This document shows, piece by piece, positions 1 to 64,000 of a stretch of DNA of 64,000 nt. The stretch comes from Halosimplex rubrum (lineage in GTDB: Archaea; Halobacteriota; Halobacteria; Halobacteriales; Haloarculaceae). Under the pieces are notes generated by a model. It did no database searches. It worked only from the letters and a program-made list of their open reading frames with translations, and was not told the DNA's origin. The stretch lies in assembly GCF_013415885.1 (NCBI RefSeq), contig NZ_CP058910.1, positions 3,596,001-3,660,000 on the forward strand. The letters are read 5' to 3'. The translations under genes were made by a program, and so were the position numbers. Each line of letters starts with the position of its first letter. Within the stretch, counting starts at the first letter, position 1.

Positions 1-87
1 TGTGACCTCTGCGAGTCGCTGACCGACCTCACGGAATCGCACGGCCTGTTCGTCTGCGGCGCCTGCGAAGAGCAACTGCTCCCCTGA
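1..87 (+). CDS. 3' end of a small zinc-finger protein (partial)
   Basis: The frame is open from base 1 to a TGA at 85-87 and encodes the last 28 residues of a protein whose start lies outside the window. Two CxxC pairs are visible (C-D-L-C, then C-G-A-C 15 residues later), a spacing typical of a small zinc ribbon. Haloarchaea encode many such mini zinc-binding proteins. No function can be assigned. It lies 112 bases upstream of folD on the same strand. Confidence 0.5.
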   Translation, partial: CDLCESLTDLTESHGLFVCGACEEQLLP

Positions 88-199
88 CCGGCCCGGTGCC
101 CGCGAGCGAGGGGGAGTCGCCCGCGACTGTGTCGACTGTGTCGTCTGTCCCGGCCCTGTTTCCGGGACCTTCTTGCCTCCGGGTCGCGCCCGTTCGGGT

Positions 200-1090
200 A
201 TGACCGAGATCATCGACGGCAACGCGGTCGCCGAGGACGTGCGCGCCGACGTGAGCGACGCGGTGGACGATCTGGCCGAGTCGGACGTGACGCCCACGCT
301 CGCGACGGTGCTGATGAGCGACGACCCCGCCAGCGAGACCTACGTCTCGATGAAGCAGAACGACTGCGAGGAGGTCGGCATCGACACCGTCGACGTGGAA
401 CTGGACTCCGACGCCGACGCCGCGGAGCTGTACGACACCATCGACGAACTCAACGCCGACGACGACGTGAACGGTATCCTCGTCCAGATGCCCGTTCCCG
501 ACCACGTCGACGACCGGCGCGTCCTCCGCAGCATCGACCCCGAGAAGGACGTGGACGGCCTCCACCCGGAGAACATCGGCCGGCTCGTCGCCGGTGACGC
601 CCGCTACAAGCCCTGCACGCCCCACGGCATCCAGCGCCTGCTCGCGGCGGCCGAGGTCGAGACCGAGGGCAAGGAGGCCGTCGTCGTCGGTCGCTCGCGG
701 CTGGTCGGCAAGCCGATGGCGAACCTGTTCATCCAGTACGGCGACGGCGGCAACGCGACCACCACCGTCTGCCACTCCCGGACGGAGGACCTCGCCGAGA
801 AGACCCGGAGCGCGGACATCCTCGTCGCCGCCGCCGGCGTCCCGGAGATGATCGACGGCTCGATGGTCGGCGAGGGCGCGGTCGTGATCGACGTGGGCAT
901 CAATCAGGTCGACGCCGACACCGAGAAGGGCTACGAGCTGGTGGGTGACGTGGACTTCGAGAGCGCCGAGGAGAAGGCGTCGGCCATCACCCCCGTTCCG
1001 GGCGGCGTCGGTCCGATGACCCGCGCGATGCTCCTGTACAACACCGTCAACGCCGCCGCGCTGCAGTCCGGCGTCGACAGCACGCTGTAG
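200..1090 (+). CDS. folD: Bifunctional methylenetetrahydrofolate dehydrogenase/cyclohydrolase FolD
   Basis: This 296-residue cytoplasmic enzyme interconverts 5,10-methylene-, 5,10-methenyl- and 10-formyl-tetrahydrofolate in one-carbon metabolism. Family landmarks are in order: the Y48-x3-K52 catalytic pair (YVSMK), the QMPVP segment near 96-100, KDVDG at 116-120, PCTPHG at 138-143 and the NADP-binding VVGRSRLVGKP at 162-172. The conserved PGGVGPMT loop lies near the C-terminus. ATG at 200 is chosen because the family's N-terminal pattern begins there; the in-frame ATG at 173 would add nine residues with no family match. The length is normal for FolD. Confidence 0.96.
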   Translation: MTEIIDGNAVAEDVRADVSDAVDDLAESDVTPTLATVLMSDDPASETYVSMKQNDCEEVGIDTVDVELDSDADAAELYDTIDELNADDDVNGILVQMPVPDHVDDRRVLRSIDPEKDVDGLHPENIGRLVAGDARYKPCTPHGIQRLLAAAEVETEGKEAVVVGRSRLVGKPMANLFIQYGDGGNATTTVCHSRTEDLAEKTRSADILVAAAGVPEMIDGSMVGEGAVVIDVGINQVDADTEKGYELVGDVDFESAEEKASAITPVPGGVGPMTRAMLLYNTVNAAALQSGVDSTL

Positions 1091-1114
1091 CCGGTCTCGT
1101 CCGTTCGTTTCCGG

Positions 1115-1834
1115 TCAGAGGTCGATCTCGAACCCCTCGAGTCGGTTCTGGGCCTCGGCGAGAGCGGTCTCGTCGCCGTCGGCGAGCGCGCGGCCGACGG
1201 CGCGGACGACGTAGACGAGTTCGCCCGCGGTGCGCGGGGACACGTCGCCGTCGAGCGCCTCGATCCGCTTCTGGTGGTCCCGCAGGGTCGTCAGCAGCGA
1301 CCGGACGGTCGCGTCGGGGTGGTCGTCGAGGTACCGGCGCAGGTCCGAGCGGTAGGCGTCGACCGCGCGGGCGTAGGCGAGGCCGCGGACCGCGCGCATC
1401 GACTCGGGCACCTCGTCGGCGGGCGGGCGTTCGCCCTCGTCGGCGCCCCGCAGCAGTTCGAGGAAGTAGTACTCCTCGTCGTCGGAGAGCCGCATCGCCC
1501 GGGCGACTTCCTCCCCGGCCAGGCGGAGTTCGACCGCCGCGAGGTAGGTGTCGTCGAGCGGGCGCAACTCGCCGCCGCTGACGAATCCGCACTGGCGGAC
1601 GTACTCCCGACAGCGCTCGGCGGCCGCCTCGGCCACGTCCGCGAGCGACTGGTCGTCGACGAGGGCGCGGATCTCCGTCAGGTCCAGTCGGGCGTTGCCG
1701 GCGGTGTGCTCGGTGGGGTCGTCGAGCCCGACGCTCCGGATGCTGCCGCAGTCCGGGCAGACGACGCTCCCCGTCTCGTAGTACGACCAGCGAGCCCCGC
1801 ACTCCTGACACTCGCGCTCGCCGCGGATCTTCAT
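1115..1834 (-). CDS. Haloarchaeal protein with N-terminal TFIIB-type zinc ribbon
   Basis: The protein has 239 residues. It starts MKIRGERECQECG, and two CxxC pairs (C-Q-E-C and C-P-D-C) about 20 residues apart form a zinc ribbon in the first 35 residues. The rest is a helical, very acidic region without an enzyme motif I recognise. I believe it belongs to a conserved haloarchaeal family of unknown function (DUF7117-like), recalled from memory. The ATG at 1834 is preferred over an upstream ATG at 1927 because the extra residues are arginine- and glycine-rich and look like non-coding translation. It converges with folD, with 24 bases between the stops. Confidence 0.8.
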   Translation of the reverse strand: MKIRGERECQECGARWSYYETGSVVCPDCGSIRSVGLDDPTEHTAGNARLDLTEIRALVDDQSLADVAEAAAERCREYVRQCGFVSGGELRPLDDTYLAAVELRLAGEEVARAMRLSDDEEYYFLELLRGADEGERPPADEVPESMRAVRGLAYARAVDAYRSDLRRYLDDHPDATVRSLLTTLRDHQKRIEALDGDVSPRTAGELVYVVRAVGRALADGDETALAEAQNRLEGFEIDL

Positions 1835-1968
1835 ACGACGGTCTTGCGCCCGAACGCCTAAAGTCGACGCGGTCGAACCACCGAACCGACGCCCGTGACA
1901 CCGCCCGACGCCACCCCCGGAAGACACCTTACTCGATCGTCAGACGGCGAAAGGCCCCTTGGTCGGTA

Positions 1969-1976
1969 CTTTTAAG
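1969..1976 (+). promoter_or_regulatory. TATA box of the candidate structured RNA
   Basis: The octamer cttttaag is a good archaeal TATA element. A start about 26 bases downstream would fall at about 1999, exactly at the base of the first strong hairpin (2000-2029). No long open frame starts nearby, so the promoter most likely serves a non-coding RNA. Confidence 0.5.
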
Positions 1977-1997
1977 TTGTTCCCGGTCGGATGTACA

Positions 1998-2180
1998 GGT
2001 GACGCTTCGCTTGGAGGGCCGAAGCGTCAGCGGGGACCAATTCAGGGCGGCAAGCGTTCGCGTGGGCTTTTCGCCCACGCGGCGCTTTCCATTCCTTTCG
2101 TGACGACGATTCGCCAGCCGCCGGTGTTCGGTAGTTCGCAGCTACCGCCGCGGAGCTGTCGCTCTCGCGGACGGGCCCGG
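1998..2180 (+). ncRNA. Candidate structured small RNA
   Basis: A gene-free stretch contains several strong hairpins in tandem. The first is a perfect 10-bp stem, TGACGCTTCG (2000-2009) pairing with CGAAGCGTCA (2020-2029) around a 10-base loop. The second is a 9-bp stem, 2059-2067 with 2073-2081, closed by ttttc and extended below by AAGCG (2052-2056) with CGCTT (2083-2087). A third short stem pairs CGGTAG with CTACCG near 2130-2147. A TATA box sits at the right distance for a start near 1999. I could not match it to RNase P RNA, SRP RNA, tRNA or a C/D box RNA; an H/ACA-type guide is possible but not shown. The 3' end is a guess. Confidence 0.4.
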
Positions 2181-2203
2181 AAAATCAGCACCGCTCGGCG
2201 GTG
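2181..2203 (-). terminator. Hairpin with T-run after the amphi-Trp gene
   Basis: CACCGC (2189-2194) pairs with GCGGTG (2198-2203) around a three-base loop. On the minus strand it is followed by ctgatttt. It lies 23 bases past the stop of the minus-strand gene ending at 2226. It could also limit the plus-strand candidate RNA, since gtgaaaac follows on the other side. Confidence 0.4.
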
Positions 2204-2225
2204 AAAACACCCGTTCGAGCGAGCG

Positions 2226-2504
2226 CTACTGGATGGACAGCGAGTCACCGGCCGTCTCGGCGTCCTCGTCCCACTCGAGTTCGAGTTCCAGGCCGAGTTC
2301 GCCGGCCGCCTCGGCCGGCCCCTCGCGCTCGACTTTCACCTCGAACTCGACCTCGCGCGGCACGTCGACCGTGACGGAGTCCGCAGCGGTTTCGAGGGTC
2401 AGCGGCTCGCCGGTCTCCAGCCGGTCGGCGATGGTCCGGAGGTACGAGGCCACGTCCGTCCGGGTGAGTCGTCGCTCGTCTTCGAAGAGGACTGTTTCGA
2501 CCAT
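2226..2504 (-). CDS. Amphi-Trp domain-containing protein
   Basis: This 92-residue acidic protein matches the haloarchaeal amphi-Trp domain layout. An N-terminal strand (VETVLFEDERRLTRTD) is followed by the helix ASYLRTIADRLETG. After it come alternating Val/Glu strands with VTVDVPREVEFEVKVERE, and the LELEWDED tail is characteristic. The function of the domain is not established. ATG at 2504 is chosen because the domain begins at its second residue; the longer frame to 2612 adds low-quality sequence. It has its own upstream region of about 260 bases shared with the divergent PadR gene. Confidence 0.85.
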   Translation of the reverse strand: MVETVLFEDERRLTRTDVASYLRTIADRLETGEPLTLETAADSVTVDVPREVEFEVKVEREGPAEAAGELGLELELEWDEDAETAGDSLSIQ

Positions 2505-2719
2505 GCCTCCGGTAGGTGCTCCGCCGAGATAAGTATCCGCTCGCGCCGGCGGCCGGTTCACCCCCGGACGACCGCCGGGAGCGACGTTTCGATACCGATA
2601 CCTGAAATCCATCGAATACGACCGCTACTCCGTTCACATCAACGGCGTTAACAATCAGAGAGCGAGTAACGCCGAAGTAATCCGGGCGTTCGAATATTCA
2701 GGAACGCTCATCAGTCGAC

Positions 2720-2729
2720 ATATTTATCA
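2720..2729 (+). promoter_or_regulatory. TATA box of the PadR-family gene
   Basis: The AT-rich decamer atatttatca lies 40 bases before the ATG at 2764 in an otherwise GC-rich genome. It predicts a start near 2750 and a short leader of about 14 bases. The surrounding 2690-2760 stretch is unusually AT-rich and may hold operator sites for an autoregulating PadR protein. Confidence 0.55.
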
Positions 2730-2763
2730 ATATCCGACAGTAACTCACGTACGGACATTACCG

Positions 2764-3039
2764 ATGTACGACCTGACAGGATTCCAGCGTGACTTGCTGT
2801 ACGTCATCGCGGGGAAGGACGAGCCACACGGGCTGGCGATCAAGGAGGAACTCGAGGAGTACTACGAGAAGGAGATCCACCACGGTCGGCTGTATCCGAA
2901 CCTGGACACGCTCGTCGACAAGGGACTCGTCGAGAAGGGCCAGCGCGACCGACGGACGAACTTCTACAGCCTCACCCGGCGCGGCCGACGCGAGATCGAG
3001 GCCCGCCGCGAGTGGGAAGAGCAGTACGTCGACCTCTAG
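2764..3039 (+). CDS. PadR-family transcriptional regulator
   Basis: The protein has 91 residues and is a single winged-helix domain without the C-terminal dimerisation helix of long PadR proteins. Family features are LTGFQRDLLYVIAG at the start, the PHGLAIKEEL segment, the recognition-helix region with HHGRLYPNLDTLVDKGLVEKG, and the wing R-x-RRTNFYSLTRRGR. Haloarchaea carry many such stand-alone PadR regulators. Its stop overlaps the stop of the convergent AI-2E-type transporter gene by three to four bases, so the genes meet tail to tail and are not co-transcribed. The regulated gene is unknown. Confidence 0.9.
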   Translation: MYDLTGFQRDLLYVIAGKDEPHGLAIKEELEEYYEKEIHHGRLYPNLDTLVDKGLVEKGQRDRRTNFYSLTRRGRREIEARREWEEQYVDL

Positions 3040-4292
3040 CCGTCCGACGACCGGGGCCGGTCGGACGTGTCGTCGCCCGCGCCGGTATCGGCGCCTTCGC
3101 CGCCCGCGTCCGAGTCGGCCGCCGCGCCGCCCCCGCTCGTTCTCTTCGCTTCCGACTCCCCGAGCGCCGACTCCTCGTCACCGCCCGACGGCCCGGTCGC
3201 CGAACCGCCGTCGACGTCGCCGGCGTCCGGCGGTCGCTCCCGGCCGAGCAGGGCGGGGACGACGACCCGGCCGAAGTGCGTGACGAAGACGAGGATCATC
3301 GGGCCGAGGAACAGGCCGTACCAGCCGAACAGGAGCGGGCCGAGGATGTACGCGAACATGACGCTGCCCGTGTGGAGCGACCCGCCGGTGACGTACGGTC
3401 GGACCAGCAGGTCGGGGATCACGTCGACGACCACGAACGACACGACGGCGAAGGCGCCGACGAACACCCAGCCCGTCCCCTCCGAGAAGGCGGTCGCGGC
3501 GAGGGAGAGAGTGACGGGGACGTAGACGAGTTTCATCCCGACGACGGGGATCAGGCTGGCGATGCCGGTCAGCAGCCCCACCAGCGCGGCGTAGGGGACC
3601 GCGACCTCGGGGGGCGCGAAGACGTTGAGGACGCTGTAGGTGATCGCGCCGACGGTCGCCGTGACGACGGCGTTGAGGATGTTGCCGGCGAAGATCATCT
3701 CCAGGCTGTCGTCGACCTCGCGGGCGAACTCCTCGAAGACGGTCGGACCGTCGTCGTCGAACCCCGCCACCCAGTCGGCGAGCCTGCGGTCGTCGCGCAA
3801 CAGGTAAAAGGCGACCGCGAAGATGACGAACAGGTGGAGGAGACCGGTCCCGAGGAAGCCCAGATAGCTGGTTCCCTGGCTCAGCACCGGCCCGACCAGG
3901 TCCATCCCGCCGGCGCCCTCGAAGACGCCCCGCGGGTTCTCGACGGCCTGCGTGACGTTCACGTACGGGTCGGCGATCGCGATGTACTCGCCCAGGTCGG
4001 TCGCGCCGGCGAACTCCTGGAGCTCCTGGACGCCGATGGCCGTGGCGTACAGCAGGAGCAACACCGCCGGCAGCGCGAGCGCGACCAGCGCCAGCGCGGC
4101 CGAGACGGACCGCTGGCCCACCCGGTCGCGAATCGCCCCGTGGACCCGTCGCGTGGAGTAGTAGATGAACAGCGCGAACACGAACGTGCCCACGAACGAG
4201 TAGAACACCCACAGCAGAGCGAGACCGAGGACCGCTCCCACGGCGGTCCAGCCGATCCGTCCCCAGTCAGGGTTGAACTCGAACTCCACCAT
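3036..4292 (-). CDS. AI-2E/PerM family membrane transporter
   Basis: The protein has 418 residues with about eight hydrophobic segments. The paired N-terminal helices, the long extramembrane stretch (about 100-150) and the GLLTGIASLIPVVGMKL block are typical of the AI-2E/PerM exporter family. So is the RPYVTGGSLHTGSVMF segment near the C-terminal helices. The last 80 residues or so are a disordered Gly/Ser/Asp tail. Members move varied small molecules or ions and the substrate here is unknown. The ATG at 4292 gives a normal start, VEFEFNPDWGR, before the first helix. The gene is monocistronic between divergent and convergent neighbours. Confidence 0.9.
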   Translation of the reverse strand: MVEFEFNPDWGRIGWTAVGAVLGLALLWVFYSFVGTFVFALFIYYSTRRVHGAIRDRVGQRSVSAALALVALALPAVLLLLYATAIGVQELQEFAGATDLGEYIAIADPYVNVTQAVENPRGVFEGAGGMDLVGPVLSQGTSYLGFLGTGLLHLFVIFAVAFYLLRDDRRLADWVAGFDDDGPTVFEEFAREVDDSLEMIFAGNILNAVVTATVGAITYSVLNVFAPPEVAVPYAALVGLLTGIASLIPVVGMKLVYVPVTLSLAATAFSEGTGWVFVGAFAVVSFVVVDVIPDLLVRPYVTGGSLHTGSVMFAYILGPLLFGWYGLFLGPMILVFVTHFGRVVVPALLGRERPPDAGDVDGGSATGPSGGDEESALGESEAKRTSGGGAAADSDAGGEGADTGAGDDTSDRPRSSDG

Positions 4293-4365
4293 CGTCCCGG
4301 CTATGCGTCGTAGGAGTTATAAAACGGCCAGGTCGGTCACGGATCCGACGGAGGTAACGGCACGC

Positions 4366-4375
4366 TATTTATAAG
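4366..4375 (+). promoter_or_regulatory. TATA box of the MgtC/DUF4010 gene
   Basis: tatttataag is centred 27 bases before the GTG at 4398. This predicts transcription starting at the start codon itself, i.e. a leaderless mRNA. It also supports the GTG as the true start. Confidence 0.7.
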
Positions 4376-4397
4376 CGAGAACGGCATACGTCGGGCA

Positions 4398-5675
4398 GTG
4401 TTCGGAGTCGCGCAGTTCTCGTCGATCCCGCTGGACACGGAGGTCCTCCAGATCACGCTGGCGGGCGTGCTCGGCCTGTTCCTCGGGCTGGAACGGGAGT
4501 GGTCGCACAAGTCCGCCGGCGTGCGGACGTTCTCGCTGATCAGCATGCTCGGCGCGGCATTTACCGTGTTGGGGTCGACGCCGCTGGTGGTCGTCGGCGG
4601 TGTCCTCGTCATCGTCCAGGGAACGCTGCTGGCGGTGAGAGGACTGCTCGCCGACGAGGCGGAAGAGGAGGGTCTGTCGCTGACCACCTCGATGTCGATG
4701 CTGGTCGCCTACGCCGTCGGGACGCTCGTCGCCTCGGCCTACACCATCGAGGCGGTGACGGTGACGGTTTTCTCGGCGCTGTTGCTCGTGCTCAAGCGCG
4801 AGCTACACAGCCTCGCCTGGGGGATGAGCCGCACCGAACTCCGGTCGGCCGCGGAGTTCGCCATCCTCGCGTTCGTCATCTATCCGCTGCTGCCCGCCCG
4901 GAGCTACGAGGTCGGCGCCGGCGACCTGCTAGTCGAGGTCGAGCCTCGGGTCATCTGGCTGATGGTCGTCACCGTCGCCGCCATCGGCATCGTCAACTAC
5001 GCCATCGTCCAGACCTACGGGAGCCGCGGCATCGCCGTCACCGGCTTCTTCGGCGGACTGGCCTCCTCGACGGCGGTCGTCGGCGCGATGCTCGACCACG
5101 TCGAGCAGCGCCCGGCGGTCAGCTCCTACGCCGTCGCGGCCATCCTGCTGGCCGACGCGGCCATGGCCGCCCGCAACCTCGTCATCGCCCTCGTGTTCAC
5201 CTTCGAGACCGGGCTGTTGCTCGGCGCGGTCGTCCCGCTGGGGGCGGTGATCGTCGGGAGCGTCGCCATCGCCGGCTACACGGCCGACTGGACGGAGAAT
5301 CTGGAGATGGACCTGGAGAGCCCCTTCTCGCTGCGGAACGTCCTGAGCTTCGGCGGTCTCTTCCTGGTCGTCATCGTCGCCGGCGGGCTGGCGGCCGCCG
5401 AGTTCGGCCGGCTGGGCTTCTACGTGACCGCCGCGCTGACCGGACTCGTCTCCAGCGCGGGCGCGACGACCTCCGCGGTGATCCTCTACCGCGGCGGCGG
5501 CCTCTCCGGCGAGGCCGCCGTCTTCGCCATCCTCCTCGCCACGGCCTCCAGCATCGTCGTCAAGGCCGGACTCACCTTCGCCGGCCCCGACCGGGAGTTC
5601 GCCGTCAGGACCGCGGTCGTCAGCACCGTCCTGCTGGTCGCCGCCGGAGCCGTCACGGCCGCGGCGACGATGTGA
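4398..5675 (+). CDS. MgtC/SapB and DUF4010 family membrane protein
   Basis: This 425-residue integral membrane protein has about twelve hydrophobic segments. The N-terminal third carries the MgtC/SapB pattern (LGLFLGLEREWSHKSAGVRT, then LISMLGAAF). The rest matches DUF4010, including YGSRGIAVTGFFGGLASSTA and TGLVSSAGATTSAVI. MgtC relatives are linked to magnesium homeostasis and stress in bacteria; the archaeal role is unproven. The GTG start is fixed by the TATA box 27 bases upstream, and no ribosome-binding site is present, as expected for a leaderless message. Confidence 0.9.
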   Translation: MFGVAQFSSIPLDTEVLQITLAGVLGLFLGLEREWSHKSAGVRTFSLISMLGAAFTVLGSTPLVVVGGVLVIVQGTLLAVRGLLADEAEEEGLSLTTSMSMLVAYAVGTLVASAYTIEAVTVTVFSALLLVLKRELHSLAWGMSRTELRSAAEFAILAFVIYPLLPARSYEVGAGDLLVEVEPRVIWLMVVTVAAIGIVNYAIVQTYGSRGIAVTGFFGGLASSTAVVGAMLDHVEQRPAVSSYAVAAILLADAAMAARNLVIALVFTFETGLLLGAVVPLGAVIVGSVAIAGYTADWTENLEMDLESPFSLRNVLSFGGLFLVVIVAGGLAAAEFGRLGFYVTAALTGLVSSAGATTSAVILYRGGGLSGEAAVFAILLATASSIVVKAGLTFAGPDREFAVRTAVVSTVLLVAAGAVTAAATM

Positions 5676-5717
5676 ACGCGTCCGTTCGATCCGCAGAACC
5701 GCCGAGGACGGTCAGAT

Positions 5718-5727
5718 CACTTAACTA
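5718..5727 (+). promoter_or_regulatory. TATA box of the aminotransferase gene
   Basis: cacttaacta is centred about 27 bases before the ATG at 5750. It supports both a leaderless transcript and the choice of this ATG over the much longer open frame that runs upstream. Confidence 0.55.
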
Positions 5728-5749
5728 TCGACTGTGCTTCAGTGCCGGC

Positions 5750-7087
5750 ATGGACAGGGACACGGCGGAACCCGAGGTGTCGTCGATCCCCGGCGAGCGC
5801 GCCCGGGAGTGGGTCGAGTACCACCACGAGTCGGCCGCCCCGAGCACCTACGTCTACGAGTTCGTCTGGGACTACACCGAACCCGCCGAAGGACCGTTCT
5901 GCACCGACGTCGACGGCAACGTCCTCATGGACTTCACCAGCCACGTCGCCGCCTCGCCGCTCGGATACAACAACCCGAAACTGATGGAACGCATGGAGGG
6001 GTTCGACCTCGTCGACCCCATGAAGATCGCCGGCCAGGACTTCTACGTCGCCAGCGGCGAGCTGGGCGACCACCCGTTCCCGACGCCCGCGGACCTGATG
6101 GACCGGCTGACCGACCGCAGCGACCACTACGGCATGGACACCGTCTTCCTCTCGAACTCGGGAGCGGAAGCCGTCGAGAACGCCATCAAGATCTCCTACG
6201 ACCACACCGGCGCCGACTACGGGATCACCTTCCGCGGCGCCTTCCACGGCCGCACCCTCGGCGCGCTCTCGCTCAACCGCTCGAAGTCCGTCTACCGCCG
6301 CGAGTTCCCCGAGATCTCGAAAGTCCACGACGTGCCCTTCTGCGACGACCGGACCTGCGACGCCGACTCCTGTTCCTGCGGGTTCTTCACCGGCGAGGGC
6401 TCCCAGTTGCGGAAACTGCTCGACCCCGAGCGCGGCGCCGTCCACCCCGACGACGTGGCGTACCTCATCATAGAACCCGTCCAGGGCGAGGGGGGCTATC
6501 GCTTCCCGAGCGACGCGTTCGCCGCGGAGATCGCCGACCTGTGCGAGGAGCACGACCTGACGCTCGTCGCCGACGAGATCCAGTCCGGCGTGGGTCGCAC
6601 CGGCGAGTTCTGGGCGTCGGACCACTACCCGTTCGACCCCGACGTGATCGCGAGCGCCAAGGGGCTGCGCGTCGGCGCGACCATCGCCAGCGAGGAGGTG
6701 TTCCCCGAGCAGACCAGCCGCCTGTCCTCGACGTGGGGCGCCGGCGACATCGTCTCGGCGCTGCAGGGCGCGCTCACGCTGGACGTGATCGACGACTACG
6801 ACCTGATGGACAACGCCGTCGTCCGCGGCCGGCAGTTCACGGAAGCGATGCGCGACGCCGATCTGGACCCCGTAGTCGACGTGCGTGGCAAGGGCCTCCT
6901 GCTCGCCGTCGAGTTCGACTCGAAGGAGCGACGCGACGACGTGCAGGCGGCCGCGCTCCAGCACGGACTACTGACGCTCGGCTGTGGGCACAAGACGCTG
7001 CGCGTGCTCCCCCCGCTGGACGTGACCGACCGGGAAATCGGACTGGGCGTCGACCTGTTGACCGACGCGATCGGCGACGCGGCCTGA
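5750..7087 (+). CDS. Class III PLP-dependent aminotransferase
   Basis: The 445-residue protein has a class III (ornithine/4-aminobutyrate-type) transaminase fold. Visible motifs are SNSGAEAVENAIK for cofactor phosphate binding, the FHGRTLGALSL loop, IIEPVQGEGGY and LVADEIQSGVGRTGEFWA. The Schiff-base lysine lies in ASAKGLR. A cysteine-rich insert (CDDRTCDADSCSCG, about residues 200-213) is unusual for the family and might bind metal. Closest roles are 4-aminobutyrate or acetylornithine aminotransferase; the substrate cannot be settled from sequence. It is monocistronic, with a hairpin/T-run about 165 bases downstream. Confidence 0.88.
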   Translation: MDRDTAEPEVSSIPGERAREWVEYHHESAAPSTYVYEFVWDYTEPAEGPFCTDVDGNVLMDFTSHVAASPLGYNNPKLMERMEGFDLVDPMKIAGQDFYVASGELGDHPFPTPADLMDRLTDRSDHYGMDTVFLSNSGAEAVENAIKISYDHTGADYGITFRGAFHGRTLGALSLNRSKSVYRREFPEISKVHDVPFCDDRTCDADSCSCGFFTGEGSQLRKLLDPERGAVHPDDVAYLIIEPVQGEGGYRFPSDAFAAEIADLCEEHDLTLVADEIQSGVGRTGEFWASDHYPFDPDVIASAKGLRVGATIASEEVFPEQTSRLSSTWGAGDIVSALQGALTLDVIDDYDLMDNAVVRGRQFTEAMRDADLDPVVDVRGKGLLLAVEFDSKERRDDVQAAALQHGLLTLGCGHKTLRVLPPLDVTDREIGLGVDLLTDAIGDAA

Positions 7088-7249
7088 CGCCGCTCGGAAC
7101 CCGGGAAATCCACGGGTATCCCGAGTAACAGTATCTAAGATCTAATAGAATTGCGTACAGGAGCCAGACTGATTCGCTTTACAGCGATACCGGCCAGTTG
7201 GTGAATTCTCTAGAATTAGCATTCGTGCGAGCGGAGCGAGCGCGATTCA

Positions 7250-7282
7250 CCGGCCGCGAACGAAGTGAGCGGCCGGCTTTTT
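7250..7282 (+). terminator. Intrinsic-type terminator after the aminotransferase
   Basis: CCGGCCGC (7250-7257) pairs perfectly with GCGGCCGG (7269-7276) around an 11-base loop and is followed by cttttt. It lies in a 272-base gap containing AT-rich patches and haloarchaeal GAAGTGAGC-type sequence. Confidence 0.5.
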
Positions 7283-7297
7283 CCCTAAGTTTTTGCT

Positions 7298-7343
7298 CCG
7301 GGGGTACCCGCAGTGCGCCGTAGGCGCACGAGGATACCCCCGG
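7298..7343. repeat. Long two-part inverted repeat (cruciform/hairpin candidate)
   Basis: An outer arm CCGGGGGTA (7298-7306) pairs with TACCCCCGG (7335-7343). An inner arm GTGCGCC (7313-7319) pairs with GGCGCAC (7323-7329) around a three-base loop. T-runs flank both sides (7291-7294 on plus; a run of five A at 7348-7352, read as T on minus). It lies between the convergent aminotransferase and the minus-strand gene at 7360, so it may act as a bidirectional stop or be a mobile repeat. Confidence 0.5.
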
Positions 7344-7359
7344 CAGGAAAAAGTGGGTC

Positions 7360-7695
7360 CTAGAACTGATACCGCCGGTCGTCGGGGTCGCCGGTGCCGG
7401 TCTGGGGGAGGTCGGCACCGCCGGCCATCTCCTCGAAGGTCATCCCCGAGAGGTACTCGTCGTAGGTCACGTCGTACTCGGTTCGGAGGTGGAAGTCCAG
7501 GTTCCCGGTCTCGACGGCGGACTGGAACAGCATGTGGACGCCCCTGCGGACGAGTTCGTCGGGGTCGTCGGTGTCCAGCGCGGCCAGCAGCATGGCGAGT
7601 TCGTTGCGGGTCTCGCGGTCGGTGCCGACCGACAGCTCCCCGTCGAGGTCGCTGTACTCGCCCTGCACGTCGTCCTGCAGATCGTCGAGGCTCAT
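7360..7695 (-). CDS. Conserved haloarchaeal hypothetical protein
   Basis: This 111-residue soluble acidic protein starts MSLDDLQDDVQGEY. It has a central helical core (NELAMLLAALDTDDPDELVRR) and ends in a Tyr/Gln tail. No catalytic or metal motif is visible. The core resembles sequence-compact haloarchaeal proteins of unknown function, and I cannot name a family. The ATG at 7695 is chosen over one at 7722, whose added residues are arginine-rich. Confidence 0.65.
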   Translation of the reverse strand: MSLDDLQDDVQGEYSDLDGELSVGTDRETRNELAMLLAALDTDDPDELVRRGVHMLFQSAVETGNLDFHLRTEYDVTYDEYLSGMTFEEMAGGADLPQTGTGDPDDRRYQF

Positions 7696-7809
7696 ACTCG
7701 CTTCCAGGCGGGGCCGCCGCAAACACCTTACGCTCCGGGAAGCGAGGCGAGCGGGCGGCGGGGGCGGCGGGCGACGGGTCGGCGAGCGACGGGCGTCGCG
7801 ACCCGGCCG

Positions 7810-8088
7810 TCAGGGGTAGACCTCGACGGCCTCGGGGCGGACGACGAACGTGTGGTCCCACAGGTCGGCGACGAGGGTGAACTCGCCGTCGGCGTCGCTC
7901 CGCCGGTGGTGCGAGAGGAGGCTGTCGAGCGCACCGGCGTCTATCTGGTCGTGCAACCGCTCGACCTCGTCGAGGTCGAGGTGGGCGCGCCGGGCGGCCC
8001 TGAACAGCGCGTCCGTGGCGGCTTCGTCGTCGTCGATACTGATGTGCGCGATCGGCGGCTCGTCCGGGACCCGGGTCGATGCGGTCAC
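7810..8088 (-). CDS. HalOD1-like output-domain protein
   Basis: The protein has 92 residues. The pattern of a helical first half (ATDALFRAARRAHLDLDE), then ALDSLLSHH, then two terminal strands ending EVYP resembles the haloarchaeal HalOD1 output domain. That domain is found alone or on signalling proteins. Its function is unknown. A TTTAGG-type TATA element lies about 28 bases upstream of the ATG at 8088. Confidence 0.6.
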   Translation of the reverse strand: MTASTRVPDEPPIAHISIDDDEAATDALFRAARRAHLDLDEVERLHDQIDAGALDSLLSHHRRSDADGEFTLVADLWDHTFVVRPEAVEVYP

Positions 8089-8203
8089 GACCGAGGGAGA
8101 GGGCGCCAGCCTCCTAAACCGGGATCGTCGCTAGCCCGATTTTGGCCGATTTCAGGCGGTTTTAATCGCCGGAGACCGTTCGAACGATCCCGACTCGGGG
8201 GTG

Positions 8204-8956
8204 TCAACCGTCGAGCGCGTGCTGGACGGTCTCGACGGCCTCGCGGAGGGCGTCGGTCGCGCGGTCCTGGGGAAGTTCGTACTCGATCACCAGCGGCGCG
8301 GTCAACTCGGCGTGGTCGTCGAGCAGGTCGACGAACGAGGCCACGTCGAGCCGCCCGGCGCCGGGTACGTCCTCGATCTCGGCCTCGGAGGTGTCCTTGA
8401 GGTGGCAGGCGACGATCCGGTCGCCCAAGTCGCGGACGACCTCGTCGGGGCGCACGTCCTCGACGAGGAAGTGACCGGTGTCGACGCAGAGGCCCAGGCG
8501 GTCGTGGTCGTAGCGGTCGAGGACGCCGCGGGCGTCGTCGATAGTCGAGAAGACCCGCGAGAGGTCGTCGTGGTGGACCGAGGAGTAGTTGTGGATGCCG
8601 ATATCGAGGGCGAACGCCTCGGCCACCTGGATCAGTTCCTCGGTGATCGCATCGGCGGCGGGCGGGTAGTTGACCGTGAGGTAGTCCGCGCCGAGGCGGT
8701 CGGCGAAGGCGGCGTGCTCGCGGGCCTCGTCGGGCGATTCGAGGTCGACGACGCCGTAGCCACAGACCGACACGTCGGCGGCGTCGAGGGCGTCGAGTCC
8801 CGCCGCGACCGTCGCGTCGTCGTGGTCCGGCGCGAGGTGGTGGCCCCACAGTTCGAGGTGGGTCACGCCGGTCTCGTCGAGTTCTGCGAGCAGGTCGTCG
8901 AGCGAGAAGTCGCGGAAGACGACGCTCTGAACGCCGATATCGTAGTCGCGAGACAT
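8204..8956 (-). CDS. Sugar phosphate isomerase/epimerase (xylose isomerase-like TIM barrel)
   Basis: This 250-residue protein has the AP-endonuclease-2/xylose-isomerase-like barrel. Metal and active-site segments are visible: HLELWGHHL, LTVNYP, GIHNYSSVHHD, GLCVDTGHF, VACHLKDT and LVIEYELPQD. Members act on inositols, keto-sugars or hydroxypyruvate, and the exact substrate is unknown. The start at 8956 (MSRDYDIGVQ) fits the family; an upstream ATG at 8983 adds nine residues without match. It is divergent from the epimerase gene at 9106 across 149 bases, which suggests a shared sugar pathway. Confidence 0.85.
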   Translation of the reverse strand: MSRDYDIGVQSVVFRDFSLDDLLAELDETGVTHLELWGHHLAPDHDDATVAAGLDALDAADVSVCGYGVVDLESPDEAREHAAFADRLGADYLTVNYPPAADAITEELIQVAEAFALDIGIHNYSSVHHDDLSRVFSTIDDARGVLDRYDHDRLGLCVDTGHFLVEDVRPDEVVRDLGDRIVACHLKDTSEAEIEDVPGAGRLDVASFVDLLDDHAELTAPLVIEYELPQDRATDALREAVETVQHALDG

Positions 8957-9074
8957 GGACCGGAGGACGTTCGACTCCGGCAAAAGCGTTCCGTCGGGGG
9001 AAGGACCGGCCGGGACGCGGCGGGTACGGCCAGTGACGACGAGACCGACGCGGCGGAGGCTTCCGCGAGGCGAC

Positions 9075-9082
9075 GTTTTATC
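9075..9082 (+). promoter_or_regulatory. TATA box of the epimerase gene
   Basis: gttttatc is centred about 27 bases before the ATG at 9106. This implies a leaderless mRNA and distinguishes 9106 from the out-of-frame ATG at 9095. Confidence 0.6.
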
Positions 9083-9105
9083 CGCACTGTCGCCATGGGT
9101 GGGCC

Positions 9106-10110
9106 ATGGACGTTCTCATCATCGGCGGGACGGGACTGATAAGCACCGGCATCGCGCGCCAGGCGGTCGACGCGGGCCACGACGTGACCGCCTTCCACCG
9201 CGGAGAGACCGACGCCGACCTCCCCGAGGCGGTCGCGCACGTCCACGGGGACCGTAACGACGACGAGCGCCTCGCCGAGGTCGCCGAGGAAGTCGACCCC
9301 GAAGTCGTGATCGATATGGTGTGTTTCTCGCCGGAGCAGGCCGAGAGCGCCGTCGAGGCGTTCGCCGGCGTCGAGCAGTTCGTGTTCTGCTCGACGGTCG
9401 ACGTGTACCACCGGCCGCTGGACGCCAACCCCGCGACGGAGGAGGCGGCCCGCCACCCGCCGGTCAGCGACTACGGCGCCGACAAGGCCGACTGCGAGGA
9501 CATCTTCTTCGAGGCGGGCGGCGACGCCTTCGAGACGACCGTGATCCGCCCGTGGAGCACCTACGGCGAGGGCGGGCCGGTCATCCACACGATGGGCTGG
9601 GGCACCTACTACCTCGACCGCGTGCGGACGGGCGAGCCGATAATCGTCCACGGCGACGGCGCGACGCTGTGGGGCCCCTGTCACCGCGACGACGTGGCCG
9701 GAGCGTTCGTCGAGGCGATCGGCAACGAGACCGCCTACGGCGAGGCCTACCACGTCACCAGCGAGGAGGTCATCTCCTGGAACCAGTATCACGAGTACGT
9801 CGCCGAGGCCATGGACGCGCCCGAGCCCGAGCTGGTGTACATCCCGACGGACAAACTGGTCGAGGCCGTCCCCGACCGGACGGACCCGCTGGTCGACCAC
9901 TTCCAGTACTCGACGGTGTTCGACAACAGCAAGGCCAAACGGGATCTGGACTTCGAGTACACGGTCAGCTTCCGCGAGGGCGTCGAGCGGACCATCGACG
10001 ACCTGCGGCGGCGCGACGCCATCGACGACGCCGACAGCGAGAACGACGGCGAGATAATCGCGGCGTGGCGCGACGCGACCGAGTCGTTCGTCGAGGCGTT
10101 CGACGGCTGA
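9106..10110 (+). CDS. NAD-dependent epimerase/dehydratase family protein
   Basis: The 334-residue extended SDR protein has an N-terminal Rossmann motif IGGTGLISTGIA (residues 6-17), a variant GxxGxxx(G/A). The catalytic region is STVDVYHR, with the YGADKADCE segment in the Y-x3-K position. RPWSTYGEGGPV and the DDVAGAFVEAI segment match sugar-nucleotide or sugar epimerases of the atypical NAD-epimerase group. The substrate is unknown. It is divergent from the sugar isomerase gene and may act in the same catabolic route. Confidence 0.87.
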   Translation: MDVLIIGGTGLISTGIARQAVDAGHDVTAFHRGETDADLPEAVAHVHGDRNDDERLAEVAEEVDPEVVIDMVCFSPEQAESAVEAFAGVEQFVFCSTVDVYHRPLDANPATEEAARHPPVSDYGADKADCEDIFFEAGGDAFETTVIRPWSTYGEGGPVIHTMGWGTYYLDRVRTGEPIIVHGDGATLWGPCHRDDVAGAFVEAIGNETAYGEAYHVTSEEVISWNQYHEYVAEAMDAPEPELVYIPTDKLVEAVPDRTDPLVDHFQYSTVFDNSKAKRDLDFEYTVSFREGVERTIDDLRRRDAIDDADSENDGEIIAAWRDATESFVEAFDG

Positions 10111-10188
10111 GCGCGGGGCGGAGAAACGGGACCGATGGGTTTCGGTGGCCGGGCTTCGGCCGACCCGAGTCTCGGGTCGGTCGAGCGG

Positions 10189-10344
10189 TCAGTCGATGTC
10201 GTACCGGACGATGTCCTCGGAGCCGCAGGTCGCGCAGACGGACGTGTCGGCGTCGACGGTGGTGCCACAGCGCCGACACTCCGCGACGACGGTCTCGGGT
10301 TCGGCCCGCGTGACGAGGGAAGCGAACAGCCCCACGGCGCTCAC
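10189..10344 (-). CDS. Small zinc-ribbon protein
   Basis: This 51-residue protein has two CxxC pairs (C-R-R-C and C-A-T-C, 14 residues apart), consistent with a zinc ribbon. The GTG at 10344 is chosen because it overlaps the TGA of the upstream gene in a GTGA arrangement typical of translational coupling. A second in-frame GTG lies at 10335. It is the last gene of a two-gene unit of mini zinc proteins whose function is unknown. Confidence 0.65.
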   Translation of the reverse strand: MSAVGLFASLVTRAEPETVVAECRRCGTTVDADTSVCATCGSEDIVRYDID

Positions 10345-10511
10345 TCCGGATGCACCGGGTCCTCGCAGTCGGGACACTCGGCGAAGAGCCTGGGCCAGTC
10401 GCCCTCCGATTCGTAGCGGATCAACAGGTTCGCCGGCGGGATCATCACGTCGCAGTTCGGGCACGTGCCGAGCGGTCCCCCCCGGAGTCCCCGGTCGTCG
10501 GTCCCGGCCAT
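10341..10511 (-). CDS. Mini zinc-binding protein (DUF7837-like)
   Basis: The protein has 56 residues. C-P-N-C near residue 17 and C-P-D-C near residue 46 flank a central LLIRYESEGDWPRLFAE segment. I recall this layout from a haloarchaeal family of putative zinc-binding proteins (DUF7837). It is coupled by a 4-base overlap to the zinc-ribbon gene at 10344. It has its own 118-base upstream region with an AT-rich patch (10535-10580). Confidence 0.65.
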   Translation of the reverse strand: MAGTDDRGLRGGPLGTCPNCDVMIPPANLLIRYESEGDWPRLFAECPDCEDPVHPE

Positions 10512-10629
10512 GCTCTCCCCTACCACACCCCGTTCCGTAGTTATTCTCCGTATAACGTCGATAATGGGGGGATTTATTCGAAGGGTCGCCGGCCGAACGG
10601 TCGACCGGCGGTCCGCGACGGACGGGCCG

Positions 10630-11100
10630 TCACTCGACGGCGACGACCTCGACCTCGAAGGTGAGCGCCTCGCCGGCGAGTTCGTGGTTGAAGTCGACGG
10701 TGACCGTCTCGTCGTCGGCGTCGACGACCTCGCCCGGCAGGCCCTCCTCGGTCTGGATCTCCAGCCCTTCCTCGACCTCGCGGCCGCCGAGCATCTCCGC
10801 GAACTCGTCGGCCTCGTACTCGACGACGCGGTCGTCGGTGCGCTCGCCGTAGGCCTGCTCGGGCTCGATCTCGACGGTGTCCTCCTCGCCGGCCTCCATG
10901 CCGACCAGGCCGTCCTCGAGGCCCTCGATGATGCGGCCCGAGCCGATCTCGACGGTGAGCGGCTGGTAGTCGCGGTCGGGCTGGTCCGCGGCGAGGCCCT
11001 CCGCTTCCGCGACGGACTCCAGCGACGTGTCGAAGACGCTGCCGTCGTCCAGTCGCCCTGTGTACTCGATCGTGACCGTGTCGCCTTGTGAGATAGCCAT
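10630..11100 (-). CDS. FKBP-type peptidyl-prolyl cis-trans isomerase (SlyD-like)
   Basis: The protein has 156 residues. It begins AISQGDTVTIEYTGRLDDGSVFDTS, followed by IGSGRIIEGLEDGLVGM and GEEDTVEIEPEQAYGER, the hallmark FKBP elements. An inserted IF (chaperone) domain covers about 85-130. It catalyses proline isomerisation and assists folding in the cytosol. Unlike many SlyD proteins there is no His-rich tail. ATG at 11100 is the natural start; the open frame continues upstream into repeat DNA. Confidence 0.94.
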   Translation of the reverse strand: MAISQGDTVTIEYTGRLDDGSVFDTSLESVAEAEGLAADQPDRDYQPLTVEIGSGRIIEGLEDGLVGMEAGEEDTVEIEPEQAYGERTDDRVVEYEADEFAEMLGGREVEEGLEIQTEEGLPGEVVDADDETVTVDFNHELAGEALTFEVEVVAVE

Positions 11101-11174
11101 ACCGTCCGAAACGGTGGCCGACGGATAAGCCTGCGGACTGGGACCCGCGCCCGCGTTCGGTACGGAGGTTGCAG

Positions 11175-11425
11175 TGAATCGTTGCGGTGGCGCGCGCTGT
11201 CGAGCGTGCCCGTCTCGTGGCGGGCCGCTCGAAATAGCCGCGCGAGGGATGACTGAGCGAGTGAAGCGAGCGAAGGAATCGGCTGGGGAGGCTCGTGGTC
11301 GTCTGTGGTGCTGTGTGGGTCGATCTGCTGTTTCATATCCGTCGCGGTTCTGGTGGACTGAAAGGGCGAGGCGCGCTCGCGCAGGGAGTCGTCTGAGCGG
11401 AACACGCGCACGGGTCGTTCCGCTC
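11175..11425 (+). repeat. Dispersed GC-rich intergenic repeat, copy A
   Basis: A gene-free region that shares a series of blocks, in the same order and on the same strand, with 33740-33990. The blocks are ggcgcgcgctgtcg, ctcgtggcg, cgcgcgaggga, a gaggc-gtctg-ggt segment, and a block related to ctggtggactgaaagggcg. It fills much of the 552-base gap between the FKBP gene and the next plus-strand gene. Copies diverge and carry no open frame that looks coding. The rest of the gap (11426-11640) becomes less GC-rich and shows nothing recognisable. Confidence 0.6.
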
Positions 11426-11640
11426 CCCGTGCGTGAGCGCGCCGAGGGCTTTGGACACCTGCCGTCGGGTGTGATTACCATCGCTCGACTTCGTTTCACA
11501 GAAACTCGAACTGAAACCACGGATGGACGAATAGCCAGTCTGAGAAGGATATTCGACGAGTCGTCTCATGTGGTGTAGATATGGTTCCACACCCAGAGGC
11601 GGAGTTGCCGGAGTGGACAAGACATATGTCAAATCGGAGA

Positions 11641-11646
11641 GGAGGT
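11641..11646 (+). promoter_or_regulatory. Strong Shine-Dalgarno site deciding a GTG start
   Basis: ggaggt complements the 3' end of haloarchaeal 16S rRNA and ends six bases before the GTG at 11653. Such a site is uncommon here because most genes look leaderless. Confidence 0.55.
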
Positions 11647-11652
11647 TTGTTT

Positions 11653-11985
11653 GTGTCTCGAATGACTGTGCTATACTCGGTCGGTATCGTAGCACTCGTT
11701 TCACTGTCTCCTCTTTCCACCGGGCTTGGTGTTGCTCAGCTAGCTTATCAGGGTCAGCCACTGTCGGCCGAGAACACTACTGAAACACTGACTCAGACCG
11801 ATATCGAGACTAGGACAACGACAGCACTTCCGACAAGCACAACGGTGGACTCGCACGGCGGCCCTCCGTTCAGCCAGTTCGGTCTGATGTATCTGATGAT
11901 CGGTCTTGGCTGTCTGATCTTTCTTGGCGGAGTAGTTGCGATACTTTGGAATGTATATCCGCGTTCAAGCACGGAGAACCGTTGA
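11653..11985 (+). CDS. Hypothetical membrane-anchored protein
   Basis: The 110-residue protein has an N-terminal hydrophobic segment (VLYSVGIVALVSLSPLS). A Thr/Ser-rich linker follows, then a C-terminal membrane helix (LMYLMIGLGCLIFLGGVVAIL) and a short cytoplasmic tail. It looks like a small membrane protein with an exported Thr-rich stretch. GC content is clearly lower than in neighbouring genes, which suggests recent acquisition or relaxed selection. The GTG at 11653 is preferred because of the ggaggt site; ATGs at 11581, 11626 and 11662 are alternatives. No family recognised. Confidence 0.5.
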   Translation: MSRMTVLYSVGIVALVSLSPLSTGLGVAQLAYQGQPLSAENTTETLTQTDIETRTTTALPTSTTVDSHGGPPFSQFGLMYLMIGLGCLIFLGGVVAILWNVYPRSSTENR

Positions 11986-12265
11986 TTCCGTCATTTCTAC
12001 TCCCGTCGAAACTGAAACAGTTGCCTCCGTAGAGACTCTCCTCACTACACGCTATTTTGAGCGAATGCCCGACTGATCGCCCTGCGTGCTTTCGTGGAGT
12101 AGCCCCCCACGAAGGCAGAACGGTGTTGAACCGCTCTTTAGAGGTTCATCAAGAGGGAAAGGACGGCTATGACTACCCAGCACTGAGAAGCGTCCACCCA
12201 ACATCTTACCACCAGTCCTCCGCCCGAAAGCGGTCAAAACGCAGACAATCCGGCCACGGCTGCCC
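11986..12265. other. Gene-free, lower-GC stretch
   Basis: Two imperfect hairpins are visible: TTCGTGG/CCACGAA around 12104-12120 and GAACC/GGTTC around 12136-12155. Short open frames exist on both strands but none has coding character I can support. A decayed insertion sequence end is possible but unproven. Confidence 0.3.
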
Positions 12266-13273
12266 TCAGGCGTTCGTCCGGTACAGGTCGCCCTCGTCGT
12301 CGTAGCGTGCCTCGAAGATGCGGTCGAACTGCTCGTCGGACAGTTCTACGTCGATAGCGCCGAGGTTCTCGTCGAGTTGCTCCACCGTTCGAGCGCCGAC
12401 GATGGGCACGCAGTCGAAGTCGGGCTGGTCCATCAGCCACCGGAGCGCGACCTGCGCCGGTGATGCGTCCACTTCGTCGGCCACCTCGCGCACCGCGTCG
12501 AGGACGTGCCAGCCGCGCTCGGAGACGTACCAGTCCTCGAACATCGGGTCCAGATCCCCACGGGTCCCCTCGTCCGCGTCGAGGTCGTAGGTGCCGTCGC
12601 CGACGCGCTCGTACTTGCCGGTGAGAAAGCCGCCCGCCAGCGGCGAGTACGGGCAGACCGCGAGATTTTGATCGGCGCAGACGTCGAGATACTCGGCCAC
12701 GTCCTCGTAGTAGGCGGCGTGAAAGAGCGGCTGGGTGACCGAGAAGGCCTCGTAGTTGTTCACGTCGGCCTGCCACAGGCCCTTCGTGAGCTTCCAGGCG
12801 TCACAGGTCGAGATACCGACGTAGTGGACTTTCCCCTCGCTGACGAGGTCGTCGACGGCGCGCAGGGTGTGTTCGATGGGCGTCTCGTCGTCGAAGCGGT
12901 GGAGATAGAGGATATCGAGGTAGTCGGTGCCCAGTCGGTCCAGCGAGCCCTCGACCTCCGCGCGGACGTTCTTCTTCGAGAGGTTCTCCTGGAATCTCGA
13001 CACTGTCGACCAGAAGCACTTCGAGGCGATCACGTAGTCCTCGCGGTCCTCGTCTTCGAGCCACTCGCCGATCCAGCGTTCGGAGTCGCCGCCGCCGTAG
13101 CCGTTGGCGGTGTCGACGAAGTTGCCCCCGCGCTCGGCGTAGGCGTCGAGCAGTTCGTGGGCGTCCTCGCGGTCGGTCTCGACGACGCCGTCGTGGGCCT
13201 TGCCGAAGCGCCACGTGCCGAGACAGACCGGCGACACCTGCAGGCCGGTCGCTCCGAGTCGTCTGTACTCCAT
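12266..13273 (-). CDS. Aldo/keto reductase
   Basis: This 335-residue NADP-dependent (beta/alpha)8 oxidoreductase shows the catalytic tetrad D54, Y59 (VDTANGYG), K85 (ASKCF) and H125 (YLHRF). Later family blocks are HYVGIST, QPLFHAAYY, CPYSPLAGGFLTGKY and the cofactor segment VPIVGARTVEQLDENL. It is close to the YajO/Tas-like group that includes potassium-channel beta subunits. The substrate is unknown. ATG at 13273 gives the standard MEYRRLGATG start. Confidence 0.93.
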   Translation of the reverse strand: MEYRRLGATGLQVSPVCLGTWRFGKAHDGVVETDREDAHELLDAYAERGGNFVDTANGYGGGDSERWIGEWLEDEDREDYVIASKCFWSTVSRFQENLSKKNVRAEVEGSLDRLGTDYLDILYLHRFDDETPIEHTLRAVDDLVSEGKVHYVGISTCDAWKLTKGLWQADVNNYEAFSVTQPLFHAAYYEDVAEYLDVCADQNLAVCPYSPLAGGFLTGKYERVGDGTYDLDADEGTRGDLDPMFEDWYVSERGWHVLDAVREVADEVDASPAQVALRWLMDQPDFDCVPIVGARTVEQLDENLGAIDVELSDEQFDRIFEARYDDEGDLYRTNA

Positions 13274-13430
13274 ATCGACCGATCGGTCGCCGCTCGCTTA
13301 GAGGTTGGTTTCGCGGAAGCCGCTCCCGGTCGGCGGCGGAAACCGATCGGGTCCCACGGCCGAAAACGGGGCCGAAGACCCGCGCGAGCGCCGGCTATGG
13401 GCTTTTCAGGCGGCCGATCCAACGGCGACC

Positions 13431-14774
13431 ATGCGGTTGCTTCAGCTGTCGGTGCCCGCCGAGCAGCGCGCGGCGATCCGGGAGGTCCTCGACGGGCACG
13501 ACCTCGGCTACACCGTCGCCGAGGGCGACGGCGCGAAGGAGGGCCACGCCCTCGTCACCGTCGTGATCCCGGCCGACGCCGTCGAGCGCGTGCTGGACGA
13601 CCTCCAGGAGGCCGGCTACGAACGGAGCACCTACACCGTCTCGACGGAGGCCGAGTTCGCGACCTTCGAGGGGATGGACGCGGTCCAGCGCCACTGGGCG
13701 GAGACGCCCAACCGGATCGCCCCCGAGACGCTCCGGGCGAAGGCCCGAGACATGCGCCCGAACACCCAGTCGTACGTCTGGCTGATGCTGCTCAGCACCG
13801 TCATCGCGACCGCCGGGCTGCTCATCGGATCGCCCGCCGTCCTCGTCGGGTCGATGGTGCTCGCGCCGCTGGTCGCGCCGATGCTCGCCGCGAGTATCGG
13901 CGCGGTCCGCAGCGACCGACCGATGGTCGCCGACAGCCTCCGCCAGCAGGCGGTCGGGCTGGGCGTCGCCGTCGTCGGCGCCGTCGCCGCGAGCCTCCTC
14001 ATCCGGAACCTCGAGATCGTCTCGGTGACGCTCGACGTGACGACGGTCGACCTGTTCGCGGTGCGGCTCTCGCCGGGACTGCTCTCGGTCGTCGTCGGGC
14101 TCGCCGCCGGCGCGGCGGGCGCCTTCGGGCTGACGACGAAGGGCAACGTCAGCATCGTCGGCGTGATGGTCGCCGCCGCCCTGGTCCCGACGGCCGCAGT
14201 CGTCGGGATCGGCGTCGCCTGGGGCGCCGCGAGCGTCGCGCTCGGCGCGCTCGTGCTGCTCGGGCTGACCATCGTCGCCGTCAACGCCGGGGCCTATCTC
14301 ATGTTGCGCTATCTCGGCTACCGCCCCGAGGAGGCCGGCGGGTCGTTCATCGACCTCGAGTCGACCGCCGAGAAGGCCCGGTTCGCCGCGACCGTCCTCG
14401 CGGTCGCGGCCGTCGTCGCCGTCGTCCTCGTCGGGTCGGCCCAGCACGTCCGCTTCGAGTACGCCGTCACGCAGGCGACCTCGGACGTAATCTCCGACGA
14501 GGAGTACGGCCCCCTCTCGCTCCGCGGCGTCACCGTCCAGTACGCCGGCGCCAGCCCCGTTCGGAACCCAACGACCGTCTCGGTCAGCCTCACGCGGCGG
14601 TCGGACGAGTCGTACCCGTCGCTCCCGAACGAACTCGCCCGACAGATATCGGACCGCACCGGCGAGGACGTGACCGTCCTCGTCACCTACACCGACTACG
14701 AGATATCGAACGCGACGGGGACCCGATCCGGAGCGGACGCGACGAGCCTCGCCCGCTCGGCGGCCCCCAGTTGA
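13431..14774 (+). CDS. DUF389/TIGR00341 family membrane protein
   Basis: The protein has 447 residues. The first 100 or so form a soluble alpha/beta domain (MRLLQLSVPAEQRAAIREVL) with ferredoxin-like spacing. About six to seven membrane helices follow, with the signature ATAGLLIGSPAVLVGSMVLAPLVAPM. The C-terminal 110 residues are soluble and extracytoplasmic or cytoplasmic. Function is unknown; some relatives are stress-related. ATG at 13431 is chosen because the conserved MRLLQ start lies there. Confidence 0.88.
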   Translation: MRLLQLSVPAEQRAAIREVLDGHDLGYTVAEGDGAKEGHALVTVVIPADAVERVLDDLQEAGYERSTYTVSTEAEFATFEGMDAVQRHWAETPNRIAPETLRAKARDMRPNTQSYVWLMLLSTVIATAGLLIGSPAVLVGSMVLAPLVAPMLAASIGAVRSDRPMVADSLRQQAVGLGVAVVGAVAASLLIRNLEIVSVTLDVTTVDLFAVRLSPGLLSVVVGLAAGAAGAFGLTTKGNVSIVGVMVAAALVPTAAVVGIGVAWGAASVALGALVLLGLTIVAVNAGAYLMLRYLGYRPEEAGGSFIDLESTAEKARFAATVLAVAAVVAVVLVGSAQHVRFEYAVTQATSDVISDEEYGPLSLRGVTVQYAGASPVRNPTTVSVSLTRRSDESYPSLPNELARQISDRTGEDVTVLVTYTDYEISNATGTRSGADATSLARSAAPS

Positions 14775-15035
14775 CCCGCTACCCGCTCTCGTCGCTCTGG
14801 CCGTCGTCCTCCTCCGCTTCGGAGTCGTCGGCCATCCGTTCGTTTCGGGGCTCGGACTGAACAGTCGCCGACTCGCGATAGCCGGTCCGCCGAGCTACTT
14901 CGGTCGCCCTCCGGGCGATCGGTCTCGGCGTACTCGGCGCCGTCGGCGACCCGATCGGCTCGTTCCTGTCGGCGCGTTCGACCGATAGATTGATAGTCGA
15001 TTACCGGTCCGGTACGACCAACGTACCCCGAGTAG

Positions 15036-15491
15036 ATGACGCCTATCGAGATCGCCGCGGCCGTCGCCGTGCTCGTCCTCGCGGTCAGTCTCGGCCTCGT
15101 CGCGCACGAACTCGCCCACGCGGTCGTCCTGCGCGCCGCGGGCGTGGCCTACCGCATCGACTGGTTCCCCGGCGACGACACCGGGGTCCTCGGCGCCGGC
15201 CTCCGCGGACGCTGGGCCGCGGTCAGACCGCGCGCGACCGCGGAGACGCCCGCCTGGGTCCTGCGGTGCTCGGCGATGATGCCGCTCGCGCTCGCCGCCC
15301 CGCTCGCGCTCGTCCCGCTCGGCGTCGTCGCCGACCCGTTCGCGACCGACGGCCTCGTCGGCTTCGCCGCCGTCGGGTGGATGGCCTGCGCGCTGCCGAG
15401 CCCGCAGGACTTCTCCGTGCTGTGGTACGCCGACGCCGCCGTCGCCGCGACGGCCGACGACGCCTCGACCGATCAGCCGTCGGCGACGTGA
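15036..15491 (+). CDS. Membrane protein with HExxH motif (putative M50-like metalloprotease)
   Basis: The 151-residue protein has an N-terminal hydrophobic helix carrying H24-E-L-A-H28, the zinc-protease signature. Two further hydrophobic segments and a tail with Ala/Asp repeats follow. Embedding HExxH in the first membrane helix is the pattern of site-2-type proteases. However, the protein is short and the third metal ligand (N/D-x-x-P-G-type motif) is not evident, so activity is uncertain. The preceding 261-base gap (14775-15035) shows no convincing gene. Confidence 0.6.
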   Translation: MTPIEIAAAVAVLVLAVSLGLVAHELAHAVVLRAAGVAYRIDWFPGDDTGVLGAGLRGRWAAVRPRATAETPAWVLRCSAMMPLALAAPLALVPLGVVADPFATDGLVGFAAVGWMACALPSPQDFSVLWYADAAVAATADDASTDQPSAT

Positions 15492-15628
15492 CCGCCCGCG
15501 AGAGCGCGGTAAGGTCGCGGTACTCCGCAGCTCCGGGGCGGCCTCCGGTCGGCGCCGCGCCGGCCCCGCGTCGTCCCCTCGATAGGGGCCTGTTTCCTTT
15601 CTCCGCGAGTTCCCTATTGGTCGGACCG

Positions 15629-16474
15629 ATGCCAGATCCCGACAGCAACGCCGAGCCCGAATCCGCCACGGACCCGCGGTTCGACGACTGGCCGGTCAGG
15701 CGCTACGACGCCGCCGCCGACCTGACCGTCGAGCGAGCGACACCGGACGACGACGGCCGACAGCTCGACGACGTGGAGTGGGTCGGCGGCACCCGGGCCG
15801 GTTCCGGTGGCGCCGCCTACGTCTACGCGCCCGAGTCCGAGACGCTCCATCGCGGCCGCTACGACCACGAGAACGACCGGGTCGTCGTCGACGACGAGAC
15901 CGCCGTCGAGCGGGAGACGCTTGGCGACCACCTCGTCGACGTCGGCGAGGACCACGGCTGGGGCTGGCTCTCCTCGTTCGCCCGCGAACACATGGACACG
16001 CCCGACCACGACCCCGACGACCCGACCGCCGAGCACCTCCTGCCGCCCGGGTTCGACCACGAGGCGACGGCGTTCCAGCGGCGCAATCTCGTCGACGACG
16101 CCGACGAGGACGCCGCCTTCTTCGGCTCGCACACCTTCGCCGACGACACCGACCGGGTCCACGTGCTCGAACGCGAGTTCGCCGTCACCGCCGCCGCGTC
16201 CGACGACCGCGCGGACGTACACGTCGAGGAGCGCTATCTCGTCGCCGAGGAGCCGCGCGAGGAGGACCGCGCCGGCGACGCCGACGTCGTCGAGGAGCGC
16301 GAGTACGACCTGGCGCTCGACGTGGACCGCGACGAGCGCTGGATACACGACGCCGAGGGGCTCCTGACGGAGTGGCACCGTCGACACCTCGCGCCGCCCG
16401 AGCGCGAGGAACACCGCCGCGTCGAACGCGGGACGGCCCCGCCCGACGACAGCGCCGACCGGCGCGGCGTCTGA
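15629..16474 (+). CDS. Acidic haloarchaeal hypothetical protein
   Basis: This 281-residue protein is extremely rich in Asp and Glu with no membrane segment or signal peptide. Repeated charged stretches (RDEERWIHDAEG-type near the C-terminus) and a tryptophan pair GWGWLSSF near residue 110 are visible. It is similar in style to uncharacterised haloarchaeal cytosolic proteins, and no family is named with confidence. ATG at 15629 is chosen because coding-like composition begins there. Confidence 0.6.
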   Translation: MPDPDSNAEPESATDPRFDDWPVRRYDAAADLTVERATPDDDGRQLDDVEWVGGTRAGSGGAAYVYAPESETLHRGRYDHENDRVVVDDETAVERETLGDHLVDVGEDHGWGWLSSFAREHMDTPDHDPDDPTAEHLLPPGFDHEATAFQRRNLVDDADEDAAFFGSHTFADDTDRVHVLEREFAVTAAASDDRADVHVEERYLVAEEPREEDRAGDADVVEEREYDLALDVDRDERWIHDAEGLLTEWHRRHLAPPEREEHRRVERGTAPPDDSADRRGV

Positions 16475-16581
16475 GCGGCGACGAGAGCACGGCCGCGTCG
16501 CCCGTGGGAGTTTCCGGGCAGACCGCCGTGCCGGCGATGTCCGGCCGCACGTCCAAGTAGTGCCGGGCCCCAGAGGAGACG

Positions 16582-17282
16582 ATGCCCGGCAGTGTCATCC
16601 TTCAGACGCTCGGCGACGCCGTCCGCGCGGCCATGCCATCGTGGCTCGTGCCCGTGTTCCACGGGATCACGCGGCTCGGCAACCTCGGCGTCTTCCTGGT
16701 CGCGTTCGCCCTCGACTACTGGTTCGTCGACCGCGAGCGCGGCGCTCACGCCATCGGCGTCGTCGTCGGCGGGATGGCGATGCTGACCGCGCTCAAGTAC
16801 GCCTTCGCCGCGCCGCGGCCGCCGGCCTCGTCTCCCTGATCGCGCTCTCGCGGGTGGTCCTCGGCGTCCACTTCGTCCGCGACGTGCTCGCCGGGATCGT
16901 CTTCGGCGACGTCTTCCTCGTGGTCGCGTTCGGACTCACCGGTCGCGACCCCCGGCTCGCCTTCCTGCTCGCGATCGCCGTCGCTCTCCTCGCCGTGGCG
17001 GTCAGCGGCGCCGGCCGCGACGGGGTCGGCCTCCTCGGCCTCGCGGTCGGCGCCGCCGTCGCCTGGGAACTCGCCGGCGACGGGACGACCGTCGAGCGGC
17101 CGCTGTGGCGAGTGGCGCTCGTCGGCGGCCTCCTCCCGGTCCTCGCCGGGCTGGGCTGCGTCGCCCTGATCGCCGACCCCTCGCCGACGGCCGTGTTCGC
17201 ACTCACCGTCGCGCTCGGCGCCGGACTGGTCGCCCCGCCCGCCTTCCTCGGCGGGCCGAACGCCTCGACTGCCACCGCCTGA
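16582..17282 (+). pseudogene. PAP2-family phosphatase, disrupted by internal deletion and frameshift
   Basis: The frame starting at 16582 encodes a normal PAP2 N-terminus ending in the C1 motif K-x6-R-P (KYAFAAPRPP) and stops at 16839. A second frame resumes almost at once with LSRVVLGVH, the C3 motif (SR-x5-H), then several membrane helices to 17282. The C2 motif PSGH and roughly 40-70 residues that normally separate C1 and C3 are absent. An out-of-frame deletion has therefore removed the catalytic centre. The intact family dephosphorylates lipid phosphates at the membrane. An assembly error in a GC-rich tract is the alternative. Confidence 0.8.
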
Positions 17283-17360
17283 GGCGACCGTCGCGAGTCC
17301 CAGCGATACGCGGCGGCGGGCGACACGTGGCGAATGCCGGCCGGTCGACTATCCGGCACG

Positions 17361-18017
17361 ATGGCCTATCCGCCCGCCATGTCGGCGCTCGGCCGGGCGA
17401 TCGACCTGTACGGGTACGTCTTCCACCCGATCACCGTCCTCGGCGTCGGGAGCCTGCTACTGATCTACCACGAGTGGCGCGAGCGGGGGGCCGACCGGAC
17501 CGCCCTGTGGCGCCGCGTCGGCGCCTTCCTCGGCGCCGGCGCCCTCGCGCTCGTCCCGACGGCGGTCTTCTTCCTCGCGTTCCGCGGCGGGCTCGGCCGG
17601 GCGGTCGGCGGGAGCAGCTGGCGGCTCGACGAGATGGTCGCCGCCGGCGTGCTGATCGCCGCCGGCGTCACCTGGTTGCTCTGGCGCCGCTACGAGTGGG
17701 GGCCGATCGTCCCCCCGGCGATGGTGACGTTCGCGGCCGTCACGGTCCCCTACGCCGCCCTCGCGCCCGTCTGGGACATCTCCGGGCACGTCATCCTCGC
17801 GCTGGCGCCGACGCTGTACCTGACGCTCGTCGACCGCCGGTACGCGCCCCTGCTCGCCGTCCCGGTCCTGATGGTCCCGACGCGCGTCCTGGTCGAGGCC
17901 CACACGTGGGCCCAGTCGGTCGCCGGGTTCGCCGTCGCCGCGGCGATCACGGTCGGCCTCTACCGCGTACAGGCGGGATCGAGCGACCGCCGAGGGGCCG
18001 GGTCGACCGCGTCCTGA
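17361..18017 (+). CDS. PAP2-like membrane protein
   Basis: The protein has 218 residues with about six membrane segments. S141-G-H143 and R175-x5-H181 (TRVLVEAH) correspond to PAP2 motifs C2 and C3, and QSVAGF follows as in that family. A clear C1 motif (K-x6-RP) is not seen, so it may be a divergent or inactive relative. It sits directly behind the broken PAP2 gene and could partly replace it. The start is uncertain: ATGs lie at 17334, 17361 and 17379. Confidence 0.6.
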   Translation: MAYPPAMSALGRAIDLYGYVFHPITVLGVGSLLLIYHEWRERGADRTALWRRVGAFLGAGALALVPTAVFFLAFRGGLGRAVGGSSWRLDEMVAAGVLIAAGVTWLLWRRYEWGPIVPPAMVTFAAVTVPYAALAPVWDISGHVILALAPTLYLTLVDRRYAPLLAVPVLMVPTRVLVEAHTWAQSVAGFAVAAAITVGLYRVQAGSSDRRGAGSTAS

Positions 18018-18049
18018 CCGCGGCGGCCGCCCCCCGTCGCACCCGCCCG

Positions 18050-19090
18050 CTACTCCAGCGAGTAGGCGACCCGCTCGCCGGTGTCCAGGCCGTTCCGGAG
18101 CGCGGCGTGCAGGCGCGCCTCGCCGGCCACCCAGTCGCCGAGCGGGTAGAGATCCGCGTCCGCGACCCCGTCGACCGCGCCCTGCCGGACGCCCTCGTCC
18201 GGGAGCGCGTAGCGCCACCCCTGGTGGTCGGTCCACTCGGGGTCGGCCAGCCGCTCGTCGTCGAGCACGTCCGCGGTCAGTTGCGCCAGGTCGGCCACGT
18301 TCTCCGCCGGGTCGTCGTCGTAGCGCTCGACCGACCACTCGGGGTTGGCCTGCACCACCAGCACCGACTCGCCGTCGGGGACGTGGCCCGCCTTGCACTC
18401 CTCGCGGGCGATCCAGCCGATCTGGTGGTCCCGATCCGGGTTGACCAGCGCGTAGTAGGGCCGGTCGAGTTCGAACTCGTAGCCCAGTACCGCCGTCCAG
18501 ATGGTGCGGTAGGGGACGGCCTCGGCCGCCTCGGTGAGGTCCCGCCGGGCCCGGCTCTCCCACTCGGCGTCGCGCAGGAGCTCGGCGCTCTGCGGTGCCG
18601 GCGGATTGAGCAGGAGCGCGTCGAACGGCCCCCACTCCCCGCCGTCGGTGTCGACGACGCGCCAGCGCTCGCCGTCGCGCACGAGCGTCTCGGCTCTGGT
18701 CGAGTTCGCCACGGTCGCGTCGGTCTCGCCGAGCAGTCGCTTGGCGATCTGGGTCAGGCCCGCGCGGTAGCTCCACTTGTGGTCGTCGGCGTCGCGACCC
18801 TCGGAGACCGCGCCCGCCGAATCGAAGGTGTAGACCGGCTCGGCCACGTCGACCAGCCCCTCCGAATCGAGCGTCTCGGTCAACAGTTCGACGACGCGGT
18901 CGTCGTCGCTCTTGACGTAGTTGGCGCCGTAATCGTAGGTCACGTCGTCCCGGCGGCGCGTCGCCGCGCGACCGCAGACGCCCCGGGACTTCTCCAGCAC
19001 CGTCACCTCGGCCGACGGGACCGCCCCGTCGAGCACGTACGCCGCGGCCGCGGCCGCCGCGCCCGCGCCGACGACTCCGATCTCTGTCAT
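18050..19090 (-). CDS. FAD-dependent amine oxidase-like protein (renalase-type)
   Basis: The 346-residue protein has an N-terminal dinucleotide-binding motif, GVVGAGAAAAAAAYVL (residues 5-20). The segment LEKSRGVCGRAATRR is typical of renalase-like and NAD(P)/FAD oxidoreductases, followed by DYGANYVK. Its C-terminus contains the GDWVAGEARLHAAL FAD-contact segment. The substrate is unknown. A TTTAGTC element about 27 bases upstream of the ATG is the likely promoter. The IS element lies 48 bases upstream of the start codon, just beyond that core promoter. Confidence 0.85.
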   Translation of the reverse strand: MTEIGVVGAGAAAAAAAYVLDGAVPSAEVTVLEKSRGVCGRAATRRRDDVTYDYGANYVKSDDDRVVELLTETLDSEGLVDVAEPVYTFDSAGAVSEGRDADDHKWSYRAGLTQIAKRLLGETDATVANSTRAETLVRDGERWRVVDTDGGEWGPFDALLLNPPAPQSAELLRDAEWESRARRDLTEAAEAVPYRTIWTAVLGYEFELDRPYYALVNPDRDHQIGWIAREECKAGHVPDGESVLVVQANPEWSVERYDDDPAENVADLAQLTADVLDDERLADPEWTDHQGWRYALPDEGVRQGAVDGVADADLYPLGDWVAGEARLHAALRNGLDTGERVAYSLE

Positions 19091-19129
19091 AGCGGTCGTT
19101 CGGGCTCCTGTGACTAAACGGGTCGCATC

Positions 19130-19137
19130 TCCACCGG
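19130..19137 (+). repeat. Left target-site duplication of the IS element
   Basis: TCCACCGG directly precedes the left terminal inverted repeat and is repeated exactly at 19835-19842. The 8-bp length is the size expected for IS6-family insertion. Confidence 0.9.
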
Positions 19138-19834
19138 GGCGGTGTTCAGATAAGGATGAAGAGTGAGGCGGTACGTTTTCAAAGTGATCTATGCCCGAAA
19201 ACGACCGCCTCGGTGGATGTTTGGACGAGATTGACTTAGAGTTTGTTGAACGCGAGGCGACACCGAAGCTGCTGATGAAGCTCAGTATTCAGCTGCATCT
19301 TGCTGGACTTTCGCTTTCAAATACTGTTTTGTTTATTGAAGTATTCGGTGTCGACCGGGCACGCTCCACCGTTCATAATTGGGTTCACAAGGCCGATCTA
19401 CAGCCGGAGACTGGTCGCTCACCGGATCACGTTGCGGTCGACGAAACCGTGATCCAGATCGACGACCAGCAATACTGGCTGTACGCAGCGGTCGATCCCG
19501 AATCGAACGAATTACTCCATACGCGGCTTGAAACAACGAGAACAAACGCTCTCGCAGAACGGTTCTTCGGTGAGATTCGCCAGAAACACGACGTCGACGA
19601 CGCCGTGTTTCTCGTCGATGGCGCTACCCCACTGAAAGAAGCCTGTCACCGACACGGCCTCGATTTCAGATACGAACGCCACGGAAATCGTAACAGTGTC
19701 GAACGTGTCTTTCGTGAAATAAAACGCCGTACCTCTTCGTTCTCAAACTGCTTCAGTCACGTCGATCCAGAAACTGCCGCCGACTGGCTCAGATCATTCG
19801 CTTTCGCATGGAATCGGCTTATCTGAACACTACC
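19138..19834 (+). mobile_element. IS6-family insertion sequence, 697 bp, intact
   Basis: The terminal inverted repeats are 17 bp with 15 matches: GGCGGTGTTCAGATAAG (19138-19154) and, on the opposite strand of 19818-19834, GGTAGTGTTCAGATAAG. The element carries one transposase gene whose stop lies inside the right repeat. Perfect 8-bp direct repeats flank it. Its base composition is lower in GC than the host. Size and structure match haloarchaeal IS6-type elements (the ISH15 style); I cannot give the exact name. It is inserted between the CapA-like and amine-oxidase-like genes. Confidence 0.93.
19191..19826 (+). CDS. IS6-family transposase
   Basis: The 211-residue DDE transposase shows the catalytic triad as D84 (VAVDETVI), D143 (FLVDGATPL) and E181 (NSVERVFREIKRRT), with the Y/N-rich C-terminus of the family. 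The N-terminus is a short helix-turn-helix region. It catalyses replicative transposition by cointegrate formation in this family. Reading frame and active site are intact, so the copy is probably functional. Confidence 0.95.
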   Translation: MPENDRLGGCLDEIDLEFVEREATPKLLMKLSIQLHLAGLSLSNTVLFIEVFGVDRARSTVHNWVHKADLQPETGRSPDHVAVDETVIQIDDQQYWLYAAVDPESNELLHTRLETTRTNALAERFFGEIRQKHDVDDAVFLVDGATPLKEACHRHGLDFRYERHGNRNSVERVFREIKRRTSSFSNCFSHVDPETAADWLRSFAFAWNRLI

Positions 19835-19842
19835 TCCACCGG
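19835..19842 (+). repeat. Right target-site duplication of the IS element
   Basis: TCCACCGG immediately follows the right inverted repeat and is identical to the copy at 19130-19137, showing that the insertion is recent. Confidence 0.9.
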
Positions 19843-19858
19843 CGGTCGAGCCGCCCGG

Positions 19859-20992
19859 TTAGCCGTTCGCCAGCGGGATCGACAGCCCTCGACCCTCGCG
19901 TTCGACGGTCGTCCCGAACTCCGCCGAGAGCGTCCGGACGCGCTCGCGGACCCACGCGGCCACGTCGCCGGTGGCCTCGCGGACCCGCTCGTCGGCGATC
20001 TCGACCGGGACGACCCGCAGGCGGTCGAGCCGCCCGTCCTCGACGGCGAGTTCGACGCGGACGCTCCGGTCGTTGTGCAGGTCCTCCTTGACGACGTAGT
20101 CGTCCACGTAGTCGCCCAGATCGTAGCAGATCGGTCGCCCGCGGTACACCTCGATCCCCTGGGGGACGTGGGCGCTGTGGCCGTGGACCACGTCGACGCC
20201 GCGGTCGACCAGCCACCGGGCGAACCGGCGCTGGGCCGCCGACGGGCGCACCTCCCAGTTTGGACCCCAGTGCAGCGACGCCACGACGAGGTCGGGGTCA
20301 CGGCGGTAGACGGCTTCGAGCGCGGAGTCGACTCGATTCCCCGCGCCCGACCGCTCGGGGTCCAGTCGGATCCACGCGGTCCCCGCGCTGTCGGGGCCGG
20401 CGCGGTAGGACCGCGACTGGTCGGTCAGCGCGATCACGCCCACGTCCAGGCCGCCCGCCGACGCGACGGTCGGCTCGAACGCCGCAGCGCGGTCGCGACC
20501 GGCGCCCGCCGTCGCGATCCCCGCGCGTTCGAGGTGGGCGACCGTGTCGGCGAGCGCGGTCGGGCCGAAGTCGAGCAAGTGGTTGTTCGCCAGCGCCGCG
20601 AACGACGCGCCCGCCGCGTCCAGCGCCGGGAGCGTCCACGCGGGGTCGGCCCGGAAGTAGTAGCCCCGGTTCGGGGTCCGCTCGCCGCGCGTCGACACGC
20701 TGCACTCGAGGTTCAGGAAGAGTCCGTCGAGGCCGCGCAGCGCGGGGAGTGTCGACCCCCAGACGCCGGCGGGGTCGCGGGCCGCGCTCTCGGACTCGCT
20801 GCCCGCCCAGCGCTCGTCGACGCTCCGGCCCAGCATCGCGTCGCCGACGAACCCGAGCCAGGCGTCGGCGTCGCCGCGGACCGTCGCGGGCGTCCGGCGA
20901 CGCGTCCGCCGCCGGGCGACTCCGCCGAACCCGGCCAGCGCCGCGACCGACGCGGCGGACCCGGCGAGGACGGCTCGACGGGACGGCGCCAC
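19859..20992 (-). CDS. CapA/PgsA-type protein (calcineurin-like fold)
   Basis: The 377-residue protein has an N-terminal SRRAVLAGSAA stretch plus hydrophobic segment resembling a Tat-type signal. The CapA pattern follows: GDAMLGRSVDERW, then LNLECSVS, ALANNHLLDFG, LHWGPNWEVRPS and VHGHSAHVPQGIEVY. These give the Asp/His/Asn ligands of a metallophosphatase-like core. Bacterial relatives act in poly-gamma-glutamate capsule synthesis or anchoring, and the archaeal role is unknown. The start is a GTG at 20992, 27 bases past the leuS stop, so it is probably co-transcribed with leuS. Confidence 0.85.
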   Translation of the reverse strand: MAPSRRAVLAGSAASVAALAGFGGVARRRTRRRTPATVRGDADAWLGFVGDAMLGRSVDERWAGSESESAARDPAGVWGSTLPALRGLDGLFLNLECSVSTRGERTPNRGYYFRADPAWTLPALDAAGASFAALANNHLLDFGPTALADTVAHLERAGIATAGAGRDRAAAFEPTVASAGGLDVGVIALTDQSRSYRAGPDSAGTAWIRLDPERSGAGNRVDSALEAVYRRDPDLVVASLHWGPNWEVRPSAAQRRFARWLVDRGVDVVHGHSAHVPQGIEVYRGRPICYDLGDYVDDYVVKEDLHNDRSVRVELAVEDGRLDRLRVVPVEIADERVREATGDVAAWVRERVRTLSAEFGTTVEREGRGLSIPLANG

Positions 20993-21019
20993 GGTCAGTC
21001 GGTCCTCCCGGCAGGCATC

Positions 21020-23713
21020 TCAGTCGATGTGGATCGCGGGCTTTCCGGGCTCGGCCTTCCCGGCGAGGTCGTCGTCGGGGCTCGCGCGGCGCACCTCGAT
21101 ATCGGCGCCGAACTCGTCGGCGAACAGCCAGCTCGCGGCCTCCAGCACGGCCAGCTCGCGCTCGGCGTCGAGGACGGGTTCGAGCGCGCCGGCGCGGTCG
21201 GCCAGCTCCCCGAGGTACTCGGCGGCCCGGTCGCCCTGCTCGCCGACGGCGTCGTCGTCCAGCGCCGACCCGACGACCGCGTCGCCCGGGTCGGCCGCTC
21301 GGACGTGCTCGTAGGCGCGGTACTTCCACCCCTCGGCGGCGACGATCTCGATGGTCCCGGGGTCGTCGATGGCGACGACCTCGGTGATGTCGCGCACGTC
21401 GTCGAGCGTCCGGTCGACGAGCCGCCGCTCCAGCTCGTAGTCCTCGACCGCGTCATCGACGGCGGGCCACTCGGCCTCGACGACCATCCCGTCGGTGTCG
21501 AGCAGGTTCCACATCTCCTCGCCGAGGTAGGGGGCCATCGGCGCGACGAACCGCGTCAGCGCGCGGAGGCCCCGCTCGTACGTCCCCTCGTCGACCGGCC
21601 CGTACTCGGCGTAGCGCCGCAGCAGGCGAGCGAACCGCTGGGTCTCGCTGACGACGCGGTGGAAGCGAAAGCGCTCGTACTCCTCGGCGACGGCCGTGAC
21701 CGTCCGGTCGATCTCGCGTTCGAGGTAGGCGTCCTGGGGCGCCGCCTCCTCGCGGGTCGCCACGTCGTCGCGGTCGGCGACCATCGAGTACAGCCGCTGC
21801 TGGAAGTCGTACACGTCGCCGACGGACTTGACGGTCCACTCGAAGTCCTGTGCGGGGTGGGCCGCAGACAGCAGGAACAGCCGGGTCGTCTCGGCGCCGT
21901 ACTCGTGGGGCGCGATGGCGTTGCCCTTCGAGGAGGACATCTTCTCGCCGTCGTACAGCACCGTGCCCTGGTTGATCAGCCGCTCGACGGGTTCGCGCGT
22001 GTCGAGCAGTCCCAGATCCGCCAGCGCGCGGGTGAAAAAGCGGATGTACAGCAGGTGGAGGATGGCGTGTTCCTCGCCGCCGACGTACACGTCGACCGGG
22101 AGCCAGTCGTCGGCGCGGTCGGTGTCGAAGGGGGCGTCGCCGAGGTCGGGCGAGCAGAACCGCAGGAAGTACCACGACGAGTCGACGAAGGTGTCCATCG
22201 TGTCCGTCTCCCGCTCGGCGGGGCCGCCGCAGTCGGGGCACTCGACGGCCTTCCACTCCTCGCTCTCTTCGAGGGGGTTGCCAGCGGTGCGGACGTACGG
22301 CGGGAGTTCGACGGGCAGGTCCTCGTCGGGGACGGGGACGCGGCCGCAGTCCTCGCAGTGGATCATCGGGATAGGCGTGCCCCAGTAGCGCTGGCGGGAG
22401 ATGAGCCAGTCGCGCAGTCGGTACTCGACGGCCGACTCGACGCCGTCGGCACCGAGCAGGCGTTCGCGGGCGGCCGAACTCGCCAGTCCGTCGTACTCGC
22501 CGCTGTCGGTCAGCATGCCGTCGTCGGTGTAGGGCGCGTCGGGCAGGTCGGTCCCGCTGCCGTCGACCGGTTCGACGGCCTGTTCGACCGGGAGGTCGTG
22601 AGCGTCGGCGAAGGCGTGGTCGCGCTCGTTGTGCGCGGGCACGCCCATCACGGCGCCCGTCCCCACGTCGTCGAGGACGTACGCCGCGACGTAGACCGGG
22701 AGCTCCTCGCCGGTGATCGGATGCGTGGCGGTCAGGTCCGTCTCGACGCCCGACGTTCCGCCGGCGTCGGCGCCCGCGCTCGTCACGTCCTCGACGTAGT
22801 CGGCCACCGCGTCGTCGGTCTCGGCGACCGCACGCGCGAGGTCGTGGCCCGGCGAGAGCGCGACGAAGGTGGCGCCGTGGACGGTATCGAGGCGGGTGGT
22901 GAACACGTCGACGCCCTCGGCGCCCGCCGACTCGCCGTCCCCGTCGAGAGCGTCACCCGCGATATCGAAGGTGACGTGGGCGCCCTCCTGGCGACCGATC
23001 CAGTTGCGCTGGATGTCGCGGACGCTGTCGGGCCACCCCTCCAGGTCGTCGAGGCCGGCGTCGAGCTCCTCGGCGTAGTCGGTGATCGTGAAGAACCACT
23101 GGTCGAGTTCGCGCCGTTCGACTGGCGTCTCGCAACGCCAGCAGACCCCCGCGGCGTGGGCGTGGTCGACGGCGCTCGCTTCGGCCTCGGCGTCGTCGGG
23201 GCGCTCGACCTGCGCGTCGGCCAGCACCGTCTCGCAGTCCGGGCACCAGTTGACGCGAGCGCCGGTGTACTCGACCAGATCCTCCTCGTGGAACCGCTTG
23301 AAGAGGTACTGGTTCCAGCGGTAGTACTCGGGGTCGCAGGTGGTGACCTCCCGCGACCAGTCGTAGCCGAAGCCCATCGTCTCCAGCTCCTCGCGCATCT
23401 GCTCGATACACGAGCGGGTCCACGACTCGGGGTCCGTGTCGCGCTCGTAGGCCGCGTTCTCCGCGGGGAGGCCGAACGCGTCCCACCCCATCGGCTGGAG
23501 CACCTCGTCGCCCCGTAGCGAGCGGTAGCGGGCGTACGCGTCGGTGATCGCGTAGTTGCGGACGTGACCCATGTGGAGCGTGCCGGAGGTGTAGGGGAAC
23601 ATCCCGAGGACGTACGTCGGGTCGGCGGCGTCGTCGGGCACCTCGTAGACGCCTTCGGCGTCCCAGACGTACTGCCAATACTCCTGCACCCTGGCGTGGT
23701 TGTACCGAGTCAT
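21020..23713 (-). CDS. leuS: Leucyl-tRNA synthetase, bacterial type
   Basis: The class I synthetase has 897 residues. HIGH is present as GTLHMGH (44-50) and KMSKS as EKMSSSKGN (about 590-598). The N-terminal blocks MGWDAFGLPAENAAYERD, GFGYDWSRE and NWCPDCETVLA, with a zinc-type cysteine set and the CP1 editing domain (THPITGEELPVYVA, GTGAVMGVPAHNERDH), match bacterial LeuRS. They do not match the longer archaeal/eukaryal form. It charges tRNA-Leu. ATG at 23713 is natural. It is probably followed in the same transcript by the CapA-like gene. Confidence 0.96.
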   Translation of the reverse strand: MTRYNHARVQEYWQYVWDAEGVYEVPDDAADPTYVLGMFPYTSGTLHMGHVRNYAITDAYARYRSLRGDEVLQPMGWDAFGLPAENAAYERDTDPESWTRSCIEQMREELETMGFGYDWSREVTTCDPEYYRWNQYLFKRFHEEDLVEYTGARVNWCPDCETVLADAQVERPDDAEAEASAVDHAHAAGVCWRCETPVERRELDQWFFTITDYAEELDAGLDDLEGWPDSVRDIQRNWIGRQEGAHVTFDIAGDALDGDGESAGAEGVDVFTTRLDTVHGATFVALSPGHDLARAVAETDDAVADYVEDVTSAGADAGGTSGVETDLTATHPITGEELPVYVAAYVLDDVGTGAVMGVPAHNERDHAFADAHDLPVEQAVEPVDGSGTDLPDAPYTDDGMLTDSGEYDGLASSAARERLLGADGVESAVEYRLRDWLISRQRYWGTPIPMIHCEDCGRVPVPDEDLPVELPPYVRTAGNPLEESEEWKAVECPDCGGPAERETDTMDTFVDSSWYFLRFCSPDLGDAPFDTDRADDWLPVDVYVGGEEHAILHLLYIRFFTRALADLGLLDTREPVERLINQGTVLYDGEKMSSSKGNAIAPHEYGAETTRLFLLSAAHPAQDFEWTVKSVGDVYDFQQRLYSMVADRDDVATREEAAPQDAYLEREIDRTVTAVAEEYERFRFHRVVSETQRFARLLRRYAEYGPVDEGTYERGLRALTRFVAPMAPYLGEEMWNLLDTDGMVVEAEWPAVDDAVEDYELERRLVDRTLDDVRDITEVVAIDDPGTIEIVAAEGWKYRAYEHVRAADPGDAVVGSALDDDAVGEQGDRAAEYLGELADRAGALEPVLDAERELAVLEAASWLFADEFGADIEVRRASPDDDLAGKAEPGKPAIHID

Positions 23714-23874
23714 CGACTGTTGGCGGACCTCCGTCCGCCGCCGTAATCACTGTTCCCCACGCGACGCGGTTTCGCGGGGTCGCGAGGGTGTCCCGGGACC
23801 GTCGCGAGACCGGGCGATGACTCGATCACCGCGTCCGTCGGCACTCACATCCGTCTCCGACCCCAGAGACCGGT

Positions 23875-25095
23875 ATGGCGATCGATACCACGGCCCTCGT
23901 GATCGGCGGCGGGGCGACCGGCGCCGGAGTGGCACGCGACCTCGCGCTGCGCGGCTGTGACGTGACGCTCGTCGACCGCGGCGGCCTCGCCGACGGGACC
24001 AGCGGCCGCTCGCACGGACTGCTCCACAGCGGCGCCCGGTACGCCGAGGCCGACGAGGTCGGCGCCGAGGAGTGCATCGCGGAGAACCGAACGCTCAGAG
24101 ACATCGCGGGCGCGGCCGTCGCGGACACCGGTGGCCTGTTCGTCCAGCTCGCCGAGGACGACCCCGACTACTTCGACGCCAAGCGCGACGCCTGTGAGGC
24201 GATCGGGATCCCCGTCGAGGTGGTCGACGGCGACGAGGCGCGGGCGGCCGTCCCCGAACTCTCCGAGGGCGTCGAGCGAGCGATGCGCGTCCCCGACGCC
24301 GTCGTCTCGCCCTCGCGGCTCGTCGCCGCCAACGCCCGGGACGCGGCCGACCGCGGCGCCGCCGTCCACTACGGCTCGCCCGTCGAGGGGATCCGGGTCG
24401 ACGACGGCGAGGTGACCGGCGTCGCGGTGGGCGGCGCGCTCGACGAGACGGTCCGTCCGGAAGTCGTCGTCAACGCGACGGGTGCGTGGGCCGGCGAACT
24501 CGCCGCGATGGCCGGGGTCAGCGTGGAGATGCGGCCGACCCGCGGGCTGATGGTGTCGGTCGACTACCCCGGCCTCGGGACGGTCCTCAACAGGAGCCGC
24601 GAGCCGGGCGACGGCGACATCGTCGTGCCCCACGAGCGTGAGGCGGTGCTCGGGACCACGAGTGTCGCGGTCGACGACCCCGACGACTACGAGCGGGCCG
24701 ACTGGGAACGCGAGCGGGTGCGCGAGGCGTGCGCCGCGATGTGTCCGGCGCTTTCCGACGCCACCCACGTCCGCGAGTGGTGGGGCGTCCGCCCGCTGTA
24801 CGAGCCCGACGAGGCCGACCGCGGCGGCCGGGGCATCTCGCGGGGCTTCTTCCTGCTCGACGGCGCCGACGAGGGCGTCGGGAACTTCCTGTCGGTCGTC
24901 GGCGGGAAGCTGACCACCTACCGGTCGATGGCCGAGGCGACCGCCGACGCGGTCTGCGAGCGACTCGGCGTCGACGAGCCCTGTCGCACCGCGGAGACGG
25001 GACTGCCCGGTGCCGACGACCCCGCCGCTCTCGACGAGTTCGTCGCCGACCTCGGCGGGCCGGGCCCCTCCGACAGCGACACCGTCGGTCGGTGA
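23875..25095 (+). CDS. FAD-dependent oxidoreductase, GlpA/GlpD-like
   Basis: The protein has 406 residues. FAD-binding VIGGGATGAGVARDLALRG is followed by DGTSGRSHGLLHSGARYAE, the GlpA/GlpD signature. NATGAWAGELA, REWWGVRPLYEPD and NFLSVVGGKLTTYRSMAE complete the family pattern. It probably oxidises glycerol-3-phosphate or a related alpha-hydroxy acid. It lacks the C-terminal 2Fe-2S/BFD region (about 150 residues) of full-length GlpA, and no glpB or glpC lies beside it, so it is a paralogue or short form. Confidence 0.82.
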   Translation: MAIDTTALVIGGGATGAGVARDLALRGCDVTLVDRGGLADGTSGRSHGLLHSGARYAEADEVGAEECIAENRTLRDIAGAAVADTGGLFVQLAEDDPDYFDAKRDACEAIGIPVEVVDGDEARAAVPELSEGVERAMRVPDAVVSPSRLVAANARDAADRGAAVHYGSPVEGIRVDDGEVTGVAVGGALDETVRPEVVVNATGAWAGELAAMAGVSVEMRPTRGLMVSVDYPGLGTVLNRSREPGDGDIVVPHEREAVLGTTSVAVDDPDDYERADWERERVREACAAMCPALSDATHVREWWGVRPLYEPDEADRGGRGISRGFFLLDGADEGVGNFLSVVGGKLTTYRSMAEATADAVCERLGVDEPCRTAETGLPGADDPAALDEFVADLGGPGPSDSDTVGR

Positions 25096-25169
25096 CCGGC
25101 CCGCCGACCGGTTGCCGTTCGCCGACCGGTCGGCGGTCGGTCGTGGAACCCGTCGCGGCCGCCGCCGGC

Positions 25170-25478
25170 TCAGTCCTCGTCCTCGAACCAGCGCGCGGTC
25201 GAGGCGAGGTACTCGTCGCGGGGGTGACCGGGCTCGAAGTTCGGCCGGAAGTACTCCCGGACCCGCTCGACACCGAACGCCGCGAGCCCGCCGACCGAGG
25301 CCAGAAAGAGCCAGCCGCCGACCGAGCCCGTGACCGCCGCGACCAGGTCCGCGTCGTAGTACGCGGCCATCACGGCCAGCCCGGCGCCGAACAGCACCGC
25401 GTAGACCACCGCGGCCATGACGAGCCACGGGCTGTTCGCTCGCAACTGCCGTCGAAAGCGTGTCCCCGCACGACCCAT
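25170..25478 (-). CDS. Small two-helix membrane protein
   Basis: The protein has 102 residues. Two hydrophobic helices, LVMAAVVYAVLFGAGLAVMAA and VGGWLFLASVGGLAAFGV, are flanked by charged ends. The N-terminus is arginine-rich and the acidic tail carries a Trp (TARWFEDED). It probably sits in the cytoplasmic membrane. No family recognised. ATG at 25478 is chosen over an upstream one at 25616 because the added stretch has no coding character. Confidence 0.6.
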   Translation of the reverse strand: MGRAGTRFRRQLRANSPWLVMAAVVYAVLFGAGLAVMAAYYDADLVAAVTGSVGGWLFLASVGGLAAFGVERVREYFRPNFEPGHPRDEYLASTARWFEDED

Positions 25479-25685
25479 ATCCGGGCCTTGGAGCACGTCC
25501 GAAAAAGCCTTTCTCTCCCGTGGTTCGCCTTCCCAGACCCCGCCGGACAGCTCCCAGCCGGGGCCGCCCGTCCGAAAGTGACATATATCGAATGAGTAAG
25601 CGCCGGTTGGACTCACGCGAAGCGGGGGGCTCCGGCGGCGGTGCGGCGCGAACCCCCGGACCCGTTCGGGCGAACAGTAGGCGAA

Positions 25686-25694
25686 CTTTTTACT
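25686..25694 (+). promoter_or_regulatory. TATA box of the squalene/phytoene synthase gene
   Basis: ctttttact is centred about 33 bases before the ATG at 25723 and predicts a leader of only a few bases. Confidence 0.5.
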
Positions 25695-25722
25695 TGTGGA
25701 ATGCTAAGGGGGTGTATCGGGA

Positions 25723-26766
25723 ATGTCACGGAACCAGACCGAACAGATGTTTCAGGACGACCTCGACTACTGTTACGACGCCGTCCAGGAGGTATCGCGC
25801 ACGTTCGCGTTGACGGTCGCGGAGCTCGACGAGCCGATGTCGCGCGACATCTGTGTCGGCTACCTCCTCTGTCGGATCGCGGATACCGTCGAGGACGCCG
25901 GGCACATCCCGCCGGCCGAGCAGCGAACGCTACTCGACCTGTACAACCGGGTGCTCGACCCCGACGACGACGCCACGATTGCGGAGTTCAGGGCCGCCGT
26001 CGACGAGTGGATCCCCGAGAGTCCGAACGACGACTGGGAGGTCGTCGCCCAGTCGCCGCGGGTGTTCCGCGCGTTCGAGGGCCTCGACGAGGACTCGCGG
26101 GCCGCGATCCGACCGCCGGTGCGCGAACTCGTCAGCGGCATGGCGATGTTCGTCGAGCGCTACGCCGAACAGGGCGGGCTGCGCCTGCAGACGTTCGGCG
26201 AGCTCGAGGAGTACTGCTGGTACGCCGCCGGGACCGTCGGGACGCTCGTGACCGGCCTGCTCTCGCGCAACGTCGACGACTCCGTCGGCGAGACGCTCCA
26301 GAACAACGCCCGCTCGTTCGCCATGCTCCTCCAGCTGGTCAACGTCTCGAAGGACGTTGCCACCGACTTCGAGGAGGAGAACAACGTCTACATCCCCCAG
26401 GAGCTGCTCGACGACCAGCAACTGGACACCGAGGACATCCGCGAGGAGGACGGCGAGGAGTTCGTCCCCGTCATCCGCCGGGTCGTCGACCGCGCCGAGG
26501 GCTACCTCGACGGCGCCCAGACCTGGCTCGAGACCATGCCGGAGATCCGCGGCAACACCCTCTCGGCGTGGGCGATCCCCTTCCTCCTGGCTGTCGGCAC
26601 GCTGCGCGAACTCGAGGAGCGCCCCGAGGACGTCATCGAGGAGGGCGACGTGAAGGTCTCCCGCTCGGAGGTGACGACGCTGTTCGCGATGTTCTCCGGC
26701 GAGGACGACCCCTCGGTCGCCGAACTGCGCTCGAAGATACGTCAGCAGCCGCTCGACGAGTACTGA
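25723..26766 (+). CDS. Squalene/phytoene synthase family protein
   Basis: The 347-residue protein is a trans-isoprenyl head-to-head synthase. The first Asp-rich motif is D54-T-V-E-D58 (CRIADTVED). The second is D211-V-A-T-D215 within NVSKDVATDFEEE. SRTFALTV near residue 25 and the YCWYAAGTVG segment match squalene synthases. It condenses two farnesyl (or geranylgeranyl) diphosphates at the membrane. The NVYIPQELL segment and the general match make squalene synthase more likely than CrtB, but product assignment needs experiment. The gene is monocistronic. Confidence 0.88.
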   Translation: MSRNQTEQMFQDDLDYCYDAVQEVSRTFALTVAELDEPMSRDICVGYLLCRIADTVEDAGHIPPAEQRTLLDLYNRVLDPDDDATIAEFRAAVDEWIPESPNDDWEVVAQSPRVFRAFEGLDEDSRAAIRPPVRELVSGMAMFVERYAEQGGLRLQTFGELEEYCWYAAGTVGTLVTGLLSRNVDDSVGETLQNNARSFAMLLQLVNVSKDVATDFEEENNVYIPQELLDDQQLDTEDIREEDGEEFVPVIRRVVDRAEGYLDGAQTWLETMPEIRGNTLSAWAIPFLLAVGTLRELEERPEDVIEEGDVKVSRSEVTTLFAMFSGEDDPSVAELRSKIRQQPLDEY

Positions 26767-26918
26767 CGGGCGGTCGTGGCGGTGACCGCAGTTGTCCTCT
26801 CTGACGCCGATTCTATACCCCGGAGCGGCTCTGTAACCGGAACGAATTAGTTCTCCTGTTCGAAATGCGGTGGACATGTCGCCTGTTGAACCTTTGGCCG
26901 CGGTAGGTGGTCGGTGAC

Positions 26919-28001
26919 ATGGGGACCGAATCGATTGACGCGGACGTGCGGGACCGCTACGACCACGGGGACCACTGGATCAGCGCCGCAGTCGAGCGGG
27001 GACTGCCGTTCGGGCTCGACAACAGACTGCTCACTGCCGTCGTCAAATTCAACCTGATCCCCGACGTTCTCGCGGCGCTCTACGTCGTCACCCAGTGGGG
27101 CGAGTGGTCGGTCCGGTTTCTGGCGGCCGCTGCACTGTTCACCGCGTGGGCCAACGTCGCCCCGTACCTGATCTGGTACTACGACAAGCGGGTACTGCCC
27201 TCGTTTTTCGACACGGTCTCGGAAATCGTCGTCGACACCGATCGGCTCGACGAACTTGCGGTCCGATACAACAAGTTCTACGAGGGATTCGACCTGCTGT
27301 CGGCACTATTATGGGGTGGGGGCTTCCTCGCCGCCGGTTACTTCGGTGCCGGCGTCTTCGAGGCCCAAGGGATGACCGGTGACGGCCGTCTGTTCCTGTG
27401 GACGACACTGGCCTACGGCGCCTACGTCGGCGGCGTGCTCGGCGAAGGCGGCTTCTCGGGGACCGTCACGACGCTGTTTCTCGTCCGCGAGGTCGCAGGT
27501 CTCGAGTTCGAGATCCAACCGCTCCACCCCGACGGCCTGGGCGGACTGAGTACTGTCGGCGAGTTTGCTATCCGGACGACGCTGCTGTGGTCCTCCGCGT
27601 CCCTGCTCATCCCCCTCGCCTTCCAACTCATCTCCGGAGCTGGATCGCTGAACGTCGTCATGGCGGCTGTGACCGCCGGATATATCGGGACAATCCTCGC
27701 GACGTTCCTCTACCCCACACTCGTCATCAACCGCCGGAGTGAGAGGCTGCGAACGGAGACGCTCGAAGCGATCCGCCGGGAGTACCTGGCGCTGCAGGAG
27801 CGGGTCGACGGATCGAGCGCGGACGGGGTGAGCGACGTAAACGACCGGCTGGAGATGCAGCGGTTGCGGAACCAGTACGACGACTATGCGACGGTGCGGC
27901 TGTATCCGCTACAGATCGAGATATTCGTCCGGCTGGCGGGGTCCGTCCTCTTCCCGCTGTTTTTCCTCCTGCTGGAGTACTACCTCCCGGCACTCGGCTG
28001 A
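26919..28001 (+). CDS. Polytopic membrane protein of unknown function
   Basis: The protein has 360 residues with about six hydrophobic segments, including VRFLAAAALFTAWANVAPYL and LLWGGGFLAAGYFGAGVF. A charged coiled-coil-like cytoplasmic stretch (RRSERLRTETLEAIRREYLA to LEMQRLRNQYDDY, about 275-330) precedes the last helix. No family signature is recognised. GC content is slightly lower than average. ATG at 26919 (MGTESIDADVRDRY) is chosen; an upstream ATG at 26907 adds four residues. Confidence 0.65.
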   Translation: MGTESIDADVRDRYDHGDHWISAAVERGLPFGLDNRLLTAVVKFNLIPDVLAALYVVTQWGEWSVRFLAAAALFTAWANVAPYLIWYYDKRVLPSFFDTVSEIVVDTDRLDELAVRYNKFYEGFDLLSALLWGGGFLAAGYFGAGVFEAQGMTGDGRLFLWTTLAYGAYVGGVLGEGGFSGTVTTLFLVREVAGLEFEIQPLHPDGLGGLSTVGEFAIRTTLLWSSASLLIPLAFQLISGAGSLNVVMAAVTAGYIGTILATFLYPTLVINRRSERLRTETLEAIRREYLALQERVDGSSADGVSDVNDRLEMQRLRNQYDDYATVRLYPLQIEIFVRLAGSVLFPLFFLLLEYYLPALG

Positions 28002-28098
28002 TCGCGGAGGCGACGCCTGATCCCGTTCCGGTATCTCCGGCCCGTTCGCCCGCCGGAACTTCGGAACGCATTAGACGGATCCACCCTCACCGGCGGGT

Positions 28099-29279
28099 GT
28101 GCCAGCGTACGATGTCGCCGTCGCCGGCGGAGGCCCCGCCGGCTTGCAGTTCGCGCGGTCGGTCGCGAGTCGCTCGGAGCACTCCGTCGTCGTCCTCGAA
28201 GCCAACGACTCGCTGGCCGACAACAACAAGTCCACCGGGGGCACCTTCGACGAGGCGATCCGGCAGTTCGATATCCCTGAGAGGCCGAGGGCGTGGCCTT
28301 CGAGGCGGGCGACTCGACCGGTCGCGTCCCCGTTCCCGCATACGTCCTCGATTTCCCGGGTCTGCTCTCGTTCCTCGGCGAGGAAGCCGTCGCACACGGC
28401 GCCGAAATCCGGACCGGAACCAGAGTGTCCGGGCCGATCACGGAAGGCGGGCGGGTGACCGGCGTCGAGTGTCGCGGCGGCGCCGACCGCGTGACGGCCG
28501 ATGTGGTTGTCGACGCGACCGGCCCCGCGGCGGCGCTCGTCGACGATCTGGGGCTGTTCGATCCGAGCGGGGCAACCCGCGCTGTCGGGAAGGAATTCGA
28601 GGTTGAGGGCGCCCATGAGATCGACGATATGGTCTTCCGGTTCGACCACGACATCGCGCCGGGGGGCTACGCCTGGGCGTTCCCTGCCGGCGACGGCGTC
28701 CTGAAGGCCGGCGTCTGCTGGCTCGACGACTACTACGAGGTCGAGGCCACGGACCCGGGCGTGCCAATCGACGCGTACATCGACCGCTGGCTCGCGGCTG
28801 ACGATCGGTGGACGGTCGACCGCCGGCGGGAGGCGCACGCCGGCAGCGCCTACATCGACAGTTCGCTCGGGCAACGAGTCGCCGATGGGCTAGTTGCCGT
28901 CGGCGACGCCGTCGCGAGCATCAACCCGCTGCTGGGCGAGGGGATCCGACCGGGCATGAAATCCGCCAAGATGGCCTCCGACGCCGTCATCGACGCGCTC
29001 GACGCCGACGACACTTCGCGGGACCGACTCGAAGCCTACGAGCGCCGCTGGAAGCGCGAGCGGGGGACTCACTGGCGCCGGCAGAACCTCGTCAGTCACC
29101 TGCTCTACGGCTTCGACGCCGACCAGCAGCGGCGCTTCGTCGAGAAGATGGACGCGCTGTCGTCCGCGCAGGTCGGCCGGTTCGAGACGTACGACCTGAC
29201 GGTCCGGGACTACCTCTCGATCTACCCGTACTCAGTCCGGGACCTCCGCCGGATCCCCGACCTCCTCCGGCGGGTCTGA
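28099..29279 (+). pseudogene. Geranylgeranyl reductase-family flavoprotein, frameshifted
   Basis: From a GTG at 28099 the frame encodes a GGR-type FAD-binding start (VAVAGGGPAGLQFARSVA) and the family segment NNKSTGGTFDEAI. It then loses coding sense near 28280. The protein resumes in another frame (from about 28290, VAFEAGDSTG) with PAYVLDFPGLLSFLG, DATGPAAALVDDLGLF and GDAVASINPLLGEGIRPGMKS, to 29279. A handful of residues and a non-multiple of three bases appear lost at the junction (after FDIP). Intact relatives reduce geranylgeranyl chains of archaeal lipids or related isoprenoids. A sequencing error is possible. Confidence 0.8.
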
Positions 29280-29350
29280 ACCGTCGTCTCCCCGGCGTCC
29301 GACCCGTGCTGTCGGCCGCGTGTGAGACGTGGTAGCGCGATACTCAGGTG

Positions 29351-29357
29351 ATTTAAA
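29351..29357 (+). promoter_or_regulatory. TATA box of the aIF-1A gene
   Basis: atttaaa is centred 27 bases before the GTG at 29381. A leaderless transcript beginning at the GTG is expected. Confidence 0.65.
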
Positions 29358-29380
29358 CGTGCCGGGCCCGTACCGATCCT

Positions 29381-29671
29381 GTGAGCGAGAGCGACAACAG
29401 CGGGCGTCGGAACCTCCGGATGCCCTCGAACGACGAACTGTTCGCGGTGGTCACACAGCACAACGGCGGAAACCACGTGCGCGTCCAGTGCGAGGACGGC
29501 GTCGACCGCATGGGCCGGATCCCCGGCCGGATGAAGTACCGCACCTGGATCAGCGAGGGCGACGTGGTCCTCGTCGAACCGTGGGACTGGCAGGACGAGA
29601 AGGCAAACATCGAGTGGCGCTACTCCGAGCAGGACGCCGAGCAGCTCCGCGACGAAGGCCACATCGACTGA
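29381..29671 (+). CDS. eif1A: Translation initiation factor aIF-1A
   Basis: The 96-residue protein is an S1-like OB-fold factor that binds the 30S A site and promotes initiation. Family blocks are [38 protein letters not shown] in two contiguous parts, [21 protein letters not shown], and the acidic C-terminal helix. The GTG start is supported by the TATA element 27 bases upstream. The arginine-rich N-terminal tail of longer homologues is short here. Confidence 0.95.
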
Positions 29672-29949
29672 TTTCTCTTCGAGTACGACCGCGCCGTAGC
29701 GGCGACCCCGTGTCGCGCCGTCGGTAGCTTCGGCCACGTTGGTACCTTCGGTCAGTGAGTCGCTCCGACCGCGTCGATAGCCTCCCGAGCGACCGGTACC
29801 GACGGCGTCGCGCGGCGAGCGACGGCGAGCGGCGGCACTCAGTTCGGGAGCGGCCGATACGGAGCGGGCACGCGTCGGGACCGTATCCGATCGGGCGCCG
29901 CAGTGAACTCGCAAGCAGCGTTATCACCGTCGGTAGAATCCACGCGCCC

Positions 29950-30255
29950 ATGGAAGACGACTGCCGTACGACCGTGCTCTCGGTGCTCGAAACCGTCGCC
30001 GCCGCCGAACGGGTCGACCCCGTCGACCTCCCGCCGCTGTCGGAAACCCTCGATCCCGAGGCGCTGAACCGTCTGTTCGAGCCGCTGGCCGGCGACCGAG
30101 TCCCGGCGACGGTCGAGTTCGAGTACTGCGGGTACGAGGTCCGGGTGGACGGGTCGGGCGCCGTGACCGCCGAGTCGGTCGGGCCCGCCGCGGTCGCGGC
30201 CGCCACCGCGGCGTCGGCCGGTGCGGACACGAGCGAGGAACCGCTCGCCGATTGA
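29950..30255 (+). CDS. HalOD1 output-domain protein
   Basis: The 101-residue protein matches the HalOD1 pattern: TVLSVLETVAAAERVDP, then VDLPPLSETLDPEALNRLF, a loop, and the strand pair TVEFEYCGYEVRVDGSGAV. The C-terminus is an Ala/Glu tail. It is a haloarchaea-specific domain of unknown output function, often encoded alone. ATG at 29950 is the family start. Confidence 0.82.
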   Translation: MEDDCRTTVLSVLETVAAAERVDPVDLPPLSETLDPEALNRLFEPLAGDRVPATVEFEYCGYEVRVDGSGAVTAESVGPAAVAAATAASAGADTSEEPLAD

Positions 30256-30306
30256 GCGTCGCCGTGTCGGCCGAGCGACGCCGCCGTCCGCCCGAAGGGC
30301 AGTCCG

Positions 30307-31797
30307 CTACCGAAGCGTCGCCGCGGTGACGCCCGCGAGTTCGTCGGCCACCGCGGGGTCCAGTCGGTCGGCGGTGACCCGCCAGCGCCAGTTCCCCTCG
30401 GCGGTGCCGGGGACGTTGAACCGCGCCTCGCTCCCGAGTTCGAGCAGATCGGGGACAGTCGTCAGCGCCAGCGCCGCGTCGGAGTCCCAGACGGCCTCGA
30501 TCAGGTCCCAGGCGATCCGCTCGCCGTCGGTCGCCAGCGCGTAGTGGAGACAGTCGCGCTGCTCGGCGGACAGCGACTCGTACCAGCCGACGGCCGTGTC
30601 GGTGTCGTGGGTCGAGGTGTATCCGACGGACTGGCGGGGATAGGTCGCAGGTTTGTACCGGTCGGTCTCGGCGCACCAGTCGGCGTAGTGGGGGACCCGC
30701 ATCCCGGGGAACTCCAGGCGGTCCCGCAGTGCCACCACGCTCTCGTCGAGAAAGCCCAGGTCCTCGACGACGAACGGGAGCCCGCCCAGGTCCGCGCGCA
30801 TCGCCTCGAAGAACCCGTCGGCCGGACCGGGCCGCCACTCGCCGGCGGCGGGGTCGTCGGCGTCGGCGGGGATCGCCCAGTACTCGTCGAACGCTTTGAA
30901 GTGGTCGATGCGGGCCAGGTCGACCAGGTCGAGCAGCCGCGAGAGCCGCCGGCGCCACCACTCGTAATCGGTCTCGCGCAGGCGGTCCCAGTCGTAGACG
31001 GGGTTCCCCCAGCGCTGGCCGTCGTCGCCCGGGTTCGGCGGGACGCCCGCGACGGCCGTCGGGCGGCCGTCGTCGTCGAGCTGGAAGGCGTCCTGGTCGG
31101 CCCACACGTCAGCGGAATCGAGCGCGACGTAGATGGGGAGGTCGCCGACGAGTTCGACTCCTCGGTCGGCCGCCGCCGCGCGCAGCTCGCGCCACTGGGC
31201 GTCGAAGACCCACTGGACGAACGCGTGGTACTCGACGGCTTCGGCGTGATTCTCGCGGGCGGCCGCCAGCGCGTCCGCGTCGCGGCGGGCCAGGTCGACG
31301 GGCCAGTCGGTCCACGCCGCGCCGCCGTGGGCCTCGCTCAGCGCCGCGTACAGCGCGTAGTCGGCCAGCCACGCCGACTCGCGCTCGCGGAACGCCGCGA
31401 AGTCCGCGCGCTCGTCCTCGGAGGCCGCCGCGGCGAAGCGCTCGTAGGCCGTCCGCAGTCGGTCGCGCACGAACGGCGCGACGACTTCGTAGTTCACGCT
31501 CCCGGCCTCGGCGCCCTCGGGACCGTCGAGGTCGGCGTCGTCGAGATACCCCCGGTCGGCGAGGTCGACCAGGTCGACCAGCAGCGGGTTGCCGGCGAAC
31601 GCCGACGACGAGCCGTACGGCGAGTGCCCGTAGGCGGCCGAGGTCGGGCCGACCGGGCAGAACTGCCACAGCGACTGGTCGGCCCGGTCGAGGAAGTCGA
31701 GGAACTCCCGCGCCCCCGCACCGAGGTCGCCGACCCCGTGGGGACCCGGCAGCGAGGTGAGGTGCAGAAACACGCCGCTCCGGCGCTCCTGTTGCAT
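30307..31797 (-). CDS. malQ: 4-alpha-glucanotransferase
   Basis: This 496-residue GH77 enzyme transfers alpha-1,4-glucan segments between maltodextrins. It begins with RRSGVFLHLTSLPGPHGVGDLG and has PVGPTSAAYGHSPYGSSSAFAGN. The active-site blocks are the nucleophile in ARIDHFKAFDEYW (about 295-307), the acid in FVVEDLGFL (about 343) and STHDTDT (about 395). GVPPNPGDDGQRWGNPVY is also typical. It faces the other glucan genes across 31.8-32.2 kb and fits a glycogen or maltodextrin cycle. ATG at 31797 is chosen; one ten codons upstream is possible. Confidence 0.95.
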   Translation of the reverse strand: MQQERRSGVFLHLTSLPGPHGVGDLGAGAREFLDFLDRADQSLWQFCPVGPTSAAYGHSPYGSSSAFAGNPLLVDLVDLADRGYLDDADLDGPEGAEAGSVNYEVVAPFVRDRLRTAYERFAAAASEDERADFAAFRERESAWLADYALYAALSEAHGGAAWTDWPVDLARRDADALAAARENHAEAVEYHAFVQWVFDAQWRELRAAAADRGVELVGDLPIYVALDSADVWADQDAFQLDDDGRPTAVAGVPPNPGDDGQRWGNPVYDWDRLRETDYEWWRRRLSRLLDLVDLARIDHFKAFDEYWAIPADADDPAAGEWRPGPADGFFEAMRADLGGLPFVVEDLGFLDESVVALRDRLEFPGMRVPHYADWCAETDRYKPATYPRQSVGYTSTHDTDTAVGWYESLSAEQRDCLHYALATDGERIAWDLIEAVWDSDAALALTTVPDLLELGSEARFNVPGTAEGNWRWRVTADRLDPAVADELAGVTAATLR

Positions 31798-31989
31798 GGA
31801 CTCGCCTTGACTCCGCGACGATTTCAAACGTCCGGCTACGACCGGCCCCGTTCGGTCGTCCCGACGGACCCGCGTCCGCCCGTCGCCCGCGAACTACCGA
31901 CCGGATCCCGACGGTACGTAGCACGACTGTCGGATCAGTACTAGGACGTATTAGAACACAATAGTCCATAAATCCTATACAATGTGAAA

Positions 31990-31997
31990 TTTTATTA
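31990..31997 (+). promoter_or_regulatory. TATA box of the 40-residue zinc-finger gene
   Basis: ttttatta is centred 27 bases before the ATG at 32021 and is strong support that this very short gene is real and leaderless. Upstream, 31925-31990 is markedly AT-rich. Confidence 0.65.
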
Positions 31998-32020
31998 TCC
32001 ACTGGGGCGTAGAACTGGAC

Positions 32021-32143
32021 ATGAGTCGATACCCCCGTCGGGGTCGGAACGAGCGATTGAACTGCGCGTCCTGCGATTCGCCGGTCGTGAAGGCGGACAA
32101 CGCGTACGTCTGCGTCGACTGCGGCGCCTCGCCCGACGAGTGA
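32021..32143 (+). CDS. Mini zinc-finger protein (40 residues)
   Basis: The protein begins MSRYPRRGRNERLNC and has two CxxC knuckles (C-A-S-C and C-V-D-C) 12 residues apart, a compact zinc ribbon. Its N-terminus is basic, unusual for a haloarchaeal protein, which hints at nucleic-acid or ribosome binding. A correctly spaced TATA box precedes it. Many haloarchaeal micro-proteins have this form and a few affect stress or biofilm traits, but none can be assigned here. Confidence 0.7.
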   Translation: MSRYPRRGRNERLNCASCDSPVVKADNAYVCVDCGASPDE

Positions 32144-32248
32144 CCGACTTCGCGGTCGGGAGAAGCAGTCGATAGACCGACGTGTCGACGCGGCAGGCGG
32201 TGTCGCGGCCGAACCGGTAAAGTGGAGGTGCTACGAAGGGGCTGTCAG

Positions 32249-33301
32249 ATGGTACCACGCGTTCTCATGCTCGGGTGGGGGTTCCCGCCGAACGTCAGCG
32301 GCGGCCTCGACACGGCGGTCGGCGAACTCGTCGACAGGTTCGACGCCCGGGACGACGTCGAGGTCGAACTCGTCCTCCCGGCGGAGTACGCGCCGGAGGG
32401 CCGCGAGAACATCCACGGCGTCCCGACCGGCGACGGCGACGTAAGCACCAGGATCAACCGCCTCGCCGGCGAGTTCGTCGACTACGCCGCCGACGCCGAC
32501 GTCGTCCACACCCACGACTGGTTCGGCTACGGCCCGGGGTCGCGCGCCCAGGCGACTCACGACGCCGAGTGGGTGACGACGTTCCACTCGCTGACGACCG
32601 ACCGGAACCGCCAGCCGCCCGACCGCGAGGTCGAGACCGAACAGCGGATCGTCGACCGCGCGGACCACCTGGTCGCCGTCAGCGACCTCGTCCGCCGGAA
32701 CATCGTCCACGAGTACGGCGGCGACGCCCGCGTCATCCACAACGGCTTCTCGTCGGTCGAACCCACCGGTCGCGACCTGAAGACCGAACTCGACATCGAC
32801 GGCCCGATGCTCTTCTTCGTCGGTCGCCACACCGACCAGAAGGGGCTCTCCCACCTCGTCTACGCCCTGTCGAAGCTCCGCCGCCCGGACGCGACGCTCG
32901 TCCTCGGCGGCACGGGCCACCTCACCGACCAGCTGAAGGAGTTCGTCGACCTGCTCGGCCTCGGCGACCAGGTCGAGTTCGTCGGCTACGTCCCCGAGCC
33001 GGAGCTGGGCGACTACTACGCCTCCGCGGATCTGTTCGTCTCGCCGTCGCTGGCCGAACCGTTCGGGATCACGATCGTCGAGGCGCTGTCTGTCGGCACG
33101 CGCGTCGTCGCCAGCGAGTCCGGCGCCGCCGAGGTGCTCCCCGACGACTGCGTCGTCGAGGTCGAGACCGACTCCGACTCCATCGCCGACGGCATCGACG
33201 AGGCGCTGGCCGCCGACACGCCCCTGGAGTACGAGGCCCGGACCTGGGAGACGGTCGCCGACGAACACGTCGCATTCTACGAGGAGATCGTAGCGGAGTA
33301 G
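32249..33301 (+). CDS. Glycogen-synthase-like glycosyltransferase (GT4/GT5)
   Basis: The 350-residue protein is a GT-B fold transferase. The N-terminal PPNVSGGLDTAVGELV holds the Gly-Gly donor loop, followed by HTHDWFGYGPG and TTFHSLTTDRN. The C-terminal donor site shows VGRHTDQKGLSHLVYAL, FVGYVPEPELGDYYASAD and EPFGITIVEAL (the E-x7-E motif). In this context, between malQ, GH13 and GH15 genes, an alpha-glucan synthase is the best guess; the substrate is unproven. ATG at 32249 has a GGTAAAG element about 31 bases upstream. Confidence 0.88.
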   Translation: MVPRVLMLGWGFPPNVSGGLDTAVGELVDRFDARDDVEVELVLPAEYAPEGRENIHGVPTGDGDVSTRINRLAGEFVDYAADADVVHTHDWFGYGPGSRAQATHDAEWVTTFHSLTTDRNRQPPDREVETEQRIVDRADHLVAVSDLVRRNIVHEYGGDARVIHNGFSSVEPTGRDLKTELDIDGPMLFFVGRHTDQKGLSHLVYALSKLRRPDATLVLGGTGHLTDQLKEFVDLLGLGDQVEFVGYVPEPELGDYYASADLFVSPSLAEPFGITIVEALSVGTRVVASESGAAEVLPDDCVVEVETDSDSIADGIDEALAADTPLEYEARTWETVADEHVAFYEEIVAE

Positions 33302-33329
33302 CGCTCGCCCCCGGTCGACCGACCTCGAC

Positions 33330-33665
33330 TCACCGCAGCAGTCGCACGTCCGTCACCGGTTCGGGGTGGACGATGCGGAACCCGTCTGCGGTCGGCGACC
33401 GCCCGAGCGTCGCCGGCGCCCGGCGGCTGGACCCGTACGGGCTGTCGTCGGCGATGCCCTCGTAGGGGTTGTCGCCGCCGGTCGGTCGGTAGGGCGTCGC
33501 CTCGCCGTCGTCCTCGGAGGGTTCGGGCGGCAGATAGATCCGCTCGCCCGACGCCGACCGGACGACCGTCGCCACCCGGCGCTGGCCCGACACCTCGATG
33601 GTCGTCCGCCCGTCCTCGACGTCGATATCGACCGAGACCGGTCCCTCGGCGTTCGCCCCGCTCAT
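33330..33665 (-). CDS. Conserved haloarchaeal hypothetical protein
   Basis: This 111-residue soluble protein has a beta-rich first half (VSVDIDVEDGRTTIEVSGQ, VATVVRSASGERIYLPPE). A Gly/Asp/Tyr-rich middle (TPYRPTGGDNPYEGI) and a final strand follow. No enzyme motif is seen. I believe similar proteins are conserved in haloarchaea but give no function. It converges with the glycosyltransferase gene, 28 bases apart. Confidence 0.65.
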   Translation of the reverse strand: MSGANAEGPVSVDIDVEDGRTTIEVSGQRRVATVVRSASGERIYLPPEPSEDDGEATPYRPTGGDNPYEGIADDSPYGSSRRAPATLGRSPTADGFRIVHPEPVTDVRLLR

Positions 33666-33739
33666 GCCCCAATCGCGGGCCGAGAGCGACTTAACTGTTG
33701 GCGTCGGTGCGGAACCGGCGTTCGAGACGGGTGCGGGGA

Positions 33740-33990
33740 CGGTGGTGACGACGCCAGCGGTGCGGTCGGCGCGCGCTGTCGCGGCCTCGTGGCGCGACGT
33801 AGTCGCGCGAGGGACGAGTAGCGCAGCGTGCGAGCAGCGAGGGACCGGAGCTCCCTCGGGCCATGCGGGCGACCCGAGCGTCGCCCGCAGACATCGCGAG
33901 AGGGGGGGAGGGACGAGGCCGTCTGCGGTCGCTGTGCGGAGCGGGTTCGGTCCTGGCGGACTGAACGGGCGAGCGGGCCGAGGGCGTTCA
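33740..33990 (+). repeat. Dispersed GC-rich intergenic repeat, copy B
   Basis: It shares ordered blocks with copy A (11175-11425): ggcgcgcgctgtcg, cctcgtggcgcg, cgcgcgagggac, a gaggccgtctgcggtcgctg segment and a ctggcggactgaacgggcg segment. Copy B has an extra 70 bases or so containing GGGCGACCC-GGGTCGCCC-type inverted repeats around 33870-33890. It fills most of the 431-base divergent gap between the gene at 33665 and the amylase gene at 34097. No open frame here looks coding. Confidence 0.6.
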
Positions 33991-34096
33991 GCGTCCGTAG
34001 TCGAATGCGGTCGGTCCGGATCGGGGCGGTTCACACATCGTCGACAGAATCGCGCGCACCGCAAACCCGAAGGCACAGACGCGTGCAGGTAGGGGC

Positions 34097-36124
34097 ATGC
34101 ACCACCCGGGACCGCCGCGGTTCGTAGCCGTCGGCGACGAGGTCGAACTCGCGCCGCGCGATCCGGACCCGGCGGCGACCTACGCCTGGACGGTCGCGGC
34201 CGCGCCCGCGGACTCGACGGCGGCGCTGGGAGACGAGCCGGTCGAGTACTTCCACCCCGACGAACCGGGGCACTACGTCGTCGCGCTGGACGCGCCCGAC
34301 GGGCGTCACGAACTGACCGTCCGCGCGTTCCCCGGCGGGCTCGCGCCCGCGTCGGAGGCCCCCTCGTACCCTCGGTCGGGCGCGACGGAGACGACGGCCG
34401 ACGAGGCCGCCGCCGGCGCCAGCGGCGACGCCGACGACGGATCGGGCCGAGCGGACGAACGAGACGACGCGCCCGCCGACCCCGACGGCGGCGGCCGACC
34501 GCGACTCACCCTCTCGGCGACCGTCACCGAGGAGGCCGTCGTCGTCGAGGTCGACCCGCGGCCCCACCCCGACGGGAGCGAGACGGCCGCGGATCTGGAC
34601 GTGGCGTTCCTGCTGGACGACCGCGACGATATCGACCGCGAGGACGTTCGGATCGCCGGCGGCGAGCTGGCGATTCCGCTCGCCGCCATCGCCGACCGCG
34701 CGAGGGTCCACGCCGTCGCCGTCGGTCGCCACGGCTACAGCGTCCCCGACGCGGTCGATATCCGTCGCGGGGACGACGACGCGCCGGCGAGCGGCGACGC
34801 GGACGCCGTCGAGATCCACCGCCCCTACGACCCGCCGGCGTGGGCCGAGGACGCGGTCATCTACGAGGTCTACGTGCGGACGTTCCCCGGGCAGGGAGAC
34901 GACGCCGCGGCGGAGGGCGGGGTCTTCGACGCGATCCGCGAGCGACTCGACTACGTCGAGGGGCTGGGCGTCGACACGCTGTGGCTGACGCCGGTGCTGG
35001 CGAACGACGACGCGCCCCACGGCTACAACGTCACGGACTTCTTCGCGCTCGCGGCGGATCTGGGGACGCGCGAGGGGTACGAGCGGCTGGTCGAGGCGGC
35101 CCACGACCGGGGCATGCGCGTGCTGTTCGACCTGGTCTGCAACCACTCCGCGCGGGCCCACCCCTACTACCAGGCGGCGGTGTCGGACCCGGGGAGCGAG
35201 TATCGCGACTGGTACGAGTGGCGCGGCCCGGGCGACCCCGAGACGTACTTCGACTGGGAGCTGATCGCCAACTTCGACTTCTCGCACCTGCCGGTCCGCA
35301 GACATCTCCTCGACGCGGTCGACGAGTGGGCGCCGCTGGTCGACGGCTTCCGCTGCGACATGGCGTGGGCGGTCCCCGATTCGTTCTGGCGGGAGGTCCA
35401 CGACCGGTTGAAGGCCCGCGACGCCGACTTCCTGCTGCTCGACGAGACCATCCCGTACATCCCCGACTACCAGGCGGGCCTGTTCGACGTCCACTTCGAC
35501 TCGACGACCTACGCCGCGCTCCGGCGGGTGGGCAACGGCGAGCCGGCCGAGGCGGTGCTGGACGCCGTCGAGGACCGCGCCCGGTCGGGCTTTCCCGACC
35601 ACGCCGGGTTCATGCTCTACGCCGAGAACCACGACGAGACGCGCTACCTCGTCGAGTGCGGCCGCCCCGCGGCGGAGGCGGCGCTGGGCGCGCTCTTTAC
35701 CCTCCCCGGCGCGCCGCTGGTCTACGCGGGCCAGGAGTTCGGCCAGCGCGGCAAGCGCGACGACCTCGCCTGGGCCCACGCCGACGAGTCGCTGCGCGAG
35801 CACGTCCGCCGGCTGGCCGCGCTCCGGCGCGAGCGGCCCGCGCTGTCGAGCGCCGCGGCGCTCGACCGCGTCGACTACGACGTTCGGGAGGGGTGGGACG
35901 ACCGGGTAGTCGCGTTCCGGCGGCGGGTCGACGCGCCGACGGGAGCAGCCGGGGGCGAGCAATCGGGCGATACCGTCGTCGTCCTGAACTTCGGCGCGGA
36001 GCCGGCGACGGTCGCCGTCGACGCCGCGGCGGGCGAGACCGACCTCCTGACCGGCGACCCGGTCGGGACGACCGAGGGGCTCCGGGTCGACAGCGTCGCC
36101 GTCCTGCCGGCGGACCGGTCGTGA
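34097..36124 (+). CDS. GH13 alpha-amylase-family glycoside hydrolase
   Basis: The protein has 675 residues. Residues 1-75 form a PKD/beta-sandwich-like domain (TYAWTV to HYVVALDAPDGRHELTV). A Gly/Asp/Ala-rich linker and a second beta domain lead to the GH13 barrel from about 245. Conserved regions are DLVCNH (I), GFRCDMAW with nucleophile D421 (II), LLLDETIP with acid E450 (III) and AENHDETR with D513 (IV). It hydrolyses or transfers alpha-1,4 glucans. No signal peptide is evident, so it is probably cytoplasmic and works with malQ and the GH15 protein. The C-terminal domain ends with a beta sandwich. Confidence 0.92.
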   Translation: MHHPGPPRFVAVGDEVELAPRDPDPAATYAWTVAAAPADSTAALGDEPVEYFHPDEPGHYVVALDAPDGRHELTVRAFPGGLAPASEAPSYPRSGATETTADEAAAGASGDADDGSGRADERDDAPADPDGGGRPRLTLSATVTEEAVVVEVDPRPHPDGSETAADLDVAFLLDDRDDIDREDVRIAGGELAIPLAAIADRARVHAVAVGRHGYSVPDAVDIRRGDDDAPASGDADAVEIHRPYDPPAWAEDAVIYEVYVRTFPGQGDDAAAEGGVFDAIRERLDYVEGLGVDTLWLTPVLANDDAPHGYNVTDFFALAADLGTREGYERLVEAAHDRGMRVLFDLVCNHSARAHPYYQAAVSDPGSEYRDWYEWRGPGDPETYFDWELIANFDFSHLPVRRHLLDAVDEWAPLVDGFRCDMAWAVPDSFWREVHDRLKARDADFLLLDETIPYIPDYQAGLFDVHFDSTTYAALRRVGNGEPAEAVLDAVEDRARSGFPDHAGFMLYAENHDETRYLVECGRPAAEAALGALFTLPGAPLVYAGQEFGQRGKRDDLAWAHADESLREHVRRLAALRRERPALSSAAALDRVDYDVREGWDDRVVAFRRRVDAPTGAAGGEQSGDTVVVLNFGAEPATVAVDAAAGETDLLTGDPVGTTEGLRVDSVAVLPADRS

Positions 36125-36250
36125 ACGCGGCGCTGGCGACCGGAGTCCGTTCGCCCGCCGTCCGGACGTGCCGGGGGCGGTCCGTGGCGTCGCGGTCCGT
36201 CGATCCCCGTCCCGTGTGAGCACGTGGCAACGCCTGCGGGCGAGGCGGGA

Positions 36251-36258
36251 TTTATATG
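36251..36258 (+). promoter_or_regulatory. TATA box of the GH15 gene
   Basis: tttatatg is centred 26 bases before the ATG at 36280. This favours that ATG over the one at 36256, which overlaps the TATA box itself. Confidence 0.7.
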
Positions 36259-36279
36259 CGGAACGGGCGTGGTGACGGT

Positions 36280-39200
36280 ATGCGGCTGACGACGGCGCTC
36301 GACGAGTACAAACGGGCACGCGGCGAGCGCTTCCCGGAGGAGACGAGGACGGTCGGCGGCGCCTTCTCGGGCCACGGCGACCGGCTGGTCCACGTGGACC
36401 CGAACGGGTCGCTGCGCGACTACTCCGCGCCGCTCTCGGGGTTACACGGGATCGACCGCTCGAAGCTGGGTGTCCGGACGCCCAAGGGGACCCACTGGTT
36501 CGCCGACCTGGAGACCATCCGCCAGCACTACTACCGCGACACGCGGCTCGTCGAGACCGAGTACGACGCCGGCTCGTTCACCGTCCACCAGTACGACCTG
36601 ACGCTCGGCCGGGCCCACGTCACGCACGTCGAACTCAGGGGTGCGGTTCCGCAGGACGCGCGCCTCGTCGCCTTCCTCACGATGGCGCCGGAGGGCGAGG
36701 AAGCGGGGGTCGGCGCGCTGGTCCACGAGGACAGCGGACCCGCGGAGGCCAGCGTGCTGGAGGTCTTCCACCGGACGGAACACGACTACCTGACGGCCTC
36801 GACGGGTATCGGCGGGGTGCGCGGCCAGCGGCCCGAGCGCTTCGCCGAGATCCTCGACGACGACCCGGTCGACTTCCCGCGCGGGGAGGGCGAACGCGCC
36901 TACGACCAGACGCGGATGACCGGCGACTTCGTCGTGACCGCTCCGCTCGAACGGGAGGGTCGGAGCAACCGGACGACGCTCGTCACGCAGCTCTCGGACC
37001 ACCGCGAGATCGACAGAGGCGGGGCACTGGCGGACCTGCGCGCCTGCGCGGAGGGCCACGCGAGCGCGGACGAACTGCGCGCCGCGGCCCGCGACCGGAC
37101 GACCGTCGACGTGCCCGAGTCGACGCCGCGCTCGGAACTGGTGCGGGCGGACCTTCGGGTGGCGGACCTGCTCGAAGGGCCGACCGGCGCGCGGATCGCG
37201 GCCCCGGAGTTCGACCCGTTTCACGCCAACTCCGGCGGCTACGGCTACGTCTGGTTCCGCGACGACGCCGAGGTGGCCCGTCACGTCCTCGCCGCGGGCG
37301 ACCGCCTCGACCTCCCCGTGGGCGGGCTCGTCGAACGGGCCGCTCGCTTCCACTGCGACGCCCAGCTACCCGACGGGACCTGGCCCCACCGCGTGTGGGC
37401 GAGCGACGGCTCGCTCGCGCCCGGGTGGGCCAACGCGAACGTCGAGCGCGACGACGACTCCGTCGAGTACCAGGCCGACCAGACCGCGTCGGTCACCGCC
37501 TTCCTCGCGACGCTGCTCCGCGAGCGCCGCGGCGGCCTCGACGACGACCTGACCGTCTCGATCCGCGAGACCGTCGCCGAGAGCGTCGACGCGCTCACCC
37601 GGACCGTCGGCGACGACGGCCTGCCCGACCCCTGCCAGAACGTCTGGGAGGACGCCACCGGCCGGTTCACCCACACCGCGGCGACGTACGTCCAGGCGTT
37701 CGCCGCGGTCGCGCGAGCGCCGGTCGGCCGCCAGCTCGCCGAGCGTGCGCTGGGGGCCGCCGAGGCGGTCCTCGACGGCCTCGACGAGGTCTACGACGCC
37801 GAGCGCGGCGCCTACCCGATGCGACTGGTCGACGGCGAGCCCGACGGCCGGCTCGACGCGGCGACGCTGTCGCTCGCCGAGGCGGTCGCGGCCTACGACG
37901 GGATTCCGGAGACGACGCTGGACGACGAGCGGCTCGACCGCGTGGCCGAGCACGTGGCGACGACGCTGGACGGGCTGTTCCGCAACCCGTCCGGGAGCGG
38001 ACTCGCGGGGCTGGTCCGCTACGAGGGCGACGACTGGCGGACCGCCGACCAGGACCGCGAGAAGGTGTGGTCGGCGACGACGGGGATGGGCGCCGTCGCC
38101 GCCGCCGAGGTCGGCGTCCTCCTGAACGAGCGCGGCCGGTCGGGCGACGCGTACCTCGACCGCGCGGCGGACCTGTACGAGCTGCTCGGCGAGGACGGCC
38201 CGCTGACGACCGACGCGGGCTATCTCGCCGAGCAGGCGTTCGACGACGGCGACCTGGACTGCGCGACGCCGCTGGGCTGGTCGCACGCGCTGCGGCTGCG
38301 CGCGACCGCCACGCTGGACGCGGAGGCGGCGCTGCCCGCCCGCACCTCCGACATCGAGGGGCCGACCGACCGGATGCGGTGGACGACCGGCGAGAAGTAC
38401 GGCCTCGGCACCGCCGCCGACCACGACGCCGCCGACCCCTCGCGGGTCTGGTTCACGCTCACCGAGGGCGCGATGACGGAGGTGCGGTTCCCGCAGGTCG
38501 ACCTGATGAACCTCCGCACGCTCGATTTCCTCGTCAACGACCGCGCGGACGACGAGTACACGATCCGGACGCACAACGAGTCCCGGGTCAGCGACGACAC
38601 CGTCGAGCGCCGTGTCGAGCCGGTGGCCGACGACGCGCTGCTCTTTCGGCACGTGTTCACGGAGGCGGGCGACGGTCGCGGTCACGAGTGGGAGCTCACC
38701 GTCGAGTACGCGGCCGACCCCGACCACGACGCGGTGCTGGCCGACGTGGCGTTCGCGGCCGCCGACGGCAACGACTACGAGGTGTTCGCCGTCGCGGACA
38801 CGGCGCTGGTCAACAGCGCGAGGGCCGACCGCGGCCTGCGACTTGGCGAACCCGGCTCCCACCACCTCGTCGCCCGCGACCCGACGGCCTACACCGGCGA
38901 CACGGAGGAGCCGTTCCTCGTCGACGAGGACGGCGAGGGCTACTCGGTCGCGATGGCGATGGCCGCCCGCGACCGCTTCGAGTGGGCGACCGTCGGCGCC
39001 GCCGGCAGCGAGCCGTTGCGCGCGCTGTTCACCGACGGCGTCCTCCCCGACCCGCGCGACGCCGTCGACAACCAGAGCGTCGTCCTCGTCGGCCGCCTCG
39101 GCACGGGCGGGGCCGTCGACTCCGAACTCGCGCTCGGGTTCGCCCGCGCGGCCGACACTGCCGCCGCGCTCGGCGAGGCCGACGGCGCCCTGGAGCGCGG

Positions 39201-40812
39201 GTTCGAGACCGTCCGGGCCGAGTACGCCGACACCTGGGCCGACTTCCTCGCCGACCGCTCGCTGCCCGAGGCGGTCGCCAACGACCGCGACCTGGCCGCC
39301 CAGTACCGAACCGCCCTGATGAGCCTCTACGCCGTCGAGGACAAGACCTACGCCGGCGCCTCTATCGCCTCCCCCTCGGTCCCGTGGGGCGAGGCGGTCT
39401 CCGCCGACGAGCCGAAGGGCTACGGCTACAACTTCGTCTGGTCCCGCGATCTGTACCAGGTGTTCACCGTCTTCGAAACCGTCGGCGAGCTGGACGTGGC
39501 CGCCGAACAGCTGGCGTACATCTACGAGTACCAGCAGGACGAGGACGGCTTCATCCCGCAGAACACCTACGTCAACGGCATCACCCGCTGGGGCGGCGAG
39601 CAGATGGACAACATCTCCTACCCTGCCGTGATGGCCTACCACCTCGCCGAGCGCGGCCTCGGCTTCGACGAGGTCGACTACGACTACGAGCACGTCCGCC
39701 GCTCGGCCGACTACGTCGCCCGCAACGGCCCCGAGAGCGCCCAGGAGCGCTGGGAGGAGGAGTCGGGCTACTCCCCCTCCTCGATCGCCGCCGAGATCGC
39801 CGGGCTGGCCTGCGCCGGCAAGCTCGCGGTCGACGCCGGTCACGAGGCCGACGCGCTGGTCTGGACGGCCCTGGCCGACCAGTGGGTCAACAACGTCGAG
39901 GACTGGACGGCCACCGAGACCGGCACCGAGCGCCACGAGCACACCCCCTACTACGTCCGGGTGACCCGCGACGGCGACCCCGAGGCCGGCCACCTGCGGA
40001 CGCTCGCCAACGCCGGCCCGACGCTGGACGAACGGGACATCATCGACGGCGGCTTCCTCGATCTGGTCCGCCTGGGGATCAAACCCGCCGACGACGAGGT
40101 GATCCGCAACTCCGTCGCCGAGGTCGACGACACGATCAAGGTCGACGCCGGCGCCGCCCCGGGCTTCTACCGCTACAACGGCGACGGCTACGGCGAGCGC
40201 GAACGCGGCGACGTGGGCGGCCCGTGGTCGGTCGAACACAAGGGGAAGGGTCGGCTCTGGCCGCTGCTGACCGGCGAGCGCGGCGAGTACGAGTTGCACC
40301 TCGACGACCCCGATCCGGCGCCCGAGGACTGTCTGCGCGCGATGCAGGAGTTCGCCAACTCCGGGCGGATGATCGCAGAGCAGGTGTGGGACCGCGAGCA
40401 CGCCACCGACTACGACTGGGCGTTCGGCGAGGGGACCGGCTCGGCGACGCCGCTGGCGTGGTCGATGGCTCAGTACGTCCGCCTCGCCCACGGCGTCAGC
40501 GCCGGCGAGCCGGTCGAGACGCCCGCCGTCGTCCGTGAGCGCTACCGCGACGAGCGGCTCCACGAACCCGACCGCAGCCCCGCGCTCCGGGTCGACACGG
40601 AGTTCCGCGGCGACCGGCTCGTCGTCTCCGGCGAGACGACCGGCGAACGCGTCGCCGTCAAGACCCCGGTCGAGGGGGTCGTCCTCGAACCAGAGGGCAC
40701 CGAGTTCGAGACGACCGTCGGCATCGAGCGCGGCGAGAACCAGGTGATCGTCGCCGCCGGCGCCGCCGACGTGGAGACCTCGGGCACGACCGTCCGCCGG
40801 CTACAGCTGTAG
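36280..40812 (+). CDS. Giant GH15-family glucoamylase-like protein with two catalytic-type halves
   Basis: The protein has 1510 residues. The N-terminal half (about 1-690) carries a beta-sandwich and an alpha/alpha-barrel with GYGYVWFRDDAEVARHV near 320 and YQADQTASVTAFLATLL. The C-terminal half starts with a glucodextranase-like domain (WTTGEKYGLGTAADHDAADP near 700). Its barrel includes YNFVWSRDLYQVFTVFETVG near 1050 and QDEDGFIPQNTYVNG, and a final beta domain follows. GH15 enzymes release glucose from alpha-glucan ends. No signal peptide is visible. Internal domain duplication or fusion explains the size. A TATA box fixes the start. Confidence 0.88.
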   Translation: MRLTTALDEYKRARGERFPEETRTVGGAFSGHGDRLVHVDPNGSLRDYSAPLSGLHGIDRSKLGVRTPKGTHWFADLETIRQHYYRDTRLVETEYDAGSFTVHQYDLTLGRAHVTHVELRGAVPQDARLVAFLTMAPEGEEAGVGALVHEDSGPAEASVLEVFHRTEHDYLTASTGIGGVRGQRPERFAEILDDDPVDFPRGEGERAYDQTRMTGDFVVTAPLEREGRSNRTTLVTQLSDHREIDRGGALADLRACAEGHASADELRAAARDRTTVDVPESTPRSELVRADLRVADLLEGPTGARIAAPEFDPFHANSGGYGYVWFRDDAEVARHVLAAGDRLDLPVGGLVERAARFHCDAQLPDGTWPHRVWASDGSLAPGWANANVERDDDSVEYQADQTASVTAFLATLLRERRGGLDDDLTVSIRETVAESVDALTRTVGDDGLPDPCQNVWEDATGRFTHTAATYVQAFAAVARAPVGRQLAERALGAAEAVLDGLDEVYDAERGAYPMRLVDGEPDGRLDAATLSLAEAVAAYDGIPETTLDDERLDRVAEHVATTLDGLFRNPSGSGLAGLVRYEGDDWRTADQDREKVWSATTGMGAVAAAEVGVLLNERGRSGDAYLDRAADLYELLGEDGPLTTDAGYLAEQAFDDGDLDCATPLGWSHALRLRATATLDAEAALPARTSDIEGPTDRMRWTTGEKYGLGTAADHDAADPSRVWFTLTEGAMTEVRFPQVDLMNLRTLDFLVNDRADDEYTIRTHNESRVSDDTVERRVEPVADDALLFRHVFTEAGDGRGHEWELTVEYAADPDHDAVLADVAFAAADGNDYEVFAVADTALVNSARADRGLRLGEPGSHHLVARDPTAYTGDTEEPFLVDEDGEGYSVAMAMAARDRFEWATVGAAGSEPLRALFTDGVLPDPRDAVDNQSVVLVGRLGTGGAVDSELALGFARAADTAAALGEADGALERGFETVRAEYADTWADFLADRSLPEAVANDRDLAAQYRTALMSLYAVEDKTYAGASIASPSVPWGEAVSADEPKGYGYNFVWSRDLYQVFTVFETVGELDVAAEQLAYIYEYQQDEDGFIPQNTYVNGITRWGGEQMDNISYPAVMAYHLAERGLGFDEVDYDYEHVRRSADYVARNGPESAQERWEEESGYSPSSIAAEIAGLACAGKLAVDAGHEADALVWTALADQWVNNVEDWTATETGTERHEHTPYYVRVTRDGDPEAGHLRTLANAGPTLDERDIIDGGFLDLVRLGIKPADDEVIRNSVAEVDDTIKVDAGAAPGFYRYNGDGYGERERGDVGGPWSVEHKGKGRLWPLLTGERGEYELHLDDPDPAPEDCLRAMQEFANSGRMIAEQVWDREHATDYDWAFGEGTGSATPLAWSMAQYVRLAHGVSAGEPVETPAVVRERYRDERLHEPDRSPALRVDTEFRGDRLVVSGETTGERVAVKTPVEGVVLEPEGTEFETTVGIERGENQVIVAAGAADVETSGTTVRRLQL

Positions 40813-40854
40813 CGGCCCGTCGGACTTTTCCCCCGTCCCCGGCATCGACGGTAC

Positions 40855-41166
40855 ATGAGCGACGAGCGCGACCCCGAGGCGACCCTCGACGAGTGGAAGG
40901 AGACGATGCGGGCCGAACACGCCGAGGCCATCGCGAACCCCGACCCCGACGAGGACCACCGCATCGAGGGCGTCACGCAGGTCTCCCACCGAGCCACCTT
41001 CGAGTACGACCCCGACGCCGACTCGCTGGAGCGCGACGGGATCGAGCAGGTCGACGAGCTGACCGAACCCGAACTGCTGTCGTGCGACTGCGGCGTCCGC
41101 GGGATGACGATCGAGGAGGCACGCGAACACGTGCGAGCGGCCCGCGAACAATCCGGCCAGGAGTGA
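40855..41166 (+). CDS. Small acidic hypothetical protein with C-x-C motif
   Basis: This 103-residue protein begins with a helical charged segment (ATLDEWKETMRAEHAEAI). A short beta section (RATFEYDPDADSLERDG) and SCDCGVRGMTIEEAREHV follow. The C-D-C pair could bind metal but is isolated. It lies 42 bases after the GH15 gene and may be co-transcribed. No family recognised. Confidence 0.6.
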   Translation: MSDERDPEATLDEWKETMRAEHAEAIANPDPDEDHRIEGVTQVSHRATFEYDPDADSLERDGIEQVDELTEPELLSCDCGVRGMTIEEAREHVRAAREQSGQE

Positions 41167-41206
41167 GCGGCCGCTCGCGAACCCGCTCTCGGCGCGCGGG
41201 GACTGA

Positions 41207-41902
41207 CTACTCCTCGTCCTCGAACCGGCCCTCGAAGACGATCTCGTCGAGGGGCCTGCGGCCCTTGGGAACCTCCCGGTCGCGGAGGTCCTCGGGCAGC
41301 GTCTCGGGGTCGGCGCGGTGGCCGACCGCGACCATCGCCTCCACCTCGAACTCGTCGGGCAGATCCACCAGCTCCGCGGCGGCCTCGTGGTCGAAGCCGC
41401 CGATGGGGTGGGTCGCCAGCCGCCGCCGGGTGGCCTCCAGCGCGAGGTTCTGCCAGGCCGCGCCCGTGTCGAACGAGTGGCTGCCGACCGGCTCGCCGTT
41501 GTAGTCGGACGTGGTCTTCGAGACGACGACCAGCAGCGCGCCCGCGTCGGCCGCCCACGTCCGGTTGCCCTCGGCCAGCAGGTCCAGGTAGGACTCCCAC
41601 GCCTCGTCGTCGCGCTCCGCGTAGACGAACCGCCAGTGCTGGTTGTTTCGCGAGGAGGGGGCCCAGCGGGCGGCCTCAAACAGCGCGAGCAGGTCCGCCT
41701 CGGCCACCGGCTCGCCCGTCATCGCCCGCGGCGACCACCGGTTGACGAAGACGGGCGCCACGTCGTGGTCCGGGTCGCGATGCTCGGCGACCTCCGGCGT
41801 GAACTCGGTCAGCGGCGACCGCTCCGCGGCCACCGCCTCGCCGCCGTCCGCGGCTGTCTCCTCGCCGTCGATCCCGTCGGAACCGCTCGAAGCGTCGGTC
41901 AT
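41207..41902 (-). CDS. Nitroreductase family protein
   Basis: The 231-residue FMN-dependent NAD(P)H oxidoreductase of the nitroreductase fold has family blocks NRWSPRAMTGEPV, LFEAARWAPSSRNNQHWRFVYA, AAWQNLALEATRRRL and HPIGGFD. A Glu-rich 40-residue N-terminal extension precedes the domain. Physiological electron acceptors are unknown. It is monocistronic and convergent with the small acidic gene. Confidence 0.88.
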   Translation of the reverse strand: MTDASSGSDGIDGEETAADGGEAVAAERSPLTEFTPEVAEHRDPDHDVAPVFVNRWSPRAMTGEPVAEADLLALFEAARWAPSSRNNQHWRFVYAERDDEAWESYLDLLAEGNRTWAADAGALLVVVSKTTSDYNGEPVGSHSFDTGAAWQNLALEATRRRLATHPIGGFDHEAAAELVDLPDEFEVEAMVAVGHRADPETLPEDLRDREVPKGRRPLDEIVFEGRFEDEE

Positions 41903-42048
41903 CTCGTCTGAACCGTCGTCCTGTGTCCGGATAAGTATCAGCTATCGGACGTGGAACCCCGTTGGACGGACCGAACCGAGTTACGAGTCGCATCCAGGTA
42001 ACGATATGCAACCGATCGGCCGGCCGCGTTCCCGCGGCCGCTCGCCGG

Positions 42049-42891
42049 TCACCTCTCGTCGGACTCGTACTCCTGGTAGACGACGTGGCCACAGGCCTTG
42101 CAGTGGGAGGCGTCGGGGTCGTGGCCGGTGAGCCCGCAGTCGTGGCAGGTCGTCGGCACCTTGTCGTCGCTGGTCCACGCCCTGACGATCTTGCTGGCCT
42201 GCCAGGGGATGAGGATGATAGCCGCGAGGACGCTGATAACGGTCACCCAGCGGCCCGGACGCGTAACGGGAACGATGTCGCCGAAGCCGACCGTCGACAG
42301 GGTGATCACCACGTAGTAGAACGCGTCGCCGAAGTGTTCGACGCCCGGATTGGCGCGGGTCTCGGCGGCGTAGAACAGGCCAGCCGAGACGAACAGGACG
42401 ACCAACACCGTCAGCAGGAGCTTCGTCGCCCGCAGCGCGCCGCCGGAGACGGAGCCGAAGAAAAACTCCTCGTCGCGGGTGAACCGGTAGAACCGCAACA
42501 CTCGAACCACCCGGAGCACCCGAAGGAACCCGGCGTTCAGCGCGACTGCCGGCACCGGGTAGAGGATCACGAGGACGGTCGGGAGCACCGACAGCAGGTC
42601 GACGACCGTGTACGGGTTGAGGAACTCCGACAGGCGGTCGCGGGCCCCGTAGATCCGGAGGACGTACTCCATCGTGAACACCCCCGCGATGGCGACCTCC
42701 AGATCCCAGAGGCGCGCCCGCGTCGCTGGCTCCAGGGAGTACGTCTGGGCGACGAAGACGGCGATGAACACCAGATTCAGCGCGAGCAGTCCGATATCGA
42801 TCGCCTTCCCCAGCGGCGTCCGATGGTCGAGCAGGTAGAAGCGGACCCGTTCGCGGGCGCCGTCGGGGACGCGAGCGCTCTGGCTGCTCAT
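42049..42891 (-). CDS. Voltage-gated-type potassium channel with C-terminal zinc ribbon
   Basis: The protein has 280 residues and six membrane helices. The S4-like segment GFLRVLRVVRVLRFYRF has the regular arginine ladder of a voltage sensor. The pore loop TLSTVGFGDIVP (about 197-208) is the K+ selectivity filter. The cytoplasmic end carries CHDCGLTGHDPDASHCKACGH, a four-cysteine zinc ribbon in place of an RCK domain. It probably conducts K+ across the plasma membrane. The zinc ribbon is an unusual regulatory module. ATG at 42891 is chosen over one eleven codons upstream. Confidence 0.88.
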   Translation of the reverse strand: MSSQSARVPDGARERVRFYLLDHRTPLGKAIDIGLLALNLVFIAVFVAQTYSLEPATRARLWDLEVAIAGVFTMEYVLRIYGARDRLSEFLNPYTVVDLLSVLPTVLVILYPVPAVALNAGFLRVLRVVRVLRFYRFTRDEEFFFGSVSGGALRATKLLLTVLVVLFVSAGLFYAAETRANPGVEHFGDAFYYVVITLSTVGFGDIVPVTRPGRWVTVISVLAAIILIPWQASKIVRAWTSDDKVPTTCHDCGLTGHDPDASHCKACGHVVYQEYESDER

Positions 42892-43037
42892 ATCCGTCCC
42901 TGTCGCCGGTCGGTTAAGAAACACGCCGCTGCGCGACGAGAGAGCGGACCGCCGCGACGAGCGCAGTCGCTCAACGTGTGGTCGTCGGTAGAATCGAGAT
43001 GCGTCCGGTCGCCGTCAGGCGACGGTACGAACCTCAG

Positions 43038-43232
43038 TTAGGCGCGGACGACGTTCGTCGCGCGCGGGCCCTTGGGGGCGTCCTCGATCTCGAAGTCTAT
43101 CTCGGTCCCTTCCGTCAGATCCTCGCCGCCAACGTCCTCCATGTGGAAGAATACGTCGTCGTCAGAGTCCTCGGTGTCGATGAAACCGTAACCGCCAGTG
43201 TCGTTGAAGAAGTCAACCTTTCCGTTTGCCAT
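43038..43232 (-). CDS. cspA: Cold-shock domain protein
   Basis: This 64-residue single OB-fold has RNP1 as GGYGFIDTED and RNP2 as DVFFHMEDV, followed by LTEGTEIDFEIEDAPKGPRATNV. It binds single-stranded RNA or DNA and acts as an RNA chaperone. The protein starts MANGKVDFFNDT at 43232; an 18-residue upstream extension is unlikely. Upstream DNA around 43270-43310 is AT-rich and should contain the promoter. Confidence 0.93.
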   Translation of the reverse strand: MANGKVDFFNDTGGYGFIDTEDSDDDVFFHMEDVGGEDLTEGTEIDFEIEDAPKGPRATNVVRA

Positions 43233-43494
43233 TGCGAGTGAACGAACGCCGAGTACACGGTTAAGCATTCCGTATCTGTTTTCCAATTTCGCGATATAGT
43301 GGAATTTATCTCCCGTGAGTGGGAGAAATTGGACGAACTACCACAACCTCCGGATCGTGTTCGGATCGTGGCCGATACGACACAACACGGCCGGCTTTCT
43401 CCGGGATCCTCGGTTATCTCTGTGTGATACGTCCGCGTGGAGCGCTCTCACGCGGCGGAGACCGCCACGGAGTCGGGACGGACGGCCCGACGGG

Positions 43495-43502
43495 ACTATA
43501 CG
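43495..43502 (+). promoter_or_regulatory. TATA box of the methyltransferase gene
   Basis: actatacg lies 26 bases before the GTG at 43524. It supports a leaderless start there rather than at the upstream GTG 43437. Confidence 0.55.
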
Positions 43503-43523
43503 TCCGGCGCCCGGCGTGTCCGT

Positions 43524-44153
43524 GTGGATTCTCACGACGTTCGGCGCCAGTGGGCCGACCGCACCGGCGAGTACTCGCCGGCGTACTACGCCCACTACGG
43601 CCCCGACGAGACGAGCGAGTCGGTCCGCGAGATCCTCCGCGACCGCGTCGGCCGCGACGCGGCCGTCCTGGAACTGGGCTGTAGCTCCGGGCGTCACCTC
43701 TCGCACCTGTTCGACGACGGCTTCACCGAACTCTCGGGGGTCGAACTCAACGAGGACGCCTTCGACGTGATGGCCGAACACTACCCCGACCTGTGGGAGG
43801 CGGGCACCTTCCACGCCGACGCCATCGAGGACGTGGTCGGCGACTTCGACGACGGCGCCTTCGACGCCGTCTACTCCGTCGAGACGCTCCAGCACGTCCA
43901 CCCCGACGCCGAGTGGGTGTTCGAAGAGATCGCCCGGATCACCGACGACACCCTCGTCACCGCCGAGATCGAGGACGACGCCGCGGACGCCGAACGCGAG
44001 GAGCGCGAGGACGACCCCGACGTGAACTTCGTCCGCGACGAGTTCCCGCTGTACTACCGCGACTGGAGCGAAGTCTTCGGCGATCTGGGCTTCGAACAGG
44101 TCGAACGGCGCGACGTCAAGCGCGACACGATCCGGGCGTTCCGCGCCCGGTGA
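43524..44153 (+). CDS. Class I SAM-dependent methyltransferase
   Basis: The 209-residue Rossmann-like methyltransferase has motif I VLELGCSSGRHLSHL, post-I SGVELNEDAF, motif II-type DAVYSVETLQHVHPDAEW, and the terminal FEQVERRDVKRDTIRAF. Substrate unknown. The GTG at 43524 is preferred because of the TATA box; the longer frame from 43437 adds a basic stretch without family match. Confidence 0.82.
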   Translation: MDSHDVRRQWADRTGEYSPAYYAHYGPDETSESVREILRDRVGRDAAVLELGCSSGRHLSHLFDDGFTELSGVELNEDAFDVMAEHYPDLWEAGTFHADAIEDVVGDFDDGAFDAVYSVETLQHVHPDAEWVFEEIARITDDTLVTAEIEDDAADAEREEREDDPDVNFVRDEFPLYYRDWSEVFGDLGFEQVERRDVKRDTIRAFRAR

Positions 44154-44181
44154 GGACAAATCGGGACACGATATCGGTCGC

Positions 44182-44510
44182 TCAGAGTACGGCCGTGAGT
44201 TCGCGGATCGATCCAGCGACGGCCCGCATCGTCTCCTCGTCGGCCTGTGCGACGCGTTTCCCGATCTCCGCGCCCGGAAAGACGTGCAGCGACCACGGGC
44301 TCACGTAACTCGGGTACGTCTTCAGTTCGCCTTCCGCGAGCGAGTCCTCCGTCAGTTCGACTGCCGCGTCCCGTTCGGTCGAGGTGACGACCGCGACGGT
44401 GTAGCGGTCGCCGAAGAACGGTCGGTTCCGATTCGAGACGACGAGTACGGCCGGACCCCGCTCTTGAACGTCGCCGGCGCGAGGACGACGCTGCCCTGCG
44501 CGTAGGCCAT
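44182..44510 (-). pseudogene. PemK/MazF-like toxin gene with one-base frameshift
   Basis: The ATG at 44510 opens a frame encoding AYAQGSVVLAPATFKSGVRPY, the start typical of PemK/MazF-type proteins. Sense is then lost. One base over, the frame reads VLVVSNRNRPFFGDRYTVAV, TSTERDAAVELTEDSL and SPWSLHVFPGAEIGKRVAQA, to a TGA at 44182-44184. Total length is one base short of a multiple of three, so a single deleted base near 44445 (after RPY) explains it. Intact relatives cleave mRNA. It follows the HTH gene after only one base (TAG-G-ATG), as toxin genes do. Confidence 0.78.
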
Positions 44511-44511
44511 C

Positions 44512-44874
44512 CTACGCGTTTTCCCCGAGGTCGGGTACCTCGGCGGCCCACCCGTCGTCTTCGCCGTACGCGCCGTCGCCGTACTCCGTCTCGATCTCTC
44601 GGAGACTCACCGCGTTCGCTATCCGCGAAGCCGCGACATCGTCGGCGACCGCCCAGTGGGAATCGACCTTGCGGACGAGTCCGTCGTCAGCCAGGCGCGA
44701 GAGGGTCTTGTGGACGCTCGAATGGGGGACCTCCATGAGGTCCGCCAGCTCCTTCGGGCTGAATCCCATGTCCGGATGTTCCAGTAGCACCGACAGCAGT
44801 TCGTGAGCGTTCGTCCCGGGCTTGACGGGCGGAGCTCCGTCCCCGTCGTCTATCCTAATCGGCATCTTGTCCAC
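44512..44874 (-). CDS. Winged-helix protein, likely antitoxin/regulator of the MazF-like gene
   Basis: The protein has 120 residues. The HTH covers about 23-75: NAHELLSVLLEHPDMGFSPKELADLMEVPHSSVHKTLSRL in two parts, then DDGLVRKVDSHWAVADD as the wing. The acidic C-terminal tail (about 90-120) would suit neutralising a toxin. The spacing of one base to the downstream toxin-like gene suggests an operon. GTG at 44874 or ATG at 44865 may be the start. A tatttaac element at about 44903-44910 fits a promoter. Confidence 0.75.
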   Translation of the reverse strand: MDKMPIRIDDGDGAPPVKPGTNAHELLSVLLEHPDMGFSPKELADLMEVPHSSVHKTLSRLADDGLVRKVDSHWAVADDVAASRIANAVSLREIETEYGDGAYGEDDGWAAEVPDLGENA

Positions 44875-44879
44875 GTATG

Positions 44880-45150
44880 TCGGGCTATATCTGTTCCCGT
44901 GTTAAATATTGCTTCGAGAACGGGTGTGGCTCCGTCGGGTAGAGTTCGTCGGGGTGACGGACGGACCATCGCTCGACGAATCGGATTCCCGGAAGGTCTC
45001 GGCCTCGTTACTCATGATTTCTTACTGTGGTACTACAGTTCCCACAATCCGCTATTGTATCTGAAAAACCTAGAATCTAATGGAAGCTGCTCCAAAGTGA
45101 TTGAAATCTCTGTTAGATGGGGGGTTCTACACCTTGTTTCAAAATGAAAG
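44880..45150. other. AT-rich gap at the edge of the decayed region
   Basis: Beyond the HTH promoter this stretch changes from high to low GC near 45000. It contains no open frame or hairpin I can support. It may contain the boundary of an acquired segment. Confidence 0.3.
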
Positions 45151-45460
45151 TTACGCGCCGGTAGCTGCTGTATTGTCCGCAGATTCGAGTATGTATTCGT
45201 TTTGAAAGTTGTATTCTTCTAGGATTCTGTCGTTGGCGCTTGTCTGTTCGAATGTTTCCTGTATCTGTTCTACTGCTCCGTCCTGTACTTGTATATTTTC
45301 TACATTTTCCCCAATCTGTGTAGTTGTCCTGACATGCAGGGTGTGAAGTAAGCCCTCTTACGTTTTCGATAATGCTGGTCTTAGCTTCTTTTGTTGAGCC
45401 CTTCCATTCCAGGGTTTTGGAAGTCTCTGCCTAGGAAGAACCAGTACTTGTTGATTGCTG
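45151..45460 (-). pseudogene. Remnant of an unknown protein gene (C-terminal part)
   Basis: The minus strand encodes a plausible C-terminus ending NTAATGA before a TAA at 45151-45153. Upstream it reads TTTQIGENVENIQVQDG and VEQIQETFEQTSANDRILEE. Moving upstream, the sense shifts frame twice: near 45357 (KTSIIENV joins EGLLHTLHV) and near 45430 (a KYWFFLGRDF segment joins KTLEWKGSTKEAK). No start codon is in frame. GC is low. I do not recognise the family. It is best viewed as a decayed gene from a mobile element. Confidence 0.5.
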
Positions 45461-45495
45461 CATCCTTTGGCTGAGTTGGTCGAAGCTTGTCTGGT

Positions 45496-45618
45496 TGGCG
45501 GCCGATTCGATACCAGGGTGGTTCCTAACGGGTTTTCCGCTTCACTGTTGAGGAGTTGGAGGTCGCAGATAATTGCTCCACCTTCCTGGAGTTGGTCGAA
45601 CTCGTCGAGCACAACCAC
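45496..45618 (-). pseudogene. Fragment of an Orc1/Cdc6 replication initiator gene
   Basis: About 41 residues are readable: VVVLDEFDQLQEGG (Walker B) followed by CDLQLLNSEAENPLG and TTLVSNRPP (the sensor-1-like strand). These resemble haloarchaeal Orc1/Cdc6 AAA+ proteins. Both the N-terminal part with Walker A and the C-terminal winged helix are missing. The fragment abuts the stop of the HEPN gene at 45629. Orc1 paralogues are common on haloarchaeal plasmids and integrated elements, so this marks an old replicon-derived segment. Confidence 0.6.
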
Positions 45619-45628
45619 GCTCGACGAA

Positions 45629-46123
45629 TCAGTCGCCGCTGCAGATGCACTCGTGGCTCCGACTGGCGAGCTGGAGAATGTGGCGGTGAATTTGTTCGGC
45701 CAGATCGACCATCAGTCTCGCGTTTTCCTCCGTTCCGACGCCCTCTCTGTAGTACGTGCGGGAACGGTTGTTCTCCCACAACTGGACCAGTTTCTCCTTG
45801 AAGTCGGTGCCGTACAGCGCGGCGTTTTCACCGAGTTCGTAGACTTTCCTGTGGTCGACGAACTCGCCGTCCCGGATGTACCCGTTTTCGCGGAGGTAGA
45901 ACTGGATACTGCGTTCGATCGAAGCAAACGAGGCCTCGATTATCACGGTGTAGTAGCCGTTCTGCTTTTGGAGAGAGCGTACGGTCTCCAGCATCCGACA
46001 GGACTTCCTGAGCTGTAGAAGCGCGGGATCGTCTACCTCCAGTCCGGTTTCGGGTCTGCCCGACCCGATCCGGAACTCCGCCAGTACGGCATCTAACGTG
46101 TCCTCTATCGAGCTATTATCCAT
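45629..46123 (-). CDS. HEPN-like domain protein, partner of the nucleotidyltransferase
   Basis: This 164-residue, mostly helical protein has TVIIEASFASIERSIQFYL, then VYELGENAALYGTDFKEKLVQLWENNRSRTYYREG. A final helix LMVDLAEQIHRHIL follows. The helical layout and position beside an MNT gene point to a HEPN toxin; I cannot place the R-x4-6-H motif with certainty. Its start overlaps the end of the upstream MNT gene by eight bases, so they form one operon. In known MNT-HEPN pairs the HEPN partner is an RNase toxin. Confidence 0.68.
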   Translation of the reverse strand: MDNSSIEDTLDAVLAEFRIGSGRPETGLEVDDPALLQLRKSCRMLETVRSLQKQNGYYTVIIEASFASIERSIQFYLRENGYIRDGEFVDHRKVYELGENAALYGTDFKEKLVQLWENNRSRTYYREGVGTEENARLMVDLAEQIHRHILQLASRSHECICSGD

Positions 46124-46799
46124 CCAGAATCACCTGTCGTAGCTCCGCGAGTCGGTCGGTAGAGTAGAGGGTGACCGCCTCCGAAACGATCTCTTGGAGT
46201 TTCTCTCCGTACTGTTCGGCGGTTTCGACCGATTCGACCAGTACCTGAAACTCGTACCGCTCTCCACCGAACGTCGATCCCTCCACCTCCCGTTTCACGT
46301 CCTCTATCTCTCTGCGTGACTGCAGCAGGTCGTCCGCTACGATCACCTGGATGTCGATGTCGCTGGTTCGGTCTGCCTCTCCCCGGGCGACGCTTCCGAA
46401 AAGCAGGATGCCGACGAGATTGCCCCCTTGTTCCTCCGCTACCCTGTCAGTGAAGGCCTTTACCGGGTCCCGGAACTCTTCCTGCGGAATTTCCGCGATA
46501 GGATCGTCGGGTTTCCGGAGCCGGCCGCGGTTTATCGACGTGAGTCTCCTGTTGCCGTCTCTCCGGGTCCGGGTCAGGTCGAGTTGACCGAGCACATCGA
46601 GCGCCGTATCGACAGTTTGGGCACCGTGCCCGGTCAGTTCCCGAAGTTGGCGGACGCCGAACTCCTCGTGTGGATTCCGGTAGAGCAGTTCCAGGATGTC
46701 GTCAGTCGCCTGGTTCCGGAACACCCGCTCTTCGCCTAGTGGGACGGGTACCAGAACACCGGCCGCATTTCGGTCAACTTCGCTGTCCACGGTCAACAT
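46116..46799 (-). CDS. MNT-type nucleotidyltransferase with N-terminal winged helix
   Basis: The protein has 227 residues. The N-terminal 100 contain a winged-helix-like segment (ATDDILELLYRNPHEEFGVRQLRELTG). The C-terminal half carries the minimal nucleotidyltransferase motif G135-S-x10-D147-x-D149 (LLFGSVARGEADRTSDID), exact for the antitoxin class. In characterised MNT-HEPN modules this enzyme adds AMP units to the HEPN toxin and silences it. It overlaps the HEPN gene. The ATG at 46799 is chosen; a TATA-like tatag lies close upstream. GC is lower than in core genes. Confidence 0.8.
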   Translation of the reverse strand: MLTVDSEVDRNAAGVLVPVPLGEERVFRNQATDDILELLYRNPHEEFGVRQLRELTGHGAQTVDTALDVLGQLDLTRTRRDGNRRLTSINRGRLRKPDDPIAEIPQEEFRDPVKAFTDRVAEEQGGNLVGILLFGSVARGEADRTSDIDIQVIVADDLLQSRREIEDVKREVEGSTFGGERYEFQVLVESVETAEQYGEKLQEIVSEAVTLYSTDRLAELRQVILDG

Positions 46800-47041
46800 T
46801 ACTGACCGATCTTCATATAGATTATCCTGAACCGAACCGTCCCCTCCTGTCCCGACTCCGCGACGGCTCGCCCGCTCCAAACGGCTTTGTTTCCGCAACT
46901 CACCGACCTAACACTCCGGATATGGACGTCCGATCGACAACTCTCACATATTTGGTCCGAAAAACGTGGCCTCGGCAGTCACGACTCACAACCTATCCAT
47001 AGTGAATGTGATTAGCGCGCCTATAGAGTCCGTTTGTTCCG

Positions 47042-47512
47042 TTACTGCTCGTCCAACATCCGGATTCCGCGCTCCACGACTGCCTCGGTCACGAAGAGAC
47101 TCGTCTCACGCTGGAGTGCTCGCATACGGGATGCCGAGTCGTCTCTATCGAGCAATCCGCGGCCGTAACCGAGCGCGATGACGCCGATAGAACCGCGTAC
47201 TTCGACACCCGCGTCGGATGCCGCTTCTCAGGCGGCGAGGTCGTCGGTTAGGAGGACGATTCCCCGCTCGTCTGCAATCGCAAGCGCAGCGCGTTCTCCG
47301 GCATCCAGTTCTTCATCCCCGATTCGACTTTCGTCGACTTCGACAAGTTCGTACGAGAGGTCGGCCAACCCGTCCGGAATACCACCGGCGTCGACTTCCT
47401 CGTAAACCGTCTCTGGAATGAGGAGCGTATCAAACGTCGAGAAGAGTTCGAGCGAATCGATTTCAGTGAGGTGAATGAGCGGCCCCGCATCAGAAACAGC
47501 CGCGAGTGTCAC
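47042..47512 (-). pseudogene. PIN-domain (VapC-like) toxin with internal stop codon
   Basis: From a GTG at 47512 the gene encodes VSDAGPLIHLTEIDSLELF, then ETVYEEVDAGG and ERAALAIADERGIVLLTDDLAA. A TGA at 47228-47230 follows. The same frame continues with coding sense: EAASDAGVEVRGSIGVIAL, RDDSASRMRALQRETSLFV and VVERGIRMLDEQ, to TAA at 47042-47044. One substitution (CGA to TGA) would explain it. PIN toxins are Mg-dependent RNases with three or four acidic residues; the first (D in SDAGP) and later D/E are kept. It overlaps the antitoxin gene by four bases (GTGA). Confidence 0.8.
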
Positions 47513-47787
47513 GCGTTCAAGCCCCAGTCGACGTCTTCCTCGACGACCTCACGTTCCTGCTCTACCCGCTCGACCTTCGACCGACCGACACGTCCGATTG
47601 CGTCTTCGCGGTCGAGTTCGCCGTCGAGGTACCGCGCGAGAACGAGGTGTTCCCACAGGTCTTCGAGGCCGCGTTCGAGTGCCCGTTCGAACACTTCGGA
47701 CTCCGGAAGGCCCCGAGCCTCGGCGATTTCTCGAACCCGGTCGGAAATTTCAGCGGCCATATCGTGTGATTGCTCGGCAACGTTCAT
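47509..47787 (-). CDS. VapB-like antitoxin
   Basis: The protein has 92 residues. The N-terminal ribbon/helix-like part (AAEISDRVREIAEARGLPESEVFERAL) resembles DNA-binding antitoxins. LEDLWEHLVLARYLDGELDREDAIG and a basic-acidic tail VERVEQEREVVEEDVDWGLNA follow and would contact the toxin. Its TGA overlaps the PIN-toxin GTG. The toxin is interrupted, so the antitoxin may be an orphan that now only regulates its own promoter. ATG at 47787 is chosen; an internal ATG at 47760 is possible. Confidence 0.75.
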   Translation of the reverse strand: MNVAEQSHDMAAEISDRVREIAEARGLPESEVFERALERGLEDLWEHLVLARYLDGELDREDAIGRVGRSKVERVEQEREVVEEDVDWGLNA

Positions 47788-48117
47788 AAATCCGTGTCTG
47801 CTCCTCGGTGGGCATCTGACCGGGGCCTATGTCTACCGTGGCCATAGCCAGATGGCCCAGAGACACCATCTACCGTCAAAAATGGAGGCCTCGGCACTCA
47901 TAGGGGTCGTCACCGCCGGGTCGTCAGGCCGGCTCGGAACCGCGGGTCGTCATCGGCCGGCCGGACGTACGCGGTCACGCGGCAAGTCGGTTTCCACCGC
48001 GAGTTGAGCGGCCGTCGGTCCGTCATCGCGGAGTAACTGCGCGTTTCGACGCGTAAGACCGGCTTGTCTGGGCTACCCGGCGGCTAACTAAGCCCGTGCC
48101 GTCGCAAGGGAGTCTGC
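47788..48117. other. Gene-free gap between the island and core genes
   Basis: It contains a short direct repeat (tctaccgt at about 47830 and 47868) flanking TGGCCAT/ATGGCC inverted sequence, then GC-rich DNA. A taactaag element at 48082-48090 could be the promoter of the gene at 48118. No tRNA or attachment site was recognised. Confidence 0.3.
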
Positions 48118-48402
48118 ATGGAAACTCAAGACCAACAGCAGGAAGCGGTACGAGCCGCCGAAGACACCGGAACGGACCCGGCAGTGATCCTCGCGGCGGG
48201 GTCGGTCGTACTGTCGTGGTTCTTCTTCTACGCGCGCGGCGACAAGCAACAGGGCCTGTTCGTCGGGCTCTGGCCGCCGACGATCCTCGCGTTCGCGAGC
48301 TACTTCGAGCAGACGAAGATGAGCGACATGGTCGAGCGCGCGACCGGTCGCGACACCCTCGTCGGCCGCGTCGAGCGGATGGTCCAGAGCCGCGCGGAGT
48401 AG
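48118..48402 (+). CDS. Small membrane protein
   Basis: The protein has 94 residues. A Gln/Glu-rich N-terminus precedes one or two hydrophobic segments (AVILAAGSVVLSWFFFYA and GLWPPTILAFASYF). A basic/acidic tail (VERATGRDTLVGRVERMVQS) follows. It looks like an uncharacterised haloarchaeal membrane protein. ATG at 48118 is about 32 bases after a TATA-like element. Confidence 0.65.
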   Translation: METQDQQQEAVRAAEDTGTDPAVILAAGSVVLSWFFFYARGDKQQGLFVGLWPPTILAFASYFEQTKMSDMVERATGRDTLVGRVERMVQSRAE

Positions 48403-48570
48403 CGACCTCGCGGCGGAGCGGCCTCGAACCGACACCTCAGCCGACCGCCCCGGTACTGTCAGGCTTCCGGGCGGCCGACGTTTTTTCGAGGCCGGTCCGG
48501 CCGAGCGGTGCGACTGCTCGGCCGGTGTCCGGTCCGCATCCGGCGGCCGTCGAGCGCGACCACCGGGAGA

Positions 48571-48577
48571 GATTTAC
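48571..48577 (+). promoter_or_regulatory. TATA box of rtcA
   Basis: gatttac is centred 27 bases before the ATG at 48601, which implies a leaderless mRNA and fixes the start. Confidence 0.55.
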
Positions 48578-48600
48578 CGGACCGCGAGCTACCCCGGAGC

Positions 48601-49665
48601 ATGCTGGAGGTCGACGGGAGCGACGGGGGCGGCCAGCTCGTCAGGACCGCGCTCACGCTGTCTGTACTCGACGACGAACCCGTCGAGATCGAACACGTCC
48701 GGGGGAACCGCTCGGAACCCGGACTGGGCGCCCAGCACCTCGCCGCGGTCGAGACGGCGGCGGCTGTCGCCGACGCCGAGGTCGAGGGCGCCGAGCGAGG
48801 GTCGGAGACGGTCACGTTCGAACCCGAAGCGGTCTCGGGCGGCCGCTACGAGGCCGATATCGGGACCGCCGGGAGCCTCACGCTGCTGTTCGACACGCTC
48901 CTCCCGCTGGCGGCGACGATCGATGAGCCGCTCACGGTCACGGCGACGGGCGGGACGGACGTGGCGTGGTCGCCGCCGCTGGCCTACTACCGCGCGGTCA
49001 AACTGCCGCTGCTCCGGCAGTTCGGGCTCGCGGCCGCCGTCGAACTCGACCGGGCCGGCTTCTATCCCGCGGGCGGCGGCCGCGCGACGCTGCACCTGTG
49101 GCCCTCCGACCTGTCACGGGTCGACCTCGCCGGGCCGCTGGAGCCGACGGCGGCCCGGGTCTACTCGAAGGCGGCGGCGGACCTTGCCGACGCCGAGGTG
49201 GCCGAGCGCCAGGCCGACGCCGCGACCGACGCGCTCCACGGGCTCGGGATCGAGACCGTCGAGCACCGGACCGGATACGTCGCGAGCGACAGCCCCGGTT
49301 CGGCCCTGGTCGTCCGGCTGGACGGGGCGCCGATGGGGACCGACGGGTCGGAGTCGGGTAGCGCCGGGTCGGGGCCGCGACGGCCGCTGGCCGGGCTCGA
49401 CGCGTACGGTGCGCCGGGCAAACCGGCCGAGGAAGTCGCCGCCGAGGTCACCGACCAGGTGCGGCGCTTCCGCGGGGGCGGCGCCGCGGTCGACGCCCAC
49501 CTCGCGGACCAACTGCTCGTCTTTCTCGCCGTCACCGGCGGCCGCGTCGCGGTCCCCGGGATCTCCGACCACGTCGCCACCGAGCGCGCGCTGCTGGAGA
49601 CGTTCGACCGACCGGTCGGCGTCGACCGCTCCGGACCGGCCCCGGTCCTCACCGCTGATCGCTAA
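48601..49665 (+). CDS. rtcA: RNA 3'-terminal phosphate cyclase
   Basis: The 354-residue enzyme converts an RNA 3'-phosphate to a 2',3'-cyclic phosphate using ATP. It begins MLEVDGSDGGGQLVRTALTLS, the diagnostic RtcA start. It continues with IEHVRGNRSEPGLGAQHLAAVE, GTAGSLTLLFDTLLP, GGTDVAWSPP and ADQLLVFLAV. An inserted Gly/Ser/Asp loop near 265 replaces part of the usual catalytic-loop region. The adenylylated histidine of the family sits in the C-terminal third; here VDAHLADQ is the likely site. Confidence 0.93.
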   Translation: MLEVDGSDGGGQLVRTALTLSVLDDEPVEIEHVRGNRSEPGLGAQHLAAVETAAAVADAEVEGAERGSETVTFEPEAVSGGRYEADIGTAGSLTLLFDTLLPLAATIDEPLTVTATGGTDVAWSPPLAYYRAVKLPLLRQFGLAAAVELDRAGFYPAGGGRATLHLWPSDLSRVDLAGPLEPTAARVYSKAAADLADAEVAERQADAATDALHGLGIETVEHRTGYVASDSPGSALVVRLDGAPMGTDGSESGSAGSGPRRPLAGLDAYGAPGKPAEEVAAEVTDQVRRFRGGGAAVDAHLADQLLVFLAVTGGRVAVPGISDHVATERALLETFDRPVGVDRSGPAPVLTADR

Positions 49666-49803
49666 CTGACAGGTGGCGTCGCGGGTCCGCGAGCCCGAAG
49701 CGGCCCGTGCGCGGGTCCCGGAGCGTCTCTCCGGTATCTGACCTATCGATCTTCCGTGATGCAAACGCTTTTGCGGGTCTATCGACAGTGGCGAGACGAC
49801 CGA

Positions 49804-51693
49804 ATGTCCGAGGGCACCACCGTCGCAGTGCAAGACCGTATCGACGAGGTAGAGGCGCCGCTCCGGCGGGTGTTCAGGGAGTACGGCCTGCCGCGGATCC
49901 ACTGGTTCGCCGTCGCGGTGGCGATGAACCTGGTCGCGCGGCTGTCGGCGCTGGTGCCCGCGCTCGTCCTGGGGACGGCCATCGACGCGGTGTTCAACGA
50001 GACGGGCGCCTACGACCTACCGCTCGTCCCGGCGTCGTGGATCCCGAACCAGCCGGAGGCGCAGTTCTGGTTCTCCGTGTCCCTCATCGTCGCCGCGTTC
50101 GTCCTGACGGCGGTCTGCACCTGGGCGCAGGGGATCACGAGCGACGTCTTCGCCCACCGGTCGCTCCACGCCGTCCGCGTCGACACGTTCCGGCGGATGC
50201 AGGAACTGGACATGGCCTTCTTCGACGAGCAGGAGACCGGCGAGGCGATGTCCATCCTCAACCAGGACGCGACCAACCTGGAGCGCTTTCTCGACCAGGC
50301 GCTGAAGAACGGCACCCGCCTGATCATCATGGTGCTCGCCATCGGCGGGCTCCTGCTGTGGATCAACTGGCAACTCGCCTTGGTGACGCTGGTCGCCGTC
50401 CCCGTGATGGCGCTTTTCACCTGGTGGTTCAGCCGGACGGTCGCGCCGCGGTACGACGCGGTCCGTTCGAGCATCGGCGACCTGAACACCCGCCTGGAGA
50501 ACTCTATCGGGGGGATGCAGCTCGTCAAGACCGCCAACACCGAGGAGTTCGAGACCGAGCGCGTCGAGGAGGCCTCCTGGAACTTCTACACCACCAACAT
50601 CGACGTGCTGAAGATCGCCTTCGTCTATCGACCGGGGATGCGCATGCTCGCCGGCCTCTCCTTCGCGACGACGTTCATCGTCGGCGGCCTGTGGCTGTTC
50701 TCCGGCCCGCCGCTCTTTTTCTCCGGCGAGCTCACCGTCGGGAACTTCGTCGTGTTCATCTTCATGACCCAGCGGTTCATCGACCCGCTGGCCCAGATCT
50801 CGAACATCATCGACTGGACCGAGAACGCCCGCGCCTCCGGCAAGCGCATCTTCGGACTGATGGACACGCCGGTCCGCATCGAGGACGACCCGGACGCCGT
50901 CGAACTCGACGCCGTCGACGGCGAGGTCGCCTACGACGACGTGGCCTTCTCCTACGACGGCGAGGAGACCATCCTCCGGGACGTGAGTTTCGACGCCGAC
51001 GCCGGCGACACGGTCGCCTACGTCGGGCCGACCGGCGCCGGCAAGTCCACGGCCGTCAAGCTCCTGATGCGGCTGTACGACGTGGACGAGGGCGCGATCA
51101 GCGTCGACGGCCACGACATCCGCGACGTGACCGTCGGGAGCCTCCGCGAGTCGATCGGGTACGTCAGCCAGGAGACGTACCTCTTCGACGGCACCGTCGC
51201 CGAGAACATCCGCTACGGCGAGTTCGACGCCTCCCGCGAGGAGATCGAAGAGGCCGCCAAAGCCGCCGAAGCCCACGAGTTCATCACCGACCTTTCCGAC
51301 GGCTACGACACGCAGGTCGGCGAGCGCGGCGCCCGCCTCTCGGGCGGCCAGCGCCAGCGCATCTCCATCGCCCGCACCGTCCTGCAGGACCCGGACATCC
51401 TGATCCTCGACGAGGCGACCTCCGCCGTCGACACCGAGACGGAGGTCCTGATCCAGCGCTCGCTGGACCGCCTGGCCGCCGACCGCACGACCTTCGTCAT
51501 CGCCCACCGCCTCTCGACGGTGACCGACGCCGAGACGATCCTCGTGCTGGAGGACGGTCGGGTCGTCGAACGGGGGACTCACCAGGAACTGCTGGAGGAA
51601 GACGGCCTCTACGCCAACCTCTGGGCCGTCCAGGCCGGAGAGATCGACGACCTCCCCGACGAGTTCGTCGACCGCGCCCGCGGCGACAGCTGA
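49804..51693 (+). CDS. ABC exporter (fused permease and ATPase)
   Basis: The protein has 629 residues. The six-helix permease domain (about 35-345) precedes an ATPase domain. This has Walker A GPTGAGKST, Q-loop YVSQETYLF, signature LSGGQRQRI, Walker B ILILDEATSAVD and switch His IAHRLSTV. It is an MsbA/Bmr-type half-transporter that would work as a homodimer; the substrate is unknown. The start is uncertain: ATG at 49804 (SEGTTVAVQDRIDEVEAP) or ATG at 49759 with 15 extra residues. The gene's stop lies inside the first unit of a 24-bp tandem repeat. Confidence 0.92.
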   Translation: MSEGTTVAVQDRIDEVEAPLRRVFREYGLPRIHWFAVAVAMNLVARLSALVPALVLGTAIDAVFNETGAYDLPLVPASWIPNQPEAQFWFSVSLIVAAFVLTAVCTWAQGITSDVFAHRSLHAVRVDTFRRMQELDMAFFDEQETGEAMSILNQDATNLERFLDQALKNGTRLIIMVLAIGGLLLWINWQLALVTLVAVPVMALFTWWFSRTVAPRYDAVRSSIGDLNTRLENSIGGMQLVKTANTEEFETERVEEASWNFYTTNIDVLKIAFVYRPGMRMLAGLSFATTFIVGGLWLFSGPPLFFSGELTVGNFVVFIFMTQRFIDPLAQISNIIDWTENARASGKRIFGLMDTPVRIEDDPDAVELDAVDGEVAYDDVAFSYDGEETILRDVSFDADAGDTVAYVGPTGAGKSTAVKLLMRLYDVDEGAISVDGHDIRDVTVGSLRESIGYVSQETYLFDGTVAENIRYGEFDASREEIEEAAKAAEAHEFITDLSDGYDTQVGERGARLSGGQRQRISIARTVLQDPDILILDEATSAVDTETEVLIQRSLDRLAADRTTFVIAHRLSTVTDAETILVLEDGRVVERGTHQELLEEDGLYANLWAVQAGEIDDLPDEFVDRARGDS

Positions 51694-51797
51694 CGGCCCC
51701 GAACCGGCGACGCCTGACAGCCCCGAACCGGCGACGCCTGACAGCCCCGAACCGGCGACGCCTGACAGCCCCAAACCGGCGACGCCTGACAGCCCCG
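51691..51797 (+). repeat. 24-bp tandem repeat array
   Basis: Four full units and one partial unit of tgacagccccgaaccggcgacgcc follow each other with only two base changes (g for a in the first, a for g in the fourth). The array begins at the stop codon of the ABC exporter gene. Each unit contains a TGA, so read-through is stopped repeatedly in one frame. Its near-identity implies recent expansion by slippage. Confidence 0.85.
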
Positions 51798-51963
51798 TGT
51801 CACCGGTTTCGGTATCGAGAGCGTGACGCACGACTCGCGGAGACAGCCCTTCTGAGTCGAATTTCGACCGCAATTCGGGGGAATTTGGGTCCCAGGTCGG
51901 AAAACCGTCTTGTACGGATCGAGACCTGTTTTCGGACGGACGCCAGTCCGGGAACCCCTACCC

Positions 51964-52113
51964 ATGCCAGTCTGTGCCCACTGCGACACGCACGTCTCGG
52001 AACAGTTCGCGCGCGTCTTCGCCGACGAGGGCGGCGACGTCCACGCCTGTCCGACCTGCTCGGCCAACAGCGGTATCGCCGAAGTCTCCAGGGAACGAGC
52101 GCAAGAAGTCTGA
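51964..52113 (+). CDS. Mini zinc-finger protein (DUF7563-like)
   Basis: The protein has 49 residues. C-A-H-C near the start and C-P-T-C 22 residues later bracket HVSEQFARVFADEGGDVHA. GIAEVSRERAQE follows. I recall this pattern as the haloarchaeal family DUF7563. Function is unknown. It is monocistronic between the tandem repeat and convergent pckA. Confidence 0.78.
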   Translation: MPVCAHCDTHVSEQFARVFADEGGDVHACPTCSANSGIAEVSRERAQEV

Positions 52114-52215
52114 TCCCCGCCGACGCTCGGCCGTCGCCGACCGCCCGGCGTCTCCCGTCGGCGACCGGCCCATCCTCCGAGCCCACCGAGTCCGCTTCCG
52201 TCCGTCGCTACCGAC

Positions 52216-53748
52216 TCAGTAGACCGCGTTCCGGATCGCGTCGTCGAGGTCCTCGAACTCGGCGAGGTACTCCCGGCGCTCCTCTCGGAGCTCGGCTATC
52301 TGCTCGTCGGCGTCGTCGAGCGCGTCGCCCACGTCGAACCGGCTCACGTCCAGTTCCGGGACGGAGTCGGGGACGGTCAGGCCCGTGGTCGGGTCGTCGG
52401 TCCAGTCGACGCGCCCGCGACTGACTTCGCGGAGCAGGGTCACCGTGTCGTCGACGCTGACGTCGCGATCGCCGACGGACCCGGTGTTGAGCAGGTACGC
52501 GTCGGCGTCGAGGTCGGCGACGAGGTCGCGAAAGCGGTTGCCCTCCTCGCCCTCGCTGCCGACGATGAAGGGGTTGGTGCCGACGACGCGGATGGCCTCG
52601 CCCGCGCTGTCGGGGTCGCCGGCGCTCGTCTGGACGGACTCGCCGAGCATGAACGCCGCCGCGGCCTCCTCCGGCGAGAGCTTCGCCAGCGGCGGCATCG
52701 CGGGGTTGCGCGTGATGAAGAAGACCTGGTCGACCGACGGGAGGTCGATCTCCTCGTCGGCCGAGGGGAGCTGCTCGCGCAGGACGACCGCGCGACCGTT
52801 GGCGGTGTGAGCGTCGCTGTCGAAGTCGACCGTGCCGTCCTCGGCGACGTCGACGTTGTCCAGCACCGCCGACTCGTGGGTCGCGGCTTCGTAGAGGTCC
52901 GGCTGCTCGTCGTGGTCGAGACCGATGGTCTTGATGAACAGGCCCTCGCCCTCGCTGCCGGCCACGGTCCCGTCCTCACGCAGGGCGCAGACGTCGTCCT
53001 GGAGCATCGTCGCGTCTTCGGGCGCTTCGAGGCCCAGGTCGTGCGCGGTGAGCGTCGACTTGCCGGTCCCCGAGAGGCCGAGGAAGACCTGCCCGACCGT
53101 CTCCAGGTCGGCGTCGTCGGTCGCGGGCTCGTCGTCTTCGCTGCGCCGGATCCGGACCCGCTTGGTGCCGGCGTGGAGGCCGAGGCCGCCCTGGCGCTTG
53201 GCGTCGAACATGAACAGCCGCAGGAACGACTTCTTGGCCTCGCCGGTGTAGTCGGTGCCGAGGACCGCGGTGAACCCCTCTTCGGGGAGCACGCGGACGG
53301 CGACCTCGTCGGCGTCGGGGACCTGGACCGTCACGAAGTCGGGGTCGGCGTCGGCGGGGGCGGGTTCGAAGAGCTTCGCCCACGCCAGCGCGATGCGGCT
53401 GTACTCCGCCGGGACGTAGTAGCGACAGACGTAGGTGTTGTCGGGATGGCGGCCCAGTTGCCGGTCCAGACAGACCATCTCGCGGTCCGCGGCGGCGTCG
53501 ACGGCCGTCTCGACGTGACCGTAGTCGGCGGGACCGAAGTCGCGGTCGAGCGCGTTCTCCGTCCGGTCGGCGTTGCGCGACCGGTGGTCGCTCACGTAGG
53601 AGGGAGAGCCGTACTCCGTCGTCGTCTCCAGGTCGACCGAGTTCTCGCGCAACGACGCGAACGACGGGTCGTACTCGACGTTGTCCGCCGATCGGGGGTC
53701 CGCGAGCGCCGCTGTCGGGGACTCCATGACCGTCCCGTGTTGTGACAT
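52216..53748 (-). CDS. pckA: Phosphoenolpyruvate carboxykinase (ATP)
   Basis: The 510-residue enzyme catalyses oxaloacetate plus ATP to phosphoenolpyruvate, the gateway of gluconeogenesis. Nucleotide-binding GLSGTGKST spans 224-232. LQDDVCALREDG, EGLFIKTIGL and RNPAMPPLAKLSPEEAAAAFMLG are the family blocks. The ATP type, not the GTP type, is indicated by this layout. A TATA-like gataaaga (minus strand) at 53776-53783 gives a start a few bases before the ATG. Confidence 0.93.
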   Translation of the reverse strand: MSQHGTVMESPTAALADPRSADNVEYDPSFASLRENSVDLETTTEYGSPSYVSDHRSRNADRTENALDRDFGPADYGHVETAVDAAADREMVCLDRQLGRHPDNTYVCRYYVPAEYSRIALAWAKLFEPAPADADPDFVTVQVPDADEVAVRVLPEEGFTAVLGTDYTGEAKKSFLRLFMFDAKRQGGLGLHAGTKRVRIRRSEDDEPATDDADLETVGQVFLGLSGTGKSTLTAHDLGLEAPEDATMLQDDVCALREDGTVAGSEGEGLFIKTIGLDHDEQPDLYEAATHESAVLDNVDVAEDGTVDFDSDAHTANGRAVVLREQLPSADEEIDLPSVDQVFFITRNPAMPPLAKLSPEEAAAAFMLGESVQTSAGDPDSAGEAIRVVGTNPFIVGSEGEEGNRFRDLVADLDADAYLLNTGSVGDRDVSVDDTVTLLREVSRGRVDWTDDPTTGLTVPDSVPELDVSRFDVGDALDDADEQIAELREERREYLAEFEDLDDAIRNAVY

Positions 53749-53775
53749 CGTACCCGATCGATCACATCCGTCCGT

Positions 53776-53783
53776 GATAAAGA
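53776..53783 (-). promoter_or_regulatory. TATA box of pckA
   Basis: Read on the minus strand as tctttatc, it is about 32 bases upstream of the ATG. A second AT-rich block at 53815-53840 may hold regulator sites. Confidence 0.5.
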
Positions 53784-53926
53784 TGCGATATCCTCCGTTC
53801 GTTTGCTAATCGAGCACATAGAATTAATTATTAAAACGCGAGTAAATCCTTCGAGCGCGGGCGAACGGGACGCGTGAGCGGCCGAGCGAGTGAGTAGCGG
53901 TCGTGTACCGATCGGGTGTGGGTCGC

Positions 53927-54979
53927 TTAGTGGTCGCCTTCGCCGCTCGCGACCCGCTCGCGCGCGGCGGCGACGACGAGCGGGAGCGTGATCGTCGCGT
54001 CGGCGTAGACGGAGGCGTTGCGGGCGGCCTTCTCCAACTTCCCCCACGAGCGCGCCTCGTCGAGCGTCGCGCCCGAGAGCCCGCCGGTCTCGGGGGAGTC
54101 CATCGTCAGCTGGACGGCGTAGTCGTAGGCGTCGGGCGCCACCAGCATCGTCTGGAGCGTGTAGTTCTTCGGGACGCCGCCGCCGACGACCATCGCGCCC
54201 GCCTTCTCGGCGTCGAACGCCTGGTCGGTGATGGTCGTCATGTCCGAGAGGGCGTCCAACGTGAACTCGCTCGTCTGGGAGTACATCCACGCCTGCAGCC
54301 CCAACACCGAATCCTGCACCGCCGGGCAGTATATCGGCACGTCGTTCTCGTAGGCCGCCGCGGCGACGCCCGCCCCCTCCTCGATGTCCTCGGCGTCGTT
54401 CACCTCGACGTTCGCCCGGCCGAGTTCCTCGGTGAACCGCTGGATGCTGACCGCACCCGTTCCGCCGTCCCCGGCGCGCTCCTCGCACTCGGCTTCGAGC
54501 GGCGGGAACACCTCGTCGCGGAGGTGGCCCTCGAACAGCGCGAAGTGCTCCTGGGGGAGGTAGACGTTGTAGATGCGGTCGACGCCCTCGTCGCGGAGGC
54601 GCTCGTCGTGCTCGCGCTCGGTCTTGCCCTCGGCGTGGACCTGCCCGTGGTGGTGTTTGCCGCCGATGGCCTCGATGGCGTCGTGGGTGAGGTTCGCGCC
54701 GGTCGTCACGAGCGCGTCGATGTGGCCGTCGCGGATGAGGTCGGCGACGATGCGGCGCATCCCGGTCGGCACCATCGCGCCCGCGAGGCCGAAGAAGTTG
54801 GTCACGTCGTCGTCGCCGAGCATCTCGGCGTACACGTCGACGGCCTCGTGGAGCGCGCTCGCGCCGATGCCGGCCGACCCGTACTCGTCGGCGAGTTCGC
54901 CGACCGTCATCCCCGCTCGGGCTTCCGCGTGGCCGATCGGGTCGTGCTCGAACGTCTCTCTGGGCGTCTCGTCGGTCAT
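53927..54979 (-). CDS. dys: Deoxyhypusine synthase-like protein
   Basis: The 350-residue protein transfers an aminobutyl (or, from agmatine, a guanidinobutyl-type) group to aIF-5A lysine. The NAD-binding and catalytic blocks are FGLAGAMVPTGMRRI, VTTGANLTHDAIEAIGGKHHHG, YCPAVQDSVLG and VVGGGVPKNYTLQ. The catalytic lysine lies in the ARSWGKLEK segment (about residue 312). A His-rich stretch (GKHHHGQVHAEG) is an odd insert. Its substrate protein aIF-5A and agmatinase are encoded at 62.9-64 kb. Confidence 0.93.
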   Translation of the reverse strand: MTDETPRETFEHDPIGHAEARAGMTVGELADEYGSAGIGASALHEAVDVYAEMLGDDDVTNFFGLAGAMVPTGMRRIVADLIRDGHIDALVTTGANLTHDAIEAIGGKHHHGQVHAEGKTEREHDERLRDEGVDRIYNVYLPQEHFALFEGHLRDEVFPPLEAECEERAGDGGTGAVSIQRFTEELGRANVEVNDAEDIEEGAGVAAAAYENDVPIYCPAVQDSVLGLQAWMYSQTSEFTLDALSDMTTITDQAFDAEKAGAMVVGGGVPKNYTLQTMLVAPDAYDYAVQLTMDSPETGGLSGATLDEARSWGKLEKAARNASVYADATITLPLVVAAARERVASGEGDH

Positions 54980-55152
54980 TGCTCCCCCGTCGGCCGCCCG
55001 CGCGCTTCAAGCCCGCGATCCGGAACGGTCCGTCGCGGTCCGGGGCCGTCCCCCCGGTCCGGAGGGTCGGACCGCAAGCCGGTGACGGCGGACGGCCACG
55101 AGGTCGCGGGGTCGCGGGAAACACCGAAATGGGTGGCCTCCTTGCTACCGGC

Positions 55153-56742
55153 ATGGCTTCGTCGAAGGTCGGGTCGGTCCTGTCGGACGGTCGCCAGCGG
55201 CGCCTTCGGACGGGCGTCACGACGGTCGGCGACCGCGATTCGCTCGCTGTCCGCTCGCCGATCACCGGGGAGTCGGTCGGGTCCGTCCCGTCCTGTACCG
55301 CCGAGGACGCGGCCGCCGCGGTCGAACGAGCGAGGGAGACCCAGGCCGAGTGGGCCGCCCGACCGCTCGCCGAGCGCGCCGAAGTCCTCCGGCGGTTCGC
55401 GGACGCGGTGACCACGAACCGTTCGGACCTGCTCGATATCGTCCAGGTCGAGACGGGCAAGGCGCGGTTCGACGCCCTCGAAGAGGTGTTCGACCTCGTC
55501 GCCACCGCCGACTACTACGCCCGCGACGGGCCCGACCACCTCGAACCGACCCGGCGGACGGGCGCGGTCCCCGGGCTCACCCGCGCGGTCGAGTACGCCG
55601 ACCCCGTCGGCGTCGTCGGCTGTATCTCGCCGTGGAACTACCCGCTCACGCTCGCGGTCTCGGACCTGTTGCCCGCGCTGCTGGCCGGCAACGGCGCCGT
55701 CCTCAAGCCCGCCGAGGCGACGCCGTTCTCGGCGCTCCGCGCGGTCGAACTACTCGAATCGGCGGGGCTACCCGAGGGGCTGCTCGGGGTCGTCACCGGC
55801 GACGGCGAGCGGCTGGGCGAACCGCTGATCTCCCGCGTGGATCACCTCCGGTTCACCGGCTCCACCGCGGTCGGCCGCGAGGTCGCGGCACTGGCCGGCG
55901 AGCACCTGATCGACGCCTCGCTCGAACTCGGCGGGAAGAACCCGGCCGTCGTCCTCGACGACGCCGACCTCTCGAAGGCGGTCCGCGGGCTCGTCAACGG
56001 CTCGTTCGCCAACGCCGGGCAACTGTGCATCGCGACCGAACGCGTCTACGTCGACCGCTCCCGGTTCGCCGAGTTCCGCGAGCGGTTCGTCGCCGCGAGC
56101 GAGCGTCAGTCCCTCGGCGTCGGCCTCGACTGGGGGCCCGACGTGGGGTCGCTGATCGGCGAGGCCCAACTCGACACCGTCGAATCGCACGTCGCCGACG
56201 CTCGCGAACGCGGTGCGACCGTCGAGACCGGCGGGCGTCGACGCGAGGACGTGGGCCCGTGGGTGTACGAGCCGACGGTGCTGACCGAACTCCCCGCCGA
56301 CGCCACCGCGGCGAGCCGTGAGACGTTCGGGCCGGTCGTCTCGCTCGTCCCCGTCGACGGCGTCGACGAGGCGGTCGGACGGGCCAACGACACCGAGTAC
56401 GGCCTCCACGCGAGCGTCTGGACCGGCGACCCCGCCCGCGGCGAACGGGTCGCTCGCCGGATCGAGGCCGGGACGGTCTCGGTCAACGACGGCTACCGGG
56501 CGATGTGGGCCTCGACGGACGCGCCGATGGGCGGCGTCGGCGACTCGGGCGTCGGTCGCCGCCACGGCCGCGAGGGGATCCGCGACTACACCGACTCGCG
56601 CACGGTCGTGACCCAGCGCGGCCATCCGCTGGCGTTCCCCGACGCGGTCCCGAACCGCCTCGCCGCCGCGGCCGCGACCGCGACGTTCGGCCCGCTGCGC
56701 TGGCTGCGCGACCGCTCGCTCCCCCGCCCGTGGAGGGAGTGA
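55153..56742 (+). CDS. NAD(P)-dependent aldehyde dehydrogenase (succinic-semialdehyde type)
   Basis: The 529-residue enzyme has catalytic E258 (LELGGKN) and C292 (NAGQLCIAT). Family blocks VVGCISPWNYPL, KPAEATPFSAL, RFTGSTAVGREVA and ETFGPVVSLVP are intact. It oxidises an aldehyde, perhaps succinate semialdehyde, to the acid. ATG at 55153 (MASSKVGS) is chosen over ATG at 55129. The downstream SDR gene overlaps the stop codon (GTGA), so the two are translationally coupled. Confidence 0.9.
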   Translation: MASSKVGSVLSDGRQRRLRTGVTTVGDRDSLAVRSPITGESVGSVPSCTAEDAAAAVERARETQAEWAARPLAERAEVLRRFADAVTTNRSDLLDIVQVETGKARFDALEEVFDLVATADYYARDGPDHLEPTRRTGAVPGLTRAVEYADPVGVVGCISPWNYPLTLAVSDLLPALLAGNGAVLKPAEATPFSALRAVELLESAGLPEGLLGVVTGDGERLGEPLISRVDHLRFTGSTAVGREVAALAGEHLIDASLELGGKNPAVVLDDADLSKAVRGLVNGSFANAGQLCIATERVYVDRSRFAEFRERFVAASERQSLGVGLDWGPDVGSLIGEAQLDTVESHVADARERGATVETGGRRREDVGPWVYEPTVLTELPADATAASRETFGPVVSLVPVDGVDEAVGRANDTEYGLHASVWTGDPARGERVARRIEAGTVSVNDGYRAMWASTDAPMGGVGDSGVGRRHGREGIRDYTDSRTVVTQRGHPLAFPDAVPNRLAAAAATATFGPLRWLRDRSLPRPWRE

Positions 56743-57821
56743 CCGTGCGACTGGTGACCGGCTTCCCCGGCTTCCTCGGCTCCGCGCTCGTCGAGCGGCT
56801 GCTCGGACGGAGCGACGAGCCCGTCGCCTGTCTCGTCCAGACGCAGTACCGCGAGGCGGCCGCCCGGCGGGCCGCCACCCTGACCGACGACGCGGGGGTC
56901 CCACGGAACCGGATCCGGCTGGTCGAGGGCGACGTCACCGACCCCGAACTGGCCGTCGACGACTACGAGCGACTCCGCCGGGAGACGCGCGTCGTCTACC
57001 ACCTCGCCGCAGTCTACGACCTGGGCGTCGCCCGCCCGCTGGCCGAGCGCGTCAACGTCGACGGGACCAGTCACGTCCTCGACCTCGCGGCTCGGGCCGA
57101 CGCCGACCGCTTTCACTACGTCAGCACCTGCTACGTCAGCGGTCGCTACGACGGGACCTTCACCCATCGGGACCTGGCAGTGGGCCAGTCCTTCCACAAT
57201 CACTACGAGGCCACCAAGTTCGAGGCCGAGCGGCTCGTCCAGGCCGCGATGACCGACGGGCTCCCCGCGACGGTCTACCGACCGGCCATCGCCGTCGGCG
57301 ACAGTCGGACGGGCGAGACCCAGAAGTTCGACGGTCCGTACTACCTGCTGAAGCTGCTCCTCCGGCAGTGGCCCGTCGCCGCCGTCCCCGTGCCGCTGCG
57401 CCCGTCGGCGACGCGGCTGAACGTCGTCCCCCGCGACTTCGTGGTCGACGCGATGGCCGCCATCTCGGCCCGCGAGGAGTCGGTCGGGGAGGTCTACCAG
57501 CTCTGTAACCCCCATCCGCCGACGATACTGGAACTCGTCCGGGCGCTCGGGCGGGCGGCCGGGCGGCGAGTCCTGCCGGTCCGCGGGACGGCGAGGCTCG
57601 CCCGCGTCGCGACCGAGCGGGTGCCCGGCGTCGCCGACGCACTGGGGGTCGAACCGGCGGCGCTTCCCTACCTCTCCCAGCCCACTACGTACACCGACGA
57701 GAACACCCGTCGAGCGCTGGCCGACACGGACGTTCGCTGTCCGCTCTTCTCGTCGTACGCCGACCGGCTCGTCGCGTACGCCCGCGACCACCTCGACGAG
57801 GACACCGGCGCGATGGTTTAG
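56739..57821 (+). CDS. Extended SDR oxidoreductase, thioester-reductase-like
   Basis: The protein has 360 residues. The N-terminal Rossmann motif TGFPGFLGSALV starts near residue 7, and catalytic Y156-x3-K160 (YEATK) is seen. EGDVTDPELAV and YHLAAVYDLGV are typical of fatty-acyl or aminoacid-type reductases. The substrate is unknown. The start is a GTG at 56739 overlapping the TGA of the aldehyde dehydrogenase. An aldehyde dehydrogenase plus a carbonyl reductase suggests joint processing of a fatty aldehyde or polyol. Confidence 0.85.
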   Translation: MTVRLVTGFPGFLGSALVERLLGRSDEPVACLVQTQYREAAARRAATLTDDAGVPRNRIRLVEGDVTDPELAVDDYERLRRETRVVYHLAAVYDLGVARPLAERVNVDGTSHVLDLAARADADRFHYVSTCYVSGRYDGTFTHRDLAVGQSFHNHYEATKFEAERLVQAAMTDGLPATVYRPAIAVGDSRTGETQKFDGPYYLLKLLLRQWPVAAVPVPLRPSATRLNVVPRDFVVDAMAAISAREESVGEVYQLCNPHPPTILELVRALGRAAGRRVLPVRGTARLARVATERVPGVADALGVEPAALPYLSQPTTYTDENTRRALADTDVRCPLFSSYADRLVAYARDHLDEDTGAMV

Positions 57822-57879
57822 AAGACTCACGAATCCGGGGAAAATGACATCTACTTCGATGTTGAACGGGCAATAACCG

Positions 57880-58179
57880 ATGACGACTGCATGGGCTTGC
57901 GACCGGTGCTCTACGCTCCATACTAGCAATCCCAACCAATGCCGATCCTGTGGTCACAACATCATGGAACCGGTGTCGGAAGACGAACTTCGGCGTCGAA
58001 GCGACGGCATAGATGCCCCCGATACGCTCGATCTAGCTGAGATCGAGAGACCGACGTACGACGACGCTGGTGGCGACGATAGTCCGGATCTCAACCCAGA
58101 CGGGTCGCTAAAAGCAGAATCCACGGAGGCAGATCAACGGGACATCCTCGATCGACTCCGATCGATCTTCCCGTGGTGA
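57880..58179 (+). CDS. Small zinc-ribbon protein
   Basis: The protein has 99 residues. Cys pairs C-D-R-C (about 7-10) and C-R-S-C (about 21-24) form a zinc ribbon. A long acidic linker and a C-terminal helix ending RSIFPW follow. Lower GC than its neighbours suggests a different history. Function unknown. ATG at 57880 is natural. Confidence 0.65.
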   Translation: MTTAWACDRCSTLHTSNPNQCRSCGHNIMEPVSEDELRRRSDGIDAPDTLDLAEIERPTYDDAGGDDSPDLNPDGSLKAESTEADQRDILDRLRSIFPW

Positions 58180-58192
58180 GTGCCGGCGCGGA

Positions 58193-58768
58193 CTACTCGA
58201 CCGCAAGCGCGGCGTCGCAACACGAGGACCGATACTCTTCGGCCCGTCGGACGAGTTTACAGTCGCGATAGCGGCGGGCGACCAGCGCGTCGCATGACTC
58301 ACAGCGGAGGACGTACTTCGCCTCGGCAAAGCTCTCGCAGTGAATTTCGGTGTCGAGTTCGCGCGCTCGCTCCTCGAACGCCGACCCGTGCCCCGTCGTG
58401 CCGCAGCGCTGGTACTGTTCGAGGTGGACGAGTTCGTGCCGGAGCGTCGACTCCCACTCGGCGCGGTCGAAGGCGTCGAAGGCGTCCCACGTCAGCGAGA
58501 GCGTGGCCGGGAACGGACGCCCGTCGGCGACGCGACCGCCCGCGGCCTCGGCGGTCTCCCAGTCGATCGGCGTCCCGACCGCCGCCTCGGGGATATTCGG
58601 GCGCTTGAGCGCGGCGGCGCGCCGTTTCGCGCGGGTCGAGATCTCCCACTCCACGAGGTCGAAGCGCACGTCGACCAGCCACTCGCGGCGGACCTTCTTG
58701 CAATACGCGCGGGACCACGCCAGGAGGTCGTCGTGGGTGTCGATCCCGTCGTAGGGCGGCGCCGTCAC
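58193..58768 (-). CDS. SprT-like zinc metallopeptidase
   Basis: The 191-residue protein has the H-E-L-V-H motif within LRHELVHLEQYQ. A third ligand lies in HGSAFEERARELD, the SprT pattern. A C-terminal four-Cys zinc ribbon (CESCDALVARRYRDC with later CC) is also typical. It may act on DNA-protein crosslinks, as Spartan does in eukaryotes; that role is not shown in archaea. The start is a GTG at 58768. Confidence 0.88.
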   Translation of the reverse strand: MTAPPYDGIDTHDDLLAWSRAYCKKVRREWLVDVRFDLVEWEISTRAKRRAAALKRPNIPEAAVGTPIDWETAEAAGGRVADGRPFPATLSLTWDAFDAFDRAEWESTLRHELVHLEQYQRCGTTGHGSAFEERARELDTEIHCESFAEAKYVLRCESCDALVARRYRDCKLVRRAEEYRSSCCDAALAVE

Positions 58769-58854
58769 GATAGCGGTGAGAACACGCGGGATCTATTCAA
58801 TCGCTCGCTCCCCGGCGACCGCGCCGGGTCGCGCCGACGCGGGTCGCGGCCGGG

Positions 58855-60042
58855 TCAGTTCGTCGTCGTGATCTCGACCACGTCGCGGTGGTCCAGTTCG
58901 GTGTCGGCGGCGACCTGCCGACCGGAGCGGATGTCGGTCGCGTGGAGGAACCCCTCGCCGATGTCGGTGTGCAGGAAATAGGCGAAGTCCTCGGCGGTCG
59001 AGCCGTCCGGGAGGACGAAACAGTCCTGCAGGAAGGTGCCGTCCTCCTGGGGTTTCTCCGCGCCGGGGAAGACGGCGATGGCGTCGAGCACGTCGAACAG
59101 CGCGGTCTCCAGCGCGCGCTGGACGCCGGTGCCCTCGTACTCGGTGACGAACTCTCGGATCTGCTCGAGCCCCGCCTCCTGTTCGTCGCTCGGGTCGCCG
59201 ACGATCTCGAACTCGGGGTCGCCCGGGCGGTAGTCGACGACGCCCTGCTCGTCGGCGGACTTGAGCGCCTTCTCGGCGTGGGCGGAGACGGGGACGAAGG
59301 TGAGGTGGTCGTACTCGTCCTCCGCGGTGATCTCGTCGAAGTTCTTCTGGGCGACCGGCTTATCCATCTTGTTCGCGGCGACGACCATCGGCTTCGTCCG
59401 CAGACGGATCTCGCGGGCGAGCGCCTCGCGGTCCGACTCCTCCCACTCGTCGGGGTCCAGTCCGAGCCCCAGCGAGAGGACGACCTGTTTGATCTCGTCC
59501 TCGTTGGTGCCGAAGGCGCTCATCTGCTCGGCGAGGTCGACCTCGATATCCCGATCCTCGCCCTGATAGCCCGACCGGTAGCGCTCGATGCCCTTCTCCA
59601 GGATATCGAGGTACCACATGTCCAGTTCCTCCTCCAGGAAGTCGATATCGTCGCGGGGGTCGTGGTCCTCGGTGGCCTCGCCCTCGATGTCGGTCTCGCC
59701 GGAGAAGTCGACGACGTGGACGAGCACGTCGGTCTCGTTGAGGTCCGAGAGGAACTGGTTGCCCAGCCCGCGCCCCTCGTGGGCGCCCGGGACCAGCCCC
59801 GCCACGTCGACGAGTTTCGTCGGGACGAACCGGGTTCCCTCCTCGCAGTAGCCCGTGTTGGGCGTACAGGAGTGCTCGAACTCCGGGGCGGCGCAGTCGA
59901 CGCGGACGTACGCCTCGCCGACGCTCGGGTCGATCGTCGTGAACGGATACGCGCCCTCCGGCACGTCGTTCATCGTCGCGGCGTTGAACAGCGTCGACTT
60001 GCCCACCGAGGGCTTGCCGACGAGTCCGATGCGGTAACTCAT
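58855..60042 (-). CDS. ychF: YchF/Ola1-type P-loop GTPase/ATPase
   Basis: The protein has 395 residues. The P-loop VGKPSVGKSTLFNAA covers G9-K15. The family G2/G3 blocks are YPFTTIDP and DVAGLVPGAHEGRGLGNQF. A G4-like NKMDKP at about 240 and a C-terminal TGS domain (about 320-395) complete it. Members bind ribosomes and respond to stress; they prefer ATP because of a changed G4 motif, though here NKMD looks like the GTP form. The two inserted Asp/Glu-rich stretches are haloarchaeal. Confidence 0.92.
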   Translation of the reverse strand: MSYRIGLVGKPSVGKSTLFNAATMNDVPEGAYPFTTIDPSVGEAYVRVDCAAPEFEHSCTPNTGYCEEGTRFVPTKLVDVAGLVPGAHEGRGLGNQFLSDLNETDVLVHVVDFSGETDIEGEATEDHDPRDDIDFLEEELDMWYLDILEKGIERYRSGYQGEDRDIEVDLAEQMSAFGTNEDEIKQVVLSLGLGLDPDEWEESDREALAREIRLRTKPMVVAANKMDKPVAQKNFDEITAEDEYDHLTFVPVSAHAEKALKSADEQGVVDYRPGDPEFEIVGDPSDEQEAGLEQIREFVTEYEGTGVQRALETALFDVLDAIAVFPGAEKPQEDGTFLQDCFVLPDGSTAEDFAYFLHTDIGEGFLHATDIRSGRQVAADTELDHRDVVEITTTN

Positions 60043-60243
60043 TGCCCGCAGTATCCGAGCGGCGGGCTAAAGCGTTTCCAATCGGATACGTCCGATCCGC
60101 CGTTTTCGTCCGTTTCGAGCGTCGTGAGATAGTTTCACAATGTACGTATCGGGTGTGGGGTAGTACCACGGCGGCCCCAACGTGCGGGCCGAACCGGCCG
60201 GTGGCTCCCGGAAGCCTATACCGGTCGAGACGGAATCGGGGAT

Positions 60244-60903
60244 ATGCGCCGCAGAGCGGTCCTCGCCTCGCTGGGCGCCTCGACCGCGCTCGCCGGCTGT
60301 CGAGGCCCCGGTTCACCCGACCGGACGGCTACTCAGACCGAGACGCCGCCGACGTGTGCGGAGCCCGGACCGCGACGGGTCGAACTCGCGACGGCGGCGA
60401 CGATACCCGATGAGATCGGGGTCTCGGCGACAGTCACGGCCGAGCGCGAGCGGTCGACGGCGGGGGCGCCGGCGCGGGTGGCCGTCGCGCTTCGCAACGA
60501 CGGACCGGACCGCGAGATCGACGTGGCCGACGACGGTCGATGCCACCTCCTGAACCGGGACGCCGCCCGCAGCGACCCGAACGGCCTGTGGCTCTACCGA
60601 GCGAACGACACGCCGACCGACCGCGCGGGCGAGTGCTGGACTCGCGATCTGCCGCCGCGGGACGGCGTCGGGTTCGACGGCTACGGCTGCGGAAGGTATC
60701 CCTTCGGGTCCGGCGAGACGGTCGCGACGACCTACGAGGTCTGGGACGACTACACCGTCGACGGCTACCTGCGGCCGGGAACCTACCGGTTCGACGTGTC
60801 GGTCGCGCTGTGGACCGAACCCGCCGAGGAGGGCGGAACGAACTCGGACCCGACCGTGGTCGACTGGTGGTTCGAGCTGTCCGTCTCCGACGCCGACGGG
60901 TGA
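60244..60903 (+). CDS. Haloarchaeal lipoprotein
   Basis: The protein has 219 residues. The N-terminus MRRRAVLASLGASTALAGC has a Tat-like RRR and a lipobox (LAGC) at C19, so it should be exported and lipid-anchored. A Thr/Pro-rich linker leads to a beta-rich domain (about 45-215). No family function is known. Its 5' region has a plausible promoter. It stands alone. Confidence 0.8.
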   Translation: MRRRAVLASLGASTALAGCRGPGSPDRTATQTETPPTCAEPGPRRVELATAATIPDEIGVSATVTAERERSTAGAPARVAVALRNDGPDREIDVADDGRCHLLNRDAARSDPNGLWLYRANDTPTDRAGECWTRDLPPRDGVGFDGYGCGRYPFGSGETVATTYEVWDDYTVDGYLRPGTYRFDVSVALWTEPAEEGGTNSDPTVVDWWFELSVSDADG

Positions 60904-60968
60904 CCGTCCGCGGCGACGACCTCGGCCCCGTCCGGCGAGGCCGCTCCGACGCGACTCGAGATGCGCGT

Positions 60969-61736
60969 TCAGAGGCCGGTCGGGTGGTCGACGTAGGTCG
61001 TCTCCAGACCCCACTCCGCGGCGAGGTCACGCAGGGCGCGGACACCGAAGGTCTCGGTGGCGTAGTGACCGGCGAGATATACGTTGAGCCCCGCCTCGCG
61101 GGCTTCGTGGTAGACGCGGTGTTTGCCCTCGCCGACGACGAACGCGTCGGCGTCGGTCTCGACGGCCTCGTCGAGCCAGTCTGCCCCGGCGCCGGTCACG
61201 ACCGCCACGTCCTCGACGGTCTCGGGGCCGAAGTCGAGCACGGGGACGGGCCGCCCGCCGGTGTCGAGTTCGGCCGTCAGCGTCTCGGCGAGGTCGTCCC
61301 GGTCGACGGGGGATTCGAGTCGACCCCGCTGTCCGATCGTCACGGGGCCGAGTTCGCCGAACGGCTCGCGGTCGACGAGGCCGAGCGTGTCGGCGACGCC
61401 GGCGGCGTTGCCGAGGTCGGGGTGCCCGTCGAGCGGCAGGTGCGCGGCGTACAGCGCCACGTCGTGTTCGACCAGCGGCGCGACGCGGCCGTACTCGGTG
61501 CCGGTCACGCGCTCGATGCCGCCCCAGGACACCCCGTGGTGGACGACGAGCACGTCCGCGTCGCGCTCCGCGGCGACCTCGATCGTCGCCTCGACGGCGT
61601 CGACGGCGAACGCGACGGTCTCGACGGGTTTCTCGTCGGGGCCGACCTGCAGTCCGTTCGGGCTGGCGTCCACGTCGGCGTAGTCGTCGAGCGCCAGTCG
61701 CTCGCCGTACCGTTCGCACAGCGTCGAGAGGTCCAT
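60969..61736 (-). CDS. Nif3-like dinuclear metal-centre protein
   Basis: The 255-residue protein starts DLSTLCERYGERLALDDYADVDASPNGLQVG in part. VVHHGVSWGG holds the metal-binding histidines. AHLPLDGHPDLGNA and AFVVGEGKHRVYHEA follow, with a GH-containing LAGHYATETFGVRAL end. Nif3/NGG1p proteins form hexamers with dinuclear metal sites. Their role is unresolved but has been linked to GTP cyclohydrolase-like chemistry. ATG at 61736. Confidence 0.9.
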   Translation of the reverse strand: MDLSTLCERYGERLALDDYADVDASPNGLQVGPDEKPVETVAFAVDAVEATIEVAAERDADVLVVHHGVSWGGIERVTGTEYGRVAPLVEHDVALYAAHLPLDGHPDLGNAAGVADTLGLVDREPFGELGPVTIGQRGRLESPVDRDDLAETLTAELDTGGRPVPVLDFGPETVEDVAVVTGAGADWLDEAVETDADAFVVGEGKHRVYHEAREAGLNVYLAGHYATETFGVRALRDLAAEWGLETTYVDHPTGL

Positions 61737-61819
61737 GGCTCGCGGTTCGCCGGACGGGACTGTAGTGGTTGCGGCTGCTCTCGACCGGCGAGACCCGGGG
61801 CCGGACGGGACCCGGCGAC

Positions 61820-62842
61820 TCAGGCGTCGCCGGCGTAGAGCTGGCCGTTCTCCTCGCGCAGGAGGTCGTGCTCGACGGCCAGGTCGATCACCTTCTCGCA
61901 GTCGCTCTGGGAGACCTGGTAGGCGTTGGCCGCGACGGTGACGAACTCCGCCTTGTCGACGGGAAACTCCCGGTTCTCCAGCAGCCGCATCACCTTGGTG
62001 TTCTCCAGGCGGCTCATCGAGACGCGGTGCTCGCCGTCGCCGCCCGAACCCGACGCGTCACCGTCGTCGGCCCCGGTGCTCGACTGCTCGGCGGACCCGC
62101 CGTCCGACGCACTCCCGCTCGACTGCTCGGCGGACCCGCCGTCCGACGCACTCCCGCTCGACTGTCCGCCGGACCCGGACTCGTCGGCCCCGCCCCGGGC
62201 CGACTCGTCGGTCGAGCCGCCGGCCAGCGGGTCATCCGAGTCGTCGCCCGACGAGGCCGAGCCGCCGGCGGGAGCGTCCTCGTCGTCCTCGAACGCGCCG
62301 CCCGTGAGCGACCCCGTCTCGGAGGGGCCGTCGTCCTCCTTACGGAACCCCGCGCCGCGCGAGCGGGTGTACTTGCGCGCCTTCGACGGGCCGTCGCCGT
62401 CGTCCGACTCGTCCTCGGAATCGGGCTCCTCGCCGGCCGCGCGGTCGTCGCCGAACTCCATCTCCGAGGCCTCGGCGGCCTCCTCGGCGCTCGGCTCCTC
62501 GTCGCCCAGCGGCGTCAGGATCTCCTCGTCGTCGCCGAGCGTCGACTCGATGTCCCCCTGGGAGGTGTCCCCCGAAGCCGCCGAGTTTCCCGAACCCGCC
62601 GAGTCCCCCGAACCCGCCGACTCGTCCGGCCCGCTGGCGGCGGCCACGTCGCCGGCGTTCGCCTCGACGGCGTCGACGACGGTGTCGAGGACGGCGTCGA
62701 GCTTCCGCTGACAGGTACGACAGAGGACGACCGTCTTCTGGGCGTCGGTCCCGGGGTGGAGCGCCGACGGGACGACGGGGTGCTCTTCGAGCGTGGCGTC
62801 CAGCGCGGCGCCACAGAAGTAACATGACGAGAGTCGGTCCAT
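61820..62842 (-). CDS. Acidic low-complexity protein with N-terminal zinc finger
   Basis: The protein has 340 residues. The N-terminal 50 hold C-Y-F-C, HPVVPSALHPGTD and C-R-T-C-QRKL, an HNH/zinc-finger-like head. Residues about 65-270 are disordered Asp/Ser/Gly/Glu sequence that includes two 13-residue tandem repeats. The C-terminal 70 fold into a small helix/wing-like domain (NTKVMRLLENREFPVDKAEF). The last part resembles a DNA-binding domain. Function unknown. Confidence 0.72.
   Translation of the reverse strand: MDRLSSCYFCGAALDATLEEHPVVPSALHPGTDAQKTVVLCRTCQRKLDAVLDTVVDAVEANAGDVAAASGPDESAGSGDSAGSGNSAASGDTSQGDIESTLGDDEEILTPLGDEEPSAEEAAEASEMEFGDDRAAGEEPDSEDESDDGDGPSKARKYTRSRGAGFRKEDDGPSETGSLTGGAFEDDEDAPAGGSASSGDDSDDPLAGGSTDESARGGADESGSGGQSSGSASDGGSAEQSSGSASDGGSAEQSSTGADDGDASGSGGDGEHRVSMSRLENTKVMRLLENREFPVDKAEFVTVAANAYQVSQSDCEKVIDLAVEHDLLREENGQLYAGDA
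62079..62156 (+). repeat. 39-bp tandem repeat inside the acidic protein gene
   Basis: Two perfect 39-bp units (62079-62117 and 62118-62156) plus a degenerate third lie in the coding sequence. They give two 13-residue Ser/Gly/Asp-rich repeats in the protein. The exact match suggests recent in-frame duplication. Confidence 0.85.
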
Positions 62843-62896
62843 GCCTCCACCCTGTATCTCGGCCGACGTAAAACAGTCGGTGCGACCCCCCGCCCC

Positions 62897-63703
62897 CTAT
62901 CGATCCGCCGCGTGACTGTAGACGAACGCCCGCAGGAGTTTCGCCGCCAGCACCGCCGCCTGGCCGTCGTCGCGGTCGTTGACCTCGACCACGTCGAACC
63001 CCGCCGCGTGCGGGGCGACCTCGCGGACGACGCGCCGTCCCTCCCTCGGTTCGATCCCGAACGGCTCCTTGGTTCCGGTCCCGGGCGCGTAGGCCGGGTC
63101 GAACCCGTCGATGTCGACGCTGAGATAGGCCGACTCGTCGGCGTCGAAGTCGGGCTCCCAGTCGGCCACGTCCGCGGGGTCGACGACCGTCACGTCCGCC
63201 TCGCTCGCTCGCTCCCACTCGGCCTCGCTCCCGGTGCGCGCGCCGAGGACCACGGCCCGGTCGGCGACGTCGAGGGCGTGGCGGGTCACCGTCGCGTGGC
63301 TGAGCGGGTCACCGGCGTAGGACTCCCGCAGGTCGAGATGGGCGTCGAGACAGACGAACACGTCAGGGTCGGCGGCGCGGACGCCGGCGACGGTCACGGT
63401 GTGCTCGCCGCCGACGAGCAGCGGGACGGCCCCCTCCTCACGGAGGTCCCCGCAGGTCCCGCGGAGGTAGGTGAGATACTCCTCGGTGTCGGCGGTGGGA
63501 CCGATGTCGCCGTGGTCGTAGACGCTCAGCTCGGAGAAGTGCCGGTCGGTACGGTGGTCGTAGTCGTCGAAGGCCTCGGCGTAGCGGCGGACGCGGTCCG
63601 GGCCGAACCTGGCGCCGGGCTCGAACGAGGTGGAGGCGTCGAGCGGTGCGCCGACGAGCGCGTACGCTGCGTCGGCCCGCGCGGCGGCCGCGCCGGGGAA
63701 CAT
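62897..63703 (-). CDS. speB: Agmatinase
   Basis: The 268-residue ureohydrolase has a binuclear Mn site in GGEHT, CLDAHLDLRESY and SVDIDGFDPAYAPGTGTKEP. It hydrolyses agmatine to putrescine plus urea (or acts on aminopropyl/guanidino forms). The gene starts 12 bases after the stop of aIF-5A in the same direction, a linkage common in haloarchaea. It fits a role in hypusine formation, where agmatine-derived groups replace spermidine. ATG at 63703. Confidence 0.94.
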   Translation of the reverse strand: MFPGAAAARADAAYALVGAPLDASTSFEPGARFGPDRVRRYAEAFDDYDHRTDRHFSELSVYDHGDIGPTADTEEYLTYLRGTCGDLREEGAVPLLVGGEHTVTVAGVRAADPDVFVCLDAHLDLRESYAGDPLSHATVTRHALDVADRAVVLGARTGSEAEWERASEADVTVVDPADVADWEPDFDADESAYLSVDIDGFDPAYAPGTGTKEPFGIEPREGRRVVREVAPHAAGFDVVEVNDRDDGQAAVLAAKLLRAFVYSHAADR

Positions 63704-63715
63704 TCTACTCGGGCC

Positions 63716-64000
63716 TCAGACGATCTTGCGCTGGGACTCCATCTCGAGGTACTCGATCTCGTCGTCGGGTTCCATCGAGACGCCGTCGGGGAGCGCGAGC
63801 GTGAAGGTGTCGAACGTCTCCAGGTCCATGACCTGCGCCTCGTCGCCGCCGGAGGTCGAGACGACCTGCCCCTGCTTGCGGTTGATGATCGGGACGCGGA
63901 TCTTCGCGTCGACCGGCTGCGAGAGGTTTCGCTTCTTGCCGTCGAAGACGCCCTCGGCCTCGACGCGGGCCTTCGCACTGCCGTGTTTGCCGGGTTTGGC
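63716..64000 (-). CDS. eif5A: Translation initiation factor aIF-5A (partial)
   Basis: The 3' 95 codons of the gene are present; its start lies beyond the window. The visible [19 protein letters not shown] contains the hypusine site lysine (K in PGKHG), followed by the KOW-like and OB domains ([16 protein letters not shown]). aIF-5A helps ribosomes through proline-rich stretches and needs hypusination. It is upstream of speB in a probable operon. Confidence 0.94.

Follow-up and report, generated by a model that had tools for sequence, protein, structure and literature searches.

A multi-copy intergenic element of Halobacteria with a strand-specific multi-hairpin fold lies in two gaps of a Halosimplex rubrum stretch

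The window, that is, the whole stretch of DNA that was analysed, comprises 64,000 nucleotides of the Halosimplex rubrum contig NZ_CP058910.1 (positions 3,596,001 to 3,660,000, forward strand). Two of its intergenic gaps, at 11.2 kb and 33.7 kb, lie upstream of minus-strand genes (10630-11100 and 33330-33665, respectively), and each contains a copy of the same element on the plus strand. The gene beside the 11.2-kb site is presumably peptidyl-prolyl isomerase-like. A 134-aa open frame (11581-11985, plus strand) adjoins the first copy; the codon model made no call on it, and a different gene occupies this place in G004. Here G000 denotes the window's own genome and G002-G007 its congeners. The only Rfam match of the window was the C/D box RNA sR-tMet (47887-47958, minus strand). 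The features of the two copies are as follows.

11156-11515, plus strand: copy 1, a nearly complete element with the 5' motif TTCGGTAC 33 nt before GGCGCGCGC and the 3' motif GAACTGAA
11156-11163, plus strand: 5' terminal motif TTCGGTAC, a possible short inverted repeat (consensus GTTCAGT), in 12/54 rows
11191-11196, plus strand: P1 5' strand CGCGCG, pairs with 11239-11244
11201-11231, plus strand: HP1, the first variable hairpin; stem sequence swapped among copies, pairing retained
11239-11244, plus strand: P1 3' strand CGCGCG, pairs with 11191-11196
11242-11291, plus strand: class-wide core GCGAGGGATGA-HP2-ATCGGCTGGGGAGG, an exact match to a pattern common to many haloarchaeal genera
11248-11280, plus strand: HP2, the second variable hairpin, with tandem G-A steps (tandem-GA form in 60/114 copies)
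11281-11299, plus strand: GU-rich helix GGCUGG...GUGG, helix 4 of the covariation test
11351-11457, plus strand: 3' domain CTGGTGGACTGAAAGGGCGAGGCGCGCTCGCG ... GAGCGCGCCGAGGGCTTT, a long imperfect stem (alignment, model R1 and fold)
11508-11515, plus strand: 3' terminal motif GAACTGAA (end comparison)
33768-34000 (end approximate), plus strand: copy 2, a shortened, decayed element (genome search, covariance model E 2.1e-7)

A full Halosimplex copy starts with the end motif TTCAGTAC, followed by GCGGT-GGCGCGCGCT, of which CGCGCG pairs with a later CGYGCG to form P1 around HP1. The middle part consists of GCGAGGGATGA, HP2, ATCGGYTGGGGAGG with GUGGC (the GU-rich helix) and a variable GC-rich stretch. 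The 3' domain GGACTGAAAGGGCGAG...CGAGGGCTTTCA makes a long imperfect stem, and the copy may end in GAACTGAAC. Copy 2 retains P1 (33770-33775 paired with 33804-33809) and HP1; its central core ATCGGCTGGGGAGG is mutated, HP2 is enlarged, and the 3' domain is shortened by deletion of the 3' arm. The element measures about 360-500 nt in Halosimplex and about 165 nt in Natrinema-type copies. Other genera commonly have the 5' core with a different 3' part; the 3' domain is lineage-specific. Some copies finish with an array of 57-bp tandem repeats (L029 1688-1823; L016 1738-1937); the 3' strand of the terminal stem (GCGAGCGCGNCGAGGGCTTTCA) recurs in each unit, and the array thus provides alternative pairing partners. 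Extra hairpin-forming inserts were found at a few recurring sites within the element (L005, L010, L021, L023, L034, L103, L145).

An earlier sequence-only reading of the window had proposed that blocks in the same order and on the same strand recur in the two gaps. This was borne out when 11150-11520 was locally aligned with 33690-34040, which gave a score of 52. When the comparison was repeated with 500 dinucleotide shuffles, the scores averaged 23.1 (sd 3.1, maximum 36) and none reached 52; the shuffled controls that the reading had named thus gave no comparable block match. The 33.7-kb gap was the top non-self match to the 11.2-kb gap when compared with 360 other stretches of the window. 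The originally proposed interval, 11175-11425, falls inside copy 1 but misses both ends of the conserved sequence, which extends from about 11156 to 11515. The 11.2-kb copy gave at least 48 genome matches at E ≤ 1e-3 and the 33.7-kb copy at least 49, these matches being pieces rather than copies. A covariance model of the 5' domain built from 19 copies (R2) detected the window copies at E 5.5e-25 (11.2 kb) and 2.1e-7 (33.7 kb), and located the 5' domain at 38 or more places of the 4.48-Mb genome including these two; the copy counts are lower bounds, since each genome search scored a limited set of candidates per genome, at most 40 with either window copy, 17 in the blastn comparison of relatives, 150 with R2 in the own genome and 11 with R2 across the class. 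Both gaps are therefore copies of a dispersed family with further members in the genome, as had been claimed.

The family is not confined to this species. A blastn match was obtained in 28 of 40 relatives, and all 8 genus members had at least 22 matches each. R2 matched 155/292 genomes of the class, representing 41 of 77 genera, and in a phylum-wide sample 26 of 294 genomes matched, all 26 belonging to the window's own order. Among the matches listed (80 loci), a pattern scan of named genomes detected the element in Halosimplex, Natrinema, Natronococcus, Haladaptatus, Halorussus, Halococcus, Halogranum, Salinibaculum and others; L056 and L059 are one copy, and L058 and L060 are not true copies. 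Spread on plasmids was rejected, as a match was found in 9 of 72,556 records, eight at sites with no annotated feature and the ninth in a record that carries no annotation. A phage or viral origin was likewise rejected, since neither a phage search nor a core-pattern scan of viral contigs gave a match. No Rfam family matched the window copies when the whole window was searched at gathering scores, and none of the five weak matches obtained for six further loci at E up to 5 was inside an element. Haladaptatus has head-to-head copy pairs with gaps of 39-41 nt (L102 4279-4579; L147 686-988; L164 1056-1374; L106 5515-5830), and Natrinema copies occur in tail-to-tail pairs (L104, L107, L142, L152).

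The fold was evaluated by covariation in an R2 alignment of 93 matches that came from named genomes; this alignment is fitted to the model and so leans towards it. Paired cells amounted to 91.3% vs 74.5% in shuffles, and cells changed on both sides to 317 vs 99.7 (sd 8.1), these cells being non-independent events. Sliding the partners by 1-3 columns left 79 or fewer such cells, and 0/500 shuffles reached any covariation measure. Covariation beyond the controls is strongly supported, because the margins are wide despite the model-fitted alignment. In HP1 the entire stem changes between copies while pairing is kept. A common structure, which the sequence-only reading had suggested looking for, is thus found as a conserved multi-hairpin fold of the plus strand with compensatory changes far above the controls.

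In P1 of 114 distinct sequences, there were 89 G.U/U.G cells and 19 A-U cells as against 2 A.C/C.A cells, and one P1 pair was G.T in 45 sequences vs G.C in 62. These sequences and the named loci were picked by a pattern that fixes part of the P1 3' strand and the core, so that conservation there is partly by construction. Since palindromes in double-stranded DNA would give both kinds of wobble equally, the excess of G.U over A.C indicates a fold of the plus strand. The Halosimplex 3' domain had 23 G.U vs 3 A.C, as counted from the alignment table. The plus strand folded more stably than its complement in 114/114 copies (mean -47.8 vs -37.6 kcal/mol); for copy 1 (276 nt) the values were -146.1 kcal/mol (z -3.3) and -110.2 kcal/mol (z -3.3), respectively. 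HP2 took the form NN-GA-NN-loop-NN-GA-NN in 60 of the 114 copies, compared with 1.15 expected on shuffled letters. These data support the view that selection acts on the folded plus strand, either as RNA or as single-stranded DNA. Neither a hammerhead-like nor a kink-turn reading of the GAUGA-stem-GAA was retained, since the residues or the bulge that define these motifs are missing.

Gene context was determined from the genes that a home-made hexamer model called around 30 copies of the own genome and 72 named copies; own loci L031, L034, L035 and L040 (4/34, which lack the regex core) and named copies less than 1 kb from a locus end were left out of the sample. The 102 copies were intergenic, with a single overlap of a predicted small open reading frame. 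Their neighbours were both on the plus strand in 24 cases, both on the minus strand in 25, convergent in 38 and divergent in 15. Tandem arrays thus show no bias in orientation to transcription, and promoter-free gaps are preferred. Of the 16 own-genome copies that follow a codirectional gene, 14 have their 5' end 0-58 nt past its stop, and a divergent start was always at least 64 nt away from the 5' end in this genome. The 5' neighbour was codirectional in 46/72 copies of the named genomes (p 0.024), a slight excess that goes with the excess of convergent gaps. A TATA-like box at -60 to -15 was present in 0/37 Halosimplex copies and 4/75 other copies, and the control stretch gave 0 and 2. The earlier reading had noted that both gaps lie upstream of a minus-strand gene, which is true of the two copies but incidental and no rule of the family. 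It had also proposed a repeat element or a regulatory RNA rather than chance. The further copies and the RNA-like structure bear out the first part, but a regulatory tie to the minus-strand neighbour is unsupported because tandem arrays are oriented 24 vs 25 and the search for a conserved promoter found none; a cis-regulatory element of that neighbour was rejected on the orientation statistics. Beside several copies there is a T-rich terminator-like motif, a hairpin followed by GGATGCTCAGTACAGG or similar; it is upstream of the element in L018, L010, L032 and L034 and near 258168 of the G004 joined stretch, and GGATGCTCAGTGTAG also occurs in L222, which has no element.

Orthologous sites were occupied unevenly among the congeners. 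G000 and G005 carry the element at the 11.2-kb site, whereas G002, G003, G004, G006 and G007 lack it there; the absence from G004 rests on comparison of sequence and flanks, and the 64-nt gap there is an extrapolation. The genomes with a copy at the 33.7-kb site are G000, G003, G004 and G007, and those without one are G002 and G005. Five copies were found over 460 kb of G000 and 17 over 800 kb of G004. For nine of these 17 both flanks were located in the G000 stretch, which has a copy at three of the nine places. L009, L024 and L031 are common to G000 and G004, which indicates that many copies are old; L001 is absent from G004. Conversely, G000 lacks the copies that G004 has at 258168, 438800 and 550198 of its joined stretch, even though the flanking genes align at about 86-95%. 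No clean empty site was found around absent copies in the comparison of G000 with G004, as the intergenic sequence does not align cleanly, and gains are therefore not separable from losses. The four orthologous copies at the 33.7-kb site have three types of HP1, all of them paired, and these differences at one site point to a possible exchange of modules between copies or to re-insertion.

Copies were also found at rearrangement joints. In its joined stretch, G004 carries two copies in inverted orientation, at 605939(-) and 760406(+). The left flank of L014 in G000 matches beside 760406(+) and the right flank beside 605939(-), and L010 has the complementary two flanks. L010 and L014 are thus both joints of a 155-kb inversion between the two species, which indicates that the copies are recombination substrates. 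L021 (G000 C1 about 3497600) is another rearrangement breakpoint at a copy: in G004 its flanks are separated by about 146 kb, and neither has an element within 1.5 kb.

In the near-identical pair L034/L035, the common sequence lies between the end motifs TCAGTAC and (A/T)ACTGA. Short end motifs were seen at the 5' end in 12/54 rows, of which about 6 had them at the 3' end too, and GTTCAGT/ACTGAAC-like ends occur in a minority of Halosimplex copies. No target-site duplication was evident by eye at L011, L034 and L035. A SINE-like retroelement with an RVT_1 partner was rejected, since the reverse transcriptase PF00078 was found in 4/292 genomes and not in G000. Y1 transposase was present in 201/292 genomes. 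No Y1 match was obtained in at least 11 element-positive genomes, a search that a past or divergent enzyme could escape; as these include the element-rich G188, G009, G041 and G249, Y1 transposase was rejected as an obligatory partner.

The element is multi-copy, intergenic, unoriented to genes and uneven at orthologous sites, and its plus-strand fold is kept by compensatory change. The two gaps probably contain copies of a MITE/REP-like mobile repeat of Halobacteria, non-autonomous and protein-free, with a selected plus-strand fold. Copy number, turnover, orientation neutrality, avoidance of promoters and genes, and the L034/L035 pair argue for this reading. The end motifs found in a minority of copies, the lack of a visible target duplication or an empty site, the old copies, and the failure to find a partner enzyme or viral carrier argue against it. 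Spread of such a repeat would depend on recognition of its folded plus strand, as RNA or single-stranded DNA, by a factor provided in trans, and copies landing in promoters or genes would be lost to selection, leaving those between genes. A bolder version, which is possible although on the unlikely side, is a class-wide element with a large RNA fold that spreads without supplying its own reverse transcriptase, transposase or virus, exchanges hairpins as whole modules, and presents its folded plus strand to an unrecognised trans-acting mobilising machine.

Two other explanations of the fold appear rather unlikely. The copies might be small RNA genes in their own right, with a transcript from each that acts in trans, perhaps through a shared protein bound to the tandem-GA hairpins. 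The strand-specific, strongly covarying RNA-like fold, the intergenic location and the long life of copies at some sites fit this explanation, but the scarcity of TATA-like boxes (0/37 and 4/75), the rapid turnover of presence and absence, and the dozens of copies in the own genome do not. With a similarly low likelihood, the fold might be one of single-stranded DNA, PATE/REP-like, with one strand recognised by a Y1 (HUH) transposase and no RNA role. GNA triloops are very stable in DNA and are frequent in HP2, where 36/111 are closed as C(GNA)G; the strand asymmetry would suit single-stranded DNA too, and Y1 transposase is widespread (201/292 genomes). However, the very frequent G.U-type pairs (45 G.T vs 62 G.C) are better suited to RNA, and four element-rich genomes gave no Y1 match. 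It is highly improbable that the element acts in cis in the untranslated region of a neighbouring gene, as a terminator, attenuator or riboswitch: the 5' ends close behind codirectional stops (14/16) and the codirectional excess (46/72) would agree with it, but tandem arrays are split 24 to 25 and congeners have the same genes without the element. Chance similarity of GC-rich gaps is refuted, since the region is indeed GC-rich but the shuffle scores, the exact core match, the genome-wide copies, the covariance model matches and the covariation all contradict it.

Returning to the probable mobile repeat, a structured family with no Rfam name is present in over half of the haloarchaeal genomes sampled (155/292), fills intergenic space and sits at both joints of one chromosome inversion. 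Its covarying, strand-specific fold opens testable questions about transcription and the mobiliser, and the element could account for many haloarchaeal intergenic gaps that lack annotation and for possible orphan small RNAs; PMC7002113 describes 22 conserved intergenic Halobacteria transcripts without function. No published description of the family was found in a literature search that covered few subscription journals.

The family is new to Rfam; it resembles Rfam families in being a structured RNA detectable by a covariance model and differs in matching none of them. The nearest described elements are the transposase-free repeats of Haloquadratum and the bacterial BOX/REP-type repeats. Bacterial BOX/REP/ERIC/Correia-type repeats are modular, structured, intergenic, multi-copy and probably non-autonomous. 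The Halosimplex element shares these properties but is archaeal and class-wide, a comparison made by description and not by sequence. Like MITEs, it is multi-copy and short (about 360-500 nt, intergenic) and has no open reading frame. According to PMC3119063, the MITEs, PATEs and SMRs of Haloquadratum walsbyi are short, transposase-free, multi-copy mobile repeats; PATEs have near-terminal palindromes, and target duplications are often caused by MITEs and not by SMRs. The Halosimplex element is likewise short, transposase-free, multi-copy and haloarchaeal. It is set apart from these repeats by description rather than by sequence: no parent transposon was found for it, and it is, unlike them, a single family spread over much of the class, with a covarying one-strand multi-hairpin fold and fast hairpin replacement.
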